IMG/VR virus record: IMGVR_UViG_3300036770_004428
Location: 30,982-94,981 of that record
Reading direction: 5' to 3' (one strand)
Origin: a virus
Length of the DNA stretch: 64,000 bases
The notes under the pieces were generated by a model that had not been told where the DNA came from, made no database searches, and saw nothing but the letters and a program-made list of their open reading frames with translations. Position 1 is the stretch's first letter, and every line of letters begins with the position of its first letter. This document shows, in pieces, positions 1 to 64,000 of this stretch. The position numbers and the translations under genes were made by a program.

Positions 1-7
1 TTTATTA

Positions 8-15
8 ATAAATAT
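8..15 (-). promoter_or_regulatory. ATATTTAT late-promoter-like box at the left edge
   Basis: The minus strand reads AATATTTATTAA here, the same box found before most structural genes in this window. It would serve a minus-strand gene lying to the left of the window, so its spacing to a start codon cannot be checked. Confidence 0.3.
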
Positions 16-67
16 TCAATCATGTAATTTATGGGAAAATATTAAAATGTAAATTTTAATAAATAAA

Positions 68-96
68 AAACCCTCCAATAAGGAGGGTTTCTTTTT
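68..96. terminator. Bidirectional intrinsic terminator after the reductase gene
   Basis: A 9-bp stem (AAACCCTCC / GGAGGGTTT) with a 5-nt loop is flanked by an A-run on the left and a T-run on the right, so it can work on both strands. It closes the minus-strand replication/reductase operon. Confidence 0.75.
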
Positions 97-174
97 AACC
101 ATTCTTTTTTCTAATATTATATATTGCGTTAAGAACCTGTTGGATTAGTGTGGTGTCATTACCCCACGAAATTT

Positions 175-2034
175 TTACTTTATTTCGCATGCTCCACCTG
201 CACAAGCCAACTCACCACTTAAATCAGTGTTATCAGTTAATTCCACAACTTTAGTTAAATCAATATTAGAAAGTGATTTCATCATTCTATTATAAGTTTC
301 TTCATCACAATCTTCAAAAGGAGCTTGCTGATAAGTCCCACCATTATATGGTAATACAGACAAACCATTATAATATTCACGATTATTCCACATCCATTCT
401 CCGGCTAACTCCCATTCATTTTCTTTCAATGAAACTGTAGCTGATACATTGTGTGTATTTTGTCCAGTTCTATGTCCAGGTTTAATCCATTCTTGAGCTA
501 CTTTTTTAATTCTTTCTAATAATTCAAAAGGAGATTCATGTCTAAGAATAGAACCTGCTGGTGCTTTTTGTGGTACAGAAATAACGGCTGTATCGTGTGG
601 TCTAAATACCTCATCTTCAATTAATTCAGGGTGATTAATAGCTAGATATGTATAGATAGCCTCATTCTTACCAACTCTGATTCTTCTAATATAATAGTCG
701 TTATGCCATGCGTGAATACCTGAAGAAGTACCTAAGGTTAATGAAGTAGTACCAGCTGGTTTAACAGTTGTTGTACGTGCTGATTCATTAATACCAATTA
801 TTTTAGCTATTCTTGCATTTTCTTCTTTAACTGCTTCTGCTGCTTCAGACATATCATAACCTAAAACAGTACCAGAACCAATACCTGTCATAGAAACACC
901 AATTAAGGCATCTTTTTCAGTAGTTCTTTTCCATACATCTCTTAAGTAATGGAAATCAGTATATCCGGCTTGTAATGTTCCAATGAATGCTGCCCCTTTA
1001 ACTCTATTGTTAAAGTCTTCTTGTGACTCAATGTTAGAAACATTTACTTCACATAGGTTACAGAATTGGAAGGGTCTAAGAGCAATTTCACAACAAGGAT
1101 TAGTTCCCCAATCTTTATCATAAGAGAAATAAATTCCAGGTTCACCTGCTCCCGATAATTCAACTCTTTTCCATAAATCTAAGAAAAATTCTTTTGTGAT
1201 TTTATTTCTAAGTAAAACTGCTGAGTTATTAGCTCTACCTCTTTGTGGGTTTAATTCCCACCATGAACCTGACTTACAAGTAACCATATCATTATCATCT
1301 GCTGAGAATAAAGAAATCAATGCTGCTCTACGGATACCTCCAGCTAACACAGCATCAGCAATATGACAAACAATATCATGTACCTCTATTGTACTTAGTT
1401 TTGTATTATCTTCTTTTGCGTCTAAAACTTTTGTAATATTATGGATACAATCTTTTAGTGGCTGTGGTCCAGGTGCTTTACCACCAGAAGTAACCAACAA
1501 AGCTCCTTTTGGTCTAATGTCTGAAAAATCAAATACAGGTGTAGAAGAAGTAACACCAAAATAAGATTTCATTAAAATTTTAATTGCGTCTGCCCACCCT
1601 TCAATCGAGTCACCAATTAAATATCTTCTTGTTCTATTAGGGTTTGGTTTTTGGATTTCAGGTAATTTTTCTACGTGATGTCTTTGAACTGAATATCCAA
1701 CACCAGTACCGCCTAATAAAAGAAACATTGTTTCAGAAAAAGCGTCTATGTGGTCAATCGGTAGGTAAGCACAGTTATAAACTCTGTTAGGTGATATTTC
1801 AATCGGTCTACCACCAAACTGTAGTGACCTCATCGAAGGTAATATTTTTTTATCATACACCATTTTATAAACTTCCTCAATTTCTTCTTTTAACTGAGGG
1901 TATTTCTTTTGATGCATTTCTTTGTTTCTAGTAACAAGTTCTTCCCAAGTCTCTCTTCTTTCTTTTTCGGGAAGATATTTTGCGTACTTCATATAGACAG
2001 TAATGTCCGATAAAATTTCATTAGATAACTCCAT
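175..2034 (-). CDS. nrdJ: Adenosylcobalamin-dependent (class II) ribonucleotide reductase
   Basis: Reduces ribonucleotides to deoxyribonucleotides with coenzyme B12 as the radical source, so it should feed phage DNA synthesis without oxygen and without a small subunit. Residues around 85-120 (RVYNCAYLP, LLLGGTGVGYSVQ) match the monomeric class II family. Cys88 is the likely first redox cysteine. The NPCCEI loop near residues 312-317 gives the thiyl-radical Cys314 and Glu316. The C-terminal CAGGACEIK (Cys611, Cys616) is the re-reduction pair. At 619 aa it is shorter than the Lactobacillus enzyme, but all key cysteines are visible. It is the last gene of the minus-strand replication operon, 34 nt after the helicase. 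The leader is A/T-rich with no Shine-Dalgarno. Family assignment is firm; cofactor use is inferred from the family. Confidence 0.9.
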   Translation of the reverse strand: MELSNEILSDITVYMKYAKYLPEKERRETWEELVTRNKEMHQKKYPQLKEEIEEVYKMVYDKKILPSMRSLQFGGRPIEISPNRVYNCAYLPIDHIDAFSETMFLLLGGTGVGYSVQRHHVEKLPEIQKPNPNRTRRYLIGDSIEGWADAIKILMKSYFGVTSSTPVFDFSDIRPKGALLVTSGGKAPGPQPLKDCIHNITKVLDAKEDNTKLSTIEVHDIVCHIADAVLAGGIRRAALISLFSADDNDMVTCKSGSWWELNPQRGRANNSAVLLRNKITKEFFLDLWKRVELSGAGEPGIYFSYDKDWGTNPCCEIALRPFQFCNLCEVNVSNIESQEDFNNRVKGAAFIGTLQAGYTDFHYLRDVWKRTTEKDALIGVSMTGIGSGTVLGYDMSEAAEAVKEENARIAKIIGINESARTTTVKPAGTTSLTLGTSSGIHAWHNDYYIRRIRVGKNEAIYTYLAINHPELIEDEVFRPHDTAVISVPQKAPAGSILRHESPFELLERIKKVAQEWIKPGHRTGQNTHNVSATVSLKENEWELAGEWMWNNREYYNGLSVLPYNGGTYQQAPFEDCDEETYNRMMKSLSNIDLTKVVELTDNTDLSGELACAGGACEIK

Positions 2035-2068
2035 TTTTTAAATTTTTAATTAATTAATTATTTGATTT

Positions 2069-3478
2069 TTAGTTTGATTCAGTTTCTCTTTGTTCTTTTC
2101 TGAGTCTTGCCATTTTTATTCTTTCTCTAGCATTTTCTTCTTTTCTTTCTTCTACTTTTCTTTCATAACCTAAGAAAGTGTCTGAAGATTCTGTGTCGAT
2201 ATAAACCCTACCGTTGTCAAATGTACAGTCCTCAAATAAAACTCCGTCTTTACCGAATCTAGATTTTAAAACCGCTATCGTTGCTCTATTACCTTCTTTT
2301 TGTGGTAATGTTCTAGCGATAGACATAATAAAATGACCAATTTGTGCTTTCTTAATTGAGCCACCCATTTGGTCACCTGTTACAACGTCTGATGAGATTG
2401 ATTGTCTGTTACCTTGTACAGCTGTCCATCCTACCATTTCGTATTCGGCTAACATAGATTCAAATCCTCTCATTACGTTGCCTTCACCTGACCATTCATC
2501 ATTATATTTTCTTGTAGATTCAACACAATCAATATAATCTAAAACAATCACGTCAGGTTTAAACCCTGTTGAGATTAAATGTCTCACATATGTCTTAATG
2601 TGGTTAACAGTAATCCCTTCAGAAGGAAACTTTCTAATAACTAAATCGTTTTCTCTGTTTTCAGTTTTTTCTTTTATAACTTCAATAACAGCCTCCTTAT
2701 CTTCGGATAATTGATTTAATTCAATTCCACTCCAACAAGCTGCGTGTTTTCTTTTGATGACATCAGGTATGTCTTCGAAAACGATTTGTAAAACATTTGC
2801 TCCCACGTTATAGGCCGTGTTAGCTATTTTAGTGAGAATGGTCGTCTTTCCTACTCCATATGGCGCCAATACAACCCCTAACTCACCTCTTGATAGACCT
2901 CCATCGGTTAATTCATCTATACCACTTATTCCCGTAGGAATTGGATGTCTAAAATTTTCTTCTAGTACTGTATCCCATCCTTCAGTAATAGAAGTGCCAT
3001 CGTCTTTTTCTGCTCCAATGGCTAAAGCTTCTTTCATTATTTCAACACATTCATCATATCTACCAAATTCACCGTTATCAATTATTTTTGAAACAGCGTC
3101 ATTAGCCTTTTTTAACTCTTGTTGTCTACAAAAATTTAAAGATTCATTTTGTACGTATTCCCAATCCTCAACATTTAGATTTCTAATTTCTTTTGTAATC
3201 TCAAAAACATAGTCTTGTGTAATCTTATCTTTAATTTCTACTTTTAAAATAGTCTCTAAAGTATCCCAAGCAGGAATTTTTTCAAATCTTTCAAAATAAT
3301 CTTTTACTGTTACAATAATTAACCTAAAATATTCATTATCAAAATACTTAGCATGTACAATATCAATAATTCTATCGGCAAACTTTTTATTAGCTGGGTG
3401 TAATATTTGGTTTATTAATTCTGTCTGAAACTTATATCCTAAATACCCTAGTGTTAACTCTTTACTCATACCAAACAT
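2069..3478 (-). CDS. Replicative DNA helicase, T4 gp41/DnaB-like
   Basis: A hexameric RecA-fold helicase expected to unwind the fork 5'-3' on the lagging strand. Walker A is APYGVGKTT at residues 205-213, and Walker B is VIVLDYID at 310-317 with Asp314. A helical N-terminal domain (about 1-160) precedes the motor, as in DnaB and gp41. The charged Lys/Arg/Glu-rich tail (about 440-469) looks helical. At 469 aa it matches T4 gp41 (475 aa). A second ATG lies three codons downstream, so the exact start is uncertain. It follows a small conserved gene and precedes the reductase. No primase was recognised in the window, so its partner must be elsewhere. Confidence 0.88.
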   Translation of the reverse strand: MFGMSKELTLGYLGYKFQTELINQILHPANKKFADRIIDIVHAKYFDNEYFRLIIVTVKDYFERFEKIPAWDTLETILKVEIKDKITQDYVFEITKEIRNLNVEDWEYVQNESLNFCRQQELKKANDAVSKIIDNGEFGRYDECVEIMKEALAIGAEKDDGTSITEGWDTVLEENFRHPIPTGISGIDELTDGGLSRGELGVVLAPYGVGKTTILTKIANTAYNVGANVLQIVFEDIPDVIKRKHAACWSGIELNQLSEDKEAVIEVIKEKTENRENDLVIRKFPSEGITVNHIKTYVRHLISTGFKPDVIVLDYIDCVESTRKYNDEWSGEGNVMRGFESMLAEYEMVGWTAVQGNRQSISSDVVTGDQMGGSIKKAQIGHFIMSIARTLPQKEGNRATIAVLKSRFGKDGVLFEDCTFDNGRVYIDTESSDTFLGYERKVEERKEENARERIKMARLRKEQRETESN

Positions 3479-3496
3479 TTAATAATAAATAACGAT

Positions 3497-3934
3497 TTAC
3501 AAAGATATTCCGCAGTATTCCACACTAAAATTTTCTGCAGAAAATGTTTCTTGGATTTCTTTAACTAAGGCAGGGATTATCTTTCTAATATCCACAGAGT
3601 ATCTAATTCTTTGTGGATAAACATTACCAGTAAACCCTTTTTTAACTAGTAACTTGTCATCAACTTTAATTTCAAAGTCAAAAATGTCTTCGTTATCATA
3701 GATATTTTCAGACACTATCTCTTCAGGTAATTGTTTTTTCCAAGGATTATAACTTTTATGTAAATAATCTGATGTTTTTTCTTTTAAGTCACTTTCAATA
3801 ATGTTGACACATCTATCTACACAATCTTTAACCTCCATTGACCTAAGTGAATCAGGATTAAAATTCTTAACTGTAAAGTATCTTTGACAGATAATGTTTT
3901 TGTTGATGTACAACACAAATTCAAATTTTTTCAT
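3497..3934 (-). CDS. Hypothetical protein in the replication operon
   Basis: A 145-aa soluble protein with mixed strand/helix composition and no signal peptide or membrane segment. No family was recognised. Its start overlaps the end of the RNase H gene by 14 nt, and its stop is 18 nt before the helicase start, so it is co-transcribed and probably translationally coupled with replication genes. That context suggests an accessory replication role such as a helicase loader, but nothing in the sequence demonstrates it. Confidence 0.7.
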   Translation of the reverse strand: MKKFEFVLYINKNIICQRYFTVKNFNPDSLRSMEVKDCVDRCVNIIESDLKEKTSDYLHKSYNPWKKQLPEEIVSENIYDNEDIFDFEIKVDDKLLVKKGFTGNVYPQRIRYSVDIRKIIPALVKEIQETFSAENFSVEYCGISL

Positions 3935-4988
3935 TTTTTTGTTTTTTAAAATTTAACGTTTCTTTTTTAATTAATCTAATAAATGGTTCCATAAAATTTA
4001 TGTAACCGTTTTCCCCACCAGGTAATGCATATATAACACCGTCTTCTATCATCATTTTTAATACGTTTTTATATTCTCTACCTTCTGGATCTAATGGTAA
4101 GTCTATTAAATTTTTCATAGATTCTCTAGCCTCTTCTGTTAATAAAGGGTGGTTTAAATCAATTATTTTTTGATTTATTTCATAAAATGGTCCTCTATGA
4201 ACTCCCCTTGATACTCCGTTAAGTATATTATCTATTACTTTTAAAGGTGATTTACCTCTGCCTTCTTGGATTAATTTGCTTTGTTCAAATATTTCCTCCA
4301 AGGTTACCTTTCTTTCTTTTAATTGTGGGAAATGTGTTAATAATGTATTTTCAGTTACTCCATCAATACCTTTAATATTATCAGAAGAACAACCTTCAAT
4401 CATTTTTATTAAACCAGCGTTTTGATAATTATGTTCAAAAAACCAACCATAGTTACCAACACCTACTTCCATTTTTTTATCCGCTAAAAAAATTGTAACT
4501 TCCTCATTAATTAACTGACACATATCCCTATCATTAGTGTAAATCATTACATCTTCTGATTTATTTTTATTTAAACAATAAAAAGCGATTAAATCATCTG
4601 ATTCAACATCAGCGTGTTCATATTGTCTAATAAAAAGATCTTCAGCATATTGTTTTACCCTAATCTTTTGTATCTCGTAATCTTGGTCAAAGAATCTAGG
4701 TCTATTTTCTTTGTACTCTGGGTAATAATCTAAACGTAAAGTACCTCCACGTTCACCATCCCAAGTGATTACAACCTTGTCAATTTTATGTTCAACGATT
4801 ATTTTACGTAACGTACTATAAAAAGCGAATATACCACCTATATGTTTGTCTTTATGGTAAACGTTCTTAGCTCCGTTATAAGAACGTTTCATAAGAACGT
4901 TACCATCGACAATAAGTGTTTTTGTACGTTTGTTTAATTTTCTAGGAATTCGTAGACCCATTCTTTTTAAAATTAAAAGGTCCAACAA
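3921..4988 (-). CDS. 5'-3' exonuclease / RNase H of the FEN family (T4 Rnh-like)
   Basis: Removes RNA primers and flaps from the lagging strand. Metal-binding acidic residues sit in family positions: Asp28 (LIVDGN), Asp77 (TWDGERGG), Glu129/Asp131/Asp132 (ESDDL) and Asp153/Asp155 (TNDRDM). A further acidic cluster with a helix-hairpin-helix-like GCSSDNIKGIDGV lies near residues 194-206. The first ATG (4988) lies inside the upstream 83-aa gene. An in-frame ATG at 4961, preceded by an A-rich stretch and starting MGLRIPRKL, may be the real start; neither choice affects the catalytic residues. It sits between UvsX/SSB and the helicase, as expected for a T4-type replisome cluster. Confidence 0.85.
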   Translation of the reverse strand: MLDLLILKRMGLRIPRKLNKRTKTLIVDGNVLMKRSYNGAKNVYHKDKHIGGIFAFYSTLRKIIVEHKIDKVVITWDGERGGTLRLDYYPEYKENRPRFFDQDYEIQKIRVKQYAEDLFIRQYEHADVESDDLIAFYCLNKNKSEDVMIYTNDRDMCQLINEEVTIFLADKKMEVGVGNYGWFFEHNYQNAGLIKMIEGCSSDNIKGIDGVTENTLLTHFPQLKERKVTLEEIFEQSKLIQEGRGKSPLKVIDNILNGVSRGVHRGPFYEINQKIIDLNHPLLTEEARESMKNLIDLPLDPEGREYKNVLKMMIEDGVIYALPGGENGYINFMEPFIRLIKKETLNFKKQKNEKI

Positions 4989-5193
4989 TACTTTGACTAA
5001 TTATTTCTTCTTCGGTTAATTCTAATACACCTAATTCTAACAATAAGTTTTTATGTTCTTCTGTTATTACATCACCTGTTAAAAATTTTTCAACACCTAT
5101 TTGTATAACATAATAACAACTTAATTGTGACCTCTCATTATCAATAAGAGCCTCCTCATTTAGTTCTTTAAGTTTATTATAATTAAGTTTCAT
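4942..5193 (-). CDS. Small hypothetical protein between UvsX and RNase H
   Basis: An 83-aa acidic, probably helical protein starting MKLNYNKLKELNEEALI. No family was recognised. It begins 9 nt after the UvsX gene and overlaps the start of the RNase H gene, so it belongs to the replication operon. The leader is A-rich. Function unknown. Confidence 0.6.
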   Translation of the reverse strand: MKLNYNKLKELNEEALIDNERSQLSCYYVIQIGVEKFLTGDVITEEHKNLLLELGVLELTEEEIISQSIVGPFNFKKNGSTNS

Positions 5194-5202
5194 TTTTATT
5201 TT

Positions 5203-6261
5203 TTAAACTAGTCCATCAATTCCCTCATCTAATGTGAGTTCACTTTCTTCTACTTCGAAGTTAAGGTCGTTTTCATTAACCTCCTCAACACCACTTTTAA
5301 TAAACATATCAATCCAATAATCGGCGTATGCTTTTTTGTAGCTGTCTTCAGCCTCTTTAGAATCCTCAATAAAATCATGTGGTGTCACAATAACTTTACC
5401 GTCTTGATATCCGATACCATTAACGTGGTTTTTAAGAATAGAAATTTTACTTCTAGTAGCGTAATTAATACTTCTACTATTTTTAGTGGCTTTCAATTTT
5501 TGTGTTCCAGCATTTTTTTGATTTCCAAATAAGAAAATCAAAGTACTGTTCAAGTAAATTGCTTCACCACCTTTCATTTTAATTTTTGGTTGTCCCATTG
5601 GATTGTCTGGTAATTCAACCCATGGTTGATTAACGAATACAATGGTATTTGTATGGAAGTTAGTTTCTTTTCTAGAACCAGTGATTCTACCATTAAGTCC
5701 CATACCAATTTTATCCGCTAAAACTGATGCGTTATGCATTTTACCACCCTTTCCTTCAAAAGTCATTTTACAAGGAATAGAACCAACTGAATCCCACAAG
5801 AAACAAATGTCCATCGGAGTTCCATCTTCATGTTGCCACTTTTCTTTTTCTTGTGTATCTAATACTTCGTTCATGTAGTCAGTGATTTGTTCAATATAGT
5901 CAAAATCATCACGGAATATGAAGAACCCTGACCAATCGCCAGGGGATTCTTCTTCACAATCAAACCCCATCATTTTTGCGTGAGAGAAATTCCATTTCTT
6001 CTCAGTAATAATGAAAACAGGTAGAATTCCGTTTTTTTGACACCAAATAGCTGACTTAATTAAAGCTGTTGTCTTTCCAGTATCAGAATGACCTAAGAAA
6101 ACATTAAGATGTCCAATAGCCGGACCAGGTACACCTGTAGCTCCTTGAAAAACGGGTCCTAGGTCAATAAATCTATCGGGTTTATATTTTGTTTTTGATG
6201 AAAATCTATCTTTAACTGAATCTAAAGAAAAAGATTTTTTCTTAATACTTGTCTTAGCCAT
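5203..6261 (-). CDS. uvsX: RecA-family recombinase, T4 UvsX-like
   Basis: Forms filaments on single-stranded DNA and drives strand exchange for recombination-dependent replication and repair. Walker A is GHSDTGKTT at residues 57-65, and Walker B is ICFLWDSVG at 152-160 with Asp157. The later MKGGEAIYLNST segment resembles the DNA-binding loop L2 region of phage recombinases. The acidic tail (about 328-352) is typical. At 352 aa it is close to T4 UvsX (391 aa). It starts 11 nt after the SSB gene, pairing the two proteins that work together on ssDNA. Confidence 0.88.
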   Translation of the reverse strand: MAKTSIKKKSFSLDSVKDRFSSKTKYKPDRFIDLGPVFQGATGVPGPAIGHLNVFLGHSDTGKTTALIKSAIWCQKNGILPVFIITEKKWNFSHAKMMGFDCEEESPGDWSGFFIFRDDFDYIEQITDYMNEVLDTQEKEKWQHEDGTPMDICFLWDSVGSIPCKMTFEGKGGKMHNASVLADKIGMGLNGRITGSRKETNFHTNTIVFVNQPWVELPDNPMGQPKIKMKGGEAIYLNSTLIFLFGNQKNAGTQKLKATKNSRSINYATRSKISILKNHVNGIGYQDGKVIVTPHDFIEDSKEAEDSYKKAYADYWIDMFIKSGVEEVNENDLNFEVEESELTLDEGIDGLV

Positions 6262-6272
6262 ATTTTAATTTT

Positions 6273-7160
6273 TTAGAATGGATCTTCGTCACCGTAATCA
6301 TCGTCATCATCCATAGATGGTGTACTTACTTTAGTACTTTCTTTTTTAGGAGCTGACTTAAATGAAGATTCAGAATCAGAGTCATCACCTTTAGCAACAA
6401 ATTTCTCAAGATTTTTATCCCATGTAGGGGTCTCACCGTCAGCGATTAATTGTACATAATCTAAAGGTTGTGCCTTGTAAATTTCTTTCCAAGTCATTGT
6501 ATCACCCATCCATTCTTTAGCTTTAGCTGACTTAGGGTCGGTTAAAACATCTACATCTTCAGCCATAATAGAAGTTATTTTAGCATAACCTTTATTATCA
6601 CGACCAATAATTAAAGTAATATCTCTACCTTCTCTAGGGTCTGTGATATCACCTCTTTTTGTAAACAAAGGAATGATTTTATCTAAAGCTCCTTCACCTT
6701 TATAGTTGTGTGGAAATCTCCAAAATTTAATACCATCACCTTCATTAGCTCTATCAATAATTCTAGCTAAATAGAATTTTTTAGCAGAATACTGTGTTGC
6801 TAGTTCTTTGTCTGTTTTGTTTCCTGTTTCTTTCCATGATTTGAAAAGTTCGTCTGAAACTTCACATAGTGGACAATGTTCTCCATCGTTATGTTTTCTA
6901 CAATAGATTTTTCTCCACTTACCACCGACTTTAATTGAGTGCCAGTGTCCCTCATCAAATGGTGTATCACCTTCTTTTACAACAGGGTGAACACCTTTTT
7001 TAGGTGGCATAAGTCTAACGGTTGATTCTCCGTTGTCTGTGCCTTCCTCTAATCTTACAGCAAAATATTTACTGAAATCTTGTTCGTATGAACCACCTGA
7101 ACTACTTCCTCCAGATTTGTTACCTTCATACTGTTTTGCAATCGCATCGAGTACACTCAT
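6273..7160 (-). CDS. Single-stranded DNA-binding protein, T4 gp32-like
   Basis: Coats ssDNA and coordinates the replisome and recombinase. The zinc ligand group is visible: His72/His74, Cys87, Cys96 and Cys99 (YCRKHNDGEHCPLC), matching the gp32 zinc subdomain. A Ser/Gly-rich linker (residues 14-24) follows an N-terminal helix suited to cooperative binding. The C-terminus DDDDDYGDEDPF is the acidic tail used by gp32 to recruit partners. Length (295 aa) matches T4 gp32 (301 aa). It is the first gene of the replication operon. The 70-nt leader has an A-run before the ATG and no ATATTTAT box. Confidence 0.88.
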   Translation of the reverse strand: MSVLDAIAKQYEGNKSGGSSSGGSYEQDFSKYFAVRLEEGTDNGESTVRLMPPKKGVHPVVKEGDTPFDEGHWHSIKVGGKWRKIYCRKHNDGEHCPLCEVSDELFKSWKETGNKTDKELATQYSAKKFYLARIIDRANEGDGIKFWRFPHNYKGEGALDKIIPLFTKRGDITDPREGRDITLIIGRDNKGYAKITSIMAEDVDVLTDPKSAKAKEWMGDTMTWKEIYKAQPLDYVQLIADGETPTWDKNLEKFVAKGDDSDSESSFKSAPKKESTKVSTPSMDDDDDYGDEDPF

Positions 7161-7232
7161 AATTACTTTTTTTTTGTTAATTAATAATTTGTTATCTGTT
7201 TAATTATAATAAAACATTCTTATTTAGTAAAT

Positions 7233-7260
7233 AAAAAAGAGGTCCGAAAACCTCTTTTAT
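7233..7260 (-). terminator. Intrinsic terminator separating virion genes from the replication operon
   Basis: A 9-bp stem AAAAGAGGT / ACCTCTTTT with a 6-nt loop is followed by T-rich sequence on the minus strand. It lies just after the acidic protein gene ending at 7278 and before the SSB leader. Confidence 0.75.
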
Positions 7261-7277
7261 TTTTATTTAATTTGATT

Positions 7278-8078
7278 TTAATTTTTAATTTTTTTTCTTA
7301 ATTTAGATTCAGGCATAAATGATTTTTTGACACTTTCTTCACTATAATCAGAATCTAATTCTTCAGGCGTTAAAACATATTCTTGACTTACACCATCTTC
7401 TGTTTTTTCACCAGTAGAGATTTTATATCTACTATCTTTAGCCGCTTTTTCTTCCCAATAATCAGATAATTTCATGTTGAACGGGTAAGAATCTAATGAA
7501 CGTAATTCTAATTTTTCTTCAGGTGTTTTAATGTCTTGTTCTAATTTACCTATTTTATTAGCTATATCATCCATTTTAGATAATTGTGCCTCTAAATTAG
7601 ATAACTTATCTGTTAAAGATTGTAGATAAGAACTATTTTGTTGCCCAACTGTTACAGCTTGTTGTGCCATTTCTTTTGCTTCATCAGAACCTTTTACGAT
7701 AGCTGTTACATCTATTTCTTCAACATCACCCTCATCTTCAGTTGTTCCCTCTAAATCATCAGCAGCACTAAATTCATCAGCAGTACCAAATTCATCTTCT
7801 GTTGCTGGTTCTTCAGTATCAGTCTCCTCTTCTTCAGGTGAACCCTCATCACCAAAATCAAAATCAGTGTTTTCTTCATTTCCACCTTCTTCATCTGTTA
7901 CTGGTTCTTCAGTATCAGCCTCCTCTTCTTCAGGGTCTGCCTCATTTAAGATTTCTGATTCACTAAAATAAGCACTCCTATCTGGACTCATCCTTTCAGA
8001 TATCATACCTTTTTCTGGTTTATAACCAAATAATTGTTTAAATCTTTCTAAATCTTCGTTTATTTTATTTTTAGCCAT
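7278..8078 (-). CDS. Acidic repeat-containing probable virion protein
   Basis: A 266-aa protein with a very acidic middle holding two near-copies of a block (EEEEADTEEPVTDEE and EEEETDTEEPATEDE, about residues 49-100). A Gln/Leu-rich probable coiled coil follows (about 140-185), then a charged C-terminus. No family was recognised. An upstream GTG (8096) extends the frame by six codons, but the ATG at 8078 sits directly behind the stop of the preceding gene and is preferred. The N-terminus MAKNKINEDLERF has an I-N-E that could be a prohead-protease site. It shares an operon and an ATATTTAT box with the 61-aa gene, so late expression is inferred. Confidence 0.7.
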   Translation of the reverse strand: MAKNKINEDLERFKQLFGYKPEKGMISERMSPDRSAYFSESEILNEADPEEEEADTEEPVTDEEGGNEENTDFDFGDEGSPEEEETDTEEPATEDEFGTADEFSAADDLEGTTEDEGDVEEIDVTAIVKGSDEAKEMAQQAVTVGQQNSSYLQSLTDKLSNLEAQLSKMDDIANKIGKLEQDIKTPEEKLELRSLDSYPFNMKLSDYWEEKAAKDSRYKISTGEKTEDGVSQEYVLTPEELDSDYSEESVKKSFMPESKLRKKIKN

Positions 8079-8079
8079 T

Positions 8080-8265
8080 TTATCTAGTATATTCACTTAA
8101 AAGTTGACGACCATCATTAGTGATGATTTTCTTATGTTCTCTTTGAACTAGTTCATCATTATCTTTAATTAAACACTCTTCTTCTTCACAATTTTTATTG
8201 TTATTTATAAAATTGTTTAATTTATTTTGTAGATCTTTTTCTTTGTTTTTAGTATTATCTTCCAT
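8080..8265 (-). CDS. Small charged hypothetical protein
   Basis: A 61-aa protein rich in Lys, Asn and Glu, with a CEEEEC stretch; no family recognised. It has an ATATTTAT box 13 nt before its ATG and runs straight into the acidic virion gene, so it is probably the first gene of a two-gene late operon. Confidence 0.6.
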   Translation of the reverse strand: MEDNTKNKEKDLQNKLNNFINNNKNCEEEECLIKDNDELVQREHKKIITNDGRQLLSEYTR

Positions 8266-8278
8266 AATTACTTTATTT

Positions 8279-8286
8279 ATAAATAT
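8279..8286 (-). promoter_or_regulatory. ATATTTAT late-promoter-like box
   Basis: The minus strand reads CATATTTATAAATAAA, with 13 nt between the 8-mer and the ATG at 8265. The box and spacing are shared with other virion operons. Confidence 0.5.
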
Positions 8287-8290
8287 GCCT

Positions 8291-8695
8291 TTATTCTATA
8301 ATCTTCTTATTAAGGGGTAAAATTTCTAAAACATCATTTTTTAAAGAAACCATAGTATTTTCGTATTTAGACCAATCTATCTCATACTGACTATAGTCAG
8401 CGTTACCTTTTGATATATTGTGTTCTTTTTCTACTAATTTATTTAAGGAATTAATTGTGAAAAATGTGGTACCCTTTTTATGTATTTGTACTGTATTAGG
8501 TAACTCTTTTTTAATATCTATTTTTTGGTCGAAATCAAGGAATAACCTATATGTTAGAATTAACTGATTATCATTTGTTTCAAAAAGAAAAACTGATTGT
8601 TTTTTAACACCAAAATTTTTATATATTTTATATAGGAATTTATCTAAGTATTCAGAATTAATGAACGTTGCCAATAGTATTACTTTTTTTTGCAT
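8291..8695 (-). CDS. Hypothetical protein
   Basis: A 134-aa protein with a hydrophobic start (MQKKVILLATFI) and a Lys/Asn-rich body; no family recognised. The gene overlaps the end of the 188-aa gene upstream by 38 nt, in another frame, which suggests translational coupling. It ends just before the next ATATTTAT box. It lies among virion genes, so a structural or assembly role is possible but not shown. Confidence 0.6.
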   Translation of the reverse strand: MQKKVILLATFINSEYLDKFLYKIYKNFGVKKQSVFLFETNDNQLILTYRLFLDFDQKIDIKKELPNTVQIHKKGTTFFTINSLNKLVEKEHNISKGNADYSQYEIDWSKYENTMVSLKNDVLEILPLNKKIIE

Positions 8696-9224
8696 TCAAG
8701 TATGGTATATATTTTATATCAAGATTTTTTAAAATTTCAGGTACTTTACCAATTTCTTTTATATTCAATATTTCTTTAATCTCGTTTATAATGTCCCAAG
8801 ACATAAAATTCAAAAGACTAATGTCTATGTGATATATTTCTCTACCACAATAAACATAAAGTCTTTCAGAATATAAATATCCGTCACATCCTTGAACTGC
8901 TTCTTTTAGATAATTTAGGTATTCTATTTTGTTTTCAAAATTTAATGGATTTAAATTATTAGTTTTGACTTCAGATAATAAACTTTGTATTCCCTCAAAA
9001 ACTAATGATTTTATATTTTCTTCAAAAATTTTTCTTTTTTCTCTAGGAGAAAACGTCCAATAAACATTTTTATCTATTTTATGGTTTAAAATTGTTGCAC
9101 CCCTTTCTTTAGCAATATCCCAACCAACAATTATTTCAATAATACCGGAATCAAAAGACATAATATCGTTCATATAAGAACTAACTAAATCTTTTTCTTC
9201 TGTTGTTATTTTAATTAAATCCAT
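8658..9224 (-). CDS. Hypothetical protein, possible baseplate/tail assembly factor
   Basis: A 188-aa soluble protein with GWDIAKERGATILNH near residues 34-48 and a C-terminal GNVH; no family was recognised. It lies between the baseplate genes and the acidic virion protein and shares an overlap with the 134-aa gene. The leader holds a weak hairpin but no ATATTTAT box. The only hint of function is position. Confidence 0.6.
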   Translation of the reverse strand: MDLIKITTEEKDLVSSYMNDIMSFDSGIIEIIVGWDIAKERGATILNHKIDKNVYWTFSPREKRKIFEENIKSLVFEGIQSLLSEVKTNNLNPLNFENKIEYLNYLKEAVQGCDGYLYSERLYVYCGREIYHIDISLLNFMSWDIINEIKEILNIKEIGKVPEILKNLDIKYIPYLNAKKSNTIGNVH

Positions 9225-9245
9225 ATTTTAATTATATGAAAAATT

Positions 9246-9266
9246 AAACAACAAATAAAGTTGTTT
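9246..9266 (-). terminator. Weak hairpin terminator
   Basis: A 7-bp stem AAACAAC / GTTGTTT with a 7-nt loop is followed on the minus strand by AATTTTTC. It lies just after the baseplate-region gene ending at 9279. The stem is AT-rich and short. Confidence 0.4.
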
Positions 9267-9278
9267 TAAATTATAATC

Positions 9279-10805
9279 TTACAATTGAGATATGGGGTAG
9301 TTTTGTATTTTTTGTAGGTTGGCACTACTTCCACCTTCAAACTGATGTATTGCCTTAACTAATGTTTTAAACATTTTTATATTATCAGCATTTGTCTCAT
9401 TCTTCCCTTTAAATGCTGGTAATTTTGAGGTAAAGGTGACGGTAGATTTCCATGTTTTCATTTTTTCTACAACAAATTTTTTATATTCTTCAGAATAACC
9501 AGAGTCATACCGTGTAAGGATTTTTTGGATGGTGTCAAGATTATATTTTGTAAAATAACCAGAAAGATTTTTCATACCACCTCTAATACCATTATCTATA
9601 TTATCAAACACAACAAAATATTTTCCAGAATTAGATGCCTTTTTCTTACCAGTAGTACCATTCCATTGAGCTTCTAGAGTATCAGGAGTAAGAGGAACCA
9701 AATTAAAAGGGTTTTTATCTGTTGCAGTGACATACGAACCAGAAAGTATTGGTACTTTTCCACTACCGTTTCCATTTTCTCCAGCGGAGTTTGATGTTGC
9801 TGCTTGTGTACCAGTGCCACTCGTATATTTTAAAAAGTATTGTCTTATCTTTATTGGGCTAGTTACATTTAAATCTAGAACAGTTGTCCAATTAGATAAT
9901 GAGGGACTAGAAGCTTTTAGTTCAGGTATTTGGTTAGCAGCTCTTTGGTCAGCACCACTTCCCGCTGAACCTCTAGTTGAAACTCCTGCCCAAGTTTTAC
10001 CATCTTTACTTTCGTCTATAGTAACCTCCCATGAAACATTATAACCATTAAATTTAATACTTATTTTTGTTACATCAGGTTTCACACCTTTACTAATTAA
10101 GTCAGACAAGACTTGGTTCACACCTTTTCCAGCATAAGTTCCTCCTTGTGTTCCTACTTTAACGTAACTAGCCCATTGAGCAGGTACAGGATCAGTTCTA
10201 AACATATATCCACCAAATTTATCACTAGCTCTTCTATCAAAAGAGTGTAATGCATCACCCCTCGCGTCAATATTTTCAGGGACTTTATAACTACCTTTAA
10301 TGACTATAGGTAAATTAGCCTTTTTAGTTTTACCACAAATTTCTAACTTATTTTTAAGTTGTGCTGTTAACCCACCACTGACATCAAAAAATGTTTTTAC
10401 TTGATTTTGGGATCCTCTAACCATTTGTTTACCATCTGAAAGTTTCACATAGTAACCAACACCACATTTATAATGTAATGTTCCAGCTGATTTTAAATTA
10501 CCGTTGTCGTCAGTTATATTTGTATTAACGACTACACTTCCAAAAGAATCAACTAATTGTATAAATTTTGTTGCTTTGGATTTAGCTTCGTTGCCGTCAA
10601 CAGTAAAACTTAACCCTTTAAAAATTTTTATAGAATAACTACCATCTTCTTTAGATTGTAAAAGGTAAGAATCACTTTGTAATGTATACTTATTATTGTT
10701 TACATTACTATTTAAATTACCACCACTAACTGTAGACCCATCAGAATTTTCTACAAGAACATTACCGTTTGAATCTACTACTGTATTACTTTCATTACAA
10801 GCCAT
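9279..10805 (-). CDS. Probable baseplate/tail virion protein
   Basis: A 508-aa protein with a Ser/Asn/Gly-rich, strand-prone N-terminal part (about 1-120) and no membrane segment. A middle region around residues 195-300 holds FGGYMFRTDPVPAQWASYV and a positively charged stretch. A Gly/Ser linker follows near 335-350. No family was recognised. The gene starts 12 nt after the 2623-aa hydrolase-bearing protein gene and is last in the operon that begins with the 1802-aa protein, which places it in the baseplate or tail tip by context. Confidence 0.65.
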   Translation of the reverse strand: MACNESNTVVDSNGNVLVENSDGSTVSGGNLNSNVNNNKYTLQSDSYLLQSKEDGSYSIKIFKGLSFTVDGNEAKSKATKFIQLVDSFGSVVVNTNITDDNGNLKSAGTLHYKCGVGYYVKLSDGKQMVRGSQNQVKTFFDVSGGLTAQLKNKLEICGKTKKANLPIVIKGSYKVPENIDARGDALHSFDRRASDKFGGYMFRTDPVPAQWASYVKVGTQGGTYAGKGVNQVLSDLISKGVKPDVTKISIKFNGYNVSWEVTIDESKDGKTWAGVSTRGSAGSGADQRAANQIPELKASSPSLSNWTTVLDLNVTSPIKIRQYFLKYTSGTGTQAATSNSAGENGNGSGKVPILSGSYVTATDKNPFNLVPLTPDTLEAQWNGTTGKKKASNSGKYFVVFDNIDNGIRGGMKNLSGYFTKYNLDTIQKILTRYDSGYSEEYKKFVVEKMKTWKSTVTFTSKLPAFKGKNETNADNIKMFKTLVKAIHQFEGGSSANLQKIQNYPISQL

Positions 10806-10817
10806 ATATTATTTTTT

Positions 10818-13800
10818 TTATCCACCATTTATTGACCAATGCCAAGGTTCAACCTCGTAATTATAAAAATCATATTTATTAGCGTTTGCTAATAACCAAT
10901 CAAGACATTTTTTACCGTTTGATTTAGGACAACTTTTTATGGCTGCAGACGTTGGTTTGATTGGGTGACATACTGTACCCGTATTACCACAGGCAAAATC
11001 TATTGCCACACCCATCTGATGGTTTGATTTACCAGCTGGTGCTGTTGGGTTTTTTTTACATTGTCCGCTTCTTGTCCAATTATCTGGACACCCATTATCT
11101 TTTCCAATACGTTTTTGGTCTGCCATTGTTCTAAATACACTACCAGCCTTTAATGGTACTCCCGCCGCATTAGCGTCTTTTAACATTTTTAAAGTATTTT
11201 CAGCTATAACAGCGTTAACTTTTCCTGCGTTACTAGCTTTAATATATAAATTAGTGTCATTTAATTTACATAATTTTATTCTATATCTTTTAAGGTTATT
11301 ATAACCATCTTCTACACCGGCGTCAGTAAATCCGGCAGGACATTTAGCGTCTTCATTAGAACCTGGTTTCCAATTTTTACCTGCTCCTGATGCTTGGGTA
11401 TTATCAACTGGTTGTGATTTACAAGCTCCAAATACAGCTAAAGCGTGATTAACCCTTTTATTTTTTTCTTCTCCAGTTTTACAAGCATCACATCTTTCAT
11501 ATTTAAGAGCGAAGGTTACGGTCGCTTCCTCAACTGTTTTAGCTTTTTTAAGTTCAACAATATTTGTACCATTCCAAGAAGTTTTAAGCCATTCTTTTAA
11601 ATAACTGAAATTAATTTCATCTGTAGCATTTGTTGTTGTTAAATCAACACCTTTAGCTTTAGCATGTGTAATAAAATCGTTTTTAAGGTTATAATAAGTC
11701 CATTGTGCCCAACCGTATCCTTTACAAAGAGAAGGTTTATATGGTGGTGGGTCAACACAAGTACTTGGGAATTCTGTTCCGTTCCAACCACCACTCTCAG
11801 TAATGTTACCATCAGGACAATTTCCTGAAGAACATTGTACTATAGCTGGTCTTAAACCACTTTCCCTAATTAGGTTACCAACGACACCACAAGCTTGTTC
11901 TAGTGTTAAACCAACATCAGAAACCAATCCTTGAGCTATCGCACAACCTTTTTGGTTAACATCCGAACTACCGAATGAAATATCTGAATCACCTCCACCA
12001 AATACATCACAATCGTCAAGTGTTGTTGTATCTAAAACTAATGTATCGTTTCTACCTGTTTTTGCTTCGATAGTTTTTAAAGTATCACTCATAGCTATAG
12101 CAACATCTTCAACGACAGGCACCGTAGCTATTGGTTGTCTAACACCTTTAAAGTTAGTTTCTATGTGATGTGGTTTAATATTGTGTGAAACTTCTGTAAT
12201 TAAATAGGTTCCGTAGAACATTGGTATATTAGATAATTCAAAATATTGTAAAGGTTGTATCATCATATTACCTAATGAACCGACCTTACAAGTGTAAGAC
12301 CTAGTTAAATATATATTATGTAAATTATTACCTTTTTGTGTTCTATTTGCTGGGTTACCACCATCGGCTAATTTTTCTATAACTAATAAAGATTCATTGG
12401 TTTCAGTAAATTCCGTTTGGTCCAATTCAACCGACTTAAAGTGATTTTGATTTTCTAATCCATAAGCCACTCTAAATGCTGTGAATCCCTGATTTTCTAT
12501 TCTACTATTGTCTTTATATTCGTATTTATTAGGTGATGGTTCTGATGTACCTAAAACATCGTCACCTGAAGGGTGTTGGTACTCATATGGCGTTTCGGCT
12601 CCTTCTTCAGATAATGGAAATCCATCGTCATTATAATCCATATCCTCTTGATCCTTTGGACAATTTGGTTTTGGTTTTAGGTCTACCATCCTAGATGTAC
12701 CCCCTACATACATACAAATAAAATTAGGTCCACTAGCTTTAACAATATTATCTGTAAAAGGTGAAAACATTTCTCTAGCAACCTTTGCTGTATCACCATT
12801 CTTATCACCTGTAAAATTTGTAAATGAAGGTAATGGAAAGAAATCAAATTTATTTTCACCCAATAAATCTGATATTTGGTTATAAAAACTAATTTTAGGA
12901 TTGTCTTTCATTGATTTTAATTTCGTAACATCTAAAACAGCTTTGTTACCAATTTCACCCATAACTCTATTAACATAAGTAAAGTGTCCTGCTAAAGGAA
13001 CTCTTTCTGAACCTTTATAACCAACAACATCACTATCTGTTATATTAAAGAAATAAGTGTTTTTACCCCCATTAGATCTTGAAGATGATATCCATTTATC
13101 ACAAATAGATTTAAATGTTCTATATAAGGATAATTTAGTATCACTATCATCTAAAACACTATCATCTTCTGGTTTTGCATCTTCACTTAATTGTTCTTCT
13201 TTTGCTTTATAAGAAGCATTCCACTCTTTTTGAAAAGCTTCTAAATATTTTTCAATAACAACTTTATTAGCCATAAAGGCGGATTTATTATTACTCTCTG
13301 AAGTAGATTTACCAGGGTAAACATCTAAACCAAAAAGTTTAGGCGTAGAAACCATTATTTGGTAATATTTACCAAAAATACTTTCAAAAAAATCTTTTAC
13401 TTCCGTTATTTGGGGATCTAAAGCTATAACCCCGGAATAAGCATTATCCACCTGACCCGCTTCTGTAGTACTATCAGCAGCATCACCACCAATTAATTGA
13501 TTTAAAGCAATACTATATCCATCAGTATTCGCTTTTTTGTAAAAACTACTAAAGCCATAACTTTTAGCTATTAAATTATCACCTTCTTTTTGGCCAAAAT
13601 TAACTGGATCTATTATTTTTAAACCATTATTTTTCCATTCCCCATCACACCATTTTTCAAACTCTTCAACAAATCTTTCTTTAACAAAGGTTGGTAATAA
13701 AGCTATTAATTCAGAATATTTACCCCCGTCTATTGTAAACCAATTTTTAACATCAGTACCATTTATTTCACACCCATAAACCCAAAATTTAGTTGTATCT

Positions 13801-16800
13801 GTGTAACTAATAACCTCTTTTTCTGGTTTTTTATAATTTAAAGAGGATTTATTTAAAAATGAGTTATTAATGTCATAACGATAAGCATATTTTTCGGTGG
13901 TAGAAAAACCACCAGCAAAATTACTATTATCACTACCCAAATGACCAAAATTACCGACATAATCCCTAAATGGCATATCACTTGGTATTAGAGTTAATGT
14001 TTTTTCTACTTGTGTGTTATAACCTTCTTTATTTGTACCTCCTTGTACGTCATTAATTACATAACCAAGATTTCCATTAGCACTAACAGCTTCAGTATAA
14101 AAATGTTGCCAAGGTGTTATAAATAATATAGGCCAATATGTATATCTAGATGCTTCACTAGCATTTTCTATTTGTTTATTTTGTGGTAATCCATAACTTA
14201 AAAAATCCTCGTATATATAAGAATTAACTTGATCTGTTAACATTGGGTCGTCATATACAAAACTCCAGTAAAGTTGTGTCCATATAAAACCACCGCCCTT
14301 GTTTGTCCAAGATTGTGGTCTTGTTTTCCTTAATATTTCGTCATTGTTATAAACACCCCAATAATCAAAATTATAACCAAGGGTACCATATAGTGGGGCT
14401 AGTTGGGTGCTGAGATTATCAGCGGTATTAGCGTCATAAAAACCTCTATTATGATTTAACCATCTTGTTGTAGATGCAACAAAACAACTAAGTTGTGTGT
14501 TAACTTTTGTGTCATGTCTAGTAGTCCAAAGTTGTCTACCAGGTGTTTCTTTATATAAAAGATTTTCATAAGTTTCGAAACTTTCACTATTCAATGTAAA
14601 TTCTCTGGTTGTACTTCTATTTCTTCTACCACCACCACAACCATCACATATACCAACACCAAATTGTATATTATTTTTGTTTTCTAATGAGTTTACGGCT
14701 TGTGATGGGTGTCCAGGTTGTGCTAATGGGTCAAAACCTATTGGTAACTCTTCAAAATTTGGGTGTCTCCATCTAATGTTTCCATTGGCATCTTTATTAA
14801 CCCCCATATACATTTTCCATCTCCATAACACAGAACCTATACCGTAAACCCAAACTTTAGGTACTTTTATTAATCCTGCGGATAAAGCAAATGGTATTAA
14901 AGCTTTAGGATAATGTTCGTTTATATAATTAAAAACAGCATCACCAGCATCATTATTTTGTCTTGCTCCAGCAGTAATAAATGGTGTTGTTTTACAAGAA
15001 GCTAAAAACAAATAAGCTAAATTCCTACTTTCTATTTCTTCACTTGTATAATCATTAGGTCTATCTATAGTTGATGCCACCGGACCTTTTAAAGGATAAG
15101 AAGTGGTTGTTAAAGGTCTTCCATAACCAGTTGCTAAGGCGGAAAGGTTTTGTCCAGAACCCTTAACGTGTGTTGTAGCTTCTCTAAATCTATTAACATT
15201 GTCTAACCATAATGGTGTCATTATCATAGTTTCATAAGTTATGGTATCACCCCAACCTTCTCTAGCATCATCACCAGCTCCAGCATCTTTAAGTTTTTGC
15301 CAATCTAAACTATCCTTATCAAATGAACTAGCATCACCAAAAGAAACACTAGTTTTATATGCCGCCTGATTTTCATAAGCTGTTTTGTTAAGAAATATAC
15401 CCCTACTAGATATTTCGGTAGTAAAATTCCAAGCACTTTCACCTTCTTGTGTTTGAACAAAATAATTATTACCACCACAAGGAGCTAAATAATTACTTAA
15501 AAGTGTTTCACTTATATTCCAAATATTTTGTCCCCTATATTTTTGTTGGGTATTGGCAACAAAAAGTGGTAAACAAGCATAGTAAGGACTGAATTTTGGA
15601 TCTGTCGGTATCCCTTGTGTGTCGTCAAACGCACTTTGACCTATATTTAAAGTGGTGAATAGACCTTTACCCGATTCGTTAGAACCATCAAAATAATTTA
15701 ATTTATGATCATCATTTTTACTATAAAAAATATAACTATTTGTTGCTTTTAAAGCAGCACCATCTTTTAAATAATTTTTATAAGAATCACCTAAACCTTT
15801 AATTAGATTGTCTTTTCTATCTTTTTCGCCGTCAGGTTTATCATTGAAAGTCATTTTTCTAACGCCACTTCTTTCATCTTCTTCCCACATTTGGAAAAGG
15901 TATTCGGGTCTCATTTGTGATATGTCAGTGTATATTCTAACACCGTAAGGGTCATCTTTATCACCAAGACTACCACGAGATTTTATACCTAAAAAATTTA
16001 TATGACCAGCTTGTGGGTGATAGGCCCAATATGTATCCTCCCAACCAGGTATATCCGTTAAATTATTTTCTAATATTTTATTTGTTGTGTTAGTGTATCC
16101 CCCTGTTTGTGACTTATAGTCATAATTTTCATTAAACCAATCTAATTCTCTATTACTTGAATTGGGTTCGGTTCTATTTTCAGATATTTTTTTAAATACT
16201 CTAGCAATATCATCTGATAATTTACCTTGTTTTATTATTAAATTTATTTGTTGTGCAATTTTTTTATCATCAATACAAGAGAGTAAATTATGTGCATCGA
16301 TTGATGCAAGAACTGTTATTGGTGTATTTGGGTCATCTTCTATTTGACTGTCTATTTTATAATAGTTGGTCCCTCCCATCCACAATCTTCTTTTATTAAA
16401 ATCACTTATAGACTCTAAAGCATCTAAATTGTTTTCATTACTAAAACCCTTTTTTTGTGGTGCAGAAAATCCCATTCCAATATTAAAAGGGTTGTATCTA
16501 ACTGGATCAAAATGAGTAAAATCTAGTGTGACAAACATTCTTTCACCAATATATTGTAATAAAACACTATTAAAATCCTTACCATCTAAATCAGATGACA
16601 TTAAATCCAAATACTTTATTGACAACTCTGTCCCATTATGTGTTAATCGACTTTCTAATGGGTTTATTGGGATGTAATTATCGAATCCAGGTACACCTGT
16701 TAAATCTTCCGCTAAAGTTTCATCATCTTCATTTAATTTTTCACAAGCTTTAATAAAATCTTCAACAAATCTAACTTCTGGCCAATCAAAAAAATCTGTG

Positions 16801-18689
16801 TTCTCACCAGGATAGACTTCTTTTGTTTCTTTTTTAGAATCATTCTGATTATATGTAGTAGTAGATCTATAATCTTCTTTATAATAAGTTGGCCATGGAT
16901 AAATTTGTTTTAATTGATCCCCATTTCTATTTTTTAATTCTAACAACTTATCCGTACTACTACCACCATAACTATTATTTAAACTTGCTTGGTTGTCGTT
17001 GTGATGTTGTTCTGCCTCAATACAACAATTTAATAATAATTGTACTAAAGTTTCTACGTTACAACTTAATATTGTGAAGACATTTCTTATTGTCGGTCTA
17101 AAGCCTAGTTTTTGAGTAACCCCCTTATCAATAGCTTCTTTAACAGCATTTCTTTGTTTAGAAATTTCTTCATCTAATTTTTTTAAATCTTCTTCAATTG
17201 GGTAAATATACCAACCCAAATCTATGTAATAATCTCCTGGTGGGTTTGGTTGTGTGCTAGCGTCTTGATCAACGTAATTTAATTCATTGTTATTGTTAGC
17301 CAAGTTTAACATCCCTTTTTGGAAGTAAACACCTGAGTTATTTAAACCATTTAAAAACTGATATTTAAAAGTTTCATCATCTTCTACAACAGTACAGTTA
17401 GTTAAACCACCACCACCATTACTATCTACTTGTGAAAAAACAGCAACTCTACTTCCACCACATTCTGTGTCAGAAATTTTTTCATCTTTTATTGAGGCGG
17501 TTTGTCTAGCAAAAACACCTAAACCAGAATCTTCATTACCTGAAATATACCTTTCCCAATAATTTTTTAAAATACTTCTTAATTCTTCACTGGGTGGCCC
17601 ATTAAAAATAAATAAATCCTTACTTTCTTGTCTATTTGGGTGGTTACCTACTTTAACGTTACTTTTTTCTACATATCCATCATCTTGTAATTCTCTGGCA
17701 AAATCTCTAATATCGTTTAATAATTGTTGTACACCAGTTCTCACAGAAACCAAATTAGCTAAGTTTTGATAATCATCATCACCTTTAGCATAAGCTAAAA
17801 AATCCTCAACATCTTTTATTCTTCTATGTAACTCTGATAGGGTTATACAGTTTACAGTACCACCATCTCCTTGTTCACAAAAAGGTTGTCTAACTTCAGC
17901 GTCACTTTGTAGTGTAACATCACCACTACCAGATTCTTGGTAATAATCTGTTTCATCATATAAACCATTATCTATATAATATTTTACTGCTTCGTCATAT
18001 TTGTCTCTTAAAATACCTTTTGAATTCCACCTTTGGTCCATATAAGGTGCACACCTCACAAATCCCATTAAGATATCCGCTAAAAACGCATATGACCAAC
18101 CGATAAATTCACCTCTACATTCAAAATTACCTGTCTGTGAATTAAATTTTGTGTTAAATTTAACCAAGTTTAGATAATAAGTTATTGGTTTACCATAATA
18201 TCCTTTAACTGTTAATTCAAATATTGGGTATGGTAAATGGAAAAATAATGCATAAGGTGAACAAGAACCTTGTTCAAAAAGTGTTGCCCCTCTAATATCA
18301 ACAAAGTCAATTACAACTTTTGGGATGTAACTACCTTTAATTTCAATATCCACATTAGTGATACCAAAACCTTCTAAGTCACCTGAAACATTTGTATCTT
18401 TAAATTGTGAACCACCAATTTCGGTCCAATTGGTTGTTAAGAATTTTCTTTTCCCCAAACCCTCTTGTGTTGCTGAATCAGAAATAACTAAATCCACCGT
18501 ACTAATATCAACCGTTTCTAGTGGCTGATAGGAATTATCCACATTTTGTGTTAAAAAAGTTCTACCCCTAGTTTTAGCAACCAAACTAGCGTAGATGTAC
18601 ATATCTTCATGATTTATTGTGTGTCCTGGTGGGTTTGGGTCAATAATTGTAATATTCCCGTTTTGTATAACTACTGGTTCTGTAGACAT
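10818..18689 (-). CDS. Giant baseplate/tail protein with C-terminal lysozyme-like and M15 carboxypeptidase domains
   Basis: A 2623-aa virion protein expected to open the cell wall during injection. About 2,200 residues show no recognised family and are Asn/Asp/Tyr-rich. Near residues 2260-2425 lies a tail-lysozyme-like domain (CGVVGNLIRESGL with a candidate Glu, then GYGWAQWT). Residues about 2485-2620 form a VanY/M15 metallopeptidase: SNHQMGVAIDF supplies the HxxxxxxD zinc pair, and EPWHW supplies the catalytic Glu and last zinc His. So glycan-cutting and peptide-cutting domains sit at the end of one chain. Cysteines are frequent in the C-terminal part. It follows a gp53-like gene by one base and belongs to the operon starting at 24425. 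The enzyme domains are clear from motifs; baseplate location is inferred. Confidence 0.82.
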   Translation of the reverse strand: MSTEPVVIQNGNITIIDPNPPGHTINHEDMYIYASLVAKTRGRTFLTQNVDNSYQPLETVDISTVDLVISDSATQEGLGKRKFLTTNWTEIGGSQFKDTNVSGDLEGFGITNVDIEIKGSYIPKVVIDFVDIRGATLFEQGSCSPYALFFHLPYPIFELTVKGYYGKPITYYLNLVKFNTKFNSQTGNFECRGEFIGWSYAFLADILMGFVRCAPYMDQRWNSKGILRDKYDEAVKYYIDNGLYDETDYYQESGSGDVTLQSDAEVRQPFCEQGDGGTVNCITLSELHRRIKDVEDFLAYAKGDDDYQNLANLVSVRTGVQQLLNDIRDFARELQDDGYVEKSNVKVGNHPNRQESKDLFIFNGPPSEELRSILKNYWERYISGNEDSGLGVFARQTASIKDEKISDTECGGSRVAVFSQVDSNGGGGLTNCTVVEDDETFKYQFLNGLNNSGVYFQKGMLNLANNNNELNYVDQDASTQPNPPGDYYIDLGWYIYPIEEDLKKLDEEISKQRNAVKEAIDKGVTQKLGFRPTIRNVFTILSCNVETLVQLLLNCCIEAEQHHNDNQASLNNSYGGSSTDKLLELKNRNGDQLKQIYPWPTYYKEDYRSTTTYNQNDSKKETKEVYPGENTDFFDWPEVRFVEDFIKACEKLNEDDETLAEDLTGVPGFDNYIPINPLESRLTHNGTELSIKYLDLMSSDLDGKDFNSVLLQYIGERMFVTLDFTHFDPVRYNPFNIGMGFSAPQKKGFSNENNLDALESISDFNKRRLWMGGTNYYKIDSQIEDDPNTPITVLASIDAHNLLSCIDDKKIAQQINLIIKQGKLSDDIARVFKKISENRTEPNSSNRELDWFNENYDYKSQTGGYTNTTNKILENNLTDIPGWEDTYWAYHPQAGHINFLGIKSRGSLGDKDDPYGVRIYTDISQMRPEYLFQMWEEDERSGVRKMTFNDKPDGEKDRKDNLIKGLGDSYKNYLKDGAALKATNSYIFYSKNDDHKLNYFDGSNESGKGLFTTLNIGQSAFDDTQGIPTDPKFSPYYACLPLFVANTQQKYRGQNIWNISETLLSNYLAPCGGNNYFVQTQEGESAWNFTTEISSRGIFLNKTAYENQAAYKTSVSFGDASSFDKDSLDWQKLKDAGAGDDAREGWGDTITYETMIMTPLWLDNVNRFREATTHVKGSGQNLSALATGYGRPLTTTSYPLKGPVASTIDRPNDYTSEEIESRNLAYLFLASCKTTPFITAGARQNNDAGDAVFNYINEHYPKALIPFALSAGLIKVPKVWVYGIGSVLWRWKMYMGVNKDANGNIRWRHPNFEELPIGFDPLAQPGHPSQAVNSLENKNNIQFGVGICDGCGGGRRNRSTTREFTLNSESFETYENLLYKETPGRQLWTTRHDTKVNTQLSCFVASTTRWLNHNRGFYDANTADNLSTQLAPLYGTLGYNFDYWGVYNNDEILRKTRPQSWTNKGGGFIWTQLYWSFVYDDPMLTDQVNSYIYEDFLSYGLPQNKQIENASEASRYTYWPILFITPWQHFYTEAVSANGNLGYVINDVQGGTNKEGYNTQVEKTLTLIPSDMPFRDYVGNFGHLGSDNSNFAGGFSTTEKYAYRYDINNSFLNKSSLNYKKPEKEVISYTDTTKFWVYGCEINGTDVKNWFTIDGGKYSELIALLPTFVKERFVEEFEKWCDGEWKNNGLKIIDPVNFGQKEGDNLIAKSYGFSSFYKKANTDGYSIALNQLIGGDAADSTTEAGQVDNAYSGVIALDPQITEVKDFFESIFGKYYQIMVSTPKLFGLDVYPGKSTSESNNKSAFMANKVVIEKYLEAFQKEWNASYKAKEEQLSEDAKPEDDSVLDDSDTKLSLYRTFKSICDKWISSSRSNGGKNTYFFNITDSDVVGYKGSERVPLAGHFTYVNRVMGEIGNKAVLDVTKLKSMKDNPKISFYNQISDLLGENKFDFFPLPSFTNFTGDKNGDTAKVAREMFSPFTDNIVKASGPNFICMYVGGTSRMVDLKPKPNCPKDQEDMDYNDDGFPLSEEGAETPYEYQHPSGDDVLGTSEPSPNKYEYKDNSRIENQGFTAFRVAYGLENQNHFKSVELDQTEFTETNESLLVIEKLADGGNPANRTQKGNNLHNIYLTRSYTCKVGSLGNMMIQPLQYFELSNIPMFYGTYLITEVSHNIKPHHIETNFKGVRQPIATVPVVEDVAIAMSDTLKTIEAKTGRNDTLVLDTTTLDDCDVFGGGDSDISFGSSDVNQKGCAIAQGLVSDVGLTLEQACGVVGNLIRESGLRPAIVQCSSGNCPDGNITESGGWNGTEFPSTCVDPPPYKPSLCKGYGWAQWTYYNLKNDFITHAKAKGVDLTTTNATDEINFSYLKEWLKTSWNGTNIVELKKAKTVEEATVTFALKYERCDACKTGEEKNKRVNHALAVFGACKSQPVDNTQASGAGKNWKPGSNEDAKCPAGFTDAGVEDGYNNLKRYRIKLCKLNDTNLYIKASNAGKVNAVIAENTLKMLKDANAAGVPLKAGSVFRTMADQKRIGKDNGCPDNWTRSGQCKKNPTAPAGKSNHQMGVAIDFACGNTGTVCHPIKPTSAAIKSCPKSNGKKCLDWLLANANKYDFYNYEVEPWHWSINGG

Positions 18690-18690
18690 A

Positions 18691-19011
18691 TTAAATACCG
18701 TATAAATTTATATATCTTTTTATTTCCCTCTCATATTGTTGTAATGATTCATTTAAGGGAAAAGGTACATTTATGATAGCTCCGTCTGGTATGTTAAATT
18801 CTAACCCACCAAATTCGGGATTAGCTTGCATTATTAACCAGCCAAAGTTAGGGCTATTATAATAGTCATCACTAATAATGTCAAGTCTTGTTCTACCGTT
18901 ATATTTTACTTGTTGATCAGTACTTTTTCTAGGAATTCTTATGAATGGTAATATTTTAACTTTACCATTTTCTCTAAATTCTTCATACCTGTCATAATAT
19001 CTTCTTGCCAT
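18691..19011 (-). CDS. Small LysM-like baseplate protein (T4 gp53-like)
   Basis: A 106-aa protein in which RTRLDIISDDYYNSPNFGWL and the following IPDGAIINVPFPL resemble a LysM-type fold as used in phage tail proteins such as T4 gp53 and P2 gpX. In such proteins the fold joins baseplate or tube parts. It sits between two very large baseplate candidates, 5 nt after one and 1 nt before the other, which fits a wedge or hub connector. Resemblance is by motif only; no alignment could be run. Confidence 0.6.
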   Translation of the reverse strand: MARRYYDRYEEFRENGKVKILPFIRIPRKSTDQQVKYNGRTRLDIISDDYYNSPNFGWLIMQANPEFGGLEFNIPDGAIINVPFPLNESLQQYEREIKRYINLYGI

Positions 19012-19016
19012 AAATT

Positions 19017-22000
19017 TTAATTTTCTGTAAGTATTTTAATTAATCTATCATAACCCACTTTAGTAATTTTAATATCAATTTTTATAAAATCAGTGATACT
19101 GTCAGAACTATCTTTCTTATTCACTTTAATACCGTATTTAATTCTTGGTAAGCTGTAAGTTTTATTAGGACTATTGTTAATTAGTTCACCTAGTTCTTCC
19201 ATTGAACCGACTGAAGGAAAACCAAATCCACCAACTGTATACCCGTTTTTCCATTCTTTTAAGGTATCGTAACCAGTTAAACTTCTAAGTAAATTAAAGG
19301 CCGCTATTTGTTCACTAGCCTCCCTTGCTGGTAAATTAGAAGGGTTACCTAACTCTGATTTACAACAACTATATTCACTGGCTTTACCATCATTTCCATT
19401 ATAAACATAAGCATTATTGGTACCTCCACCAACTGCTCCACCATCATCATATGTATTGGTTATGTAGTAATTATAAATTCCGTATGCCTCTGGTGTTAAC
19501 ATGGAATATATGTAGTGTGGTATAAAACCTAATATATTAAAACCACCCTCAAAGAATGTACCTTCTCCTGCTGTTGTATTTCTAATTGGTCCTTGGTAAG
19601 TTATTGAACCATATTCATTTGTTTGTTCACCGGAAGAACTTAAAAGTGATTTAAAGTTTGGATTTGACTCGTAGAAAGGACTTGTACCAGTCTCTTTCAT
19701 TGTTTTATTTGTAGTACCAACAACAGTTACCTCCTGTAGTTCTTTAGGTGTTTCCTCACCAGGTACAGTATTTAATGGGTTATTTTCTTCACTAGGTTGT
19801 GATACCCATGTACCATCTTCACATTTCCATACTTTATTACCGGCTTCATAATTTTGCACAATTTGAACGTTTTTACCTTCACTAGCTTCTGGTGAATTTT
19901 TAAGTGTGTCAATATCTTCTTTTGTTGCTAGACTACCCTTACCATCTGTACAAGGACAAGGGTTAGAATCCTCTATTTGTTCTGCATTGTCTTCTTCTTC
20001 AGCCGCCTTTTGTTGATCAAGTTGATCAAGAAGTGTTTGTCTAGCTTCTTGGTCGGCTTTAATTGTCTCATCAGCTATTGTTTGTGATGCCCATGGTCCA
20101 TAATAGAATGTTTCTGGTATTGTTGAGTCCTCATTGTATCCTTCGTCACTTTCAACTAAGAATCCTGTTTGTTGTCTTTTAGCTAATATTTTCTGTAATG
20201 GCATGTAAATTGCGGTATTAGCAAAGAAGTTGTAAGATACAGCATTTTGTAATTGTCTTAATGGTCCTTGTAGGGTAGAACCACCAATAAACTTAAAGTT
20301 CATATCAACATTAACTACCATCGGTTGTACCCCAATTCCTTCAGGGTTTAAATCCCACTGAAGTGGATCAAAAGTGAAATTAATTGAGTCTATAATTATT
20401 TTGGTAAAATAAAAATCACCTATCCTTAATATACAAACCGGTGGCCTACCAAAGGCAGTGTTTTGTGGTTGGTTTGGATCTATAAATGAAGGTCCCTGTC
20501 TACCACATTGTTGTAAGAAAGTTAACCTACTATTTAAACCTTCAGGCGTAATAGCGTGGAATGCTGGGTGGAAATTTTTTAATTTATCTGTCAAACTTTC
20601 ATATAAGAAAGAATCTGTTTTTTTAATTGTTTCAAAATAATCACATTCGTTTATAAAACCTTTAGCTAATTCTAAAACCTTTTGTCTTTCAGCGTCATAA
20701 GCTGCTTGAGCTTGTTTATTTTTTTCATCAACAATTGTTTTATTAGCCTCATTAATTCCTTGTACTCTTAGTTTTTCTAATTCAGCTAGTTTATCGTAAG
20801 CAGGTTTAACACAATTTGTGTTTGATGTTAAAAATATATCAACCCTTCTAAACATAATATGATTATTGTTTTCTGGGTCTGTAGGGTGATAATGTGCGGG
20901 AGTTAAAGTATATACCGCTGCCGCAGAAGCGTTATTACTATTGTCACCAGCATTACCATTAACATTGGAAGCCTCATCTTTACCTTTTGATTGTACCTTC
21001 CATCTTCCACAACTTTCTGTATCACCTTTTTCTGAAAACAAGTCGATTGGTTCAAAACCTTCTACTGATAATTTTGGTGCCCCCCCATTTTCTGTTTCAC
21101 ATCTAATTAATTCTGATTTAAGCCATTCTTTAACTGAATTCGCTCTGTCTTGACCTAAAACTTTGTTATAATTACCTCCACCAAAATTACTACAGTTACC
21201 AATGACATTAATTGTATAGTTTTTACCTAATTCTGTGGTAGCTAAAAATTCTATTAATTGACTTATACCAAATCCGGCAACACCATTAGGTTGTGCAACA
21301 AATTTATTTGGTAATTCTATTCCCGTTAAATCCAATTTTGGTGATGCCCCTTCTCCAGATGTATTAGTTTTACCTCTTTCTTGTGGTACAGGATATGGAT
21401 ATGGGTTTGTACCCCAAAACCTTTCATTAGCCCCATATCTTTTTATATAATACCCTACCTCATTAGCTTTATAAGTTGTCGAACCACTAGTGAACGTATT
21501 AGGTATTTTTGTACAACAATAATTACCTTTTGGGTCACCACCATCTACCCATCTTTTATCAGTTGGCTTATTTACCCAAGGACCGTATTTTTTGTTACTT
21601 CCAAAACCTGAACATGGTGGTTTTGGGAAATTTGCGGGTATCACAACCAATTCACTACTTTCGGTTGTTATAAGTTCAGGAATTATTGTAGTAATATCTT
21701 TTTCATCACAAGAAAATGTGGTATTACCCGCATTTGCCCCACCTGTATAGAGTTTAGGGTTATCATAAGCCTCAAGTGTTACTTTTTCGTAATTAGTGTC
21801 AAAACATCTACCTACAAGTCCATCTGGGCAACTACTATTTGTGACTATATTTGGTTGTCCTTCATAACCATTAGTGTTAACGTCTTTTTCTAAAAAACCT
21901 TTAGACTCATCATCTCTAGAGTTTTTAAAGTGAAAACTTAATTTATCAACTATTTCAGGTGGTGTAGGTATAATATATTCTTTAGGTTTTTCCTCTACAG

Positions 22001-24425
22001 GTGTCTCTTCTAATATTGGTGGTGGAATGAAAGGTACTTCTCTTAAAATTTCTTTTATCTCATCAGTATTACATCCAGCAAAAAAAGTTTCTAAATTAGG
22101 TCTTATTGTATTTGTTGTAGTATTACCTTGTTCATCAGTAACAGTACGTTTTAACTCACCATTTCTTAATTTATTTAAAATAGAAGGGTGGTCTACTACT
22201 ATTGAGAACGAAAGTGTTCCAGTTCTTTCCGTATTATTATATGTATATATTGGTTCTGCTCTACCAATAAAATTTGTTGTGTCCCAATTAACACTTGTAT
22301 TATCAGTAAAATTAATATTATATGGTGGAAACCACATTATTCTACCACCGTGTGGACCCTTTTCACACAAAGGTAACATTTTATAATGTGGTGAATCTTT
22401 CCAAGCTAAATTTTCTATAGAAAACATATATGGTATGACAAGGTTTTCGGGTATAGAACTACTGTTAAGTTCTTGTCTTTTACTCCTAACTAGTTCTTCA
22501 TCGATACCATCTTTTTCGTAAGCTATTTTTACAACACCTGGGTCTTTTAATACAGAATAATTACCTAATCTTCTAGCAGGGTCATTTTCATCTGGGGTAC
22601 TTTTTATTGTACCCGGTTGGTCTAGTCTCCATAAACCATCATATCTTATTAAGTTATCGTATTTATTGTAAGCATTTCTTACAGACCATGAACGACAATA
22701 AGGTTCTTTACCGTCAGCATTTGGTTTAGTGTCTTTAACTAAATTACCCATAGACATTTCAACATGTCTTCTATCGGTACCTTTACCTTGTAACTCATAG
22801 TTTTGATCTGAGTTAGGCATACCAATAAATCTACCAGCAGTTCCGTTAACATTTGTAGATTTGTTAATTAATTTTTGGGTATAATTTAATAAACCTCTTT
22901 TAGGTAAACCTTCTGTTCTACCGTCCTTCCAATATAAATCTTTATTCCATACCCTAGGACCTGGTTCTGGACCATCGTTACCCAATTCTGAACCCCATTG
23001 TGTTTCAGACCCATATGTCGTTATTTGTTGTGGGTCACCATATTGACTTTTCCAATTACTAGTATGTCCACGGTCCCAACCGTCTTTATAGTTATTATAT
23101 GTTGGGTCGAATTCAGCTCCATTAGGTTCAAATTCAAATCCTTGGAATTTTAATGCGTCTGTTGTTTTTAATGCTAATGAAGGGTTTTCAGACTCTTTTG
23201 GTTCCAATGGTACGTCAGGTCTAGTATTTCTAGTATCATTGTTTGTGATACCGTCTGTCGATGGTAAGTTACCCGTAATATCTTTAGCTGATTTATTAGC
23301 TGTATTATCAACACCTAATAAATTAAGACCACTATTTTGTTGGTTTTGTGATAAAGCTTGTTGTTCAGTTAAAGGACCTATGGTGGCCGGTGTTGTACCA
23401 GCAACATCTTTTTGTGTTTGTTCTTTTACTTTTTGGATTTCACCATAAGCTAGATAACCACCTTTTTGTGTTGATTGGTTTGAATCACTAGACTTTGGTG
23501 GTTCAGAAAGTGAACTATTTTGCCCTTCTATTACTGGACCATATTTATTTACTGATAAGGCATCAAATAATAAATTTTTAGTACCTTTACCAGTTCTTTC
23601 TAATAATTTTTCTGTTATATCTATTGTACTAACAGAGAAGGGGTCATCTAATGGGGCATCCCAATCAAAAGCTCCTTCTGGTAGTGGACCACCAAATAAA
23701 GTTGTTAGAGCTTGTGTATTTATCCCAGCAACATCTGAAGCAAAATTAATTACATCACCTAAAACACCACCAGCAGGTTTTGTAATGGTGTAGTCCTTAC
23801 CAAAAAGTGGTTGTCCTGCCAATAAACCTAATGGGTCTAGATTAATCCTACCTACAGTATTTTCTATTATACCATCTCTAAGTCTAATTTTAGCCTCTTC
23901 TAGTCTTCTTTCTTTACCTATTTTATCTAAAGGCGAATCAAAGTCTATAAAATTGTTTGAACTAAGTCCTACAGCGTCTAGACCTTCACTTAATAATAGA
24001 TTGACAACTGGGTTACCACCTACAGAAGTAGGGTATTGTATGAATCCCGTATCTTCAACAATTAGTTCAGGGTTTTCATAATTAAAAGCTTGTAATGAAG
24101 AAGGTCCGTATTGGTTAGTTCCTACGTTTTGACTAGGGTTTTGATAACTGACCTCAAAAAGATTAACAGGGAAATTACCCTCAACTAACCACTCATCAAT
24201 AGAACCCGGGTTAGTTATTGTAGTATAGTTTATATCTTTTTCTAAACCTTTTTCATTATATTTACTAGTGAAATTACCTGCTGGTCCGTTAACTAATTCG
24301 TCAGGTAAAGACTGTAAATTTTGACCAAACAAATATGTTAAATAACTATTATCTGTAATTTCACCAAAACTATAGGTTTGAAAAAAATCTATGTTGTAGT
24401 TATTTGGGTTTATTGCTGTTGGCAT
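19017..24425 (-). CDS. Large baseplate/tail virion protein with an OmpA-like domain
   Basis: An 1802-aa protein rich in Asn, Thr, Gly and Pro. Most of it is unassigned. Around residues 1030-1195 there is an OmpA_C-like stretch: a strand-like YTINVIGNC, then NYNKVLGQDRANSVKEWL (the N..L...RA..V..WL signature), then RRVDIFL (the RRV signature). OmpA_C domains bind peptidoglycan, so this domain may help seat the tail on the wall. An Ala/Gln/Glu-rich helical stretch follows at about 1210-1255. It is the first gene of an operon with the gp53-like, hydrolase and 508-aa genes, and has an ATATTTAT box 20 nt before the ATG. Virion assignment is from context and size. Confidence 0.7.
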   Translation of the reverse strand: MPTAINPNNYNIDFFQTYSFGEITDNSYLTYLFGQNLQSLPDELVNGPAGNFTSKYNEKGLEKDINYTTITNPGSIDEWLVEGNFPVNLFEVSYQNPSQNVGTNQYGPSSLQAFNYENPELIVEDTGFIQYPTSVGGNPVVNLLLSEGLDAVGLSSNNFIDFDSPLDKIGKERRLEEAKIRLRDGIIENTVGRINLDPLGLLAGQPLFGKDYTITKPAGGVLGDVINFASDVAGINTQALTTLFGGPLPEGAFDWDAPLDDPFSVSTIDITEKLLERTGKGTKNLLFDALSVNKYGPVIEGQNSSLSEPPKSSDSNQSTQKGGYLAYGEIQKVKEQTQKDVAGTTPATIGPLTEQQALSQNQQNSGLNLLGVDNTANKSAKDITGNLPSTDGITNNDTRNTRPDVPLEPKESENPSLALKTTDALKFQGFEFEPNGAEFDPTYNNYKDGWDRGHTSNWKSQYGDPQQITTYGSETQWGSELGNDGPEPGPRVWNKDLYWKDGRTEGLPKRGLLNYTQKLINKSTNVNGTAGRFIGMPNSDQNYELQGKGTDRRHVEMSMGNLVKDTKPNADGKEPYCRSWSVRNAYNKYDNLIRYDGLWRLDQPGTIKSTPDENDPARRLGNYSVLKDPGVVKIAYEKDGIDEELVRSKRQELNSSSIPENLVIPYMFSIENLAWKDSPHYKMLPLCEKGPHGGRIMWFPPYNINFTDNTSVNWDTTNFIGRAEPIYTYNNTERTGTLSFSIVVDHPSILNKLRNGELKRTVTDEQGNTTTNTIRPNLETFFAGCNTDEIKEILREVPFIPPPILEETPVEEKPKEYIIPTPPEIVDKLSFHFKNSRDDESKGFLEKDVNTNGYEGQPNIVTNSSCPDGLVGRCFDTNYEKVTLEAYDNPKLYTGGANAGNTTFSCDEKDITTIIPELITTESSELVVIPANFPKPPCSGFGSNKKYGPWVNKPTDKRWVDGGDPKGNYCCTKIPNTFTSGSTTYKANEVGYYIKRYGANERFWGTNPYPYPVPQERGKTNTSGEGASPKLDLTGIELPNKFVAQPNGVAGFGISQLIEFLATTELGKNYTINVIGNCSNFGGGNYNKVLGQDRANSVKEWLKSELIRCETENGGAPKLSVEGFEPIDLFSEKGDTESCGRWKVQSKGKDEASNVNGNAGDNSNNASAAAVYTLTPAHYHPTDPENNNHIMFRRVDIFLTSNTNCVKPAYDKLAELEKLRVQGINEANKTIVDEKNKQAQAAYDAERQKVLELAKGFINECDYFETIKKTDSFLYESLTDKLKNFHPAFHAITPEGLNSRLTFLQQCGRQGPSFIDPNQPQNTAFGRPPVCILRIGDFYFTKIIIDSINFTFDPLQWDLNPEGIGVQPMVVNVDMNFKFIGGSTLQGPLRQLQNAVSYNFFANTAIYMPLQKILAKRQQTGFLVESDEGYNEDSTIPETFYYGPWASQTIADETIKADQEARQTLLDQLDQQKAAEEEDNAEQIEDSNPCPCTDGKGSLATKEDIDTLKNSPEASEGKNVQIVQNYEAGNKVWKCEDGTWVSQPSEENNPLNTVPGEETPKELQEVTVVGTTNKTMKETGTSPFYESNPNFKSLLSSSGEQTNEYGSITYQGPIRNTTAGEGTFFEGGFNILGFIPHYIYSMLTPEAYGIYNYYITNTYDDGGAVGGGTNNAYVYNGNDGKASEYSCCKSELGNPSNLPAREASEQIAAFNLLRSLTGYDTLKEWKNGYTVGGFGFPSVGSMEELGELINNSPNKTYSLPRIKYGIKVNKKDSSDSITDFIKIDIKITKVGYDRLIKILTEN

Positions 24426-24445
24426 AATTTTCTAAACTTTTTATA

Positions 24446-24453
24446 ATAAATAT
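24446..24453 (-). promoter_or_regulatory. ATATTTAT late-promoter-like box
   Basis: The minus strand reads AAATATTTATTATAAA, 20 nt before the ATG at 24425. The rest of the 125-nt gap to the tape measure gene holds only AT-rich sequence with a small TTAAGATCTTAA palindrome. Confidence 0.5.
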
Positions 24454-24550
24454 TTACAAATCAAAATTTACTTAATAATTTTATTGCGCGAGCTTAAGAA
24501 ATAATAATTAAGATCTTAAATAATTAAATATTAGAATTGCTTAAAAATAA

Positions 24551-27313
24551 TTAACGCCCACCTTTTTTATCCATATCGGTGTGTTCTGCGATAAGACGTT
24601 TTAATTCTCTTAGGAATATCGGGTCTGTTAATAAATCAGAATTAGCTTTTGCTCCGTTTTGACCGTTAAGGTCTATTTCACCTTGAACATTGATTTCACC
24701 AAACTCTATTTTAATATTGTTACCTGCCATAGCCAACCACCCTGAAAGTGATTTTAGGGCTTCTATGTTTTCTACATTGACCGAGTTGACTGCGTTTACT
24801 GCTGTAGCTATACCGTCTGCATCTACACCAGAAAATGCCTCACTAATAGTGTTACCTACGTCAGCTAAAGCAATTAAACCTAAGAAACCACCTAGTAACA
24901 TTGATGCCCCCAAAGCTACTAAAGCTACAGATAACGCCATAACACCCATACTAACACCGATTAATGCTGGACCTAACATCATAATTGCACCAATGTTTTC
25001 CATATTGACTACACTAAATAAGTTAGTAAATGAGTCAACAATTAAAGCAATTCCTGCGGATATAAAATAAACTGCTGCTCCTAACATCATCATTGCGGCA
25101 CCCAAAGCTAATAATACACCTGCACCTATATATCCTAATGGAGCTGTAGCACCTAGTAACTCAACAGCTATAACTAACGCGGTTAAACCTACCGCCATAC
25201 CGACAAGACCCATTGGTCCTGCTTCTGAGAATAACATAGCGGCAGCACCTAACATAACCATTGCTCCACCTAAAGCTAACATAGCTGCGATACCTGGCCA
25301 CGCGGTAGAACCAAATGAACTTAATACAGGTTGTAGGAAATAAAGACCAACACCTAGACCAGCTAATGTTACACCAGCCTTAGCTAAAGACTCCCATTCT
25401 ACATCATTGAATTTTAATAATGCGTCAGCTAAAAGCCATAAAGCCCCCGCTATTGCTAATATTTGTGCTGCGTTACCTAATGACTTCATCATGGAACCCA
25501 TACCTGCTGCTTTAGAGGCTTGTCCTTGCATTGCTGTTTGAGCTCCTGTCATACCACCACCAGCACCTCCCGCACCACCAGCACCTCCGGCACCACCCAT
25601 TCCACCTACTCCAGCAGTCATTCTAAAACCTTTACCAAACATCATACCCGCAACAACTTGTTGACCAATCCAATAAGCCGCAAAAGCTATTGCAGCGACC
25701 AGTAAAGCTTCTTTCCAATATGTTGCAATCCATTTAAGTTTTTCCCATAATCCTTTAAAAAACTCTTTTAATTGAGGCCAACTTTCTCTTAATGATTTAG
25801 CAAAACTTATCAAACCTTCTTTCATACCATCAAGTACACCACTACTTAATAATCCGTCTACTAGTGGTTGTAAGAATTCTATCGCTATCAACATTATACC
25901 GTTTTGGATAGATTGCCATTGTCCAGCTAAAGATTTAGCTTGTTGAGCTCTTTCTTCGTCATCTTTAGCTCTTTTTATTATTTGGTCTCTTTCTTCTTTA
26001 CTTAAATCCTCTAATTTTTTAGTAACTAATTTACCATCTTTAGAGAAAGTTACTTCCGCCCCATTTTTAGTCATTTGGGACATACCTAATATTAAGTTCT
26101 TATCTTCCTCACTCATACCACTAGGTAAGAACTTTTCCATATATTCAATTTTAGCGGCCTGTTTAGCTGTTTGGACCAACTCTTGGTAATCCATACCTAA
26201 AGCATCAGCAGATTCACGTAATCTATCTAATTCGTGAGCTGACATCTCAAACTCACCTGTTTTTTTATTAAACACAGCACTTTCTCTAGCCGCTTTAGTT
26301 AATGATTTGGCCAATTCTTCAGGAGCATTTCTAGCTTGGTACATTAATTGAAATGGGTCACCTAATTGGGCCATAGCTCCACCCATTGTTTGTAATCTAG
26401 CTGCCGCTTCAATAGCTCCTTCAGGTCTAAATACTTTATCAGCTACACCAGCAACAGATTCCATACTTAATTTAAATTTCTCAGAGTGTGCTGACATTTT
26501 AGCTAAAGCCGTCATACCACCCCTGAAATTAAATCTATTAAGCATTCCTAGATTTTGTTGGAATTTTTTAATTACTTTACCAGCATTAACACCCATTTGT
26601 TCTGACATAGATTGTATATCAGCTATCATTTGGGTGGCTTGACCGGCACCTAAACCAAAGGACTCCATTTGTCCTGCCATTTGAGCGACTTCCTCAGCAG
26701 CCATACCTGTTTGTAAAGCAACTCTACCGATTAAATCTAATTGTTGTGCGTTTAATTGTACTGCTCTACCTGTTTCTTCATTATAAGATGCGACAGCTTT
26801 TATTGCGTAATCTAATGGTTGATTCCATCTTATAGCGGATTGTCTGGCCTCTTCAGTGGCTAATTTCATTGTTTGGAATGCATTACCTGACATCCCTATG
26901 TTAGCAGCGGTTTTTCTAGTAAGGTCGTCTAACTCCATTACTTTATTTATAACCTCACTTAATGAAGGTAATATACTTTTAAATGCTGCTAAAGCTGAAT
27001 TACCTGTGGCTTTTAAAAGTGTTTTAGCACTAGAAAGTTCTTTATTAATTGCCTTTAATTGGATCTCTTGTTTTTTTAAAGAAGCAACTTCTTTATCAAT
27101 CTCTTGTCTTCTTTCTGCTGTGGCATTTGCCGCTTCTTCCTCTAAGGCAGCAATATCTGCACTAAGAACTTTTAGTAGTTTAGCGTTTTTAGTTAATTGT
27201 TTTTGTGCTTCACGCCAATTGGATAAACTTTTGGACTGTCTCTCTAACGACTCTTCTATCTCTAGTTGTATCCTTAGTCTTTCTGCTTCTTCTTTTTTAT
27301 TATTTAAAGCCAT
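24551..27313 (-). CDS. Tail tape measure protein
   Basis: Sets tail length and is ejected with the DNA. At 920 aa it has the usual architecture: an N-terminal charged coiled coil (about 1-105), a long Ala/Met/Gln-rich helical region, a Gly-rich hinge (GVGGMGGAGGAGGAGG, about 565-585), and several hydrophobic, membrane-type segments with small residues (about 535-555 and 615-830). Such segments are thought to form a channel in the inner membrane. It lies just downstream of the predicted tail-chaperone pair, with one gene in between, where tape measure genes normally occur. It starts 7 nt after the 573-aa gene. The assignment rests on size, composition and position. Confidence 0.8.
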   Translation of the reverse strand: MALNNKKEEAERLRIQLEIEESLERQSKSLSNWREAQKQLTKNAKLLKVLSADIAALEEEAANATAERRQEIDKEVASLKKQEIQLKAINKELSSAKTLLKATGNSALAAFKSILPSLSEVINKVMELDDLTRKTAANIGMSGNAFQTMKLATEEARQSAIRWNQPLDYAIKAVASYNEETGRAVQLNAQQLDLIGRVALQTGMAAEEVAQMAGQMESFGLGAGQATQMIADIQSMSEQMGVNAGKVIKKFQQNLGMLNRFNFRGGMTALAKMSAHSEKFKLSMESVAGVADKVFRPEGAIEAAARLQTMGGAMAQLGDPFQLMYQARNAPEELAKSLTKAARESAVFNKKTGEFEMSAHELDRLRESADALGMDYQELVQTAKQAAKIEYMEKFLPSGMSEEDKNLILGMSQMTKNGAEVTFSKDGKLVTKKLEDLSKEERDQIIKRAKDDEERAQQAKSLAGQWQSIQNGIMLIAIEFLQPLVDGLLSSGVLDGMKEGLISFAKSLRESWPQLKEFFKGLWEKLKWIATYWKEALLVAAIAFAAYWIGQQVVAGMMFGKGFRMTAGVGGMGGAGGAGGAGGAGGGMTGAQTAMQGQASKAAGMGSMMKSLGNAAQILAIAGALWLLADALLKFNDVEWESLAKAGVTLAGLGVGLYFLQPVLSSFGSTAWPGIAAMLALGGAMVMLGAAAMLFSEAGPMGLVGMAVGLTALVIAVELLGATAPLGYIGAGVLLALGAAMMMLGAAVYFISAGIALIVDSFTNLFSVVNMENIGAIMMLGPALIGVSMGVMALSVALVALGASMLLGGFLGLIALADVGNTISEAFSGVDADGIATAVNAVNSVNVENIEALKSLSGWLAMAGNNIKIEFGEINVQGEIDLNGQNGAKANSDLLTDPIFLRELKRLIAEHTDMDKKGGR

Positions 27314-27320
27314 TAATTAA

Positions 27321-29042
27321 TTAACTTGGTAACAATGTTATTGTAGCTTCACCTTCTTCTTTGAATTCCTCTCTACCAGCTGCTTTTGGTCCTATTTTAA
27401 CCTTATAATTTTTTAATTTTTTACCTATAAATAAATTAGATATATTATCAGTACTAATTAATACCGCGTCAGTACCTAATTTTTGTTTTATACCTGGATA
27501 ATATAATATAAGTGTATCTTTTTTAGATATAGATTTTTTAACTAATACCCTATTAGATTTAAATTCATTATTTAAAAATGTTTCAATATTATCTGAAGTC
27601 CATGAACTAGCACCAGTACCCTTAATATTTGAAATCTTAGAATTACTAGTAGCTAGGGATTCCCCTTTAGGTACATTAGTTTTTTTACCACTACCACTCA
27701 CTTCATCATCGTCATCATCTCTTTCATAAGCAAAATTAGGGACAGATAATATTTTTAATTTTCTGTCATAAACATCAGACTCTTCTTCTGCCTCAAAAAC
27801 CATTTCTTGAATAATACTAAATAATGATGTAGTACTTTCGTTTTTAGATTTATTGGAAAATTCTATTCTTGTTTTAGCTAGGGCACTTGAAAAATTAACG
27901 ATTGTACCAACTAATTTTTTATACAATTGTTCTCTTTTTTTCTCATCACTATAGTTAGCCTGACCTTCTTTTACAATTAAAAATAATAATTTAAAGAATT
28001 TTTTAATTTCTGTGTAAGTAGGTGTGTTTTTACAACACTTATTTAATTTAACAAAAGTTGTAAAAACATTACTAAAAAAAGAAGACATTTGATTTTCCCA
28101 ACCAACAGGTAATTGATCTTTTTTATTTATTTCTCTACTTCTAGTAGGGGCCTCTAATAAACCATTTTCTTTTAACTTTTTTAAAGTAACAGAAATAGGT
28201 TCACCGTTTATTTTAATATTTGTTATTTTAGACCTAATTAAATTTAACAATAAAGCATCTCTGAAATTTTTGTTATCAGAATAATTTGTTAATTTTAATT
28301 GTTTAATTGTATTAGCTGATTTTTGTAAATTATTTATTTTTTCATTTAAATCTTTTAAATCGTCTTTACCTAATTTAACATATTGTGTACTATCTTTACC
28401 ACCTTCTTTATTATCGGTATTTGTTTCAGTTTTATCATCACCAACATTTGTGTTAGTGCTATTATCATTATTAATTTCTTCTTGATCACTATTTTCTTCA
28501 GAATCAGTCGGTATATCACCTATTGAGGCTTCAGCTTCAGTGATTTTAACATCATAAATTTTACCCTTTAATAACATGGGTAAATTTATTTTAGTACTTA
28601 ATAGATTTTTTTGTAATGTTTTAGGTGAAAATAAAATTTTATATTTTTTTTCTTCTTTCTTATAGGATTCATCTTCAGAATCAACGTCTTCAGTTACAGT
28701 AAAATAAATAATAAAATTTTCTGCTGTACTATCTTGGTCAACCTCTGCTTTACCTTTAATATTTTGATTATTACCATCAAAATAATTATCGATTGGTTTA
28801 TCTAATGAAAAAGAAAAGGGGAATTTTTTTAAAGCTTTATAATAATCTATTGTATCTTGATCATCTAATGATGCCGCATTAATACCCATTGACCTTAAAT
28901 TATCTTTAATTCTATCTATAGTAACATCGGCTCTAGCCGCATGATGTGCCGCTTGGTCACCACTTACGGGTTGGGTTTTTAGTCTATCTATATCCTTTGC
29001 TTTACCAAAAGGGGAGTCAGGTATGATATCTCTTACAGGCAT
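27321..29042 (-). CDS. Virion-region protein sharing a domain with the 771-aa protein
   Basis: A 573-aa protein with no recognised family. Residues about 230-390 are clearly related to residues about 540-700 of the protein encoded at 31939-34254. Shared landmarks in order are KINGxPIS.TL, ENGLLEAP.RSR (DNGLLEAP there), INKK.QLP.GWENQM, NP/TPTY..IKK and a Lys-rich YSD.KKR. A low-complexity Asp/Asn/Thr linker lies near 185-225. It follows the tail-chaperone pair and precedes the tape measure, with its own ATATTTAT box 14 nt before the ATG. A role in tail assembly or as an ejected protein is inferred from position. Confidence 0.65.
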   Translation of the reverse strand: MPVRDIIPDSPFGKAKDIDRLKTQPVSGDQAAHHAARADVTIDRIKDNLRSMGINAASLDDQDTIDYYKALKKFPFSFSLDKPIDNYFDGNNQNIKGKAEVDQDSTAENFIIYFTVTEDVDSEDESYKKEEKKYKILFSPKTLQKNLLSTKINLPMLLKGKIYDVKITEAEASIGDIPTDSEENSDQEEINNDNSTNTNVGDDKTETNTDNKEGGKDSTQYVKLGKDDLKDLNEKINNLQKSANTIKQLKLTNYSDNKNFRDALLLNLIRSKITNIKINGEPISVTLKKLKENGLLEAPTRSREINKKDQLPVGWENQMSSFFSNVFTTFVKLNKCCKNTPTYTEIKKFFKLLFLIVKEGQANYSDEKKREQLYKKLVGTIVNFSSALAKTRIEFSNKSKNESTTSLFSIIQEMVFEAEEESDVYDRKLKILSVPNFAYERDDDDDEVSGSGKKTNVPKGESLATSNSKISNIKGTGASSWTSDNIETFLNNEFKSNRVLVKKSISKKDTLILYYPGIKQKLGTDAVLISTDNISNLFIGKKLKNYKVKIGPKAAGREEFKEEGEATITLLPS

Positions 29043-29056
29043 ATTTATTTTTATAT

Positions 29057-29064
29057 ATAAATAT
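29057..29064 (-). promoter_or_regulatory. ATATTTAT late-promoter-like box
   Basis: The minus strand reads AATATTTATATATAAA, 14 nt before the ATG at 29042, upstream of the gene that precedes the tape measure. Confidence 0.5.
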
Positions 29065-29077
29065 TCAGAAAATCATT

Positions 29078-29329
29078 TTAACGCTTCTTAGATTTAGCTC
29101 TTTCATATTCACGTTTTTGATCTTCCATTTCTTTTTGGAAATAATTTAAATAAATACGTCTTTCGTATATAGGCATTGACATAACACTCTCATATGAGAA
29201 TCTCATGTGTTTAACCATGTAATAAATTTCCTGTGTTAGGTTTAATTTATACTCGGGCGTTAGGCCAAAAAAAGTTGATTCCAAGTGGAATTTGGCTGCG
29301 AAAGGGTTCTCCAGACGGGGCCTCCACAT
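29078..29329 (-). CDS. Tail assembly chaperone extension (probable frameshift product)
   Basis: This 83-codon frame overlaps the end of the gp26-like gene by 83 nt. Its ATG lies inside that gene with no ribosome-binding sequence. The C-terminal half (FSYESVMSMPIYERRIYLN, then a Lys/Glu-rich helical tail) resembles the downstream frame of frameshifted tail chaperones, whose N-terminus comes from the upstream frame. A run of seven T in the overlap would let ribosomes slip +1 from the gp26-like frame into this one. The pair lies upstream of the tape measure, the usual place. It may be expressed only as a fusion of about 310 aa; independent initiation is the alternative. Confidence 0.6.
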   Translation of the reverse strand: MWRPRLENPFAAKFHLESTFFGLTPEYKLNLTQEIYYMVKHMRFSYESVMSMPIYERRIYLNYFQKEMEDQKREYERAKSKKR

Positions 29330-30020
29330 CCACCGACATATCTATTCCTGGTTCAATTTCATCAATATATTGTCTAAATTGTAACGAATCGTAAGCAGGT
29401 ATTACCTGAATATATTTTGAAATGTAATTAGGGTCCCTATTACCATTAACTTCTACTATTTGTTTTTCTAATCTAGAAGTTAAAAGGTTTGTAATAGGTG
29501 ATTTTGTTAATTTTGCTCTTTTTTCACTTTTAGCAATAATATCCCTCTCATCACCAACAGTTAACATTTTAAATTTAATCTTAGCTTTTGATTTAGGTAA
29601 GGTATATGAAAATTCGTTATTTTCATCGGGTTGAGCACCGATAGGTCTAGTTTTTAGTTCATTTAAATCTAATTCATATTCGAATTCATCTGCCGTAACA
29701 GGGTCAGTAAGTTTAACAGGATAAATCTCACCATAACCTGTTGCTCTTAACCAAATCATGATAGCGTTTCTGTCTCCAACCAACATTTGGTCAACTGGTA
29801 CTGGTGATTCTTTGACTTTTCTTTCAATTAAAACATCTAAAACTCTACCACTTTTAATTAAGTTTGGTGAAGTTAGAATGTTTTCATCAGCAGCAGTCAT
29901 ATACTCAACCTTAATAGAATCTTTTTGTCCGGGGTAAAGTAACCCTTTAGAAGGTAGAGGAAGTACATCAAAGGGTACCTCAAAATGAAATTCATTGTTT
30001 TTTTGTGTTGTGTTTGACAT
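29247..30020 (-). CDS. Baseplate/tail assembly protein of the T4 gp26 family
   Basis: A 257-aa protein. The N-terminal VPFDVLPLPSKGLLYPGQ followed by VEYMTAADENILTSPNLI is the hallmark of the T4_baseplate (gp26) family, found upstream of tape measure genes in T4-superfamily phages. Length is close to T4 gp26 (208 aa). The extra C-terminal part runs into the overlap with the 83-codon frame, where a T7 slippery run lies. A box resembling ATATTTAT lies about 90 nt upstream. T4 gp26 is a baseplate hub assembly protein, but in this position it may act as the tail assembly chaperone. Confidence 0.75.
   Translation of the reverse strand: MSNTTQKNNEFHFEVPFDVLPLPSKGLLYPGQKDSIKVEYMTAADENILTSPNLIKSGRVLDVLIERKVKESPVPVDQMLVGDRNAIMIWLRATGYGEIYPVKLTDPVTADEFEYELDLNELKTRPIGAQPDENNEFSYTLPKSKAKIKFKMLTVGDERDIIAKSEKRAKLTKSPITNLLTSRLEKQIVEVNGNRDPNYISKYIQVIPAYDSLQFRQYIDEIEPGIDMSVDVEAPSGEPFRSQIPLGINFFWPNARV
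29263..29276 (-). other. Candidate programmed frameshift site
   Basis: In the frame of the gp26-like gene the minus strand reads AAC TTT TTT TGG. A +1 slip (equivalent to -2) on the T7 run moves into the 83-codon frame, which continues GGC CTA ACG. The fused product would keep almost the whole gp26-like protein and add about 62 residues. Canonical -1 slipping would not reach this frame. Confidence 0.5.
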
Positions 30021-30110
30021 CTTAAAAACTTTTTTATAATTTTATATATTATTTTTTTAAATCAATCTAAAGCAGTATAGTAATAAAGTAAAGATTATTT
30101 GTTACAGCAT

Positions 30111-30118
30111 ATAAATAC
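30111..30118 (-). promoter_or_regulatory. Late-promoter-like box (7 of 8 bases) upstream of the gp26-like gene
   Basis: The minus strand reads TGTATTTATATGC. It is one base off ATATTTAT and 90 nt from the start codon, farther than most other boxes, so it is a weaker case. Confidence 0.3.
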
Positions 30119-30147
30119 ATTAATTTTATTTTTTTTTCATATTTTAT

Positions 30148-30178
30148 TTTGCCGTTGAATTAATAGTTACTATATTTG
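30148..30178 (+). promoter_or_regulatory. Bacteroidota-type promoter for the M20-like peptidase gene
   Basis: TTTG at 30148-30151, a 19-nt spacer and TATATTTG at 30171-30178 match the Bacteroidota housekeeping consensus (TTTG, spacer, TAnnTTTG). The ATG follows 20 nt after the -7 box, giving a short A-rich leader. Confidence 0.65.
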
Positions 30179-30198
30179 TATTATAAATAAAAAAATAG

Positions 30199-31239
30199 AT
30201 GGAAAACACTAAATTACAAAGATTAAAAGAAGTCCTTTCAATACCAACACACTCTAGACAAGAAGACCTTATGATTTCTTATTTGGAGACAGTACTCTCT
30301 GAAAAAGGTTTTGATTATAGAAAAGACCATATGGGAAACATATATGTAACAAAAGGTAAAGCTGAATACTACCCATGTTTTGTTGCACACACTGATACCG
30401 TTCACGATATTAACCACAATCTTATGGTTGTACAACTTGAAGAAAATGGTAAAACAATTTTAACAGGTATCGATAAAAAAACCATGAAACCTTCAGGTAT
30501 TGGTGGTGATGATAAATGTGGTGTATTTCTTTGTTTGGAAATGTTGGACAAACTTGATAATGTAAAAGTTGCTCTTTTTGTTTCTGAAGAAATAGGTTGC
30601 GTTGGTTCAAGAGAAGCTGACCCTGAGTTCTTCAAGAATGTGGGGTATGCTATTCAATACGATTCTCCTAAAGGTGATTCTATGAGTATGTCTTTAATGG
30701 GTAAAGAATTGTTTGGTAAAACAACTGAGTTTGGTGAGAAAGTTAGTCCTTTAATTTTAGAACATGGTATCACTGATTGGGCTAGACACCCTTACACTGA
30801 TATTTGGCCATTGATGGAAAAATTTGGTTTCTCTTGTTTAAATTTGGCGGCGGGTTATCACAGATATCACACAGATAATGAATATGTTGTTGTAGACGAA
30901 GTTGAGAACGCTTTTGAATTGGGTTTAAGATTACACCAAATCTTGGGTGAGAATTTCTATGAAAGACCAGCAGAAAAAGAAAAAAGTTATTATTCTAGTT
31001 ATTTTAGTAATGCTTATTCTAGTAAAAAGGTCTTAAATGAAAAAAGTGAAGATGATAACAAAACCAATCTTTATTATAACCAAGACGAAGATGATGATTA
31101 TAATGATGACGATTTTGATTATCACTACAAAGACGATGAAGATTTTTCAGACCTTTGGGATTATGATGATTTTAATGGGGGTTATCAAATAGTTAATTAC
31201 GGAAGTTCTAATGATTACGACCACAGATTTGATTGGTAA
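30199..31239 (+). CDS. M20/M28-type zinc metallopeptidase-like protein with acidic tail
   Basis: A 346-aa protein whose first 260 residues resemble di-zinc exopeptidases. His64 and Asp66 lie in VAHTDTVHD, GIGGDDKCG supplies the bridging Asp104/105, SEEIG supplies Glu130/Glu131, Asp154 lies in IQYDSP, and a late His sits in YHRYHTDNE. This order matches peptidase T-like and M42-like enzymes. The last 80 residues are an unusual Asp/Tyr-rich tail (DEDDDYNDDDFDYHY). The gene is alone on the plus strand among minus-strand tail genes, with its own Bacteroidota-type promoter and a terminator. That looks like a self-contained accessory gene expressed early by host polymerase. Substrate unknown. Confidence 0.75.
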   Translation: MENTKLQRLKEVLSIPTHSRQEDLMISYLETVLSEKGFDYRKDHMGNIYVTKGKAEYYPCFVAHTDTVHDINHNLMVVQLEENGKTILTGIDKKTMKPSGIGGDDKCGVFLCLEMLDKLDNVKVALFVSEEIGCVGSREADPEFFKNVGYAIQYDSPKGDSMSMSLMGKELFGKTTEFGEKVSPLILEHGITDWARHPYTDIWPLMEKFGFSCLNLAAGYHRYHTDNEYVVVDEVENAFELGLRLHQILGENFYERPAEKEKSYYSSYFSNAYSSKKVLNEKSEDDNKTNLYYNQDEDDDYNDDDFDYHYKDDEDFSDLWDYDDFNGGYQIVNYGSSNDYDHRFDW

Positions 31240-31250
31240 TTAAACCAAAT

Positions 31251-31279
31251 AAAAAAGGACCTTTAAGGTCCTTTTTTTT
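31251..31279. terminator. Bidirectional intrinsic terminator
   Basis: An 11-bp stem AAAAAAGGACC / GGTCCTTTTTT with a 5-nt loop, A-rich on one side and T-rich on the other, lies between the convergent peptidase gene and the tail tube operon. It can end transcription from both. Confidence 0.8.
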
Positions 31280-31391
31280 ATTTATTCTCGTACTTTTTAA
31301 GTAACACCATATTATTTTCGATTCTAGCTAATTTTTTAGCTAAATTTCTTCGGTTTCTTTTAGGTTTACCTTCTTTTTTTGCCTTAGCCAT
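31278..31391 (-). CDS. Small basic protein after the tail tube gene
   Basis: A 37-aa open frame starting MAKAKKEGKPKRNRRN and rich in Lys and Arg. Its ATG shares the A of the tail tube stop (TAATGG), a typical translational coupling, and its stop abuts the terminator. The very basic N-terminus suggests nucleic acid binding, but no family was recognised. It is short enough that expression needs proof. Confidence 0.5.
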   Translation of the reverse strand: MAKAKKEGKPKRNRRNLAKKLARIENNMVLLKKYENK

Positions 31392-31879
31392 TAGAACACA
31401 GAAATAGCTCTATCAAATCTTAATGTAACTGAAATATCAGCGATATCAGAAGAAGAGTAGTCTAGGTCACCAAAGTTAGCTGAAGTAATCATAGTACCCT
31501 GTAGAATCCATTTCTCAATAACAACTCCTGTTGGGTCTAACAATTCTAATTCAACGTCTTTTTTATAACCCGCTGCGTAACCTTGTCTACCTGTTACAGA
31601 TTCAGAGTGTAAACGAATCCACTCCATAAGAGCCTGTGTTGCTGAAGGACCGATTGGGTCACGGAAAGTAACGTCAATGGTTTCCCAAGTAAAACGACCA
31701 ATTACGAATGTAGAAGTATTTAAAAATTGAATTTCAGTTTCTTCTGCTGTATAAGTTGGTCTTGCTCCTGTTGATACGAACCATTCTTGGATACCAAGTG
31801 GTGTAGGGAATCTAAAAATAAACCTATTCTTTTTCTTTGGTTCGTAAGGAACAGGCATTCTCATTAACAAATCTGCCAT
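31391..31879 (-). CDS. Tail tube protein, T4 gp19-like
   Basis: Polymerises into the inner tube through which DNA passes. The 162-aa length equals T4 gp19 (163 aa). Family features include an early NRFIFRFPTPLGIQEWFV strand, a middle FTWETIDVTFRDPIGPSA, then LMEWIRLHSE, a GYKKDVELELLDPTG repeat strand, and IEKWILQGTMITSANFGDLD followed by a final strand ending at the C-terminus. The box CATATTTATAAT lies 37 nt upstream. High expression is expected. It is separated from the sheath gene by the internal-protein cluster, unlike T4 where they adjoin. Confidence 0.9.
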   Translation of the reverse strand: MADLLMRMPVPYEPKKKNRFIFRFPTPLGIQEWFVSTGARPTYTAEETEIQFLNTSTFVIGRFTWETIDVTFRDPIGPSATQALMEWIRLHSESVTGRQGYAAGYKKDVELELLDPTGVVIEKWILQGTMITSANFGDLDYSSSDIADISVTLRFDRAISVF

Positions 31880-31916
31880 AATTTATTGTTTTTGTTTTTT
31901 TTTATTATCTTTAATT

Positions 31917-31924
31917 ATAAATAT
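31917..31924 (-). promoter_or_regulatory. ATATTTAT late-promoter-like box for the tail tube gene
   Basis: The minus strand reads CATATTTATAAT, 37 nt before the ATG at 31879, a longer leader than at most boxes. Only the sheath (33 nt) and long fibre (63 nt) genes have similarly long exact-match leaders. Confidence 0.45.
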
Positions 31925-31938
31925 GCTATAATTTTATT

Positions 31939-34254
31939 TTATTTCATTAATTGATTAATTCTTTTTAATTCCTCAATTAAGACATTGTCACCTGGATTAT
32001 AATGTGCTAATTCTGGTTTAACATTATTATCTATATTTTTAGTCATTCTTTGTTTACCTTTTTCTTTAGCTGCCCTTCTTTTTTCTATTTCTTCATCTGA
32101 AGGTTTACCTTCTTTACCTTTAACAAAATTTGGTGTTTTAGACATTGTTGAGAAAAAGTTTTGTAGAGAACCAATTAATTTTTTAAATAATTCTGATCTT
32201 TTTTTATCGTCACTATAACTACCCTTACCTTCTCTACTTATAATATATAGTTGTTTGAATAACTTTTTTATTTGATTATAGGTAGGATTATTTTTACAAG
32301 ATTTGTTTAGTAAAACAAAAAGTTTAAATAAATCACTAAAAAAAGCGGTCATTTGATTTTCCCAACCCGATGGTAATTGTTGTTTTTTGTTTATATCTCT
32401 ACTTCTAAGCGGTGCTTCCAATAGACCATTATCATAAAGTTGTCTTAAAGTTTCTGATATTGGTTTCCCGTTTATTTTTATAGAAGTTACTTTTGAATTT
32501 AAAAAGTTATCTAATAATGTTTTTTGGAACATTGTGTTACTAGAATAATCCATTAACTTCATTTTTCTTAATACCGAAGCTCTAGACTTAACCCCAGAAA
32601 GTAATTGATTTAAATCGTCTACATTTTTACTACAAAGATTATTGTTTTCCTTTTTAACAGGTTCACCATCTTTATTAGATTCAACGTTATCATCATCATC
32701 TAAATTATAGATTACTGGTATATTTTCTTCGGTTGGTTTTATATTTTTAAGTGATTGTAATAAATCATCTAAAGTTTTTGCTCTAGACTGTCTTTGGCCT
32801 TTTTCTCTTAAAACTTTAACAGTTATACCAGCCAAAACTAACCCAAGACCCAACGGGCCTAAAATATTACCTAAACCTTTTGCGGTGTAATAGGCTGCAC
32901 CAGTTTTAACCGCGGTTCTAGTAACAAATTTAGTTACCAAAACAGGTACTTGTTTAACTATTATTGATTTTAAGAATGTACCTGATTTAGTACCATATAG
33001 TGTTGTATCTAAACCACTATCAGGGTCGACCAATTTACCTGTACCAGAAGCACCAGCTTTAAAGAACTGACCCATATTATCGTATTTATCGGGATTATTA
33101 ACTAAATCGTGTAAACCAGGTGCTGCATCACCAGGTCTCATCATCCAACCACCATTTTGACATAATAAATCAACACCTTTATGAGCGTCACCACCACCAA
33201 TTTGTTCTAATTGTGCAATAAATTGTTGTGGGTCCGAGTTAGCATCAACAGGTATACCAGTAACTCTACTTAAACCAACATAAACACCTTCACCATTTTT
33301 TATACCATTTAATACTTCGGTTTTTTGTTCTACTATTTCTGTTACTTGTTCTGTATCTGTGTAAGTTATTTCTTCTGTAAATAAACTTTTAAACCATTCG
33401 GTGTTAGCTAACCAGGAATATGCTCCCATAGCACCACCAACCATATTAAGTAAAAGAGGTAATCTATTACTTTCTAGACCTTCTTTACCCATCCTTTTGG
33501 TTTCAAATTCACCACTACCTGATGATTTTTGAAACTTCGCTGATTGTCCCGAACCACCTTTTGCGGGTTTATCAGAACCTTTTTCTGCCCCAAAAGCTTT
33601 GTCAAACATTCTATCTTTAGCAGCTTTAACTGCACCAAGACCTTTACCTATTGCTCCACCTATAGATTTAAGGATACCTTTTTCATCTAATAATTCCTTT
33701 TCTTCTTCAGTTAAAATATCCCATTTTAAAATCTCTATCTCTTCTTCAGTTAAAATATTATCTCTTTCTTCTTCAGATTCCATAGTGGTATAAACACCAG
33801 CTAAATCTACATCTAGGTATTTTTTAACAATCTCCCTAAGGTCGTTAATAATTTCATTAGCAGCATCTATAGGTAAAAAACCTTCTTCTTCAGGTGTTTT
33901 CTTTGTTGCTGCAACAATTGAATCATAAAATGCTCCTATTGTTATAATACCTTTAAGGAAGGTAAATCTTTTTTTATCATTTGGGAATTCTGGTGCAACT
34001 CTTCTAACTTCAGCATCTAATTCTCTAAGTAATTTATTAGTTTCTTTGGCTAATATTGCTCTTATTTTATTTTCAGCATCTTTAGTTACTTTACCTTTAC
34101 CGAATATCTTACCACCAGCTTTATATCTTCCTAATTTAGATAACCCATATTTTATGTTTTCCCAAGCACCTTCGTCGATCCTTTCCCTATTTTCTACAGG
34201 TTCTAACGATTCATATAACTTGGTTAAAGCATTATCATAATTTATTTTTTCCAT
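31939..34254 (-). CDS. Candidate internal virion protein with paralogous C-terminal domain
   Basis: A 771-aa protein starting MEKINYDNALTKLYESLEPV. The frame is open 29 codons further upstream, but that extension contains the ATATTTAT box and nearly reaches the divergent clpP start, so the ATG at 34254 is chosen. The N-terminal 30 residues carry (L/I)-x-E sites (LYE, IDE). A Gly/Lys-rich region near 200-250 and a hydrophobic run (AYYTAKGLGNILGPLGLGLV and following, about 460-490) could cross a membrane. Residues about 540-700 match the domain in the protein at 27321-29042. The mix of a packaging-type N-terminus and a membrane segment fits an ejected internal protein, but this is inference. 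Confidence 0.65.
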   Translation of the reverse strand: MEKINYDNALTKLYESLEPVENRERIDEGAWENIKYGLSKLGRYKAGGKIFGKGKVTKDAENKIRAILAKETNKLLRELDAEVRRVAPEFPNDKKRFTFLKGIITIGAFYDSIVAATKKTPEEEGFLPIDAANEIINDLREIVKKYLDVDLAGVYTTMESEEERDNILTEEEIEILKWDILTEEEKELLDEKGILKSIGGAIGKGLGAVKAAKDRMFDKAFGAEKGSDKPAKGGSGQSAKFQKSSGSGEFETKRMGKEGLESNRLPLLLNMVGGAMGAYSWLANTEWFKSLFTEEITYTDTEQVTEIVEQKTEVLNGIKNGEGVYVGLSRVTGIPVDANSDPQQFIAQLEQIGGGDAHKGVDLLCQNGGWMMRPGDAAPGLHDLVNNPDKYDNMGQFFKAGASGTGKLVDPDSGLDTTLYGTKSGTFLKSIIVKQVPVLVTKFVTRTAVKTGAAYYTAKGLGNILGPLGLGLVLAGITVKVLREKGQRQSRAKTLDDLLQSLKNIKPTEENIPVIYNLDDDDNVESNKDGEPVKKENNNLCSKNVDDLNQLLSGVKSRASVLRKMKLMDYSSNTMFQKTLLDNFLNSKVTSIKINGKPISETLRQLYDNGLLEAPLRSRDINKKQQLPSGWENQMTAFFSDLFKLFVLLNKSCKNNPTYNQIKKLFKQLYIISREGKGSYSDDKKRSELFKKLIGSLQNFFSTMSKTPNFVKGKEGKPSDEEIEKRRAAKEKGKQRMTKNIDNNVKPELAHYNPGDNVLIEELKRINQLMK

Positions 34255-34272
34255 TTGACTAATTCTTTTTTT

Positions 34273-34280
34273 ATAAATAT
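34273..34280 (-). promoter_or_regulatory. ATATTTAT late-promoter-like box
   Basis: The minus strand reads GATATTTATAAAAAAAG, 18 nt before the chosen ATG at 34254. It lies in the short gap between this gene and divergent clpP. Confidence 0.5.
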
Positions 34281-34308
34281 CATTGTTTAAATAAAAAAAA
34301 TTAACAAT

Positions 34309-34998
34309 ATGACAGAATTTGATAAATACGCAGTTAAACACATGGGAATTGGTTCTAACACACTACATGACTACCAAAGTTTCCAATCGATTGCTCCTAT
34401 GATTACTAACTCCGTAACACCAACCATTATTGAAGAAAGACAAATGAATGTTGCATTAATGTCTGTATTTGATAGATTAATGATGGATAGAATTATTTGG
34501 TGTGCTGGTCCAGTGGATGATAGAATGGCTATTATTGTTCAAGCACAACTTTTATTCCTTTCACAACAAGACCCAAAGAAAACTATTACAATTCACGTTG
34601 ATTCACCTGGTGGTTCTGTTAAATCAGGATTGTCTATGGTTGATGTTATGAATTATATCCCAAATAACATCCAAACCATAAATACAGGTATGGCGGCATC
34701 TATGGGTTCAGTTTTATTGGGTGCTGGTACAAAGGGTATGAGATCTTCTTTATTACACTCAAGAACAATGTTACACCAATCTAGTGGTGGAGCTATGGGT
34801 AATATCCAAGACGCTAGAATCACTATGAATGAATGGGAAAAAATAAACAAAGAATTGTTTAAACTTTTGGGTGAGTATTGTGGTAAAAAACCTTCACAAG
34901 TAGAAAAAGACGCACAAAGAGATTTATGGTTAAGTGCTGATGAAGCTTTAGAATATGGTATTATTGATGAGGTAATAGGTAGACAAAATAAAAAATAA
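34309..34998 (+). CDS. clpP: ClpP-family serine protease
   Basis: A 229-aa protein with a complete ClpP catalytic triad: Ser131 in GMAASMGS, His156 in RTMLHQ and Asp205 in QRDLWLSADEA. The ITIHVDSPGGSV strand and oxyanion glycines are present, as is the closing EALEYGIIDEVI. About 45 extra N-terminal residues precede the core. It is a lone plus-strand gene inside the minus-strand internal-protein cluster and ends at a strong terminator. Possible roles are a phage ClpP that alters host proteolysis, or a maturation protease. Canonical ClpP features favour the first. No ClpX partner was seen in the window. Confidence 0.88.
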   Translation: MTEFDKYAVKHMGIGSNTLHDYQSFQSIAPMITNSVTPTIIEERQMNVALMSVFDRLMMDRIIWCAGPVDDRMAIIVQAQLLFLSQQDPKKTITIHVDSPGGSVKSGLSMVDVMNYIPNNIQTINTGMAASMGSVLLGAGTKGMRSSLLHSRTMLHQSSGGAMGNIQDARITMNEWEKINKELFKLLGEYCGKKPSQVEKDAQRDLWLSADEALEYGIIDEVIGRQNKK

Positions 34999-35024
34999 AA
35001 AAAGGGACTTTAAGTCCCTTTTTA
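34997..35024. terminator. Bidirectional intrinsic terminator between clpP and the HAD operon
   Basis: The stem AAAAAGGGACTT / AAGTCCCTTTTT, flanked by A- and T-runs, lies between the convergent clpP stop and the stop of the 183-aa gene, serving both. Confidence 0.8.
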
Positions 35025-35573
35025 AATTCTATTAATTTTTGTTTCAAACTCTACCCCATGTTCATCAAAATAAGTAATCCACCATCTTTCTACTGTTGCG
35101 TAATCACCACTATAAGAATCGTAAGATAAAATACCCATATCATATAGGTCATCTTTTAACATTTCATCTAAGGCATCTCTTTCTGTATTATATACAGTAT
35201 CCTCATCAAAACCATTTTTAGGGATTTTATTTAATTCATTTTTCATCCAATTGGTTACAATATAATCATTGCCACCATCTAAATATAAATCTATTAATTT
35301 CTCAAGACTAAAATAACCAGACGAATTAAAACCGTTTTGTAAAATTTTAACATACCTGATTAATTTATCAGTTCCATCAGAATCATTTTTAAAAGTATAC
35401 CAGTTATCAACCCAAGTTCCTCTATCTTCACCATGACCATTAGTCCAATGTAACCTAAAAACATTCTTTGGATTTTTTTGTGTGACTGGTTCCGTTATTT
35501 CAATAAAAGATGGGACATCACTTATCCAATCAAAATCAGATTCTTTTAATATTTTTTTAATTATATACTTCAT
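35022..35573 (-). CDS. Candidate packaged protein with capsid-targeting-like N-terminus (183 aa)
   Basis: Starts MKYIIKKILKESDFDW, nearly the same as the upstream neighbour's MKHLIKKILKEEMEDFDW, although the rest of the two proteins differs. The I-L-K-E ending matches the (L/I)-x-E cleavage rule of the T4 prohead protease. The body is acidic and Trp/Tyr/Asp-rich with no recognised family. It is last in a three-gene operon with an ATATTTAT box and ends at a terminator. Function after packaging is unknown. Confidence 0.7.
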   Translation of the reverse strand: MKYIIKKILKESDFDWISDVPSFIEITEPVTQKNPKNVFRLHWTNGHGEDRGTWVDNWYTFKNDSDGTDKLIRYVKILQNGFNSSGYFSLEKLIDLYLDGGNDYIVTNWMKNELNKIPKNGFDEDTVYNTERDALDEMLKDDLYDMGILSYDSYSGDYATVERWWITYFDEHGVEFETKINRI

Positions 35574-35575
35574 GA

Positions 35576-36064
35576 TTAATTATGTAGTGGTTTACCTTCT
35601 TTTTCTCTTTTATTTAACCATTGTTTAAAAATATCTAATGTTTCTAAAATTGTTAAATTATTATCTTCAGCAAATTGACCGAAATATTCGTAAGCCTGAT
35701 AAATTTCTGAGGCTGAAGATTGTAATATACTCTTACCTCCAAGAGATCTAAGTGGTGATAAATAAGAATAAACATCTTTCGCTAACAAAGCGTATTTTTG
35801 ACTACCATCTCTTGGGTTAACTAAGTCGTTAACCATTTCGGATAACTCTTGAATATCATCCATAAAAACGGCGTGTGACATAATAGATTCGTCACACCAA
35901 TTTAGCCACCAAGTGATATCACGTTTTATGTAATCACCAGGGGTAAAACCTCTTCTGTTTCTACCATAAAAATAATCTTCAAAAGATTGTAATGGATCAA
36001 TTTGATTTGTCCAATCAAAATCTTCCATCTCCTCCTTTAATATTTTTTTAATTAGATGTTTCAT
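35576..36064 (-). CDS. Candidate packaged protein with capsid-targeting-like N-terminus (162 aa)
   Basis: The N-terminus MKHLIKKILKEEMEDFDW mirrors that of the 183-aa neighbour and ends in L-K-E at residue 11. The body has a basic FYGRNRRGFTPGDYIKR stretch near residues 32-48 and helical segments; no family recognised. The start overlaps the HAD-like gene stop by 4 nt (ATGA), and the stop is 2 nt before the next gene, so translation is coupled. Late expression and packaging are inferred. Confidence 0.7.
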   Translation of the reverse strand: MKHLIKKILKEEMEDFDWTNQIDPLQSFEDYFYGRNRRGFTPGDYIKRDITWWLNWCDESIMSHAVFMDDIQELSEMVNDLVNPRDGSQKYALLAKDVYSYLSPLRSLGGKSILQSSASEIYQAYEYFGQFAEDNNLTILETLDIFKQWLNKREKEGKPLHN

Positions 36065-36921
36065 TCCTTTTCAATCACCATTTTACGTTTTCCTTTTTCA
36101 GATGTATCGTAAACAACGAAATGTACTTCAGGGTACATTTTATTCAATTCCTCCTCTATAAATTTTTCAACTGACCTAACATTTCTAATATCGTCATCTG
36201 AAAAACCAACAGACATTTTTGTATAATCACCATTAATTAGTGTGCCTATATTTCTAAATATTTTTTTAACAAAATCTTCAATAGCGACTTTTTTTGCGTG
36301 TTCAGGGTTTGCTGCACCACCCGATACCTCCAAACCAAATCTTTGACCAAATTCATCTGATGATACAGGATAATACTCACCCATCTCATCTAAATAAAAA
36401 TCTATTGCTTGGTCATCAGTTAAACCTTCTGTTTGTTTTAATAATTTTCTAATGTTATTAACCATTTCAGATTTTTCTTCTCTAGTTAATACCATATCGA
36501 TAAAAAGTCTAACACCATCTCTAAGAATTTCTGGTTTATGACCCCTAGCTGTATTAATACCAAAAGGGTTGGCGTATATTAAAGATTCCTTAAATTTATC
36601 GGCACTTGGTGCAAATTTATTAGCGTGAATAGCTTGTTTTGCGTCTCTAATAAAAGGTTCTGATTCTTTAAAATCTTTAAAGGCTAAATTAGAATCATTG
36701 TTTCTTAACCTATAATTTGGATTTGTTCTAACTTGAGCAAATTCTTCTGTAGAGACATCAATAGGAACCCACGAATCACCTTCTTTTTTATCCATCTTAA
36801 TTGTTGTAGGCATATAAAGGATGTTATCGTCCCAATCAAAAACATAAGTTCTGATTCTATTTTCTATTAAGTATTTTTGTAGTTTTGTATATTGTTTTTC
36901 AGATAAAATATATTTTTTCAT
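36061..36921 (-). CDS. HAD-superfamily phosphatase-like protein with capsid-targeting-like N-terminus
   Basis: A 286-aa protein. After a 20-residue basic/helical leader ending Y-L-I-E, HAD motif I appears as VFDWDDNIL with Asp29 and Asp31. Motif II is likely NTARGH with Thr124, a motif III Lys may lie in HAKKVAIEDF, and motif IV is VGFSDDDIRN near residue 245. HAD enzymes remove phosphate from nucleotides, sugars or proteins; the substrate here cannot be told. The Asn in DDN, where many HAD enzymes have Thr or Gly, is ordinary variation. It is first in an operon of three packaged-protein candidates and has an ATATTTAT box 16 nt upstream. Confidence 0.7.
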   Translation of the reverse strand: MKKYILSEKQYTKLQKYLIENRIRTYVFDWDDNILYMPTTIKMDKKEGDSWVPIDVSTEEFAQVRTNPNYRLRNNDSNLAFKDFKESEPFIRDAKQAIHANKFAPSADKFKESLIYANPFGINTARGHKPEILRDGVRLFIDMVLTREEKSEMVNNIRKLLKQTEGLTDDQAIDFYLDEMGEYYPVSSDEFGQRFGLEVSGGAANPEHAKKVAIEDFVKKIFRNIGTLINGDYTKMSVGFSDDDIRNVRSVEKFIEEELNKMYPEVHFVVYDTSEKGKRKMVIEKE

Positions 36922-36937
36922 AAAAAAATCTTTTTAT

Positions 36938-36945
36938 ATAAATAT
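36938..36945 (-). promoter_or_regulatory. ATATTTAT late-promoter-like box
   Basis: The minus strand reads AATATTTATATAAAAAG, 16 nt before the ATG at 36921. It is divergent from, and only 19 nt away from, a Bacteroidota-type plus-strand promoter. Confidence 0.5.
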
Positions 36946-36964
36946 TAAAAAATTAATTAAAATT

Positions 36965-36994
36965 TTTGTATTATATAAAATATGTCTATATTTG
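36965..36994 (+). promoter_or_regulatory. Bacteroidota-type promoter for the small membrane protein gene
   Basis: TTTG at 36965-36968, an 18-nt spacer and TATATTTG at 36987-36994 match the Bacteroidota consensus. The gene starts at 37029, 34 nt after the -7 box. Confidence 0.65.
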
Positions 36995-37028
36995 CATTCA
37001 ATACGTCTAATTAAAATAATAAAATAAA

Positions 37029-37355
37029 ATGGAAGAAAAGGAATTAATGGAAGAATTAAGTTTTTATAAATCAAAGTCTAACTTTACTGTTAAATTTTTT
37101 ATTTTGCTTTTCTCCCTCATCGAAAGAATTAACAACCAAGTTTTTTATTTGGTTTTATCGTTATCTACAGCGTTTTTACTTTGTTATATTTTTAACATTA
37201 ACTATCTTTCTATGTTAATATGCCATTTTATTCTATGGATAACTTTGGGTAAAAAACTCTTTAATCAAGATAAAATGGTGGAAGAAAATAAAGAAATTTC
37301 TTTTCTTATTAAAGAATTAAAAAAACATTTAAAAAACAAAAAAGGTGTGAATTAA
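37029..37355 (+). CDS. Small membrane protein
   Basis: A 108-aa protein with two or three hydrophobic helices (about residues 22-35, 39-58 and 60-73) between charged ends: an N-terminal MEEKELMEEL and a Lys-rich C-terminal coil. It has its own Bacteroidota-type promoter and terminator and points against its late-gene neighbours, so it is probably expressed early by host RNA polymerase. Possible roles include superinfection exclusion or lysis timing, but no family was recognised. Confidence 0.65.
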   Translation: MEEKELMEELSFYKSKSNFTVKFFILLFSLIERINNQVFYLVLSLSTAFLLCYIFNINYLSMLICHFILWITLGKKLFNQDKMVEENKEISFLIKELKKHLKNKKGVN

Positions 37356-37368
37356 TTCACACCTTTTT
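37338..37368. terminator. Bidirectional intrinsic terminator
   Basis: The near-perfect palindrome AAAAAGGTGTGAA / TTCACACCTTTTT overlaps the end of the small membrane protein gene and serves the convergent 185-aa gene too. Confidence 0.8.
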
Positions 37369-37388
37369 AATTACTATCTAATTAATAA

Positions 37389-37946
37389 TTATTTCTGTGC
37401 TCTAATAACTCCTCTGAATATCATTAAAACAGATAAGCCTATTGCTAACATAGCAAATGGACCACAATAAGTAGGATGTGGTAACATATTACAATAAGGT
37501 TCTAAATAATTGTGTAATTGTGTTAACCATTTAGAATCAGTGTATCCCATAAGTTGTGAAGCGAATGCCGGTATAGAAACGCCCAAACCAGTTAAACCAA
37601 GAGCTTGTGTTATTCTACCAATAATCTTATTTAACATACCTTCAGTCATTAATTCTTTATTTTCACCTAAAATACTTTCAGCCATTCCAGCATCTAAAGC
37701 TGATGGGTCTTGTCCTGCTTTTTTAGCTATCATTTTTAAATCTGACATAACTTCTGGATCTTTTTTAGCCATATCCATAATAACTGATTTTAATTTTTCT
37801 ACGGCTTTTTTAAGGGTATCGATAAAATTATCTATCATTCCTTCAGTCATTAATTGTGATTCATTCATTGATTTTTTGTTTTCTTTAACAAAAGATTCAA
37901 CCACCATCTCCAATTGTTGTTTTGTTACTTTATATCTAGTTCCCAT
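37389..37946 (-). CDS. Candidate packaged membrane-type protein with repeated LMTEG sites
   Basis: A 185-aa protein. The leader (MGTRYKVTKQQLEMVVESF then VKE) has the same layout as the zinc-ribbon neighbour. QLMTEGMIDNFID (about 31-43) is echoed by ELMTEGMLNKIIG (about 98-110), so an internal repeat with possible cleavage sites is present. The C-terminal half has a hydrophobic Gly-rich segment (about 112-130) and a likely membrane helix (FAMLAIGLSVLMIF, about 164-177). No family recognised. It is co-transcribed with the zinc-ribbon gene. An ejected protein that touches the cell membrane is a reasonable guess only. Confidence 0.65.
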   Translation of the reverse strand: MGTRYKVTKQQLEMVVESFVKENKKSMNESQLMTEGMIDNFIDTLKKAVEKLKSVIMDMAKKDPEVMSDLKMIAKKAGQDPSALDAGMAESILGENKELMTEGMLNKIIGRITQALGLTGLGVSIPAFASQLMGYTDSKWLTQLHNYLEPYCNMLPHPTYCGPFAMLAIGLSVLMIFRGVIRAQK

Positions 37947-37949
37947 TTT

Positions 37950-38633
37950 TTATTTATTATAATTTATTATTTTATTAAAGAAGTCCATATCTTCTTTTAG
38001 GATTTTATTGTTTGTTGTTTTAGTTACTGATTCAGCTAAACCGTTTACAGATTCTGCAACATCATCCTTTTTATCTTCGTCAGCTGGTTCTACTTTATAA
38101 GTTTTACCATCAACAGTAAAGGTAGCTTTACCTTCTTCTCTAGCTTTTTCTAATTCACCAGTAAATTCATTTCCTTCATCAACACCAGCTTCAACCATGT
38201 TCATTGAATACCCACATTCATTACAAGTACCTTCTACCATCATTCCTGTACCACATTCTGAACACATTTTATTTTCTGACATGTAATCACCTTCTTTCAT
38301 TTCATCGTCATAAGAAAGTGTGACATTGTTACCACAATCACATTTACCGTCTTTATGTAGTGTGTCCATTTGTTCTTTTGAAATAACAACACAGTCCATT
38401 TTTTCTGAAGATAATTTAGTTAAAAGTTCTGACATTTTTTTGTCATCACCTTTAATATCCTCATAATAAACTAAACATTTGTCGTCACACATACAGTGAC
38501 CATTTTTATGTAAGTCATCCATATGTTGTTTAGTAAGTTTAATTTCACCTTCAGCCTCATTCATATATTGAGATTCTTTAAGTGTAGATTCAATTACCAT
38601 ACTTAACTGTTTTCTTGTTATAAGTTTTGACAT
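37950..38633 (-). CDS. Zinc-ribbon, Cys-rich candidate packaged protein
   Basis: A 227-aa acidic protein. The leader MSKLITRKQLSMVIESTLKE ends in L-K-E like its neighbours. Two related units follow: LTKQHMDDLHKNGHCMCDDK (about 33-52) and ISKEQMDTLHKDGKCDCGNN (about 84-103), each with a C-x-C. A zinc ribbon comes next with Cys124, Cys127, Cys137 and Cys140 (CSECG ... CNECG). Near the C-terminus KILKEDMDFF repeats the leader theme. Metal binding is likely from the Cys spacing; the target is unknown. An ATATTTAT box lies 16 nt before the ATG, right behind the sheath terminator. Confidence 0.7.
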   Translation of the reverse strand: MSKLITRKQLSMVIESTLKESQYMNEAEGEIKLTKQHMDDLHKNGHCMCDDKCLVYYEDIKGDDKKMSELLTKLSSEKMDCVVISKEQMDTLHKDGKCDCGNNVTLSYDDEMKEGDYMSENKMCSECGTGMMVEGTCNECGYSMNMVEAGVDEGNEFTGELEKAREEGKATFTVDGKTYKVEPADEDKKDDVAESVNGLAESVTKTTNNKILKEDMDFFNKIINYNK

Positions 38634-38649
38634 ATTTTCTTTTTTATTA

Positions 38650-38657
38650 ATAAATAT
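38650..38657 (-). promoter_or_regulatory. ATATTTAT late-promoter-like box
   Basis: The minus strand reads AATATATTTATTAATAAA, 16 nt before the ATG at 38633, starting only a few bases after the sheath-gene terminator hairpin. Confidence 0.5.
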
Positions 38658-38661
38658 ATTA

Positions 38662-38695
38662 AAAATGGGGAAGTTGCTTATTCTTCCCCATTTTA
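38662..38695 (-). terminator. Intrinsic terminator after the tail sheath gene
   Basis: A 12-bp stem AAAATGGGGAAG / CTTCCCCATTTT with a 9-nt loop is followed by T-rich sequence on the minus strand, 17 nt after the sheath stop. Confidence 0.8.
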
Positions 38696-38711
38696 TTTCA
38701 TTTTTTATTCA

Positions 38712-41495
38712 TTAGATATCATCAAAAGAAGCTCCTGTAGACGTTACATTGAACTCTAAGATTATGAATTCTAATGCTGGTACAGGTTTAACATAAATTT
38801 TACCTCTTAATTCATTTCTATCTATTTCTTCAGGGTCACTAGAAAGTACCACTCTAAAGTCAGCTAAACCTCTTTCTCTCTTAATGTTTTCCAAGATTGG
38901 GTTAACAAGTGATAAGAATTGGTTTCTTACTATTTGGTCGTTTTGTTCGAATAGTAATCTTACTGCTACAGCTGATATTAGTTTTCTTGTTTGTAGTAAC
39001 AATCTTCTAATGTTCAATCTATCAAGAGCTGAGTCTTTAACTTGTAAGTTTTTGTTACCCCAAATTACAACCCCTTGGTCAGAGAATGTAGCCATTGGGT
39101 TAATTCTTCCTTCATAAAGAGTATCTCTATCTTCTTCAGTTAATTTAACTCTAGCTTGAAGTGCTGAAGTAAGACCTCTTGTGTAACCAGCTGAAGCGAA
39201 CCATGGGAATGATACGTTATCTGTTAAAGCGATGTTTCTAACAACTTCATGTGTTGGTGGTAACCAAACGTTAACATTGTTTTCATTATCTCTTTTTTGT
39301 ATCCATGGCCAATAAGTGGCTGTATAGTTAGAATCGATATCAGCTAAGTCTAATAAATCTACGATATCTTCTGGTGTAGAAACTTCTGCTGAATTAAATC
39401 CTAATCCTGTTAATTGTGTTGAATTTTCGTATGTCACACCTTCTGGAGCTGTTAAGATATAAACAGAGTCAGCTCTTTCTTCCTCAACCATATCTATTAC
39501 TTCAGAAACTAAATCATTGTTATCACCGAATTCAACGTTAGAAACAGTTAAAACGTTTATGTTTACCGCTTCAGGGTTAGCGAAAGTTCTAATACCTTGT
39601 AAATAAGCGTAGTAATCAGAAGTACCTTCAGTTTGACTAATTTGTTCAAACTCACCGTTAGCTAAACCATTTGTAAATCCTACTTTACCAACTTTATATC
39701 TATCTTCATGAGTTCTTTCTTGTCTATGACAGTTCCAACCATCAAAACCTAAGTAAGGTGCGAATGTGAATTTTCTAGAGAAGATGGATTCATAATCTGT
39801 ACCCTCTATTCCAGCCATAGTTCTAAATTCAAACTCACCTACTTCAAAGTTTCCTGCGATTGTAGCCCCACTATCCATATGGAAACCTTTTGTAGTTGCT
39901 GTCCATTGGTTAGGTGAAGAATCGTTAGTATAACCTTTCCAGTTAAATAAGTTTTGGTCAAAACCAACTGTACTAGTAAATCCTAGATATACTTTTTTAA
40001 TTTTTTCTTGTTCAGGTTGATAAGAAGTTTTGTATACAGGAGCTGGTGCTAAAACACCCGTTGGGTAATCTCTAACGATATAACCCTCAAACCCTGCTGG
40101 GAAAGCGTCTATTGGTGCGTTAGGATTTTGAACAACCATGATATATCTACTTCTTAAAGAAAACTCACCGTCAGCAGTACCGATTCTTCTAGCTATAAAG
40201 TTATCAGAATTAGGATCCATAACACACTTAGAGAATCTCTCTATAATAGATGGTCTAGAATCTACATCATAATAATCTCTTACAACAACATCAAACTCTT
40301 TTGTGTCAGGTTTAATATTTTGAATAGATATTTTTATTTCTTTATTTGCTGAATCACCATCAGAAATAGATATAAATTTAAATAACTTATCAACTATGTT
40401 ACCACGTAATTCAGAAACAACCCAAGGTGTTTCAGGTGTTTGCCATTGTTGTTTGTAATTTTCAAAATCAACTGTATGTGTTAAAGAAGTATTTAAACCT
40501 AAAATATAATTATTCTCGATTAATTTTTGTAATAATTCAGGATATATCTCTTCAACAAAAACCATAGAGGATTTATCAAAACATTCTACACCCAATACTC
40601 TAGGTAGATAGTTTCTAGCGTTTACATCCATCGATACTTCATATTTAGAAACGCTACTTGAGGTACTTGATGTTGCTGATAATATAAATCCGGCTACAGG
40701 GTTAGTTGCTACACCACCTGGGTCCATAACTAAACCACCAGAAGATTGTAGAGTATCCCATATTAAATTATCTGAACTATAATAAGCTCTAGACCTTAAC
40801 ATTGCTAATACAATTCCCTCATATTCAGTATAAGCTGAAGCTGCCCAAGTAGTAACGGTACCAGAAGTAGTACCTGTTGCGTTAATAGAATCATAACTAG
40901 TTTGTTCTATTGTTGCTGACACACCACTAAAAGAAGAACCAATTTTATCAAATACAATTCCTTCTGGATAAGTAATTAAATCACTAGGAACTACACCTGA
41001 AGTAAATGAAGCTGATTGTATTGGGAATAAACCTAATGAATATAAATATGATGCTTCCGCTGCTCCAAGACCAGATATATTGAAATAGGTAGTACCACCT
41101 GAGAAATCGGCTGTCCAGTCTAAAGTTGTTATAGCGGATACAATAGTGTCAGGGTTGTAATTAGCGTTAGCTGTTATTACCCAAGCTGAACCAGCATCGT
41201 ATCCGGTTAAACCAAGAATTCTAGTGACAAATAATTGGTTGGACTGTGATAAATAACTTTTAGCAATGTAAGGTAATTCATACTTAGGTTTGTCATTACC
41301 AAATTTACTAGGATTCTGACCACCAAAAATGGCAGTAAATTCATCATAATTTGTTATGAATATTGGTTCAAATGCTGGACCCTTTAAAGTTTCCCCAACA
41401 GAACCCAATGTTGTAACACCAACTTGTTGTGCTACAAAACTTAAATCTTTTTCAGATGTGAACACACCTGGTGATACAAATATTTTATCTGCCAT
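38712..41495 (-). CDS. Tail sheath protein, T4 gp18-like
   Basis: Forms the contractile sheath. The N-terminus (FVSPGVFTSEKDL, then QQVGVTTLGSVGETLKGPA) is characteristic of phage sheath proteins, where the early strand links neighbouring subunits. The C-terminal domain (WFASAGYTRGL, then FSDQGVVIWGNKNL, LNIRRLLLQTRKLIS and VVLSSDPEEIDRNELRGKI) is the conserved sheath core. At 927 aa it is longer than T4 gp18 (659 aa), with the extra length in the variable, surface-exposed middle. It has its own ATATTTAT box 33 nt upstream and a strong terminator, so it is probably a single-gene, high-output unit. Confidence 0.92.
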   Translation of the reverse strand: MADKIFVSPGVFTSEKDLSFVAQQVGVTTLGSVGETLKGPAFEPIFITNYDEFTAIFGGQNPSKFGNDKPKYELPYIAKSYLSQSNQLFVTRILGLTGYDAGSAWVITANANYNPDTIVSAITTLDWTADFSGGTTYFNISGLGAAEASYLYSLGLFPIQSASFTSGVVPSDLITYPEGIVFDKIGSSFSGVSATIEQTSYDSINATGTTSGTVTTWAASAYTEYEGIVLAMLRSRAYYSSDNLIWDTLQSSGGLVMDPGGVATNPVAGFILSATSSTSSSVSKYEVSMDVNARNYLPRVLGVECFDKSSMVFVEEIYPELLQKLIENNYILGLNTSLTHTVDFENYKQQWQTPETPWVVSELRGNIVDKLFKFISISDGDSANKEIKISIQNIKPDTKEFDVVVRDYYDVDSRPSIIERFSKCVMDPNSDNFIARRIGTADGEFSLRSRYIMVVQNPNAPIDAFPAGFEGYIVRDYPTGVLAPAPVYKTSYQPEQEKIKKVYLGFTSTVGFDQNLFNWKGYTNDSSPNQWTATTKGFHMDSGATIAGNFEVGEFEFRTMAGIEGTDYESIFSRKFTFAPYLGFDGWNCHRQERTHEDRYKVGKVGFTNGLANGEFEQISQTEGTSDYYAYLQGIRTFANPEAVNINVLTVSNVEFGDNNDLVSEVIDMVEEERADSVYILTAPEGVTYENSTQLTGLGFNSAEVSTPEDIVDLLDLADIDSNYTATYWPWIQKRDNENNVNVWLPPTHEVVRNIALTDNVSFPWFASAGYTRGLTSALQARVKLTEEDRDTLYEGRINPMATFSDQGVVIWGNKNLQVKDSALDRLNIRRLLLQTRKLISAVAVRLLFEQNDQIVRNQFLSLVNPILENIKRERGLADFRVVLSSDPEEIDRNELRGKIYVKPVPALEFIILEFNVTSTGASFDDI

Positions 41496-41528
41496 TTAAT
41501 TAGTTTTTTATTCTTAGTTATTTTCTAA

Positions 41529-41536
41529 ATAAATAT
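41529..41536 (-). promoter_or_regulatory. ATATTTAT late-promoter-like box for the sheath gene
   Basis: The minus strand reads GCAATATTTATTTAG, 33 nt before the ATG at 41495. Confidence 0.45.
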
Positions 41537-41556
41537 TGCTAAAAAAAGCAAAAAAT

Positions 41557-41584
41557 TTATTTTGTGGTTTACACCACAAAATAA
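41557..41584. terminator. 11-bp inverted repeat; terminator or operator
   Basis: TTATTTTGTGG and CCACAAAATAA form an 11-bp perfect inverted repeat around a 6-nt loop. On the minus strand it is followed by a T-rich stretch and would terminate the appendage operon that ends at 41786. It also lies just upstream of a small plus-strand gene and could be its operator. Confidence 0.5.
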
Positions 41585-41599
41585 CTATGAAAAAAAAGA

Positions 41600-41607
41600 T
41601 ACTTTTG
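41600..41607 (+). promoter_or_regulatory. Possible Bacteroidota -7 box (TACTTTTG)
   Basis: The sequence fits TAnnTTTG and lies 23 nt before the ATG at 41631, but no TTTG is found at the right upstream distance, so support is partial. Confidence 0.35.
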
Positions 41608-41630
41608 TCATACTTATAAAGAAAGGGTAT

Positions 41631-41789
41631 ATGAAAAGGGATAAAAACTTAAAAATAACACCACAAACACATAAATTATTAAAAGAGTATTGTGAAAAGA
41701 ATGGTCTTAAAATGTTTGCATTTGTCGAGAAATTAATTAAAGAAAAATGTAAACCTAAGACCGATATTTATGGAGACGAATTAAATTAA
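41631..41789 (+). CDS. Small basic protein, possibly a ribbon-helix-helix regulator
   Basis: A 52-aa protein starting MKRDKNLKITPQTHKLLKEY. A short strand (LKITPQTHKLL) followed by two helices (KEYCEKNGLK, FVEKLIKEKC) is the layout of RHH/Arc-type DNA-binding proteins. The frame extends upstream to a TTG at 41562, but the ATG at 41631 has a purine-rich AAAGAAAGGG just before it, one of the few Shine-Dalgarno-like leaders here, and is preferred. It sits alone on the plus strand beside an 11-bp inverted repeat that could be its operator. Its stop overlaps the end of the convergent 210-aa gene by 4 nt. Confidence 0.55.
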   Translation: MKRDKNLKITPQTHKLLKEYCEKNGLKMFAFVEKLIKEKCKPKTDIYGDELN

Positions 41790-42418
41790 TAATTACCATT
41801 TTCCAATATATCAATGATCCTATCTTGGTCTATTTGTGTCCAATAAGATTTTGATGGATACCCATTATTAATGTAATCACCTTCACCTTTTAAATAATCA
41901 AATAATCCTGATACACCATCTTTAGTTAATGTTGTAATATTATAATTAATATAATCGTTACAAAGTGATGAAGTTGATTTTGCTAAATCTGATGAGTTAA
42001 TAGGTGTTAATTTATAAGAGATGTATTTTTTAGCAACTTCCCATCTTTTAAATCTACATTCCTGTGAATTTTCAACAAGGATATTCCAAAAATTAACCTG
42101 TTCTTCTTCAGACAAAACAGTATCTCTATCTGTTTTACCAACTAAAAAATATTTTGAGACTATTATTTTTTCGTTTAATGATAAATTATTAAATCCAATT
42201 TGATTTAATAATATATTAATTTCGTTTCTAACATAATTATAGTCCTTTAAATCAAAACCAATTGAATCCCAATTTGAAATACTTGTAATGTCTGAATATC
42301 CGTTTTGGATAGTATCATTTATAATCCAAGGTTGATTTCCATTTAATTGGTCTAAAGTCCAATTAAAAATATCAACATTTATTATTTTTCCGTTTAAAAT
42401 ATATGCTTGTAATTTCAT
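41786..42418 (-). CDS. Hypothetical protein of the tail appendage operon
   Basis: A 210-aa acidic protein rich in Asn, Ile and Tyr, without recognised family or membrane segment. Its ATG overlaps the stop of the 426-aa appendage protein by one base (TAATG), indicating coupled translation. Genes in this position after a fibre are often fibre assembly chaperones or tip proteins; that is only a positional guess. Confidence 0.6.
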   Translation of the reverse strand: MKLQAYILNGKIINVDIFNWTLDQLNGNQPWIINDTIQNGYSDITSISNWDSIGFDLKDYNYVRNEINILLNQIGFNNLSLNEKIIVSKYFLVGKTDRDTVLSEEEQVNFWNILVENSQECRFKRWEVAKKYISYKLTPINSSDLAKSTSSLCNDYINYNITTLTKDGVSGLFDYLKGEGDYINNGYPSKSYWTQIDQDRIIDILENGNY

Positions 42419-43698
42419 TATGCTGGAATTTTATTTATTATTACACTTAAATCTGCAACCCTAACATCCGTGGTGTTAGTATTTCTTACAAAAAACTCAA
42501 TGTAATCTCCTGTTGCCATTTCTAAAACTGTTTGTGATGAACCTGGATATTCTTGGTTTGATGTTGTGGTTCTAATTGTGGTTTCAGAATCATTTACTAT
42601 TGTCCCATTTTTTGCTATACCAATTGATATTACTTGGTTGTTAGAACCTGCCCTAACTGTTGCTGTTGACGTTATAACAAAATCAGACCTAACATTACCT
42701 GTATAAGTTACCCTATTTGTTGTGTGTGTCCATCTAGGTGAATTATTATCACCCACCGTAGTAGTACCTGCAGCTTTAACCCATACATTTACATTAGCCA
42801 CACCAATAGTAGTATCAGTGGTATTATTAATCATATAATAATGGCCTAAATTAGAGGTGTTTAATATACCTACATTATTAATAAATAAAGATTTAGGACT
42901 TGTTGCATCTAACCCTGAAAGATAAGTACCACCACCAGCAAAATTAACCGTATCCAATATAAAACCATCATTATTAACAATAGATGTTGGATTTACCGTG
43001 ATACTAGTCTCTCCAGCTAATGTAATAAACGAAGAATATATTGGTCTAAATCTTCTAGTAATTGAACATCCAGCTGGTATATTGAACACTGATTTTCCTG
43101 CTGTACCATTAAATAAACAAGTAACAAAACCAACCGTAGCAATCGTACCACTAAAAGTACAATCAGCACTTTCTAGAAACGCACAGTCGGTCATAATCAC
43201 ATTTGAATAATTTTTAATTAGACCAACAGAGTTACAATTAGTAAAATTAACTCCAAACCAATCTATCGCTTGATTAGCATTACCAGTGGCATCTAAATTT
43301 AATGCTTTGTCAGCCTCTATTGTTACACCACGCATAGGTATAGACCAATTAGAAGACAATAATGCTGTACCACCTGTTAATCCGGTACTTTTTAATCTAC
43401 AGTTTTCAGAAGAACCACCAAGTATTGTTGTATTCTGACCCGCAACTAATCTATCACCTAATAAATCAACAGTTGTGTTAATAAAATAAGTTTTATTGGC
43501 CTCTAAGGTCCTAACACCACTAATGGCGGCAGGAAAGTCATCCCTACTTTCAATGTAGATAAAATTAGGCATTGAAACAGTATTACCTGTTATTTTTGAG
43601 GTGGCAAATAATTGGTCGGTATTAGTTGTATTAACACTAAGAGTTATACCACTTAAAATGTTTTCCGATGTTATATTTTGACTGACAAATGTTCCCAT
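42418..43698 (-). CDS. Tail fibre/appendage protein with beta-helix and C-terminal jelly-roll-like domain
   Basis: A 426-aa protein rich in Thr, Asn, Gly and Ser. Residues about 50-300 show short repeating strands (GVTIEADKALNLD, WFGVNFTNCNSVGLIKN, NVIMTDCAFLESADC) typical of right-handed beta-helices of phage appendages. The last 130 residues (WTHTTNRVTYTG, then FVITSTATVRAGSNNQ and IEFFVRNTNTTDVRVADLS) look like a TNF/C1q-type jelly roll used for receptor contact or trimerisation. It follows the giant fibre gene by 12 nt. A receptor-binding role is inferred. Confidence 0.65.
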   Translation of the reverse strand: MGTFVSQNITSENILSGITLSVNTTNTDQLFATSKITGNTVSMPNFIYIESRDDFPAAISGVRTLEANKTYFINTTVDLLGDRLVAGQNTTILGGSSENCRLKSTGLTGGTALLSSNWSIPMRGVTIEADKALNLDATGNANQAIDWFGVNFTNCNSVGLIKNYSNVIMTDCAFLESADCTFSGTIATVGFVTCLFNGTAGKSVFNIPAGCSITRRFRPIYSSFITLAGETSITVNPTSIVNNDGFILDTVNFAGGGTYLSGLDATSPKSLFINNVGILNTSNLGHYYMINNTTDTTIGVANVNVWVKAAGTTTVGDNNSPRWTHTTNRVTYTGNVRSDFVITSTATVRAGSNNQVISIGIAKNGTIVNDSETTIRTTTSNQEYPGSSQTVLEMATGDYIEFFVRNTNTTDVRVADLSVIINKIPA

Positions 43699-43710
43699 AT
43701 ATTATAATTA

Positions 43711-46700
43711 TTAAGATTCTCCATATGCTGTTGTAACCCAATCAACATTCTCAGTAAAAGCTAAATTTGCGTTTGAGTTTATTCTAAAGCCTGTTGTTGT
43801 TTTATTTTCGTAAGTAAATGTTCTATTTACACCACCTGTAATTTGTATTGAATAATTTGTGTTAGGGTAGGCTGTTGTAAAAGTTACGTCATATACCTTA
43901 GGGTTGCCAGCGAAACTAGTACCAGCAACACTATTTGATTTTATTTTTAATCCTATTGTTGTGTTTGTAGTAGAACCATCTACTGAACTAGAAGTTAGTA
44001 TATTTGAACTATAAGTTAATCCTGTTATAGCTTTTAAATAACCATTATCAGTAGTACTAACAGCTATTGGGTTTGTCGGTGATACTGGGGCTTTACTTAA
44101 CTTAACTCTACCAAAAGTAGAAGTTGATGACAAAGAAATCCAACTATCTAGAGTACCACTAACATCCGCAAAAGGTATGGCATTAGCTGAAGGGGTTACA
44201 GTACCGACTGGATCTGAACCACCAAATTTATGTCTAGTTGCGTGTGAACTAACATCAACACCATCAACGAGGTTAACATTTGTGATACTGTTATTACCCA
44301 TGTTAAGATTACCAGACATGTTTCTACCACCATTAGCTAACAAATATTGTGTGTGGTCATCTGCCTCTAATCCTAATAAGTTTCCGTGTACCGATGAAGC
44401 ATTTACACCCCCTGCCCTAAATGAAATGGTTGGTCTAATATCTTCTATTTGTGTTACACCTGTTGTACCTTGTTTTATATAAACATTTGCGATTTGAGTA
44501 ACTGAATCAGTAAAATAACTTGGTGGTGTCGCTAATGTTGCATCTTCAGTTTCTACTAAAGTTGCGTATTGATTTTGGCCTAAAACTAAATAATAATTTT
44601 CTAATGTACCCTCACCTAAAACATATAGTGTGTGTTTTGTGTAATAACCGGTAGTTAATGCCGTTAATACCCCATTATTATCCCATTGTGTGTTATTAAC
44701 TAATGTTGTTGCTGAAGTTACCCATGTAGAACCTGTACCATTTCTATAATATTGTGTAAATGTAACACCTGTACCACCCATAGGCATTATTTGATTGGTA
44801 GAGTAATAATACTCACCAGGGGTAACGTTTAAAGTAAATGGTGTAACACCTTCGGTAACAATTGAACCAGTTGCGTATACAGGTCCTAAAGCTTCGGTAA
44901 ATAAATCACTAAACCTATTTGATGTGTGTTCAGCATTTAATGGGGTTAAATCAATTAACTCAATACCTGTAGAGTTAGTGGCAACTCTACCTAAAATTAT
45001 ATTATAAAAAGAATTTGGTCTTGACCCAGATGAAGAAAGATTACTGTTCTCATTTATAAAAATATAATTATCACTATTTGGGGATAGTGTAATTTGAGAA
45101 TTACTCCAATCAATTCTTCTAACAGTACCATCATTATTTGATTTTTCTAAATAACCAAATCCCGCATCTGCCTGAATTGTTGTTCCACTTATAACACTAA
45201 TACTACCACCACTTAATATACCCATAGTACCACCCTCAAAAATAAGGGTTGTAAAATCAGTGTGTGAACCATCAGTAAATGTTACAGAAGCTTTTCTGGT
45301 AATATCTAATTCACCATCAGCAGAGTCTAAAAATGACCAATAAACATTCTCACTTATTGTTGTAACTTTTTCGTGGTCTGCAATCCCTTGGAATACACCT
45401 GTTGCGGATGATTGTTCGACATTAATATCCCAAACATTATCTAAAAATGTTGTACCATTAATTTCAAATCTTGATGGGTCACCAACATTTAATATTCTTA
45501 AACCGTAATCCCAACCAATGATATCTGTTGCTGCAATATTTATATTACCACCATCTTGTGATAATACTGACGTTGACCCACTAGAACCAACACCTTCTAA
45601 TGAAGATGATGTTAAATTAATACTCGAACCACTACCTGTTAAGTAGTTACCTATGGTAGAGCCGGTACCTGTTGGGAATAAATAATAGTTTTCCATATTG
45701 GCAAGTGCAAGAAATCCGTTGTTCCCAACACATTGAACGCCATATGTAAACTCACCATTAATATCTACGTATTCACCATATAATATAGTGTCTTGAGTAT
45801 CTGATTCAACCCAAATACCTGTATCACAATCATAAATTGAGATTTTATGTAATTGACCAAAATCCCCTATATCAAAGGCATATACCGCAGCGTACCCAGC
45901 ACTAGCACCAGAAATAGAAAGGAATGACAATTCATTTGTTTGTCCAATATTAAATACATTTTGAGTATTACCACTTGCAACAACTAATGTTGTTTGAATA
46001 CTACTACCAACAATACTTACATACGGTGTTTGAGTTAAATCAATTTCATTTTCAATAAAAGTACCGGGTCCTACACTAATAATATATCTATTACTAGAAG
46101 AGGTGGTTGTATTATTTATAAGATAATCAACAGCTGATTTAATCGAATTAAAATCACCGCCTTTTTTTGCTACGACAATTTGTCTTTGGTCTTGATTAAC
46201 TTCATATAAAGGTGCATCTATATTTATTTTTGTTTTTAAAAAATTATCAGTACCATTAACTTTACCAGTTGCTCCTGAGTGAATAATATCAACATCTGTT
46301 GTACAGTTTTCAAAATTTAAACCTACAGCATCAATTGTTGGGGCTAACCCAACTTGTGGTACATATATACCTGTACCAAATCTTTGTATATTAAAACCAT
46401 TAAGTCTTAACAATCCACCATTCTCTACTTGGAAACCAATACCACTAACTGGTGCTGAACCAGCCTTAGTTACAGTAACTAAATTACCTATAATAGTACA
46501 GTTTGGTTGATCAACTTTAGCGAATGTTAAACCTGTTGTATTTACAACACCACCGGCAGTTGTAGTTACGTTCCTCAACTGAAATCTACCTGTACTAGCA
46601 CCATCACTTGTCATATAAAAACCTAATGTAAATGGTTGTGCTCCGTATTTAATATTTGTACATTGTATTGCAGTGTTACCACCACCATACGGACTATTTT

Positions 46701-49650
46701 TAACGTGGGTATAATTAGCACCAAATCTGACATTTTCAATATAAACTATAGCATTTGATGCGGTTACTGTTGATGATGAATATAAAACCGCCGCAACACC
46801 AGTTCCAGTACACCCTTGAATTAACATATCAGAAATAAAAGTATTGTCTGATGTTAAAAATAAAGGTTGATTAGGGTTGTTTGCGTTAACAATAGTGGTT
46901 ACCGAACTATCACCAATAATCGAAACAAATGGTTTTGTAGTTATTGTATCTTCATTATACCTACCAGGACCAACCTTAACCAACCAAGGGTTTGTTGATG
47001 TTGCCCCAGTTATACTATCAACCGCACTTTTAATTGACGTAAAATCAGCACTACCACCAGATAAAGAAACGGTAACTGTATTCGGTATGTAATTTACACT
47101 GTTAAAATTCCTAGTAAAGAAATTACCACCACCATCTATAACTAAAAACTCATCTAAAGTATCGTCATTTATTGGTGATTGTATGTTATATGTTGTACCA
47201 CTAATATTATTAGTTGTTATCGTATTTGCAGTAAGTATATTAGTATTAGTTACACCAGTCACAGTTAAATCACCATTAACCGTATAATTACCATTTAGTG
47301 CCTTTAGATATTTCCAAACATTATTCGATGAATCAAAACTAATCAAATCACCATTAGTTGCACCACTCGTTTGTAAGTCATGTAAATCACCTAATTTACT
47401 TCTAAGTGAAGGTCTGATAAATATTGAACCGTTTAAATCGGCATCAATAACTATTGCCATTTGAATTTTTAAATTTGGTTCTGTTGGTTCTACACTAGTT
47501 AAACCACCAGGTATAGTTGGGTGAACATAAAGTATAGTCCCACCAGTCCATACTTCACCATAATCAGAACCAGTTGTATCAATACCTTTAAGTAAACCAA
47601 ATTCATATACATAACCATCCTCACCGTCTAGTATGTTTTCACCCGCAATACCTAACGTAAAAAAGTATGGTATAGAACCGTCTGCTACCATATACTCACC
47701 AAGTATCCTACCAGAAGAACCTAATGTTCCGGCGGCTCTAACAACTTTACCTTTAGTTATTGTACTACCACTTTGATTTTTAATATAATAAAAATTATCT
47801 AAACCCGCTTTAAGTTGTACATTACCTCCCTCTAAATCAATATCTAAAGTACCGTAATCAGAATCCCAATGAACTCTACCAACCTGTTCAGTCGGAGTGT
47901 AACCGGTATTAAAATCAATATAATTAACATTTGATATAGTTTCAGCAGTAACTGTTGTTAGATTTGATGTTCCACTAAAGAAAACATTTTCACCTATAAT
48001 ATTAGCATTAAAAGTTTGATCAACACTAAAATTGTTATCAACATTAGTGTAAGCATTATTGTTATATTCTGACTGAGTTAGATGAAAATACTCACCCGCA
48101 GAACCACCTTGTAACCCACTTAAATTATTATGAACTGTTACTTGACTAGATTGGAATTGTTGTGTGAAAGAACTCTGAACAGTTACAGCACTAAATGAAC
48201 CCGTTTGTATAATTAATCTACCGACTAAAAACGCGTGAGATGTTACCAATTCAGGTAACGGTGGTTCACCACTAGCTTCAGCATCGTCGATTGTCGCGTA
48301 TTCATTATTTCCCCAAACCTCGTATAAATGGTCATTAATTTCTTGACCCCTATAATACCAGTTAACTAAGTAACTATTTGTAGTTGCTGAAACAGGGTTT
48401 GTGCCATTATCGTAATATAAATTATTAAAAGTATCTGCTGTTGTAGTTACAACCCAATTACCACCTATATGATAATTTCTAAAAAATATATCATCTTGTG
48501 AATTTACTGCATCTAATTCTTGTCTATTTAAACTATTCCAAGCAACACCAGAACTTAGTGTGACAACCCCTGTTGAACCACTAACACCCAAAGAAAGACC
48601 ATTTTCTCTAGCAAATCTTTGTGTAGCAATTAATCTATTAACAATCCTATTGGATGTACCCGAACCTTGGTCACCAAAATCTAATACGTGAATAAAATTA
48701 TTTAATCTATAAACAGTTAAAACCCTTACTTTATCACTACCATTTGTTGTATCAGTGGTATTAATATCGTAAATTGGGTTACCACCATTATAGTCAACAA
48801 ATATATAATTGGTTTCATTATTTACTAATGCCGGAAATTCAGTACCAGACGTACCACCAGTTATATTATAAACTTTTAGTGGTGATATAAAATTAGGGTT
48901 GTCATAAATTGCGAAATTAACTGTTGGTAATGTTATAGTACCATTAAAAGATTGAGTCCATCCACTAGATCCCTGTAGAACACCAGCACCATAATTAGAT
49001 TCACCCCTAACAGTAAAACTATTTCCTTTGTTATCAGAAAATACAGTATCACCAATAGAGTTAATTGTACCGCCCGTTAAATACCTTTCTGCTGTTATTC
49101 CTGTTACAACAAAAGTCCCACCAGAATTTTGATAAAACGTTATTTCACCTGTGTTTTGATTATATAAACCACTAGTAACATAAATGTCAGGTAAATTTGT
49201 TAGCTGTGACCCATCACCATAAAATGTACCACCAGAAAAAGTTGTACCATAAAATGATTGTGCACTAATATCATTGTTAGATATAGTAGGTCCAAAAATA
49301 TTTAAAGAACTGTTTACAATTAAATCATTAGTTGTAAATGTGTTTACGTTACCAGACAAAGAAGTAAAATCATCAAAAGAGGCGAAACTAGTTATTACAC
49401 TACCAGTAACTATTAGATTATTACTAATATTAACATCACCAGTAACAGTACCACCCGACAATGTTGACAATCTATCCCAACCTATTTGTCTTATTTCTGT
49501 GGTAGCACTAAATCCACCAGTATATGGTGCGTAAAGTTTTGAATCTGCTGTGTTTAAAGCTATTTCACCTAATTGTAGATCACCTATATTAGGTATTTTA
49601 CTGGGTACATTTGACCTCTTTAAAAGAAAGGTATTACTTCTATTTGCCAT
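43711..49650 (-). CDS. Long tail fibre protein
   Basis: A 1979-aa fibre. The N-terminus (FLLKRSNVPSKIPNIGDL, then QLGEIALNTADSKLYAPYTG) is the tail-attachment start seen in many phage fibres. The middle contains at least two pectate-lyase-like beta-helix modules, each opening with a G.DF.SIKSAVD motif (ADFTSIKSAVDSITGAT and GDFNSIKSAVDYLINNT) and followed by a VGPG(R/T) strand. The C-terminal 70 residues (TFTTAYPNTNYSIQITG) resemble fibre-tip lectin-like folds. Thr, Ser, Gly and Asn dominate. Its ATATTTAT box lies 63 nt upstream with two palindromes between. It probably sets host range together with the 426-aa protein. Confidence 0.82.
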   Translation of the reverse strand: MANRSNTFLLKRSNVPSKIPNIGDLQLGEIALNTADSKLYAPYTGGFSATTEIRQIGWDRLSTLSGGTVTGDVNISNNLIVTGSVITSFASFDDFTSLSGNVNTFTTNDLIVNSSLNIFGPTISNNDISAQSFYGTTFSGGTFYGDGSQLTNLPDIYVTSGLYNQNTGEITFYQNSGGTFVVTGITAERYLTGGTINSIGDTVFSDNKGNSFTVRGESNYGAGVLQGSSGWTQSFNGTITLPTVNFAIYDNPNFISPLKVYNITGGTSGTEFPALVNNETNYIFVDYNGGNPIYDINTTDTTNGSDKVRVLTVYRLNNFIHVLDFGDQGSGTSNRIVNRLIATQRFARENGLSLGVSGSTGVVTLSSGVAWNSLNRQELDAVNSQDDIFFRNYHIGGNWVVTTTADTFNNLYYDNGTNPVSATTNSYLVNWYYRGQEINDHLYEVWGNNEYATIDDAEASGEPPLPELVTSHAFLVGRLIIQTGSFSAVTVQSSFTQQFQSSQVTVHNNLSGLQGGSAGEYFHLTQSEYNNNAYTNVDNNFSVDQTFNANIIGENVFFSGTSNLTTVTAETISNVNYIDFNTGYTPTEQVGRVHWDSDYGTLDIDLEGGNVQLKAGLDNFYYIKNQSGSTITKGKVVRAAGTLGSSGRILGEYMVADGSIPYFFTLGIAGENILDGEDGYVYEFGLLKGIDTTGSDYGEVWTGGTILYVHPTIPGGLTSVEPTEPNLKIQMAIVIDADLNGSIFIRPSLRSKLGDLHDLQTSGATNGDLISFDSSNNVWKYLKALNGNYTVNGDLTVTGVTNTNILTANTITTNNISGTTYNIQSPINDDTLDEFLVIDGGGNFFTRNFNSVNYIPNTVTVSLSGGSADFTSIKSAVDSITGATSTNPWLVKVGPGRYNEDTITTKPFVSIIGDSSVTTIVNANNPNQPLFLTSDNTFISDMLIQGCTGTGVAAVLYSSSTVTASNAIVYIENVRFGANYTHVKNSPYGGGNTAIQCTNIKYGAQPFTLGFYMTSDGASTGRFQLRNVTTTAGGVVNTTGLTFAKVDQPNCTIIGNLVTVTKAGSAPVSGIGFQVENGGLLRLNGFNIQRFGTGIYVPQVGLAPTIDAVGLNFENCTTDVDIIHSGATGKVNGTDNFLKTKINIDAPLYEVNQDQRQIVVAKKGGDFNSIKSAVDYLINNTTTSSSNRYIISVGPGTFIENEIDLTQTPYVSIVGSSIQTTLVVASGNTQNVFNIGQTNELSFLSISGASAGYAAVYAFDIGDFGQLHKISIYDCDTGIWVESDTQDTILYGEYVDINGEFTYGVQCVGNNGFLALANMENYYLFPTGTGSTIGNYLTGSGSSINLTSSSLEGVGSSGSTSVLSQDGGNINIAATDIIGWDYGLRILNVGDPSRFEINGTTFLDNVWDINVEQSSATGVFQGIADHEKVTTISENVYWSFLDSADGELDITRKASVTFTDGSHTDFTTLIFEGGTMGILSGGSISVISGTTIQADAGFGYLEKSNNDGTVRRIDWSNSQITLSPNSDNYIFINENSNLSSSGSRPNSFYNIILGRVATNSTGIELIDLTPLNAEHTSNRFSDLFTEALGPVYATGSIVTEGVTPFTLNVTPGEYYYSTNQIMPMGGTGVTFTQYYRNGTGSTWVTSATTLVNNTQWDNNGVLTALTTGYYTKHTLYVLGEGTLENYYLVLGQNQYATLVETEDATLATPPSYFTDSVTQIANVYIKQGTTGVTQIEDIRPTISFRAGGVNASSVHGNLLGLEADDHTQYLLANGGRNMSGNLNMGNNSITNVNLVDGVDVSSHATRHKFGGSDPVGTVTPSANAIPFADVSGTLDSWISLSSTSTFGRVKLSKAPVSPTNPIAVSTTDNGYLKAITGLTYSSNILTSSSVDGSTTNTTIGLKIKSNSVAGTSFAGNPKVYDVTFTTAYPNTNYSIQITGGVNRTFTYENKTTTGFRINSNANLAFTENVDWVTTAYGES

Positions 49651-49668
49651 ATTTATGACTATTATGTA

Positions 49669-49706
49669 ACTCTATTTAGAGTGTGATTTATTAAGGTTAT
49701 ATAACC
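49669..49706. repeat. Two adjacent palindromes in the long-fibre leader
   Basis: ACTCTATTTAGAGT (49669-49682) and GGTTATATAACC (49695-49706) lie between the ATATTTAT box and the fibre ATG. They may form hairpins in the leader RNA or bind a dimeric protein; no known element was recognised. Confidence 0.4.
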
Positions 49707-49713
49707 GTTAATA

Positions 49714-49721
49714 ATAAATAT
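49714..49721 (-). promoter_or_regulatory. ATATTTAT late-promoter-like box for the long fibre gene
   Basis: The minus strand reads AATATTTATTATTAACGG, 63 nt before the ATG at 49650, the longest leader of any exact match to the box. Confidence 0.4.
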
Positions 49722-49771
49722 TATAAAACATTAAAAACTTTAACTATCTATTAAAAAATGTAAACAATAAA

Positions 49772-49793
49772 AAAGGAGGGTTACCCCTCCTTT
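49772..49793 (-). terminator. Intrinsic terminator after the homing endonuclease gene
   Basis: A 9-bp stem AAAGGAGGG / CCCTCCTTT with a 4-nt loop and a T-rich run on the minus strand overlaps the endonuclease stop codon. Confidence 0.8.
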
Positions 49794-50562
49794 AATTTTT
49801 CCATTCCCATATAAAACCATATGAAGATTTAGCTTTTTTATTTGCACAATACATAACATTGCTTGGGTTATACCCATCATCCTTTACTTGACTCAGGAAT
49901 TCATATTCTTTAATTTTTTCACCATTTTTTCCATATTGTATTATAGGTTTTCTGGTAGGCATGGGTCTATTATAGTTAGGATTTTTTTTACCCTTTTGCC
50001 TATCACCTCTACCATAAGCAGGGTTTTTTTCACCTATATTAGCTTGTCTTATTTTTTCTTTAACTTCTTCAGGGTGTTTTCTACCTTTTTGTGATTTAGA
50101 CATTTTTTGTTTTGCTAAATCCGCTTTTTCTTTACCTATCCTCTCCACCAAAGATTTACCTTTTCTTTCTTTAGATAATTTTTCCTTTTTCTCTTCATTC
50201 CACCTATTACCATAATTAGGGTTATTTTCACCTAACATATTTTTAATTTGTTTAGCTTTCACATAATCAGAAAATTCATTAGTTAGTGGGTTTTTTAAAT
50301 TATAATTTAATTTAGAATTAACACCACCATATTCGTTTATCCAATGTAGTTCACGATTATCTAAATCATCACTTTCTTCTAATACCTCAAATATGAAATT
50401 TTCTTTACCATATTTGTTATAAGCTTTTTGTAGATGATCATTGTGATGACTATTTCTTCCCAACCAATAAAAATGATTCTGTTTTCTATTAATTAAATTT
50501 TGTGTTTGTCCTATGTAAACTTTACCATTAACAACATTTGTAATTTTGTAAATACCTTTCAT
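49792..50562 (-). CDS. GIY-YIG homing endonuclease with NUMOD3 repeats
   Basis: A free-standing mobile endonuclease that cuts unoccupied alleles to spread itself. The catalytic domain (about 1-90) shows GIY at 3-5, YIG at 16-18, Arg26 and the catalytic Glu71. Three NUMOD3-type DNA-contact motifs follow: GENNPNYG (111-118), GEKNPAYG (177-184) and GKKNPNYN (191-198), with KGK/KGRKHP helices between. The C-terminus (IIQYGKNGEKIKEYEFLSQV) resembles a NUMOD1 helix-turn-helix. It lies between two tail fibre genes, each flank carrying a hairpin, which fits insertion into a variable region. All key residues are present, so it is likely active. Confidence 0.9.
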   Translation of the reverse strand: MKGIYKITNVVNGKVYIGQTQNLINRKQNHFYWLGRNSHHNDHLQKAYNKYGKENFIFEVLEESDDLDNRELHWINEYGGVNSKLNYNLKNPLTNEFSDYVKAKQIKNMLGENNPNYGNRWNEEKKEKLSKERKGKSLVERIGKEKADLAKQKMSKSQKGRKHPEEVKEKIRQANIGEKNPAYGRGDRQKGKKNPNYNRPMPTRKPIIQYGKNGEKIKEYEFLSQVKDDGYNPSNVMYCANKKAKSSYGFIWEWKN

Positions 50563-50575
50563 AACTTTACTTTTT

Positions 50576-50583
50576 ATAAATAA
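50576..50583 (-). promoter_or_regulatory. Late-promoter-like box (7 of 8) for the homing endonuclease gene
   Basis: The minus strand reads TTATTTATAAAAAG, 13 nt before the ATG at 50562. An exact ATATTTAT lies at 50612-50619, on the far side of the terminator hairpin. Confidence 0.4.
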
Positions 50584-50612
50584 TTAAGGAGAGACAAACA
50601 GTCTCTCCTTAA
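50584..50612 (-). terminator. Intrinsic terminator after the 578-aa fibre gene
   Basis: A perfect 12-bp stem TTAAGGAGAGAC / GTCTCTCCTTAA with a 5-nt loop, directly followed on the minus strand by the endonuclease promoter-like box. Confidence 0.75.
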
Positions 50613-50657
50613 TAAATATGTTATAGATAATAAAAAGTAGTAAGTACCACGAACAAC

Positions 50658-52394
50658 TCAATAAACCCCCCCATCTAAAACATCTCCTTCGGCCAATACT
50701 CTCACACCATCAGGTGCCCCATTGTTACTATTTGTGTTTCTAATAACAATATCATTTAATTGAGTTAAGAAAGCTCTGTTTGTGTAACCATTTGCTCCTG
50801 TATATTCTGTAACATCACCACCTGTGAATGTGTTCATTTGTGCTATTGTATAGAACACATCGTTACCAGAACCATCACCATCCTGGATTCTTAAACCTGA
50901 AGCTATTGAAGTTGAAGAGGTGTTACCAGTTGGATTATAATTTAAAGTAATTTGTGGGTCTTCTACATATAACTCACTAGTTGATATTGTTGTAGTTGTA
51001 CCAAAGACCGTTAAATCACCATGTACAAGTAAATCACCAATACCAGGTGTTGAAGTAGACCCACCCGAACCGATAACTAAACCACCTTGTCCTATTGTAG
51101 CTGTCGTTCCTGAAGGATTTTGAACATCTATGTTACCAACTGTTAATAAATTTGTACCATCATTATATTCAAACCCAGACTCATCTGTTAATAAACCACC
51201 TGTTCCAACATAAACAACTCTACCTGCTGTTAAGTTTGAAATAGTCAAACCTGATACAGTGTTGATTGACGCTGTTAAATTAGGTTGTCCTTCGTTTTGT
51301 GAAATTGTAAATGTGTTACTTGCTGGATTATAAGTAAAACCTGTAACATATGTGTCATTTAAATCTAAAGAACTTAAATCGACAGCAAATGTTGTACCAT
51401 TATTTTTAACGAAAGTTATGTCACCAGTACTGTTATTGTATGTACCACCAGTTACAAAAGTATCTGTATAAGGTAGTGTGTATAAACCAGGTGCAACATT
51501 TTTGTTATAAAGTAAGCCTATTGATGCAACATTTGTATTAACAGTAGAGCCATTATTTGTACCACCAGTCAAGTAAGTATCATTTAAATCTAAAGAACTT
51601 AAATCGACAGCAAATGTTGTACCATCATTTTTAACAAAAGTTATATCACCTGTACTATTATTATATGTACCGCCTGTTGTGTAAGTATTTTCAGTAGTTA
51701 TAAAATAAGGACCACCTACAGGTACACCATGATATTCTAATTGAGCTGATTGTGTGGCTGTGTTATTATTGGCCGCTGTTAATGTATTACCTGTTACATA
51801 AACATCATTTGTTTGTGAAAATGCTGTTAATAAACCATAGTTAACAATTTCATTTGAGGCTGATGCTGTGTTGTTATAATAAGCTGGACCATTTAAATTT
51901 GTTGTCCCAGTTACAGTTAAATCACCATTAACATTGTTTGAACCATAAAGAGTAATACCGTTAAAAGAATTTATTGTTACAGGGACATTAGGTTTACCAT
52001 TATTAAGTTCAATTGTTAATGTATTTGGTGACCAAGTCGCACCTGTTGTATAAGAGTCAACTGATGCCGCAATTTCTGAAATATCCGCTAAAGCAAACCC
52101 GTTTGTAGTACCTGAAAGGAACTTACCAACAAGACCAGAACCAGTTTGTCCTTGATATTTTGTGATTTTATTTCTTAATCTTAGATCATAAAGGTTAGAA
52201 CCCACTTCAAAAAAGTTAGAAGTGTTACCCGTTCCTGCAGGTGTCCACTCCGATGTTGAGGTAGTTACACCCGAAAAATATACTATACCATCGGCTGTAT
52301 TAACAATAGGTTCACCTTTTAATAGACTACTAGGTAAGGGCCTATTTACTATATCTGAGTTCTTTAATACATGAGTCGTAATTCTTGTTGCCAT
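50658..52394 (-). CDS. Tail fibre protein with internal repeats
   Basis: A 578-aa Thr/Gly/Asn-rich protein. The N-terminus (LKNSDIVNRPLPSSLLKGEP then IVNTADGIVYFSG) resembles the attachment start of the 1979-aa fibre. The centre has two copies of a strand-rich unit, TGGTYNNSTGDITFVKN followed by GTTFAVDLSSLDLNDTY, spaced 75 residues apart; the DNA under them contains an exact 45-bp direct repeat. A DLTVFGTTTTIST motif near the end is common in fibre shafts just before the tip. It has an ATATTTAT box 14 nt upstream and a terminator downstream. Confidence 0.75.
   Translation of the reverse strand: MATRITTHVLKNSDIVNRPLPSSLLKGEPIVNTADGIVYFSGVTTSTSEWTPAGTGNTSNFFEVGSNLYDLRLRNKITKYQGQTGSGLVGKFLSGTTNGFALADISEIAASVDSYTTGATWSPNTLTIELNNGKPNVPVTINSFNGITLYGSNNVNGDLTVTGTTNLNGPAYYNNTASASNEIVNYGLLTAFSQTNDVYVTGNTLTAANNNTATQSAQLEYHGVPVGGPYFITTENTYTTGGTYNNSTGDITFVKNDGTTFAVDLSSLDLNDTYLTGGTNNGSTVNTNVASIGLLYNKNVAPGLYTLPYTDTFVTGGTYNNSTGDITFVKNNGTTFAVDLSSLDLNDTYVTGFTYNPASNTFTISQNEGQPNLTASINTVSGLTISNLTAGRVVYVGTGGLLTDESGFEYNDGTNLLTVGNIDVQNPSGTTATIGQGGLVIGSGGSTSTPGIGDLLVHGDLTVFGTTTTISTSELYVEDPQITLNYNPTGNTSSTSIASGLRIQDGDGSGNDVFYTIAQMNTFTGGDVTEYTGANGYTNRAFLTQLNDIVIRNTNSNNGAPDGVRVLAEGDVLDGGVY
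51356..51625 (-). repeat. 45-bp direct repeat inside the fibre gene
   Basis: Positions 51356-51400 and 51581-51625 are identical, 225 bp apart in the same frame, and flanking bases are similar. Recent duplication of a fibre unit, or gene conversion keeping the copies alike, would explain it. Confidence 0.8.
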
Positions 52395-52408
52395 TTTGTT
52401 TTTTATTT

Positions 52409-52416
52409 ATAAATAT
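52409..52416 (-). promoter_or_regulatory. ATATTTAT late-promoter-like box
   Basis: The minus strand reads CATATTTATAAATAAA, 14 nt before the ATG at 52394. It is identical over 16 bases to the box before the 61-aa gene at 8265. Confidence 0.5.
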
Positions 52417-52430
52417 GTGTTATCATTTAA

Positions 52431-53189
52431 TTAGTAATTTCCACCTAATAAAATATCGTTTTGTATAATAGAGTTATTAGCTGTTATTGTTCTTTGATTA
52501 CCTAAACCATCTAAACCTAAATTTAAGTTAGGTGTAACTACTTGGTTGGTAGATGTCCATACTGTCGATGTTCCACTGATTGTATTAATGTTTCTAAATC
52601 TTTTAATTGGTGTCCCGATATCTACCACATCAGTAACTAAAGGTTCAATGGTGTTACCAACAAAAGTATTATCGTTTATCGTTATATCACCATTAACTGT
52701 TAACCCAGTTACTTGATTTATTGTGGCTGAAAGAAATAAACCATCACTCCTTTCTATGGTAAAAGTGTTACTATTATTATAAGTAAAATCAACTACCTCA
52801 GTAGTACCACTAACAATACTCGTTAAATTCCTATATTGAACTAAACCTGTAATAGGGTCTATTACTAAGGCTCTATCTAAAAGGTTATTGTTTGTTACAG
52901 AAATTAATTTTAACTCATCGTGGATTGTTATTGGTGAACAACCGTATATATTTGAAGTATAAATTCCTGCACAAGCACTAATAGTTGAACTAAATAATAC
53001 GGAACCATCACCATTAAATAAATTACCATTAATGGTCAAATCGTCAGTACAACCTTCTATTGTGTTAGCATATAAAATACCATCACAAACACTAAAATTA
53101 CCAGTAACACCTGTAAGACTATCACCACTATTTGGTTCTACAATAAAATATTTTACTATATCTGGCCCACAATGTTTATTATTACTCAT
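52431..53189 (-). CDS. Tail fibre-like protein
   Basis: A 252-aa protein rich in Asn, Thr, Ile and Gly with fibre-type strands (DDLTINGNLFNGDGSVLFS, VTGLTVNGDITINDNTFVG). TVNGDITI echoes the NGDLTVTG units of the two larger fibres. Six or more cysteines in the first 100 residues (CGPD, VCDG, EGCT, SACAG, YGCS) are unusual for a fibre. Its ATG overlaps the stop of the upstream gene by 4 nt. Probably a short fibre or fibre connector. Confidence 0.65.
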   Translation of the reverse strand: MSNNKHCGPDIVKYFIVEPNSGDSLTGVTGNFSVCDGILYANTIEGCTDDLTINGNLFNGDGSVLFSSTISACAGIYTSNIYGCSPITIHDELKLISVTNNNLLDRALVIDPITGLVQYRNLTSIVSGTTEVVDFTYNNSNTFTIERSDGLFLSATINQVTGLTVNGDITINDNTFVGNTIEPLVTDVVDIGTPIKRFRNINTISGTSTVWTSTNQVVTPNLNLGLDGLGNQRTITANNSIIQNDILLGGNY

Positions 53190-54229
53190 TCTATTAGTAT
53201 TAATCCTCTAAGTGTTATTTCTGATATTTTTGTGGAGTCCAACTTTACTATATCTATTTTAAGTTCATCATCCGCTTCAGCTATAAATGGAACAGATATT
53301 ACAACATTATTTTTTCTTATTGTGTAAACATTAATATTATCGGTACCCACTGAAGAAAAACTAACCTTTTCGTGTGGTTTAAATCTTATACTTGTTGGTG
53401 CACTAGGTAAAAATTGTATAACTATTTTTAATGATTTGTCATCCTCATTATCATCTTTAATAAATCTAGCAACAGGTTTAACTCTTTTTAAATCTATTTC
53501 AGTTGTAATAAAGGCCCTATTAATAGCTGGTTTAACATCAAATTCTTCTTCATCTACTAAGTACCCCTGTAATTTCATTTCATAAGTTTGTACATAAAAT
53601 CTTTTTCCTTCTAAATCATCTATTTGACTTTCATCACCGATACTTTCTAAAAGTATTGGGAAATAATGTCCTTTTATATTCACATAAGCCTGTGCTGAAG
53701 CAAAAGTTTGTAGTACTTTTTGGTGTAATACGTTTAACTCTCTCATTCTATATGAGAAAAATCTAATAGTATAAATCATATCCACCCCAACAGGATTAGG
53801 TATACCATAAATATCCGTCCCATTTCTATTACCATCCCAAACAGGTATTTGCATGTAAGGGAAATTTTTTCTAACAGGTATTTTAAAATCAGCTGGGTTT
53901 GTACCAGTTTCTGGGTTTGGTCTTCTCACAACTGAAACAAAAGGTATTTTTAAGTTTTTATATTTATCAGTATTTGGCCATAGTTGGGCAAATTCATTCC
54001 ATCTCTGTAATGTTAAAAAATGTACAGGTACTTTTTCACCTTTTATTACAAATCCTAAATCATTATTTACGAATTCAACAAAACCAGTATCTAAGTCAGC
54101 AAAATCTACCGACCTAGGTAAGAATTGTTTGTTTTGTTCAGTAAATTGATCCCACCAATGTCTAGGTCCACCTTGTGGGTCCACTACCTTTACATCAATG
54201 TCGGTTTTTCTTTTTTTAGGTAAAGCCAT
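53186..54229 (-). CDS. Virion structural protein, possible tail completion/baseplate component
   Basis: A 347-aa protein with a basic start (MALPKKRKTDIDVKV) and many strand-forming segments. Residues about 110-230 (FPYMQIPVWDGNRNGTDIYG, then MIYTIRFFSYRMRELNVLH and FYVQTYEMKLQGYLVDEEEF) look like a conserved core, with a further beta domain at 260-347. No family was recognised with confidence. It lies between a neck-like gene and the first fibre gene, so a tail terminator or connector role is plausible by position. Confidence 0.6.
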   Translation of the reverse strand: MALPKKRKTDIDVKVVDPQGGPRHWWDQFTEQNKQFLPRSVDFADLDTGFVEFVNNDLGFVIKGEKVPVHFLTLQRWNEFAQLWPNTDKYKNLKIPFVSVVRRPNPETGTNPADFKIPVRKNFPYMQIPVWDGNRNGTDIYGIPNPVGVDMIYTIRFFSYRMRELNVLHQKVLQTFASAQAYVNIKGHYFPILLESIGDESQIDDLEGKRFYVQTYEMKLQGYLVDEEEFDVKPAINRAFITTEIDLKRVKPVARFIKDDNEDDKSLKIVIQFLPSAPTSIRFKPHEKVSFSSVGTDNINVYTIRKNNVVISVPFIAEADDELKIDIVKLDSTKISEITLRGLILIE

Positions 54230-54235
54230 TTTTAT

Positions 54236-54751
54236 TTATACTTTAAATTCATCTGGGTCAGCTGTGGCACAAACTATTTTTCTATAATAAGATTTGTAAC
54301 CAAGCCTAGTTTTTGCGTTATCACTATTTATCCTACCATCGTTAACAACGGTAAAATATTTTATATTATCTTCCCTATCAGGGTAACCTATATAATCACC
54401 ATAAGTAATATCTACACCTAGTTCAGTTAACTGGTCTTCAAAAATGGTGAAAGTTAAATTACCGTAATCCTCATATCTACCATACCCCTCAGAATAAGAT
54501 TTAGATTCCGATTCTTCTAACATGGGTCTAACCTTCAACTCAATTGGTGGGTGAAATTTTATTTCTTCTACATCAGATTCACCGTATGTGTCGTCTGTTT
54601 GACTTTTAATTCTATCCACTCTGAACAGAATTACAGTAAAATTTAAATCCCCCTCAACAAATTCACGAGCCATTTCATTCTCTAAACCGAAGTCTAGATA
54701 ATCATAAAATTTACCCATTCTATTTATTGGTAATCTTTTTTTATCGGACAT
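54236..54751 (-). CDS. Possible neck/head-tail connector protein
   Basis: A 171-aa acidic protein. The second half (YGNLTFTIFEDQLTELGVDI, then TYGDYIGYPDREDNIKYFTV) has the look of T4 gp14-type neck proteins, where a GD(L/Y)I segment is followed by a short strand-rich end. The similarity is loose. It is first in a minus-strand operon leading to the 347-aa and 252-aa genes, has an ATATTTAT box 18 nt upstream, and lies opposite the divergent SNF2 helicase gene. Confidence 0.5.
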   Translation of the reverse strand: MSDKKRLPINRMGKFYDYLDFGLENEMAREFVEGDLNFTVILFRVDRIKSQTDDTYGESDVEEIKFHPPIELKVRPMLEESESKSYSEGYGRYEDYGNLTFTIFEDQLTELGVDITYGDYIGYPDREDNIKYFTVVNDGRINSDNAKTRLGYKSYYRKIVCATADPDEFKV

Positions 54752-54769
54752 GAGATAATCTTTTTTTTT

Positions 54770-54777
54770 ATAAATAT
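54770..54777 (-). promoter_or_regulatory. ATATTTAT late-promoter-like box
   Basis: The minus strand reads AATATTTATAAAAAAA, 18 nt before the ATG at 54751, in the divergent gap with the SNF2 helicase gene. Confidence 0.5.
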
Positions 54778-54833
54778 TTAGTATTACCCTATTTCGTTTA
54801 TTTTATTTAAATTGTTTTTATATTTAATAGGTT

Positions 54834-56657
54834 ATGATGGATATTAGTAAGTTGAAAAACCGAAAAACTCTAAGTAAACTAGAGGAATATGAGGGTAAAA
54901 ACGAATACATTCTTTCGTTAAAAGAAAAATTAAAAAAAGATAGTTCTTTTTTTATATCACCCAGTGTTGCGGAGTATATTGAAAATAATTTATATAGAGA
55001 CCCAGTAGAGGTTAATAAAATTATATCTATAACAGAATTTTTTGGTAAACAATTACAAGAAAATTTTGACCTTAATCACGTCCCAGAAAAAGTTCTAGTA
55101 GAATGGGTGTTGGGTGAAACCGAAAAATCTTACCATGTAAAAGGTAAAGTTTTTAAAAATCAAAAATATTCACCACTATTTTACATACCAAAAACACAAA
55201 TATCAGAAAATCTATATGATATGGAAGTAGAGGTAGAAGTAGATTTTGATAAATTTCAAGAAATGGATAAACGTGGATGGAGAGTATTCCCTCATCAAGA
55301 AGAGGGGGTTAAGTTTCTTCTATCTAAAAATAATAGAATCTTAGGTGATGACATGGGATTAGGTAAAACTTTAATGTCTACAATAGCATCTATAGAGTCT
55401 GGTGCTGAAAAAATATTGATTGTTTGTCCCGCTAATGCAAAAATAAATTGGTTTAGGGAGGTTAATGCTTATATCCCAGAAGAACAAATCTCAATAATTA
55501 AATCCGGTCATTGGAATCCTAAAAAATATACCATTATTAATTATGACATATTGAAAAATTTTCAAACCATAATAGACGGTAGAAAAGTTTATAAAGAACA
55601 CGAAATTAATAATTACTTAGATGACGAAGGTTTTGATTTAATTATCTTAGATGAAGCACACATGGTCAAAAACCCAACTAGTAATAGAGCAAAAATAATA
55701 AATCAAATTAGTAAAAAAATAAAAAGAAAATGGTTATTAACGGGTACACCTTTAGCTAACAGACCTATGGACTTTTTTAATCTATTAAAAATATGTGATT
55801 CACCAGTTACAGCAAGTTGGAAACAATATGCTTTTAGGTATTGTGATGGTAAAAAATTTAAAAAGAAATTAAAAAACGGTACATATAAGGATATTTGGTT
55901 AACTGACGGTGCCTCTAACCTAGAAGAGTTACATGAAAGGACAAAAAATTTAATTTTAAGAAGAAAAAAAGAAGACCATCTAGACTTACCACCTAAAATT
56001 GTGGCCCCTTATTATATCGAAATAGAGGATATGAATGAATACGATAGTGTTTTTGAGGAATATTTAGAATGGGCCAAATCTGAAGGTAAGAGATTAGGTG
56101 CTGGAAGACATATGGTTGAATTAATTGTTCTTAGAAAATATTTGGCATTAGAAAAAACAAAAAGAACTATTGAGTTAGCCGAACAGGCGATAGAAAACGG
56201 ACAAAAGGTTATAATATTCACCAACTTCACACACTCTTTCGATGCTTTAATGAAACATTTTGGTAGATTAGCTGTTGGTCATAACGGAAAAATGAATAGT
56301 ACCCAAAAACAAAATTCGGTAGACCAATTTCAAAATAATGAAAATATTATGGTTTTTGTTGGTAATCTTATATCAGCTGGTACAGCCATAACCTTAACAA
56401 AAGCTGAAGTTGTTATTATGAATGATTTAGACTTTGTCCCAGCTAATCACGCACAAGCCGAAGATAGAGCTCACAGAATAGGTTCACAATCAACAACAAA
56501 TGTATACTACCCAATTGCTGTAGACACAATAGATGAAATGATGTTTAAAGTATTGGAAAAGAAAAGAAAAATCATAGACACAGTTATTGGTGACGAACAT
56601 GTGTCTATGAATATAGAAGAAGATTTATTTAGTGAGTTTATACGTGGTTATTTTTAA
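54834..56657 (+). CDS. SNF2-family DNA helicase/translocase
   Basis: A 607-aa superfamily 2 ATPase of the SNF2 branch. Motif I is GDDMGLGKT (171-179), motif II DEAH (273-276) and motif III LTGTPLANR (about 306-314). The second lobe has IIFTNFTHSFDAL, GHNGKMNSTQKQNSVDQF and motif VI AEDRAHRIGS (about 543-552), typical of SMARCAL1/RapA-like proteins. About 145 N-terminal residues are unassigned. In T4 the fork-regression helicase is UvsW, a different SF2 branch; this protein may fill that role. Its stop overlaps the convergent 200-aa gene by 4 nt. No ATATTTAT box precedes it. Confidence 0.88.
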   Translation: MMDISKLKNRKTLSKLEEYEGKNEYILSLKEKLKKDSSFFISPSVAEYIENNLYRDPVEVNKIISITEFFGKQLQENFDLNHVPEKVLVEWVLGETEKSYHVKGKVFKNQKYSPLFYIPKTQISENLYDMEVEVEVDFDKFQEMDKRGWRVFPHQEEGVKFLLSKNNRILGDDMGLGKTLMSTIASIESGAEKILIVCPANAKINWFREVNAYIPEEQISIIKSGHWNPKKYTIINYDILKNFQTIIDGRKVYKEHEINNYLDDEGFDLIILDEAHMVKNPTSNRAKIINQISKKIKRKWLLTGTPLANRPMDFFNLLKICDSPVTASWKQYAFRYCDGKKFKKKLKNGTYKDIWLTDGASNLEELHERTKNLILRRKKEDHLDLPPKIVAPYYIEIEDMNEYDSVFEEYLEWAKSEGKRLGAGRHMVELIVLRKYLALEKTKRTIELAEQAIENGQKVIIFTNFTHSFDALMKHFGRLAVGHNGKMNSTQKQNSVDQFQNNENIMVFVGNLISAGTAITLTKAEVVIMNDLDFVPANHAQAEDRAHRIGSQSTTNVYYPIAVDTIDEMMFKVLEKKRKIIDTVIGDEHVSMNIEEDLFSEFIRGYF

Positions 56658-57256
56658 TCCCACCATTTTTGGATATTTCTTTCTAATAATTTAAAAATAA
56701 GTTTATTACACCTATCTTGATTTTCGTGTGCAATTTCCATCGCGATTAATTCTTTTGTTAGTTCATTTACAGGTCTTTTAAATCTACTAACTTCACCTGA
56801 CACCACTCTTTTATATTGAAGTGGGTATTTTTTAAAATAATCATCAAATGATTCACTAATTAAAGTTGACTTCATTTCAAAACATTCCTCACCATCAATT
56901 TTATAATCGGTGGGGATAAAATCATAATTAGTGTTATGATAATCCATATACTCCATACCGTAGAATTCATCTTGGTGTAATTTGATTAACCTACTTACTA
57001 ACAACATAATCTCGGAATCTCTTTTAGCACTAACATGCATATTACGGTCACCGATGTATTTAGCTTGCTTTTCTATTTTAAATTTTAAAACCTCGAAAAT
57101 GTAGTGGTCATCCCAATCACGGTCTCTCCATATAACAGGAAACCATTTCCAAAGATTTTTAACACCGTGGATAAAATCTTTGTGATAATACTTTGCCTCA
57201 AATTTCCACCAAAGAGATAATTTATCAAACACAGTTAATTTAACGTCTTTTTCCAT
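56654..57256 (-). CDS. Conserved-type phage hypothetical protein
   Basis: A 200-aa protein rich in Trp, Tyr, Lys and Asp. The central WRDRDWDDHYIFEVLKFKIE resembles a conserved motif of uncharacterised T4-superfamily phage proteins. A long helical part with scattered charged residues follows. No catalytic motif was recognised. Its ATG shares bases with the stop of the 52-aa gene (TAATG), and both lie under a Bacteroidota-type promoter at 57439-57468, so early or middle expression is likely. Confidence 0.65.
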   Translation of the reverse strand: MEKDVKLTVFDKLSLWWKFEAKYYHKDFIHGVKNLWKWFPVIWRDRDWDDHYIFEVLKFKIEKQAKYIGDRNMHVSAKRDSEIMLLVSRLIKLHQDEFYGMEYMDYHNTNYDFIPTDYKIDGEECFEMKSTLISESFDDYFKKYPLQYKRVVSGEVSRFKRPVNELTKELIAMEIAHENQDRCNKLIFKLLERNIQKWWD

Positions 57257-57414
57257 TACATTCCTTTTTTATATCTTATTATTTTTAAATAAAGTTCATG
57301 GTTAAACTTATTACCAGGTTGAGTCCAAAAATCATTAATTTTAGACATATCAGGATTAGAATACGGTTTATCTATTCTATCTTTTGGTGTATACGTTGAT
57401 TTTAATCTTACCAT
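57256..57414 (-). CDS. Small basic protein coupled to the 200-aa gene
   Basis: A 52-aa frame starting MVRLKSTYTPKDRIDKPYSN and ending in a Lys-rich helix. It begins 24 nt after a TATATTTG box and its stop TAA overlaps the next ATG, so both promoter and coupling support expression. No family recognised. Confidence 0.55.
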   Translation of the reverse strand: MVRLKSTYTPKDRIDKPYSNPDMSKINDFWTQPGNKFNHELYLKIIRYKKGM

Positions 57415-57438
57415 AGGTTATATTTTAATTTATTAATA

Positions 57439-57468
57439 CAAATATAAACATTTTATCTTAAATAACAA
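57439..57468 (-). promoter_or_regulatory. Bacteroidota-type promoter for the 52-aa and 200-aa genes
   Basis: On the minus strand, TTTG at 57468-57465, an 18-nt spacer and TATATTTG at 57446-57439 match the Bacteroidota consensus. The upstream edge nearly reaches the divergent DUF3310 gene start. Confidence 0.65.
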
Positions 57469-57471
57469 AAA

Positions 57472-57681
57472 ATGGAAAAAAATAAAGAACAAGTCGAACA
57501 CCCAAAACACTATAATCAAGGTATTGAGATGTGGGATTACGCTTATTCACACGATTTAGATTTCTTTGAAGGTAATATTGTTAAGTACGTTACACGTTGG
57601 AGACATAAGAATGGTTTACAAGATTTATATAAAGCAAAACAATATTTAGATAAATTAATCGAACTGAAAGAAAATTCATGA
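57472..57681 (+). CDS. DUF3310 family small protein
   Basis: A 69-aa protein with the family hallmark VEHPKHYNQGIEMWDY, then FFEGNIVKYVTRWRHKNGLQ DLYKA and a closing helix. DUF3310 proteins are common in phages and are sometimes annotated as nucleotide kinases without biochemical support. It begins just after an A-rich leader, divergent from the 52-aa gene, and precedes the DHH-sigma gene by 22 nt. Confidence 0.85.
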   Translation: MEKNKEQVEHPKHYNQGIEMWDYAYSHDLDFFEGNIVKYVTRWRHKNGLQDLYKAKQYLDKLIELKENS

Positions 57682-57688
57682 TATTTAT
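57681..57688 (+). promoter_or_regulatory. ATATTTAT late-promoter-like box for the DHH-sigma gene
   Basis: The plus strand reads GATATTTATCTCAAAAGG, 15 nt before the ATG at 57704. It shows that the box keeps its orientation relative to transcription on both strands. Confidence 0.5.
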
Positions 57689-57703
57689 CTCAAAAGGTAA
57701 GTA

Positions 57704-59659
57704 ATGAATATTATTATAAAAGAAGAATTGTTGAATGAGGGTGGTTTACGTAATATACGAGAACTAGCTAATAGATATAATAAAGCAAAAATATATTTCC
57801 ACCAAGATCTTGACGGTGTAACTACTGCTTTGGCTATGAAAAATTATTTGGAAAATAACGGGATTAAAGTAATTGATGCCGAAGTAATCCAATATGGTGA
57901 TAAAGAATTTTCAATTAAAAAACCCTCTGCAAGTGGTGATGTAATGCCAGTTCTAGTAGATTTTGCTCACGGAAAACCGATGTTTGTTATTCACACAGAC
58001 CATCACGATAAACAAGTTGGTGCAGAAAAAGGTGCTTCAACTTCATTTAGAGCATCTAGGTCAAACGTTGAGACCATTTCACAAATAGTTTCTTCTTCAG
58101 ATATTTTTCCTGATAATGATATTAAAATGATATCTACGGTAGATTCGGCTGATTTTGTTAAAATGGGAGTTACACCGGATGATATTATGACATATGTCTT
58201 CCAATTAGATAAAGAAAAAGAATTATCTAGAAATAAAATTATCATGGCTTTAGTAACTAATAAACTATTATTGGCTTACAAAAACAAACCTAAATTTTTG
58301 GAAAGATTAGTTATGAATTCATCTCCTTCTCTTCTAAACATTTATTTTAATATAATTAAATTAGCTAAAGAAGAAGGTTATGTTTCACCTGAGATAATGA
58401 AAAAAAATCTAGAGGACTATATAGAAGCACAAAAAAAGAGTGAAAATGTAGAGTATATAAAGGATTATGGTATTATATCACAATACGGTGGTGGGGCATT
58501 ATTTAAACCAGGTGCATATGATAGATATGTACCTTTTAAAAATTATCCTGACGCAAACTTTTTAGTCATAGCATGGCCTTTAGGTTTATTACAGGCATCA
58601 TGTAATCCATTTAAAGCTAGTAGAGAATTAAAAGGTGTTAACTTAGGTGAGATAGCACAAGAAGTTTTAGCTCAATATGAATCAGAACTTAAATCTAAAA
58701 AAATAACCATAGATACTATAAAATATTTTGCTGAAAAAAATAAAGAATTTGTTGAGGAGTCTGTCGGATTTACCTTCAACGACCTAGTTGCAATGTTTGA
58801 AGAAACTGATGGTGGCATAGAAGGTTTGAATACTGTACCGAGTGGTTCTTCTAGTGATTATACTGTTGACAGGTGGCATAACGCTTTAAGAAAAGTAATG
58901 GATAAACCTTATTCATTGTTAAATGATAGGGAAAAAAAGGCACTTAAACTTTTAAGTGTGACTGGTTGGGACATGATTCAGGCTAATAGTGGTGGACATA
59001 AATGTATCACTAATATATCAGGTTTAATGTACTTTGGTAAAGATGGTAAAGAATTTTTACTGAAATTTAAGGATAGTTTAATAAATAAGTTAAAGGAAAA
59101 AATAGACTCCGATAAAATATCTGAAAATATTTTTACTAAAAAACAAATATTAAAAGAAGTAAATGAGTTTCAAGACATCTATTCTAGTATGTGGGATAAA
59201 ATGTTAAGGTCAGTATGTATGAAATACACAAAAGATGTAAATCAGGCCGAAGACTTTTGTCAAAATGGTTTTATTAAGGTATACCAAAATTTAAACAAAT
59301 ATGATAACACAGGTTCTCTAGAGGGTTGGGTTAAAAGAGTTATTAACAATAGTATTTTAGATGAATTAAGAAAAAATAAAATTTCTTTTGTGAGTGGTGG
59401 TGATGAAGGTTTTGATTTTTCTAGATATAATGTAGGTGATGAGGAATATGAGGAAGGTATTTCTTTAGAAGATATTAAAAAAGTTTTACCACAATTACCA
59501 CAATCTTATAAAAAAGCAATAGAAATGTATTATATAGAAGGTTTAAAACATGACGAAATAGCCAAAAAATTAGGTATATCACCAAGTACATCTAAAACAA
59601 ACCTAATGAAGGCAAAGGCTAGAATGAAGGATTTATTATCAAATACATACAATCAGTAA
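57704..59659 (+). CDS. DHH/DHHA1 phosphoesterase fused to an ECF-like sigma factor
   Basis: A 651-aa fusion. The leader MNIIIKEELLNEG ends in L-N-E. A DHH phosphoesterase domain follows with all four metal motifs: HQDLDG (33-38), VLVDF (Asp86), HTDHH (97-101) and STVDSAD (Asp147, Asp150). A DHHA1-type GGHKCITN occurs near 425-440. From about 493 the protein becomes a sigma-70-family factor: region 2 (QAEDFCQNGFIKVYQNL, then SLEGWVKRVINNSILDELR) and region 4 (LPQSYKKAIEMYYIEGLK, then HDEIAKKLGISPSTSKTNL, a helix-turn-helix). DHH enzymes cut small oligonucleotides or cyclic dinucleotides; ECF sigmas direct RNA polymerase. A late-type box and packaging-type leader suggest late synthesis and virion delivery, which is inference. 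Internal Met503 or nearby Met codons could also yield a free sigma. Confidence 0.85.
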   Translation: MNIIIKEELLNEGGLRNIRELANRYNKAKIYFHQDLDGVTTALAMKNYLENNGIKVIDAEVIQYGDKEFSIKKPSASGDVMPVLVDFAHGKPMFVIHTDHHDKQVGAEKGASTSFRASRSNVETISQIVSSSDIFPDNDIKMISTVDSADFVKMGVTPDDIMTYVFQLDKEKELSRNKIIMALVTNKLLLAYKNKPKFLERLVMNSSPSLLNIYFNIIKLAKEEGYVSPEIMKKNLEDYIEAQKKSENVEYIKDYGIISQYGGGALFKPGAYDRYVPFKNYPDANFLVIAWPLGLLQASCNPFKASRELKGVNLGEIAQEVLAQYESELKSKKITIDTIKYFAEKNKEFVEESVGFTFNDLVAMFEETDGGIEGLNTVPSGSSSDYTVDRWHNALRKVMDKPYSLLNDREKKALKLLSVTGWDMIQANSGGHKCITNISGLMYFGKDGKEFLLKFKDSLINKLKEKIDSDKISENIFTKKQILKEVNEFQDIYSSMWDKMLRSVCMKYTKDVNQAEDFCQNGFIKVYQNLNKYDNTGSLEGWVKRVINNSILDELRKNKISFVSGGDEGFDFSRYNVGDEEYEEGISLEDIKKVLPQLPQSYKKAIEMYYIEGLKHDEIAKKLGISPSTSKTNLMKAKARMKDLLSNTYNQ

Positions 59660-59663
59660 AAAC

Positions 59664-59698
59664 AAAAAACACATTACCCATTTACGATGTGTTTTTTT
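59664..59698 (+). terminator. Intrinsic terminator after the DHH-sigma gene
   Basis: An 11-bp stem AAAAAACACAT / ATGTGTTTTTT with a 12-nt loop runs into T residues on the plus strand, separating this gene from the DNA polymerase. Confidence 0.75.
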
Positions 59699-59761
59699 AT
59701 GCCTATTATTAAATAAAATAACGAGTGGTTAAGATTTGCCCGTCCCAAAAATCAAAGTATT

Positions 59762-62650
59762 ATGAGTAAAAAAGAAATTAAACAAGCAAATCCCGAAGAT
59801 ATTAAAAAATTTCTTGAGGGTCATGATGATGAAAAATATATCGTCTCAGTAGAATTAAATCAGACAGATGATTGGTCAATTGATGAAACAAATAAAGTTT
59901 ATTTAGTAATTGACGACCCACAAAAGGGTAAAAAAATCAAAATACAAAAATTCACACCTTTTTGTTGGACAAAATCTTTAAGGGGTAGTGGTTTTTATGG
60001 TGACGATTTGGATGTTATTAGAAAAGCTGCCAAACAATACGGTATATCCACTGAAAAATTAGAAACTGGTGATAACGAAAGATTAGAAGGTGGTTATAAG
60101 TTCTTAGTAAAAACAACAGGTACTTATCGTGATTTAGTAAACTTCTTCAAAAGAGGTGGAGTAGACCCGTGGTCTAAAGAAAATAAGATGATACAAATCT
60201 TACCACCTGTAGAACAATTTATGATTCAAACAGGAAAAAGATTATTTAAGGGTTACGAAGATTACACTGAAGTCCATAAATTAACATTCGATATTGAGAC
60301 CACTAGTCTTGAACCTGAGAATGGTCATTGTTTCATGATTGGTATTAAAGATAATCGTGGTTTTAAAGAACTGTTAACAGCTTATGGTGATGACGGTGAA
60401 TATTCTGAAGAAAAAGAAAAAGAAATGTATAATAAGTTCTTTGAAATTATACATGAACTAGAACCCACTATTATTATTGGTTATAACTCAGAAAATTTTG
60501 ACTGGAACTATATTTTTGGTAGAATGGAGATTCTAGGTATATCCAAAAGTAATGTAAAAAGGTCTAAAAAAACAAATAGAGTCACCTCAGTCGAGATTGA
60601 CACTGACATAATAAAAACCAAACACCCAATGATTAAGTGTTCTAGAAACCCTTCTACACTTAAATTAGGTGCTGAAACGGAAGATTATTACCAAACAAGT
60701 ATGTGGGGTTATAATGTTATGGATACCTATCATAGGGTTAGACAGGCTATGGCTTTAAATTCAAGTCTACAAAGTGGTGGTTTGAAATATATCGCTAAAG
60801 AAGCGGGTATAGAAAGAAATAATCGTGTTTATATCGAAGGAGGCCAATTAGGTAAAATTTGGAATGAAAATAAAAATTATTACTATAACCCAACATCTGG
60901 ACAGTGGTATTCTTTAGATGGTGATAAACCAAAACCAAAAGAGGTAGAAGACAAAAAAAGTGGTGAATTAAAAATTATCGATGGTTATGAAGATAAATGG
61001 GAAGTTGTTGACGGTAGATTTTTAGTGAAAGAATATCTTAATGATGACCTTTTAGAGACTGAACAAGTTGACGATATTTATGCTCAAGCCGGGTTTTTGA
61101 CAGCAGCTTTAGTCCCAACCAATTTTATACGTTCCATTACTATGGGTACGGCCACAATGTGGAAAACACTGATGATGGCGTGGTCTTATGAAAATGGGTT
61201 AGCTTTACCTGATATACAAGAAAAACGTGATTTTGTTGGTGGTTTATCTAGATTATTAAAGTTAGGTTTTAGTCAAAATATTGCTAAATTTGACTACGCT
61301 TCACTTTATCCTTCTATACAATTAACGCATGACGTATTTCCAACAGTCGATGTCTCTGGGGCTTTAAAAGCAATGTTAAAATATCTCTTAGATACACGTA
61401 ATGAGTACAAATATTTGGCTAACAAATATAAAGAAGAAGGTGATGAAAAGTTAGCCGGTAAATTCGATAAAAAACAATTACCGATTAAGATTTTTAATAA
61501 CTCAGCTTTTGGTTCTATTTCCGCTCCATATATTTTTCCTTGGGGTGATATTGACATCGGTGAAACCATTACTTGTACTGGTAGACAATATTTAAGACAC
61601 ATGATTAGGTTTTTTATTGAGCGTGGTTATGAACCATTAGTATTAGATACTGACGGTGTTAACTTTTCTTATGGTGAAGATGTTAAAAACCATAAATACG
61701 AAGGAAAAGGGTACCATAGATTTGTTAAAAAAGGTGAGATATATGAGGGTATTGAGGCAGATGTTGCTGAATATAATGATAGATATATGCATGGTGTTAT
61801 GGGGTTGGATATTGATGAGGTTTGGCCGGCAACTATTAATTTATCACGTAAAAATTATGCGACATTAAAACCAAACGGTAAAATTAAATTAACTGGTAAC
61901 ACAATTAAGGGAAAGACAATTCAAAAATATATTAAAAACTTCTTAGATAAAGGTATTAAGTTATTGTTATCAGGTAAGGGTAAAGAGTTTGTTGACTATT
62001 ATAATGAATACCTTGAAAGGATATATAATATGGATATTCCTCTAGCAGAAATAGCTAATAAATCAAAAGTTAAAAAAACAGTTGACCAATATAAAAGAAG
62101 GGGTACAAATAAAAATGGTGGTGATTTACCTAGACAGGCACACATGGAATTAATAATAAAAGAAAATGTCCATGTACAATTAGGTGATGATATTTATTAT
62201 GTTAATAATGGTACTAAAAAATCACATGGTGACATACAACTAAAGAAAACTAAAAATGACCCACCAGAAGGTACTTTAGTTTTTAACTCCTATTTAATCA
62301 CAAGTGAACAAATAGAAAAAAATCCTAATTTGAAGGGGGTGTATAATGTACCAAAATATATTGACGCTTTTAACAAAAAAGTAGAACCTTTATTGGTTGT
62401 TTTTAGACCTCACATTAGAGAAACACTTTTAATTACTGACCCCGAAGATAAACAATTTTTTACTAATACAGAATTAGAGTTGGTTTCTGGGGTACCTACT
62501 AAACCAGAAGACCAAGACACTTTAGATGAACTTATGACTATGAGTGAAGAAGAAAAACGCTTTTGGAAAATGAAAGGTATTTCTTCAGAGTATATGATTA
62601 GTGATAGATTTGATTCAGAGGAAATCACTGAAGAAGAAGAATATTTCTAA
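59762..62650 (+). CDS. DNA polymerase, family B (T4 gp43-like)
   Basis: The replicative polymerase with proofreading. Exonuclease motifs: Exo I FDIETTSLE with Asp177 and Glu179, Exo II IIGYNSENFDWNYI, Exo III YNVMDTYHR. Polymerase motif A is FDYASLYPSIQ with Asp511, motif B is KIFNNSAFGS starting at Lys576, and motif C is LDTDG with Asp629 and Asp631. At 962 aa it is slightly longer than T4 gp43 (898 aa). It lies far from the SSB/UvsX/helicase operon and on the other strand. The 60-nt leader after the terminator has no recognised promoter box and no Shine-Dalgarno. Confidence 0.93.
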   Translation: MSKKEIKQANPEDIKKFLEGHDDEKYIVSVELNQTDDWSIDETNKVYLVIDDPQKGKKIKIQKFTPFCWTKSLRGSGFYGDDLDVIRKAAKQYGISTEKLETGDNERLEGGYKFLVKTTGTYRDLVNFFKRGGVDPWSKENKMIQILPPVEQFMIQTGKRLFKGYEDYTEVHKLTFDIETTSLEPENGHCFMIGIKDNRGFKELLTAYGDDGEYSEEKEKEMYNKFFEIIHELEPTIIIGYNSENFDWNYIFGRMEILGISKSNVKRSKKTNRVTSVEIDTDIIKTKHPMIKCSRNPSTLKLGAETEDYYQTSMWGYNVMDTYHRVRQAMALNSSLQSGGLKYIAKEAGIERNNRVYIEGGQLGKIWNENKNYYYNPTSGQWYSLDGDKPKPKEVEDKKSGELKIIDGYEDKWEVVDGRFLVKEYLNDDLLETEQVDDIYAQAGFLTAALVPTNFIRSITMGTATMWKTLMMAWSYENGLALPDIQEKRDFVGGLSRLLKLGFSQNIAKFDYASLYPSIQLTHDVFPTVDVSGALKAMLKYLLDTRNEYKYLANKYKEEGDEKLAGKFDKKQLPIKIFNNSAFGSISAPYIFPWGDIDIGETITCTGRQYLRHMIRFFIERGYEPLVLDTDGVNFSYGEDVKNHKYEGKGYHRFVKKGEIYEGIEADVAEYNDRYMHGVMGLDIDEVWPATINLSRKNYATLKPNGKIKLTGNTIKGKTIQKYIKNFLDKGIKLLLSGKGKEFVDYYNEYLERIYNMDIPLAEIANKSKVKKTVDQYKRRGTNKNGGDLPRQAHMELIIKENVHVQLGDDIYYVNNGTKKSHGDIQLKKTKNDPPEGTLVFNSYLITSEQIEKNPNLKGVYNVPKYIDAFNKKVEPLLVVFRPHIRETLLITDPEDKQFFTNTELELVSGVPTKPEDQDTLDELMTMSEEEKRFWKMKGISSEYMISDRFDSEEITEEEEYF

Positions 62651-62677
62651 ATATCGTAAAACAATCATAATTACATG

Positions 62678-62685
62678 ATATTTAT
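62678..62685 (+). promoter_or_regulatory. ATATTTAT late-promoter-like box
   Basis: The plus strand reads GATATTTATATAGAAAAG, 14 nt before the ATG at 62700, directly after the polymerase gene. It suggests a switch to late transcription for the following genes. Confidence 0.5.
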
Positions 62686-62699
62686 ATAGAAAAGTTAAT

Positions 62700-63209
62700 A
62701 TGAATATCATTTTATTAAATGAATTAGTTAATTCAGATGGTAGTAGAATAAAGGGTGATTCTAAAGTAGATCAGTCTAATAATATGACAACATCTAAATT
62801 AACTACTGACGATAAAGTACTTATGCAAAGACCTGGTATTAGTAGATACAGTAACTATGGTCGTGTGTATGTAGGTGAAGAAGATGATGAAGTAACAAAA
62901 TTACCGCCCAAAAAAAAATCTAAGAAAAAAGCTAAACTAAAAGAGGATGTTTTTACTAAAAAAGATTTTGATAAAGAATTTGTACAAAAAAAAATAGAAA
63001 ATCTATCACAAAACAATATCCAAAATCTAGACTCAATTAGAGACACAAACCCAATCCTAATAAGAAAAGTTGGTGCATTAAAAGATATTATAGAAAAAAA
63101 TAGTGCTAGTGGTGAAGAAAAGGCGGTGATATTAAATTATCTTTTAGATATGGATTTATCTGATATACCACAAAATTATAAAGAAATATTAAAAAGAAAA
63201 TTAGGATAA
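62700..63209 (+). CDS. Candidate packaged/virion protein with short capsid-targeting-like start
   Basis: A 169-aa charged protein starting MNIILLNELVNSDGSR; the L-N-E at residues 6-8 would be a prohead-protease-type site. A Lys-rich KKKSKKKAKLKEDVFTKKDF stretch lies near residues 71-90, and its FTKK-x motif is also found in the DHH-sigma protein. The C-terminal half is helical. No family recognised. It begins a late-type operon; its stop overlaps the next ATG (TAATGG). Confidence 0.6.
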   Translation: MNIILLNELVNSDGSRIKGDSKVDQSNNMTTSKLTTDDKVLMQRPGISRYSNYGRVYVGEEDDEVTKLPPKKKSKKKAKLKEDVFTKKDFDKEFVQKKIENLSQNNIQNLDSIRDTNPILIRKVGALKDIIEKNSASGEEKAVILNYLLDMDLSDIPQNYKEILKRKLG

Positions 63210-63709
63210 TGGCCAATAGTAAACTTAGTGGTAATAAAATCTTAATCGATGACGATATTAATCATCATTTAAAAAAAATATATAATGCGTATAAAGGACC
63301 TAAAGATGTTGAAGGTTATGAACGTTTAAGAGGTTTATGTGATAGTAAAGATGTATCATATGAACAATTAAAAAGAATAAAAAATTTCTTTGACAGTTTT
63401 GAGGGTAAAAATACGGAAACACCTTATCTTTTAAACGGAGGTACCAAAATGAAAAATTGGGTACACACAAAATTGAGTGATATGAGAAGTAAGGTCCAAA
63501 GTAAAAAAGATAACATGAGTTCTATTGGGATGCCTAATCAGTATCAAAAAGATAAAATTAGATTACCGAAAGTTAAAATAGATAGTCATGATTCAGATAC
63601 TAATAAAATTTTAAGACAAGAAGGTATTTATAGAATAAAGGTCTTAAATGACTTAATAACAGAAATAGATAAAAACAAAAAATTATGCCAGGACCAGCAC
63701 AGTCAATAG
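63209..63709 (+). CDS. Hypothetical protein, probably virion-associated
   Basis: A 166-aa basic protein rich in Lys, Asp and Asn, mostly helical in appearance, without recognised family. Its ATG overlaps the stop of the 169-aa gene and its end overlaps the start of the next gene by 25 nt, so the three are one coupled unit. Confidence 0.6.
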   Translation: MANSKLSGNKILIDDDINHHLKKIYNAYKGPKDVEGYERLRGLCDSKDVSYEQLKRIKNFFDSFEGKNTETPYLLNGGTKMKNWVHTKLSDMRSKVQSKKDNMSSIGMPNQYQKDKIRLPKVKIDSHDSDTNKILRQEGIYRIKVLNDLITEIDKNKKLCQDQHSQ

Positions 63710-64000
63710 CACCTGTATTAACAGATGCTAACTCAGTAGAAGAACTAAACCCTAATGGTGGTGCAGTCACTAACCAAGAACCCTCTTTGAAAGCAACAGG
63801 TGATTACCAAAGAGCACAGGTTACATCTTTTAATGTCTATAATATTACACCGACTAATAACTATAGTGCACAACACCCTAATGCACAATCAGATGGTGAT
63901 GACTATGGTAGAGGTGAAACTGGACCAAACTCAGGAGTTGGTACTTTAATAGATTCACAAAGAAAAGATGTTCTTTTATATTCTTCAGGTAACAAATATA
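63685..64000 (+). CDS. Partial virion-type protein running off the window
   Basis: An open frame of 105 codons starts MPGPAQSIAPVLTDANS and continues past the window edge with no stop. It is rich in Asn, Gly, Gln and Ser, typical of structural proteins. Its ATG lies 25 nt inside the end of the 166-aa gene. The downstream part is missing, so no family call is possible. Confidence 0.6.
   Translation, partial: MPGPAQSIAPVLTDANSVEELNPNGGAVTNQEPSLKATGDYQRAQVTSFNVYNITPTNNYSAQHPNAQSDGDDYGRGETGPNSGVGTLIDSQRKDVLLYSSGNKY

Follow-up and report, generated by a model that had tools for sequence, protein, structure and literature searches.

The short N-terminal leaders ending in (L/I)-x-E that are found on proteins of the window (the whole 64,000-nucleotide stretch analysed, which lies on a 95-kb contig from a T4-like myophage) are probably, at about four chances in five, capsid-targeting propeptides that act like the leader of the T4 internal proteins, their bearers being cut, packaged and ejected with the genome. 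We place the leader proteins with the T4 internal-protein system, of which they would be a much enlarged variant. In the mechanism proposed, a short, amphipathic and basic N-terminal segment would take late-expressed proteins into the prohead core, and an S77 prohead protease would then cleave after the Glu of (L/I)-x-E, a rule that should serve equally for the major capsid protein (MCP) and the scaffold. The mature cargo would stay within the DNA-filled head and be ejected together with the genome, the leader having been fitted onto dozens of unrelated proteins among these phages, which are T4-like, large and uncultured. Sequence comparison establishes the leader family, its cut signature, the modular leader–body boundary and the presence of the protease in relatives; targeting, cutting, packaging and injection are proposed by analogy with T4.

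A leader family on unrelated bodies

The original prediction had named eight such N-termini, and all were present where it had placed them (Table 1; proteins are designated by their first coordinate, and ↓ marks a predicted cut). That they resemble one another beyond chance was borne out with a position-specific matrix of the leader ending in (L/I)-x-E, which returned 59 N-terminal matches among 935 ORFs from three contigs, against 2.7 expected from internal windows of the ORFs. The signal persisted out of sample, when one genome trained the matrix and another tested it (24 vs 0.5, 16 vs 0.4 and 11 vs 0.3 expected), and was weak in the more distant G009 (8 vs 1.6 expected). Likewise, the pattern [ILVM]I[KR][KRE][ILVM][ILV][KRNI]E occurred 26 times within the first 30 residues of the 935 ORFs and once elsewhere. 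A first broad regular expression, enriched only about 3–4-fold, was replaced by the matrix. The loose [ILV]xE motif alone is common and just 1.1–1.3-fold enriched at N-termini; therefore, the signal resides in the whole leader, and the motif is unusable by itself for finding leaders.

The set proved real but far larger than eight, each large genome of the group having about 25–45 leader genes, and one of the original members, 62700, is doubtful. The bodies are unrelated, as had been claimed: sorted by body, 101 leader-like proteins form 76 unrelated clusters, of which 61 hold a single protein. The majority of the genes are accessory and scattered, and enzyme-like bodies include SprT-like, lysozyme, PolyA_pol head, PAP2 and glutaredoxin proteins. 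That the shared N-terminus reflects mere descent, within one expanded paralogous family whose bodies diverged beyond recognition, is hardly credible given these 76 clusters and the occurrence of the same body with different leaders or with none, even though some bodies are paralogous (an 8-member EGRxEDV cluster) and an FDW motif continues past the leader in 25 proteins.

The matrix did not find the family in the stretches sampled from Flavobacterium phage immuto, Rhodothermus phage RM378 and Microcystis phage Mel-JY01, so the leader is not general to far-T4 phages. No report of it was found in the literature searched; most subscription journals lay outside that search, and the absence of reports is therefore weak evidence of novelty.

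Table 1. Leader genes of the window, their predicted leaders and associated elements.
Feature	Position	Strand	Basis or remark
Large protein, 771 aa, hydrophobic stretch	31939–34254	−	no Pfam/PHROG family
Predicted propeptide of 31939, ending RIDE28↓GAW	34171–34254	−	15/15 relatives
Box ATATTTAT of 31939	34273–34280	−	
Cargo protein, 183 aa	35022–35573	−	no Pfam family; weak PHROG match only
Leader MKYIIKKILKE↓S of 35022	35541–35573	−	matrix score 25.2
Second tag DFDW of 35022	35526–35537	−	shortly after cut
Cargo protein, 162 aa	35576–36064	−	no Pfam family; weak PHROG match only
Leader MKHLIKKILKE↓E of 35576	36032–36064	−	matrix score 29.0; kept in orthologues
Second tag DFDW of 35576	36011–36022	−	shortly after cut
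HAD-like phosphatase cargo, motif FDWDDN	36061–36921	−	invariant DWDD; VIA-align mostly HAD
Leader MKKYILSEKQYTKLQKYLIE↓N of 36061	36862–36921	−	orthologues; AlphaFold
Box ATATTTAT of 36061	36938–36945	−	
Cargo with C-terminal hydrophobic stretch, 185 aa	37389–37946	−	
Leader MGTRYKVTKQQLEMVVESFVKE↓N of 37389, candidate cuts ESFVKE22↓N and LMTE35↓GM	37842–37946	−	
Cys-rich, zinc-ribbon-like cargo, 227 aa	37950–38633	−	weak DZR match under cut-off
Leader MSKLITRKQLSMVIESTLKE↓S of 37950	38574–38633	−	matrix score 12.2
Box ATATTTAT of 37950	38650–38657	−	
DHH phosphoesterase fused to ECF-type sigma factor	57704–59659	+	Sigma70_r2, r4_2; RecJ/DhhP-like fold matches
Leader MNIIIKEELLNE↓G of 57704	57704–57739	+	orthologue cut motif at body boundary
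Candidate second cut ILKE485↓, DHH/sigma junction	59147–59158	+	orthologue motifs
Box ATATTTAT of 57704	57681–57688	+	
Doubtful leader MNIILLNE↓L of 62700–63209	62700–62723	+	one orthologue MNIILLSE; box at −22
Box ATATTTAT of 62700	62678–62685	+	

The boundary between leader and body

When the leaders were aligned across related phages, the cut motif fell at the boundary with the body in three families. Among DHH proteins, 29 of 30 unique leaders have [ILV]xE as their last residues, with (S/T/G)G(L/I)(R/Q) following at once, and the single exception has no leader and begins M-GGIRN, at the predicted mature residue. Similarly, all 20 leader-bearing HAD orthologues place [ILV]xE 5–9 residues ahead of the catalytic strand, where five leaderless orthologues begin. 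In the 31939 family, (I/L)xE stands 1–3 residues before the (L/A)WxxxKYGLSKLGR body in each of the 15 relatives. In a 634-kb phage (LR745206), these HAD and DHH proteins recur with MIKKFNQFLE↓ and MISKYNQFINE↓ as their leaders; since the same body thus occurs with different leaders or with none, leader and body move independently.

The AlphaFold model of the HAD-like protein agrees with this division, residues 1–20 having a pLDDT of about 51 and the fold starting at residue 22. VIA-align rows for this protein were mostly HAD, with Z mostly under 8 and ranges mostly from residue 22, the best Z (9.9) being to the Pnkp1/Rnl/Hen1 complex; the DWDD motif is invariant in the family (A2). The protein had no Pfam match, and a Foldseek search with its model gave no match under 1e-3.

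The C-terminal part of 57704 matches Sigma70_r2 (8.7e-15) and r4_2 (2.9e-15), both above the Pfam cut-off, and its PDB matches are SigW and SigE (SigW, 1.1e-13); the DHH match (0.0025) lies under the cut-off. At the domain junction, orthologues show ILKE, IIKE, LLKE, INE or ITE, and residues 473–481, which flank ILKE485, have pLDDT < 50. A second cut between phosphoesterase and sigma factor is therefore possible on these motifs.

Some of the individual cuts originally predicted had to be revised. The start of 31939 was first read as MEKINYDNALTKLYE↓S, and the orthologue-conserved, best-supported site is now RIDE28↓GAW; the protein is a candidate cargo or head-internal protein. In relatives of 37389 the leader is conserved and the bodies differ; at the first site, Asp replaces Glu in three orthologues of the G001 type, which share the second site, LMTE35↓GM, possibly the actual cut. 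The site in 62700 is weak. In the leader of 37950, (L/M/I)xE is retained in the full-length orthologues aligned.

Cleavage signature, protease and gene context

Across 58 leaders, in which Glu at P1 was fixed by construction, P3 is L, I or V in 100%, P4 is hydrophobic in 95% and P7 is hydrophobic in 93%. The overall pattern is basic and amphipathic, with hydrophobic residues at P8, P7, P4 and P3 and basic ones at P6, P5 and P2. In the T4 leader, residues 4 and 7 (equivalent to P7 and P4) were found to act in targeting and residues 8 and 10 (P3 and P1) in processing, and Asp at P1 still permits targeting (PMC9026906). An S77 prohead protease and gp23 are encoded in six relatives, whose MCPs carry L(I/L)(S/N)E↓(T/S) at residue 60, a propeptide position, and the scaffold of the relatives compared keeps (I/L)xE near its C-terminus. 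Neither a PF03420 protease nor an MCP was found in the window's own contig, a fragment from which the head module is missing; G002, whose tail tube protein is 99.4% identical to that of the window in a syntenic region, encodes both. Taken together, the P7/P4/P3/P1 residues, the S77 protease, the MCP cut signature, the orthologues with and without a leader and the T4-like replacement in the 634-kb phage lend strong comparative support to the predicted T4-type leaders, which would target the prohead and be removed by its protease.

A basic segment with an amphipathic i/i+3/i+4 pattern could also be a membrane-binding helix like those of MinD and FtsA, placing the proteins at the inner membrane, with the terminal Glu as a helix cap. 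We regard this as quite unlikely, as it leaves unexplained why, in the DHH and HAD families, P3 and P1 are nearly fixed while P2 and P1' vary freely, why the Glu falls exactly on the body boundary, why leaderless orthologues begin at the mature residue and why the MCP follows the same cut rule. Moreover, the T4-like leaders found in the 634-kb phage differ in composition and have the same ending.

Several of the window's leader genes lie between the tail sheath and tail tube genes, an arrangement conserved in G002, and a location in the tail is therefore conceivable. The leader might then be a retained, uncut peptide that docks structural proteins of the tail or head onto a virion or tail component, a view with which the P1 Asp of the three 37389 orthologues, tolerated for targeting in T4, would agree. 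This appears very improbable, however, given that the members are mostly accessory genes at scattered positions, some of them encoding enzyme-like bodies, and that the MCP has the cut signature as well.

The capsid-targeting reading had also included a late-type box, and this part held. Of the 8-mers enriched upstream of genes, ATATTTAT ranks first in G000 and G001 and second in G005 (22–28-fold), and it lies 22–26 nt upstream of five of the eight genes (31939, 36061, 37950, 57704 and 62700); the other three (37389, 35576 and 35022) are the next genes downstream of boxed ones, on the same strand. The box, a candidate late promoter, is commoner at leader genes (45/92 vs 119/722; Fisher, 3e-11) and also occurs upstream of protease, portal-position and tail genes.

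Known systems and a candidate second tag

The T4 leader sequence is MKTYQEFIAE, whereas the leader here is MKNLIKKILKE, which is more basic (KK at P5/P6) and too short for homology to be demonstrable. T4 IPI, IPII and IPIII likewise carry a short N-terminal leader on unrelated proteins (PMC9026906, PMC3012670, PMC12373910), and the two systems have in common the hydrophobic P7/P4/P3, Glu at P1, an S77-type prohead protease and accessory, fast-changing cargo. They differ in number, with about 25–45 leader genes per large genome here, where T4 has 3 and its relatives together at least 10, and in that the cargo here includes enzymes and a sigma factor and has a second tag after the cut. The large phages phiKZ and SPN3US also have many head-internal proteins with protease-removed N-terminal propeptides, some of them injected, but these are mostly long (20–254 residues in SPN3US) and have no common short leader; 9 prohead protease substrates are known in SPN3US and 19 in phiKZ (PMC10052503, PMC13282480). 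LR745206 shares the HAD and DHH cargo and leaders that end ahead of the body, but its leaders are aromatic (MxKxYNxFxxE) and close to that of T4; no description of them was found in the literature that could be searched.

In T4, the three internal proteins are injected and inhibit Type IV restriction enzymes (PMC12373910). By analogy, if the leader proteins are packaged, a large protein set including a transcription factor would be carried into the next host. A leader marking 25–45 proteins per genome would let sequence alone reveal which proteins large uncultured phages inject, would help to pick anti-defence and takeover genes among hundreds of unknown ORFs, and would supply new short packaging tags. 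It also makes testable whether a phage can carry a sigma factor in its head.

As a tentative extension, the system might form a programmed kit in which the leader packs dozens of proteins, a retained D-F-D-W tag addresses about a quarter of them, and the DHH-sigma protein is cut twice within the head so that free sigma factor enters the host. If so, a sigma factor arriving with the DNA could immediately retarget the RNA polymerase of the host, and D-F-D-W at the new N-terminus would direct its bearers to one shared destination, either in the head or in the host. A DFDW-like motif lies within 14 residues of the cut in 25 of 97 leader proteins, compared with 0.5 expected.

Leader-like N-termini in the window and related phages

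The eight capsid-targeting-like N-termini of the original prediction were all found in the window as described; the assignment of the protein encoded from 62700 and the exact cut in that encoded from 37389 are uncertain. For the chance test, the large relatives G001 (380 kb) and G005 (318 kb) were used. A ten-residue leader matrix with the Glu last, trained iteratively on the same data, produced 59 N-terminal matches against 2.7 expected from internal windows, and a stricter pattern had 26 N-terminal occurrences and a single one elsewhere, the chance expectations being dependent on the ORF caller (a simple script with predicted starts). Since the matrix had been trained on the scanned data, the test was repeated with separate training and test genomes; at a score of 14, it yielded 24 matches against 0.5 expected and 16 against 0.4, and 11 against 0.3 with G002 as the third genome, a separation that is good, if imperfect, as the training leaders came from the joint search. 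Under looser rules, leader-like starts were counted in 44–48 genes per large genome, some of them false. Leader genes were adjacent to one another above chance.

Counting back from the predicted cut after Glu (P1), P3 was L, I or V in all of 58 leaders, P4 and P7 were hydrophobic in 95% and 93%, respectively, and P5/P6 were basic in about 80%. In T4 IPIII, the first ten residues are enough for packaging, residues 4 and 7 being important for targeting and residues 8 and 10 for processing (PMC9026906); these correspond to P7, P4, P3 and P1, the same positions that are fixed in the leaders described here. Besides the leader, 25 of 97 leader proteins (0.5 expected) carried [DE]F[DE]W 2–6 residues past the predicted cut, a second motif that would sit at the new N-terminus after cleavage. 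The bodies bearing it were mostly non-homologous beyond the motif.

Bodies behind the leader and their orthologues

Clustering of 101 leader-like proteins gave 76 body clusters, 61 of them singletons. Blind alignment of 78 such proteins showed a mean column identity of 5%, a consensus start MxxxIKKILKE and a Glu column at least 90% conserved, and Pfam assigned SprT-like, PolyA polymerase head, phage lysozyme, PAP2, glutaredoxin, sigma-70 and other domains, mostly with one member each. The leader is the sole shared part of the T4 internal proteins (PMC3012670, PMC12373910). The original reading of a packaged cargo set delivered with the genome appears right in essence: by analogy with T4, the leader proteins of these uncultured phages would be packaged, cleaved and injected. 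The kind is already known from T4, from which this set departs in its scale, its new leader sequence, its cargo and the added second tag.

In the protein encoded from 57704, an ECF sigma factor is fused to a RecJ/DhhP-like DHH domain. Within the DHH family, 29 of 30 different N-termini have [ILV]xE immediately ahead of a conserved (S/T/G)G(L/I)(R/Q), with leaders of 7–14 residues; the exception lacks a leader and begins at the predicted mature residue (Met-GGIRN), likewise in G001. In the HAD family, the Glu lies 5–9 residues ahead of the catalytic strand in 20 leader-bearing N-termini, and five leaderless ones start at that strand; in the AlphaFold model of the HAD-like protein, confidence was low for residues 1–20, and the confidently predicted fold began near residue 22. 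The Glu stands 1–3 residues ahead of the conserved body in 15 of 15 members of the 31939 family, and members of the 37389 family share a leader and differ in the sequence after it. The HAD and DHH homologues of a 634-kb phage bear other leaders, MIKKFNQFLE| and MISKYNQFINE|, so the leader is tied to the phage lineage, and lineages have cargo in common. This is the strongest argument, drawn from sequence comparison, that the leader would serve as a packaging tag. A T4-like leader family of its own, MxKxYNxFxxE, seems present in that phage (L173, LR745206) and, less clearly, in the 735-kb L174 (LR756501).

Other phages combine the same DHH domain with M23 peptidase, GH19 or peptidoglycan-binding domains, as fits virion-borne proteins. 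If the sigma factor were freed in the head and injected, it could act immediately on the host polymerase.

Capsid maturation proteins, upstream box and genomic context

An S77 prohead protease is encoded in six relatives, and four aligned sequences were conserved around GELNHP and GISSRG. The N-terminal region of the capsid protein ends in L(I/L)(S/N)E|(T/S) at residue 60 in six relatives, followed by a variable-length stretch, and an (I/L)xE near the scaffold C-terminus is kept in relatives. Small extra ORFs (78–196 aa) matching parts of gp23 lie far from the capsid gene in G002–G007.

The box ATATTTAT was among the most enriched 8-mers upstream of genes, including terminase, portal-position, protease and tail genes. 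It preceded 45 of 92 leader genes versus 119 of 722 other genes, the odds being five-fold higher for leader genes. Window-wide, the distance from the box to the start codon downstream is often just ~12–28 nt, which may leave transcripts with very short 5' leaders or none.

The window, bases 30982–94981 of an AT-rich (GC 0.31) virus contig of 94,981 bases, carries genes for replication and for a contractile tail (sheath, tube, baseplate) like that of T4, along with many unknowns; portal, protease and capsid genes were not seen in it. Querying the annotated phage collection with 20 kb of the contig for near-identical sequence gave no match, but IMG/VR holds many relatives, some of up to 380 kb. 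The tail tube of G002 is 99.4% identical to that of the window, and both have the order sheath, leader genes, tube. Further observations are listed in the table.

Table. Coordinates of motifs, genes and side observations
Feature	Location	Remark
[DE]F[DE]W	window 35526-35537; 36011-36022	also at many sites in G001 and G005
(I/L)xE at DHH/sigma junction	window 59147-59158	kept in DHH-sigma orthologues
ATATTTAT, example	window 36938-36945	
Small gp23-matching ORFs, examples	G004:C1:41829-42216; G005:C1:11337-11696	
DHH gene of G005	G005:C1:109057	frame change after FHQDL; sequencing error or broken gene
ClpP-like protease gene	window 34309-34998 (+)	within leader-gene block on opposite strand; kept there in G002, 88% identity
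Two proteins with a common C-terminal domain	window 27321-29042; 31939-34254	N-terminal parts different

Follow-up and report, generated by a model that had tools for sequence, protein, structure and literature searches.

The internal proteins IPI-III and Alt of bacteriophage T4 bear a capsid-targeting sequence, are cleaved by gp21 and are injected into the host, and some phages are known to inject an entire RNA polymerase, N4 being one with a virion RNA polymerase. To our knowledge, no virion-delivered sigma factor has been described so far, and a search of the open-access literature returned no precedent for a packaged sigma factor and none for the leader of the protein considered here. The T4 prohead protease gp21 cleaves after L/I-X-E, and a 10-residue N-terminal capsid-targeting leader suffices for entry into the head, with leader fusions reaching the host (PMC9026906). 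Virion RNA polymerases of the phiKZ type are found, for example, in SPN3US (PMC10052503), and DHH phosphodiesterases of jumbo phages have been proposed to counter nucleotide alarm signals (PMC7824862).

The locus described here, a gene that joins a DHH-DHHA1 domain to an extracytoplasmic function (ECF) sigma factor, resembles each of these systems in some respects. Like T4 IPI-III and Alt, the protein has at its N-terminus a short leader that ends in L/I-X-E; the same phage group encodes an S77 protease and a capsid protein of the gp23 type, and the box upstream of the gene points to late expression. It differs from them in its cargo, which combines a DHH enzyme and an ECF sigma factor in a single chain and has a further, internal site, and its packaging and cleavage are predicted. 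Its purpose would be that of the N4 and phiKZ-type virion RNA polymerases, namely phage transcription at once after injection, but the fusion would deliver a sigma factor only, using the host core polymerase, and no phage polymerase subunit. The DHH motifs and the DHHA1 GGH are held in common with DhhP, NrnA, TM1595 and RecJ, which are also fold matches at low TM-scores, whereas the DHH family of the fusion is divergent, with a sub-threshold Pfam match, no PHROG match, a leader and a swappable C-terminal cargo. As with the jumbo-phage phosphodiesterases, a DHH enzyme is encoded by large phages; the available passages on those enzymes mention neither a packaging leader nor a fusion to a sigma or a hydrolase (PMC7824862). 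Regions 2 and 4 are complete, as in the cellular ECF sigma factors SigW, SigE and SigH, but the phage sigma is either joined to a DHH carrier or preceded by a phage leader, and no anti-sigma gene was identified next to the fusion. The known kind would be that of the T4-type head-delivered internal proteins, and the new element a sigma factor as cargo.

The fusion gene and its two parts

The window analysed is a stretch of 64,000 nucleotides, bases 30982-94981 of a 94,981-base IMG/VR virus record that is itself a fragment, and the features of the locus are given in Table 1.

Table 1. Features of the fusion locus, in window positions
Feature	Position	Strand	Basis
Late-type promoter box ATATTTAT	57681..57688	+	Ends 15 nt before the start codon; most enriched upstream 8-mer
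DHH-DHHA1 / ECF sigma fusion gene	57704..59659	+	Single uninterrupted ATG frame, 651 aa; domain matches, recurrence in relatives
Leader MNIIIKEELLNE at the N-terminus (residues 1-12), with a cut predicted after E12	57704..57739	+	Leader Glu conserved in relatives
DHH-DHHA1 phosphoesterase part, about residues 13-470	57740..59113	+	Invariant motif residues; fold matches DhhP, TM1595, NrnA, RecJ
DHH triplet D99-H100-H101 (motif III)	57998..58006	+	Invariant, 33 homologues
DHHA1 GGH triplet, residues 430-432	58991..58999	+	Invariant, 33 homologues
Linker FTKKQILKE, residues 477-485; predicted second cut after E485	59132..59158	+	Aligns with leader end of unfused sigmas; cleavage inferred
Sigma-70 region 2, residues 499-559	59198..59380	+	PF04542, E 8.7e-15
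Sigma-70 region 4, residues 589-641	59468..59626	+	PF08281, E 2.9e-15
Possible terminator: A+T-rich inverted repeat, then T run	59664..59697	+	Visible in sequence; suggestion only

The initial annotation of this DNA had described one 651-aa frame with four intact DHH motifs, a DHHA1-type GGH segment and sigma regions 2 and 4, and all of these elements were borne out. The frame runs without interruption, and IMG/VR scans for the same fusion in other phages recovered it in 19 contigs that encode 16 distinct proteins. This recurrence of the fused frame contradicts a break by sequencing error and rules out an assembly artefact, so that the artificial joining of two neighbouring genes has a negligible probability, even though DHH and sigma do occur as adjacent unfused genes in L038 and L023. 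The inverted repeat downstream of the gene is not among the terminators listed by a terminator scan.

Judging by its motifs, the N-terminal part, a divergent member of the DHH-DHHA1 proteins, is a predicted phosphoesterase. DHH motifs I-IV and the DHHA1 GGH are all intact, and HQDLDG (H33, D35, D37), D86, D99-H100-H101, D147 and G430-G431-H432 show no variation in 33 homologues with identities as low as 24%, all of which retain the metal ligands. The Pfam DHH match is weak (18.5 bits against a cut-off of 28.1, E 0.0025) and lies below the curated threshold, and a PHROG search with this part gave no match. As a PDB sequence search with the DHH part gave no match either, a fold search was used. 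A first AlphaFold model was poor (pLDDT 68) and a second one, built with a deeper alignment, reached pLDDT 81; with these two models Foldseek retrieved DhhP, the TM1595 phosphodiesterase, NrnA and RecJ-type proteins, all at low TM-scores. The poorer model matched DhhP with E 1.8e-4 and probability 0.98, and the better one matched RecJ with probability 1.00 and E 1.4e-3, the TM-score being low in both cases. Two proteins of an uncultured marine phage in BFVD, A0A8D9FS97 and A0A8D9C9Z7, are also among the structure matches; one of the two, of 684 aa, aligns to the whole-chain model across 628 columns at 35% identity and is possibly a further DHH fusion.

The C-terminal part is a predicted complete ECF sigma factor. 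Both sigma regions exceed the curated Pfam cut-offs, regions 1.1 and 3 are absent, and the NCBIfam ECF model TIGR02937 matches with 100.8 bits against a cut-off of 42.9. A profile built from 12 sequences of the sigma part matches SigW, SigE, SigH and other ECF sigmas of the PDB across regions 2 and 4, and the sigma assignment made in the initial annotation is in this way confirmed by Pfam, NCBIfam and PDB profile matches, the two regions lying above their cut-offs. The other of the two BFVD proteins, SigW-like and of 295 aa, bears an extension.

A predicted polyprotein for delivery with the phage DNA

We consider it rather probable that the fusion is a late, head-packaged and cleavable polyprotein, whose injected sigma would redirect the host polymerase and whose DHH enzyme would destroy a nucleotide substrate; its packaging, cleavage and injection, as well as the promoter target and the substrate, are what we infer from the comparisons described below. 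The phage would be a T4-like huge phage, probably with a host among the Bacteroidota. The fusion would be made late and its N-terminal leader would carry the polyprotein into the prohead, where the S77 prohead protease would cut at two places, behind LLNE (residue 12) and behind ILKE (residue 485), so that the mature head would contain the DHH-DHHA1 phosphoesterase and the ECF sigma as free, separate proteins. Both proteins would enter the next host along with the DNA, the sigma steering the host RNA polymerase to phage promoters ahead of phage protein synthesis and the DHH enzyme degrading a nucleotide substrate, which might be a short RNA or a cyclic-nucleotide alarm. The fusion would then serve packaging above all, the DHH protein being able to carry different cargo, and a cell-wall hydrolase as cargo would also be compatible with entry.

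If true, this would be the first case known to us of a sigma factor delivered in the virion, and a takeover of transcription that brings the specificity subunit alone: some phages would inject sigma by itself and capture the host enzyme at once, by means of a cleavable polyprotein on a nucleotide-degrading carrier. It would also be a natural example of cargo swapping in head delivery. The fusion yields exact predicted cleavage sites, and the leader signature, seen in 31 of the 225 proteins of one 210-kb contig, could flag candidate injected proteins in uncultured huge phages.

Leaders, linker and head genes

The packaging-type leader noticed earlier is present: the DHH protein begins with MNIIIKEELLNE, which ends in LLNE and is followed by GG, and the leader Glu is kept in 63 of 66 representatives, with an exact [LI]xE in 54 of them. 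Most megaphage-type DHH forms have the NE one residue earlier in the leader. AlphaFold gives residues 1-15 a pLDDT below 50. The conserved Glu could be structural, because the adjoining GxRNI is also conserved. Three related fusions (L020, L129, L131), which start at MGGIRN and carry no N-terminal leader, cast doubt on head delivery; they retain an internal KKSLLKE.

All 16 distinct fusions have an [LI]xE motif between their DHH and sigma domains, and in the alignment the linker Glu is invariant among fused linkers and the leaders of free sigmas. Each of the four unfused sigmas, and a fifth on another carrier in L136, has an N-terminal leader that includes [LI]xE: the free-sigma leader reads MRNIIKKILREE...LLVE before G in L023, MKRSLIRQILREEFLME before T in L038, MEKLIKKILKEELLKE before N in L117 and, provided that the start is TTG, EKSIKKILKE in L137. 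Of 19 cargo junctions, 17 have the motif within 32 residues, as do 19% of background windows, these rows being related and the counts not independent. Doubt about the protease sites comes from the shortness of [LI]xE and from the AlphaFold model, in which the linker lies inside a long helix that is continuous between the domains.

Leaders of this pattern are common in related genomes. They occur in 31 of 225 proteins of a 210-kb relative (G001), for which internal windows give 1.7 and shuffles 3.8, and in 15 of 139 proteins of a 130-kb relative (G005), against about 2 in internal windows, while none of the 89 proteins of a crAss-like control fits the pattern and the sigma of that control has no leader. 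A DFDW-like motif (KESDFDW, EEMEDFDW) follows soon after the leader in the genes at window 35022-35573 and 35576-36064 and in many G001 genes in L138-L142; the small leader proteins with this motif are a possible family of packaged proteins.

An S77 prohead protease and a gp23-type capsid protein are encoded in relatives, including the fusion-bearing contigs G007 and G008, and genes with leaders are located between the protease and capsid genes. The capsid proteins have, near the N-terminus, LINE followed by T or A, or (I/M)NE followed by N, a position corresponding to that at which T4 gp23 loses its propeptide. The T4 L/I-X-E rule, the protease and capsid protein of relatives and the leader genes between them are the reasons for predicting a head location for the fusion. 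The contig of the fusion, a fragment, has no gp21 and no gp23 match and only a small excess of leaders (4 of 69 proteins), and this weighs against head delivery. The PHROGs label of the protein at window 34309-34998 is "head maturation protease", yet Pfam assigns it to ClpP (PF00574, E 1.9e-58), for which reason it was left out of the prohead protease count. In phage records of 735, 642 and 634 kb (L091, L092 and L093), an S77-like protein upstream of the capsid gene extends into about ten tandem repeats of 14 residues, of the type YSEY(I/L)AENLDKNI, with an [LI]xE site in each, and by its sequence this protein looks like a protease joined to a scaffold rich in cut sites.

The leader could instead target the membrane, the tail or an infection compartment, its [LI]xE motifs not being protease sites. 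The leader core is short and amphipathic, and some cargoes are cell-wall hydrolases, which could serve lysis or the tail; nevertheless, the LINE before T in the capsid proteins of the same phages, the position of leader genes between protease and capsid genes and the S77 protease of relatives make this reading a quite improbable one.

Spread of the family and interchangeable cargo

Relatives of the DHH part are encoded in at least 561 stretches in an IMG/VR scan, and a search of bacterial genomes with the DHH alignment gave no relative. Most DHH relatives are without sigma; two phage records of 634,780 and 642,428 bases, for example, have a DHH relative and no sigma, and in others the place of sigma is taken by Peptidase_M23, PG_binding_1, Glyco_hydro_19 or a TseH-like domain, or by nothing. 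The C-terminal TseH-like domain, a cargo of the cell-wall type, is seen in the DHH relatives of L167, L186 and L210, with PF25218 matched in L167 and L210. On a tree of 66 representatives the cargo label changes 13 times, 6 times for sigma and 5 times for hydrolases; several forks of the tree are weak, and the well-supported branches alone still force at least 4 sigma changes. Unfused copies of the sigma occur in L023, L038, L117 and L137, and in L136 (3506-4519) the same ECF sigma is fused to a different, leader-bearing carrier with hydrophobic stretches, for which neither Pfam nor the phage records gave a match.

These observations bear on the suggestion of the initial annotation that a nucleotide signal or RNA cleavage is linked to promoter choice. 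A regulatory fusion of this sort would work as one protein, its DHH domain detecting or cutting a nucleotide or a short RNA and the joined sigma shifting promoter choice in response. It would agree with its maintenance in 16 distinct proteins and with the continuous helix that links the domains in the model. However, unrelated hydrolases replace the sigma, the sigma also exists unfused or attached to a different carrier, and a leader-like [LI]xE motif lies in the linker, so that DHH and sigma may act separately and a regulatory role of this kind is unlikely. A cut linker would make the fusion mainly a packaging device, and direct steering of promoter choice by nucleotide cleavage would be less likely for that reason. 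The polyprotein reading also has a wider form, to which we give an even chance: in a large T4-like huge-phage lineage, the DHH enzyme would be a head-packaged carrier with an interchangeable, protease-released cargo, either a sigma or a cell-wall hydrolase.

The late-type box and the target of the sigma

The box upstream of the fusion gene, proposed earlier as a late-type promoter element, proved to be real: ATATTTAT is the top enriched 8-mer upstream of genes in its own contig, where it precedes 15 genes against 0.93 expected, and for the majority of fused DHH genes and their close kin it is placed at -23 to -26. Relatives have it ahead of the genes for the prohead protease, a portal-like protein, sheath and tube, and it stands before half of the leader genes (28 of 56), compared with 75 of the 377 remaining genes (Fisher p 5e-6), the contig of the fusion taken alone not being significant. 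A late-type box common to head and tail genes lends indirect support to the earlier proposal that the protein may be made late, and the delivery proposed in the initial annotation, with action in the next infection, likewise gains indirect support.

The alternative given in the initial annotation was that the fusion is the phage's own late sigma. As such, it would act on the ATATTTAT box in the producing cell while the leader serves another role. It has in its favour a full ECF sigma in a phage with a strong late-type box and the failure to find a second sigma in the 95-kb contig. It is weakened by the position of the fusion gene itself behind the box, and by G005, which has ATATTTAT upstream of 46 genes and no ECF sigma in 130 kb, this contig being incomplete. 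G007 and other relatives have, moreover, a separate sigma-like candidate, resting on a weak region-2 match and giving no PDB match. Taken together, this makes a late sigma of the phage's own improbable.

A Bacteroidota-type promoter, TTG-N17-21-TAnnTTTG, was considered as the target of the fusion sigma and stands before 4 of the 52 non-late genes, with a reverse-strand count of 1, which is too few sites for an assignment. TTG-N-TATATTTG sites, which resemble the Bacteroidota housekeeping promoter, lie upstream of window 30199 and 37029, both genes being without the late box. At window 62700-63209, a leader-like protein (MNIILLNELVNSDGSRIKG) is encoded with the ATATTTAT box 14 nt upstream, and it has relatives in G001, G005 and G007.
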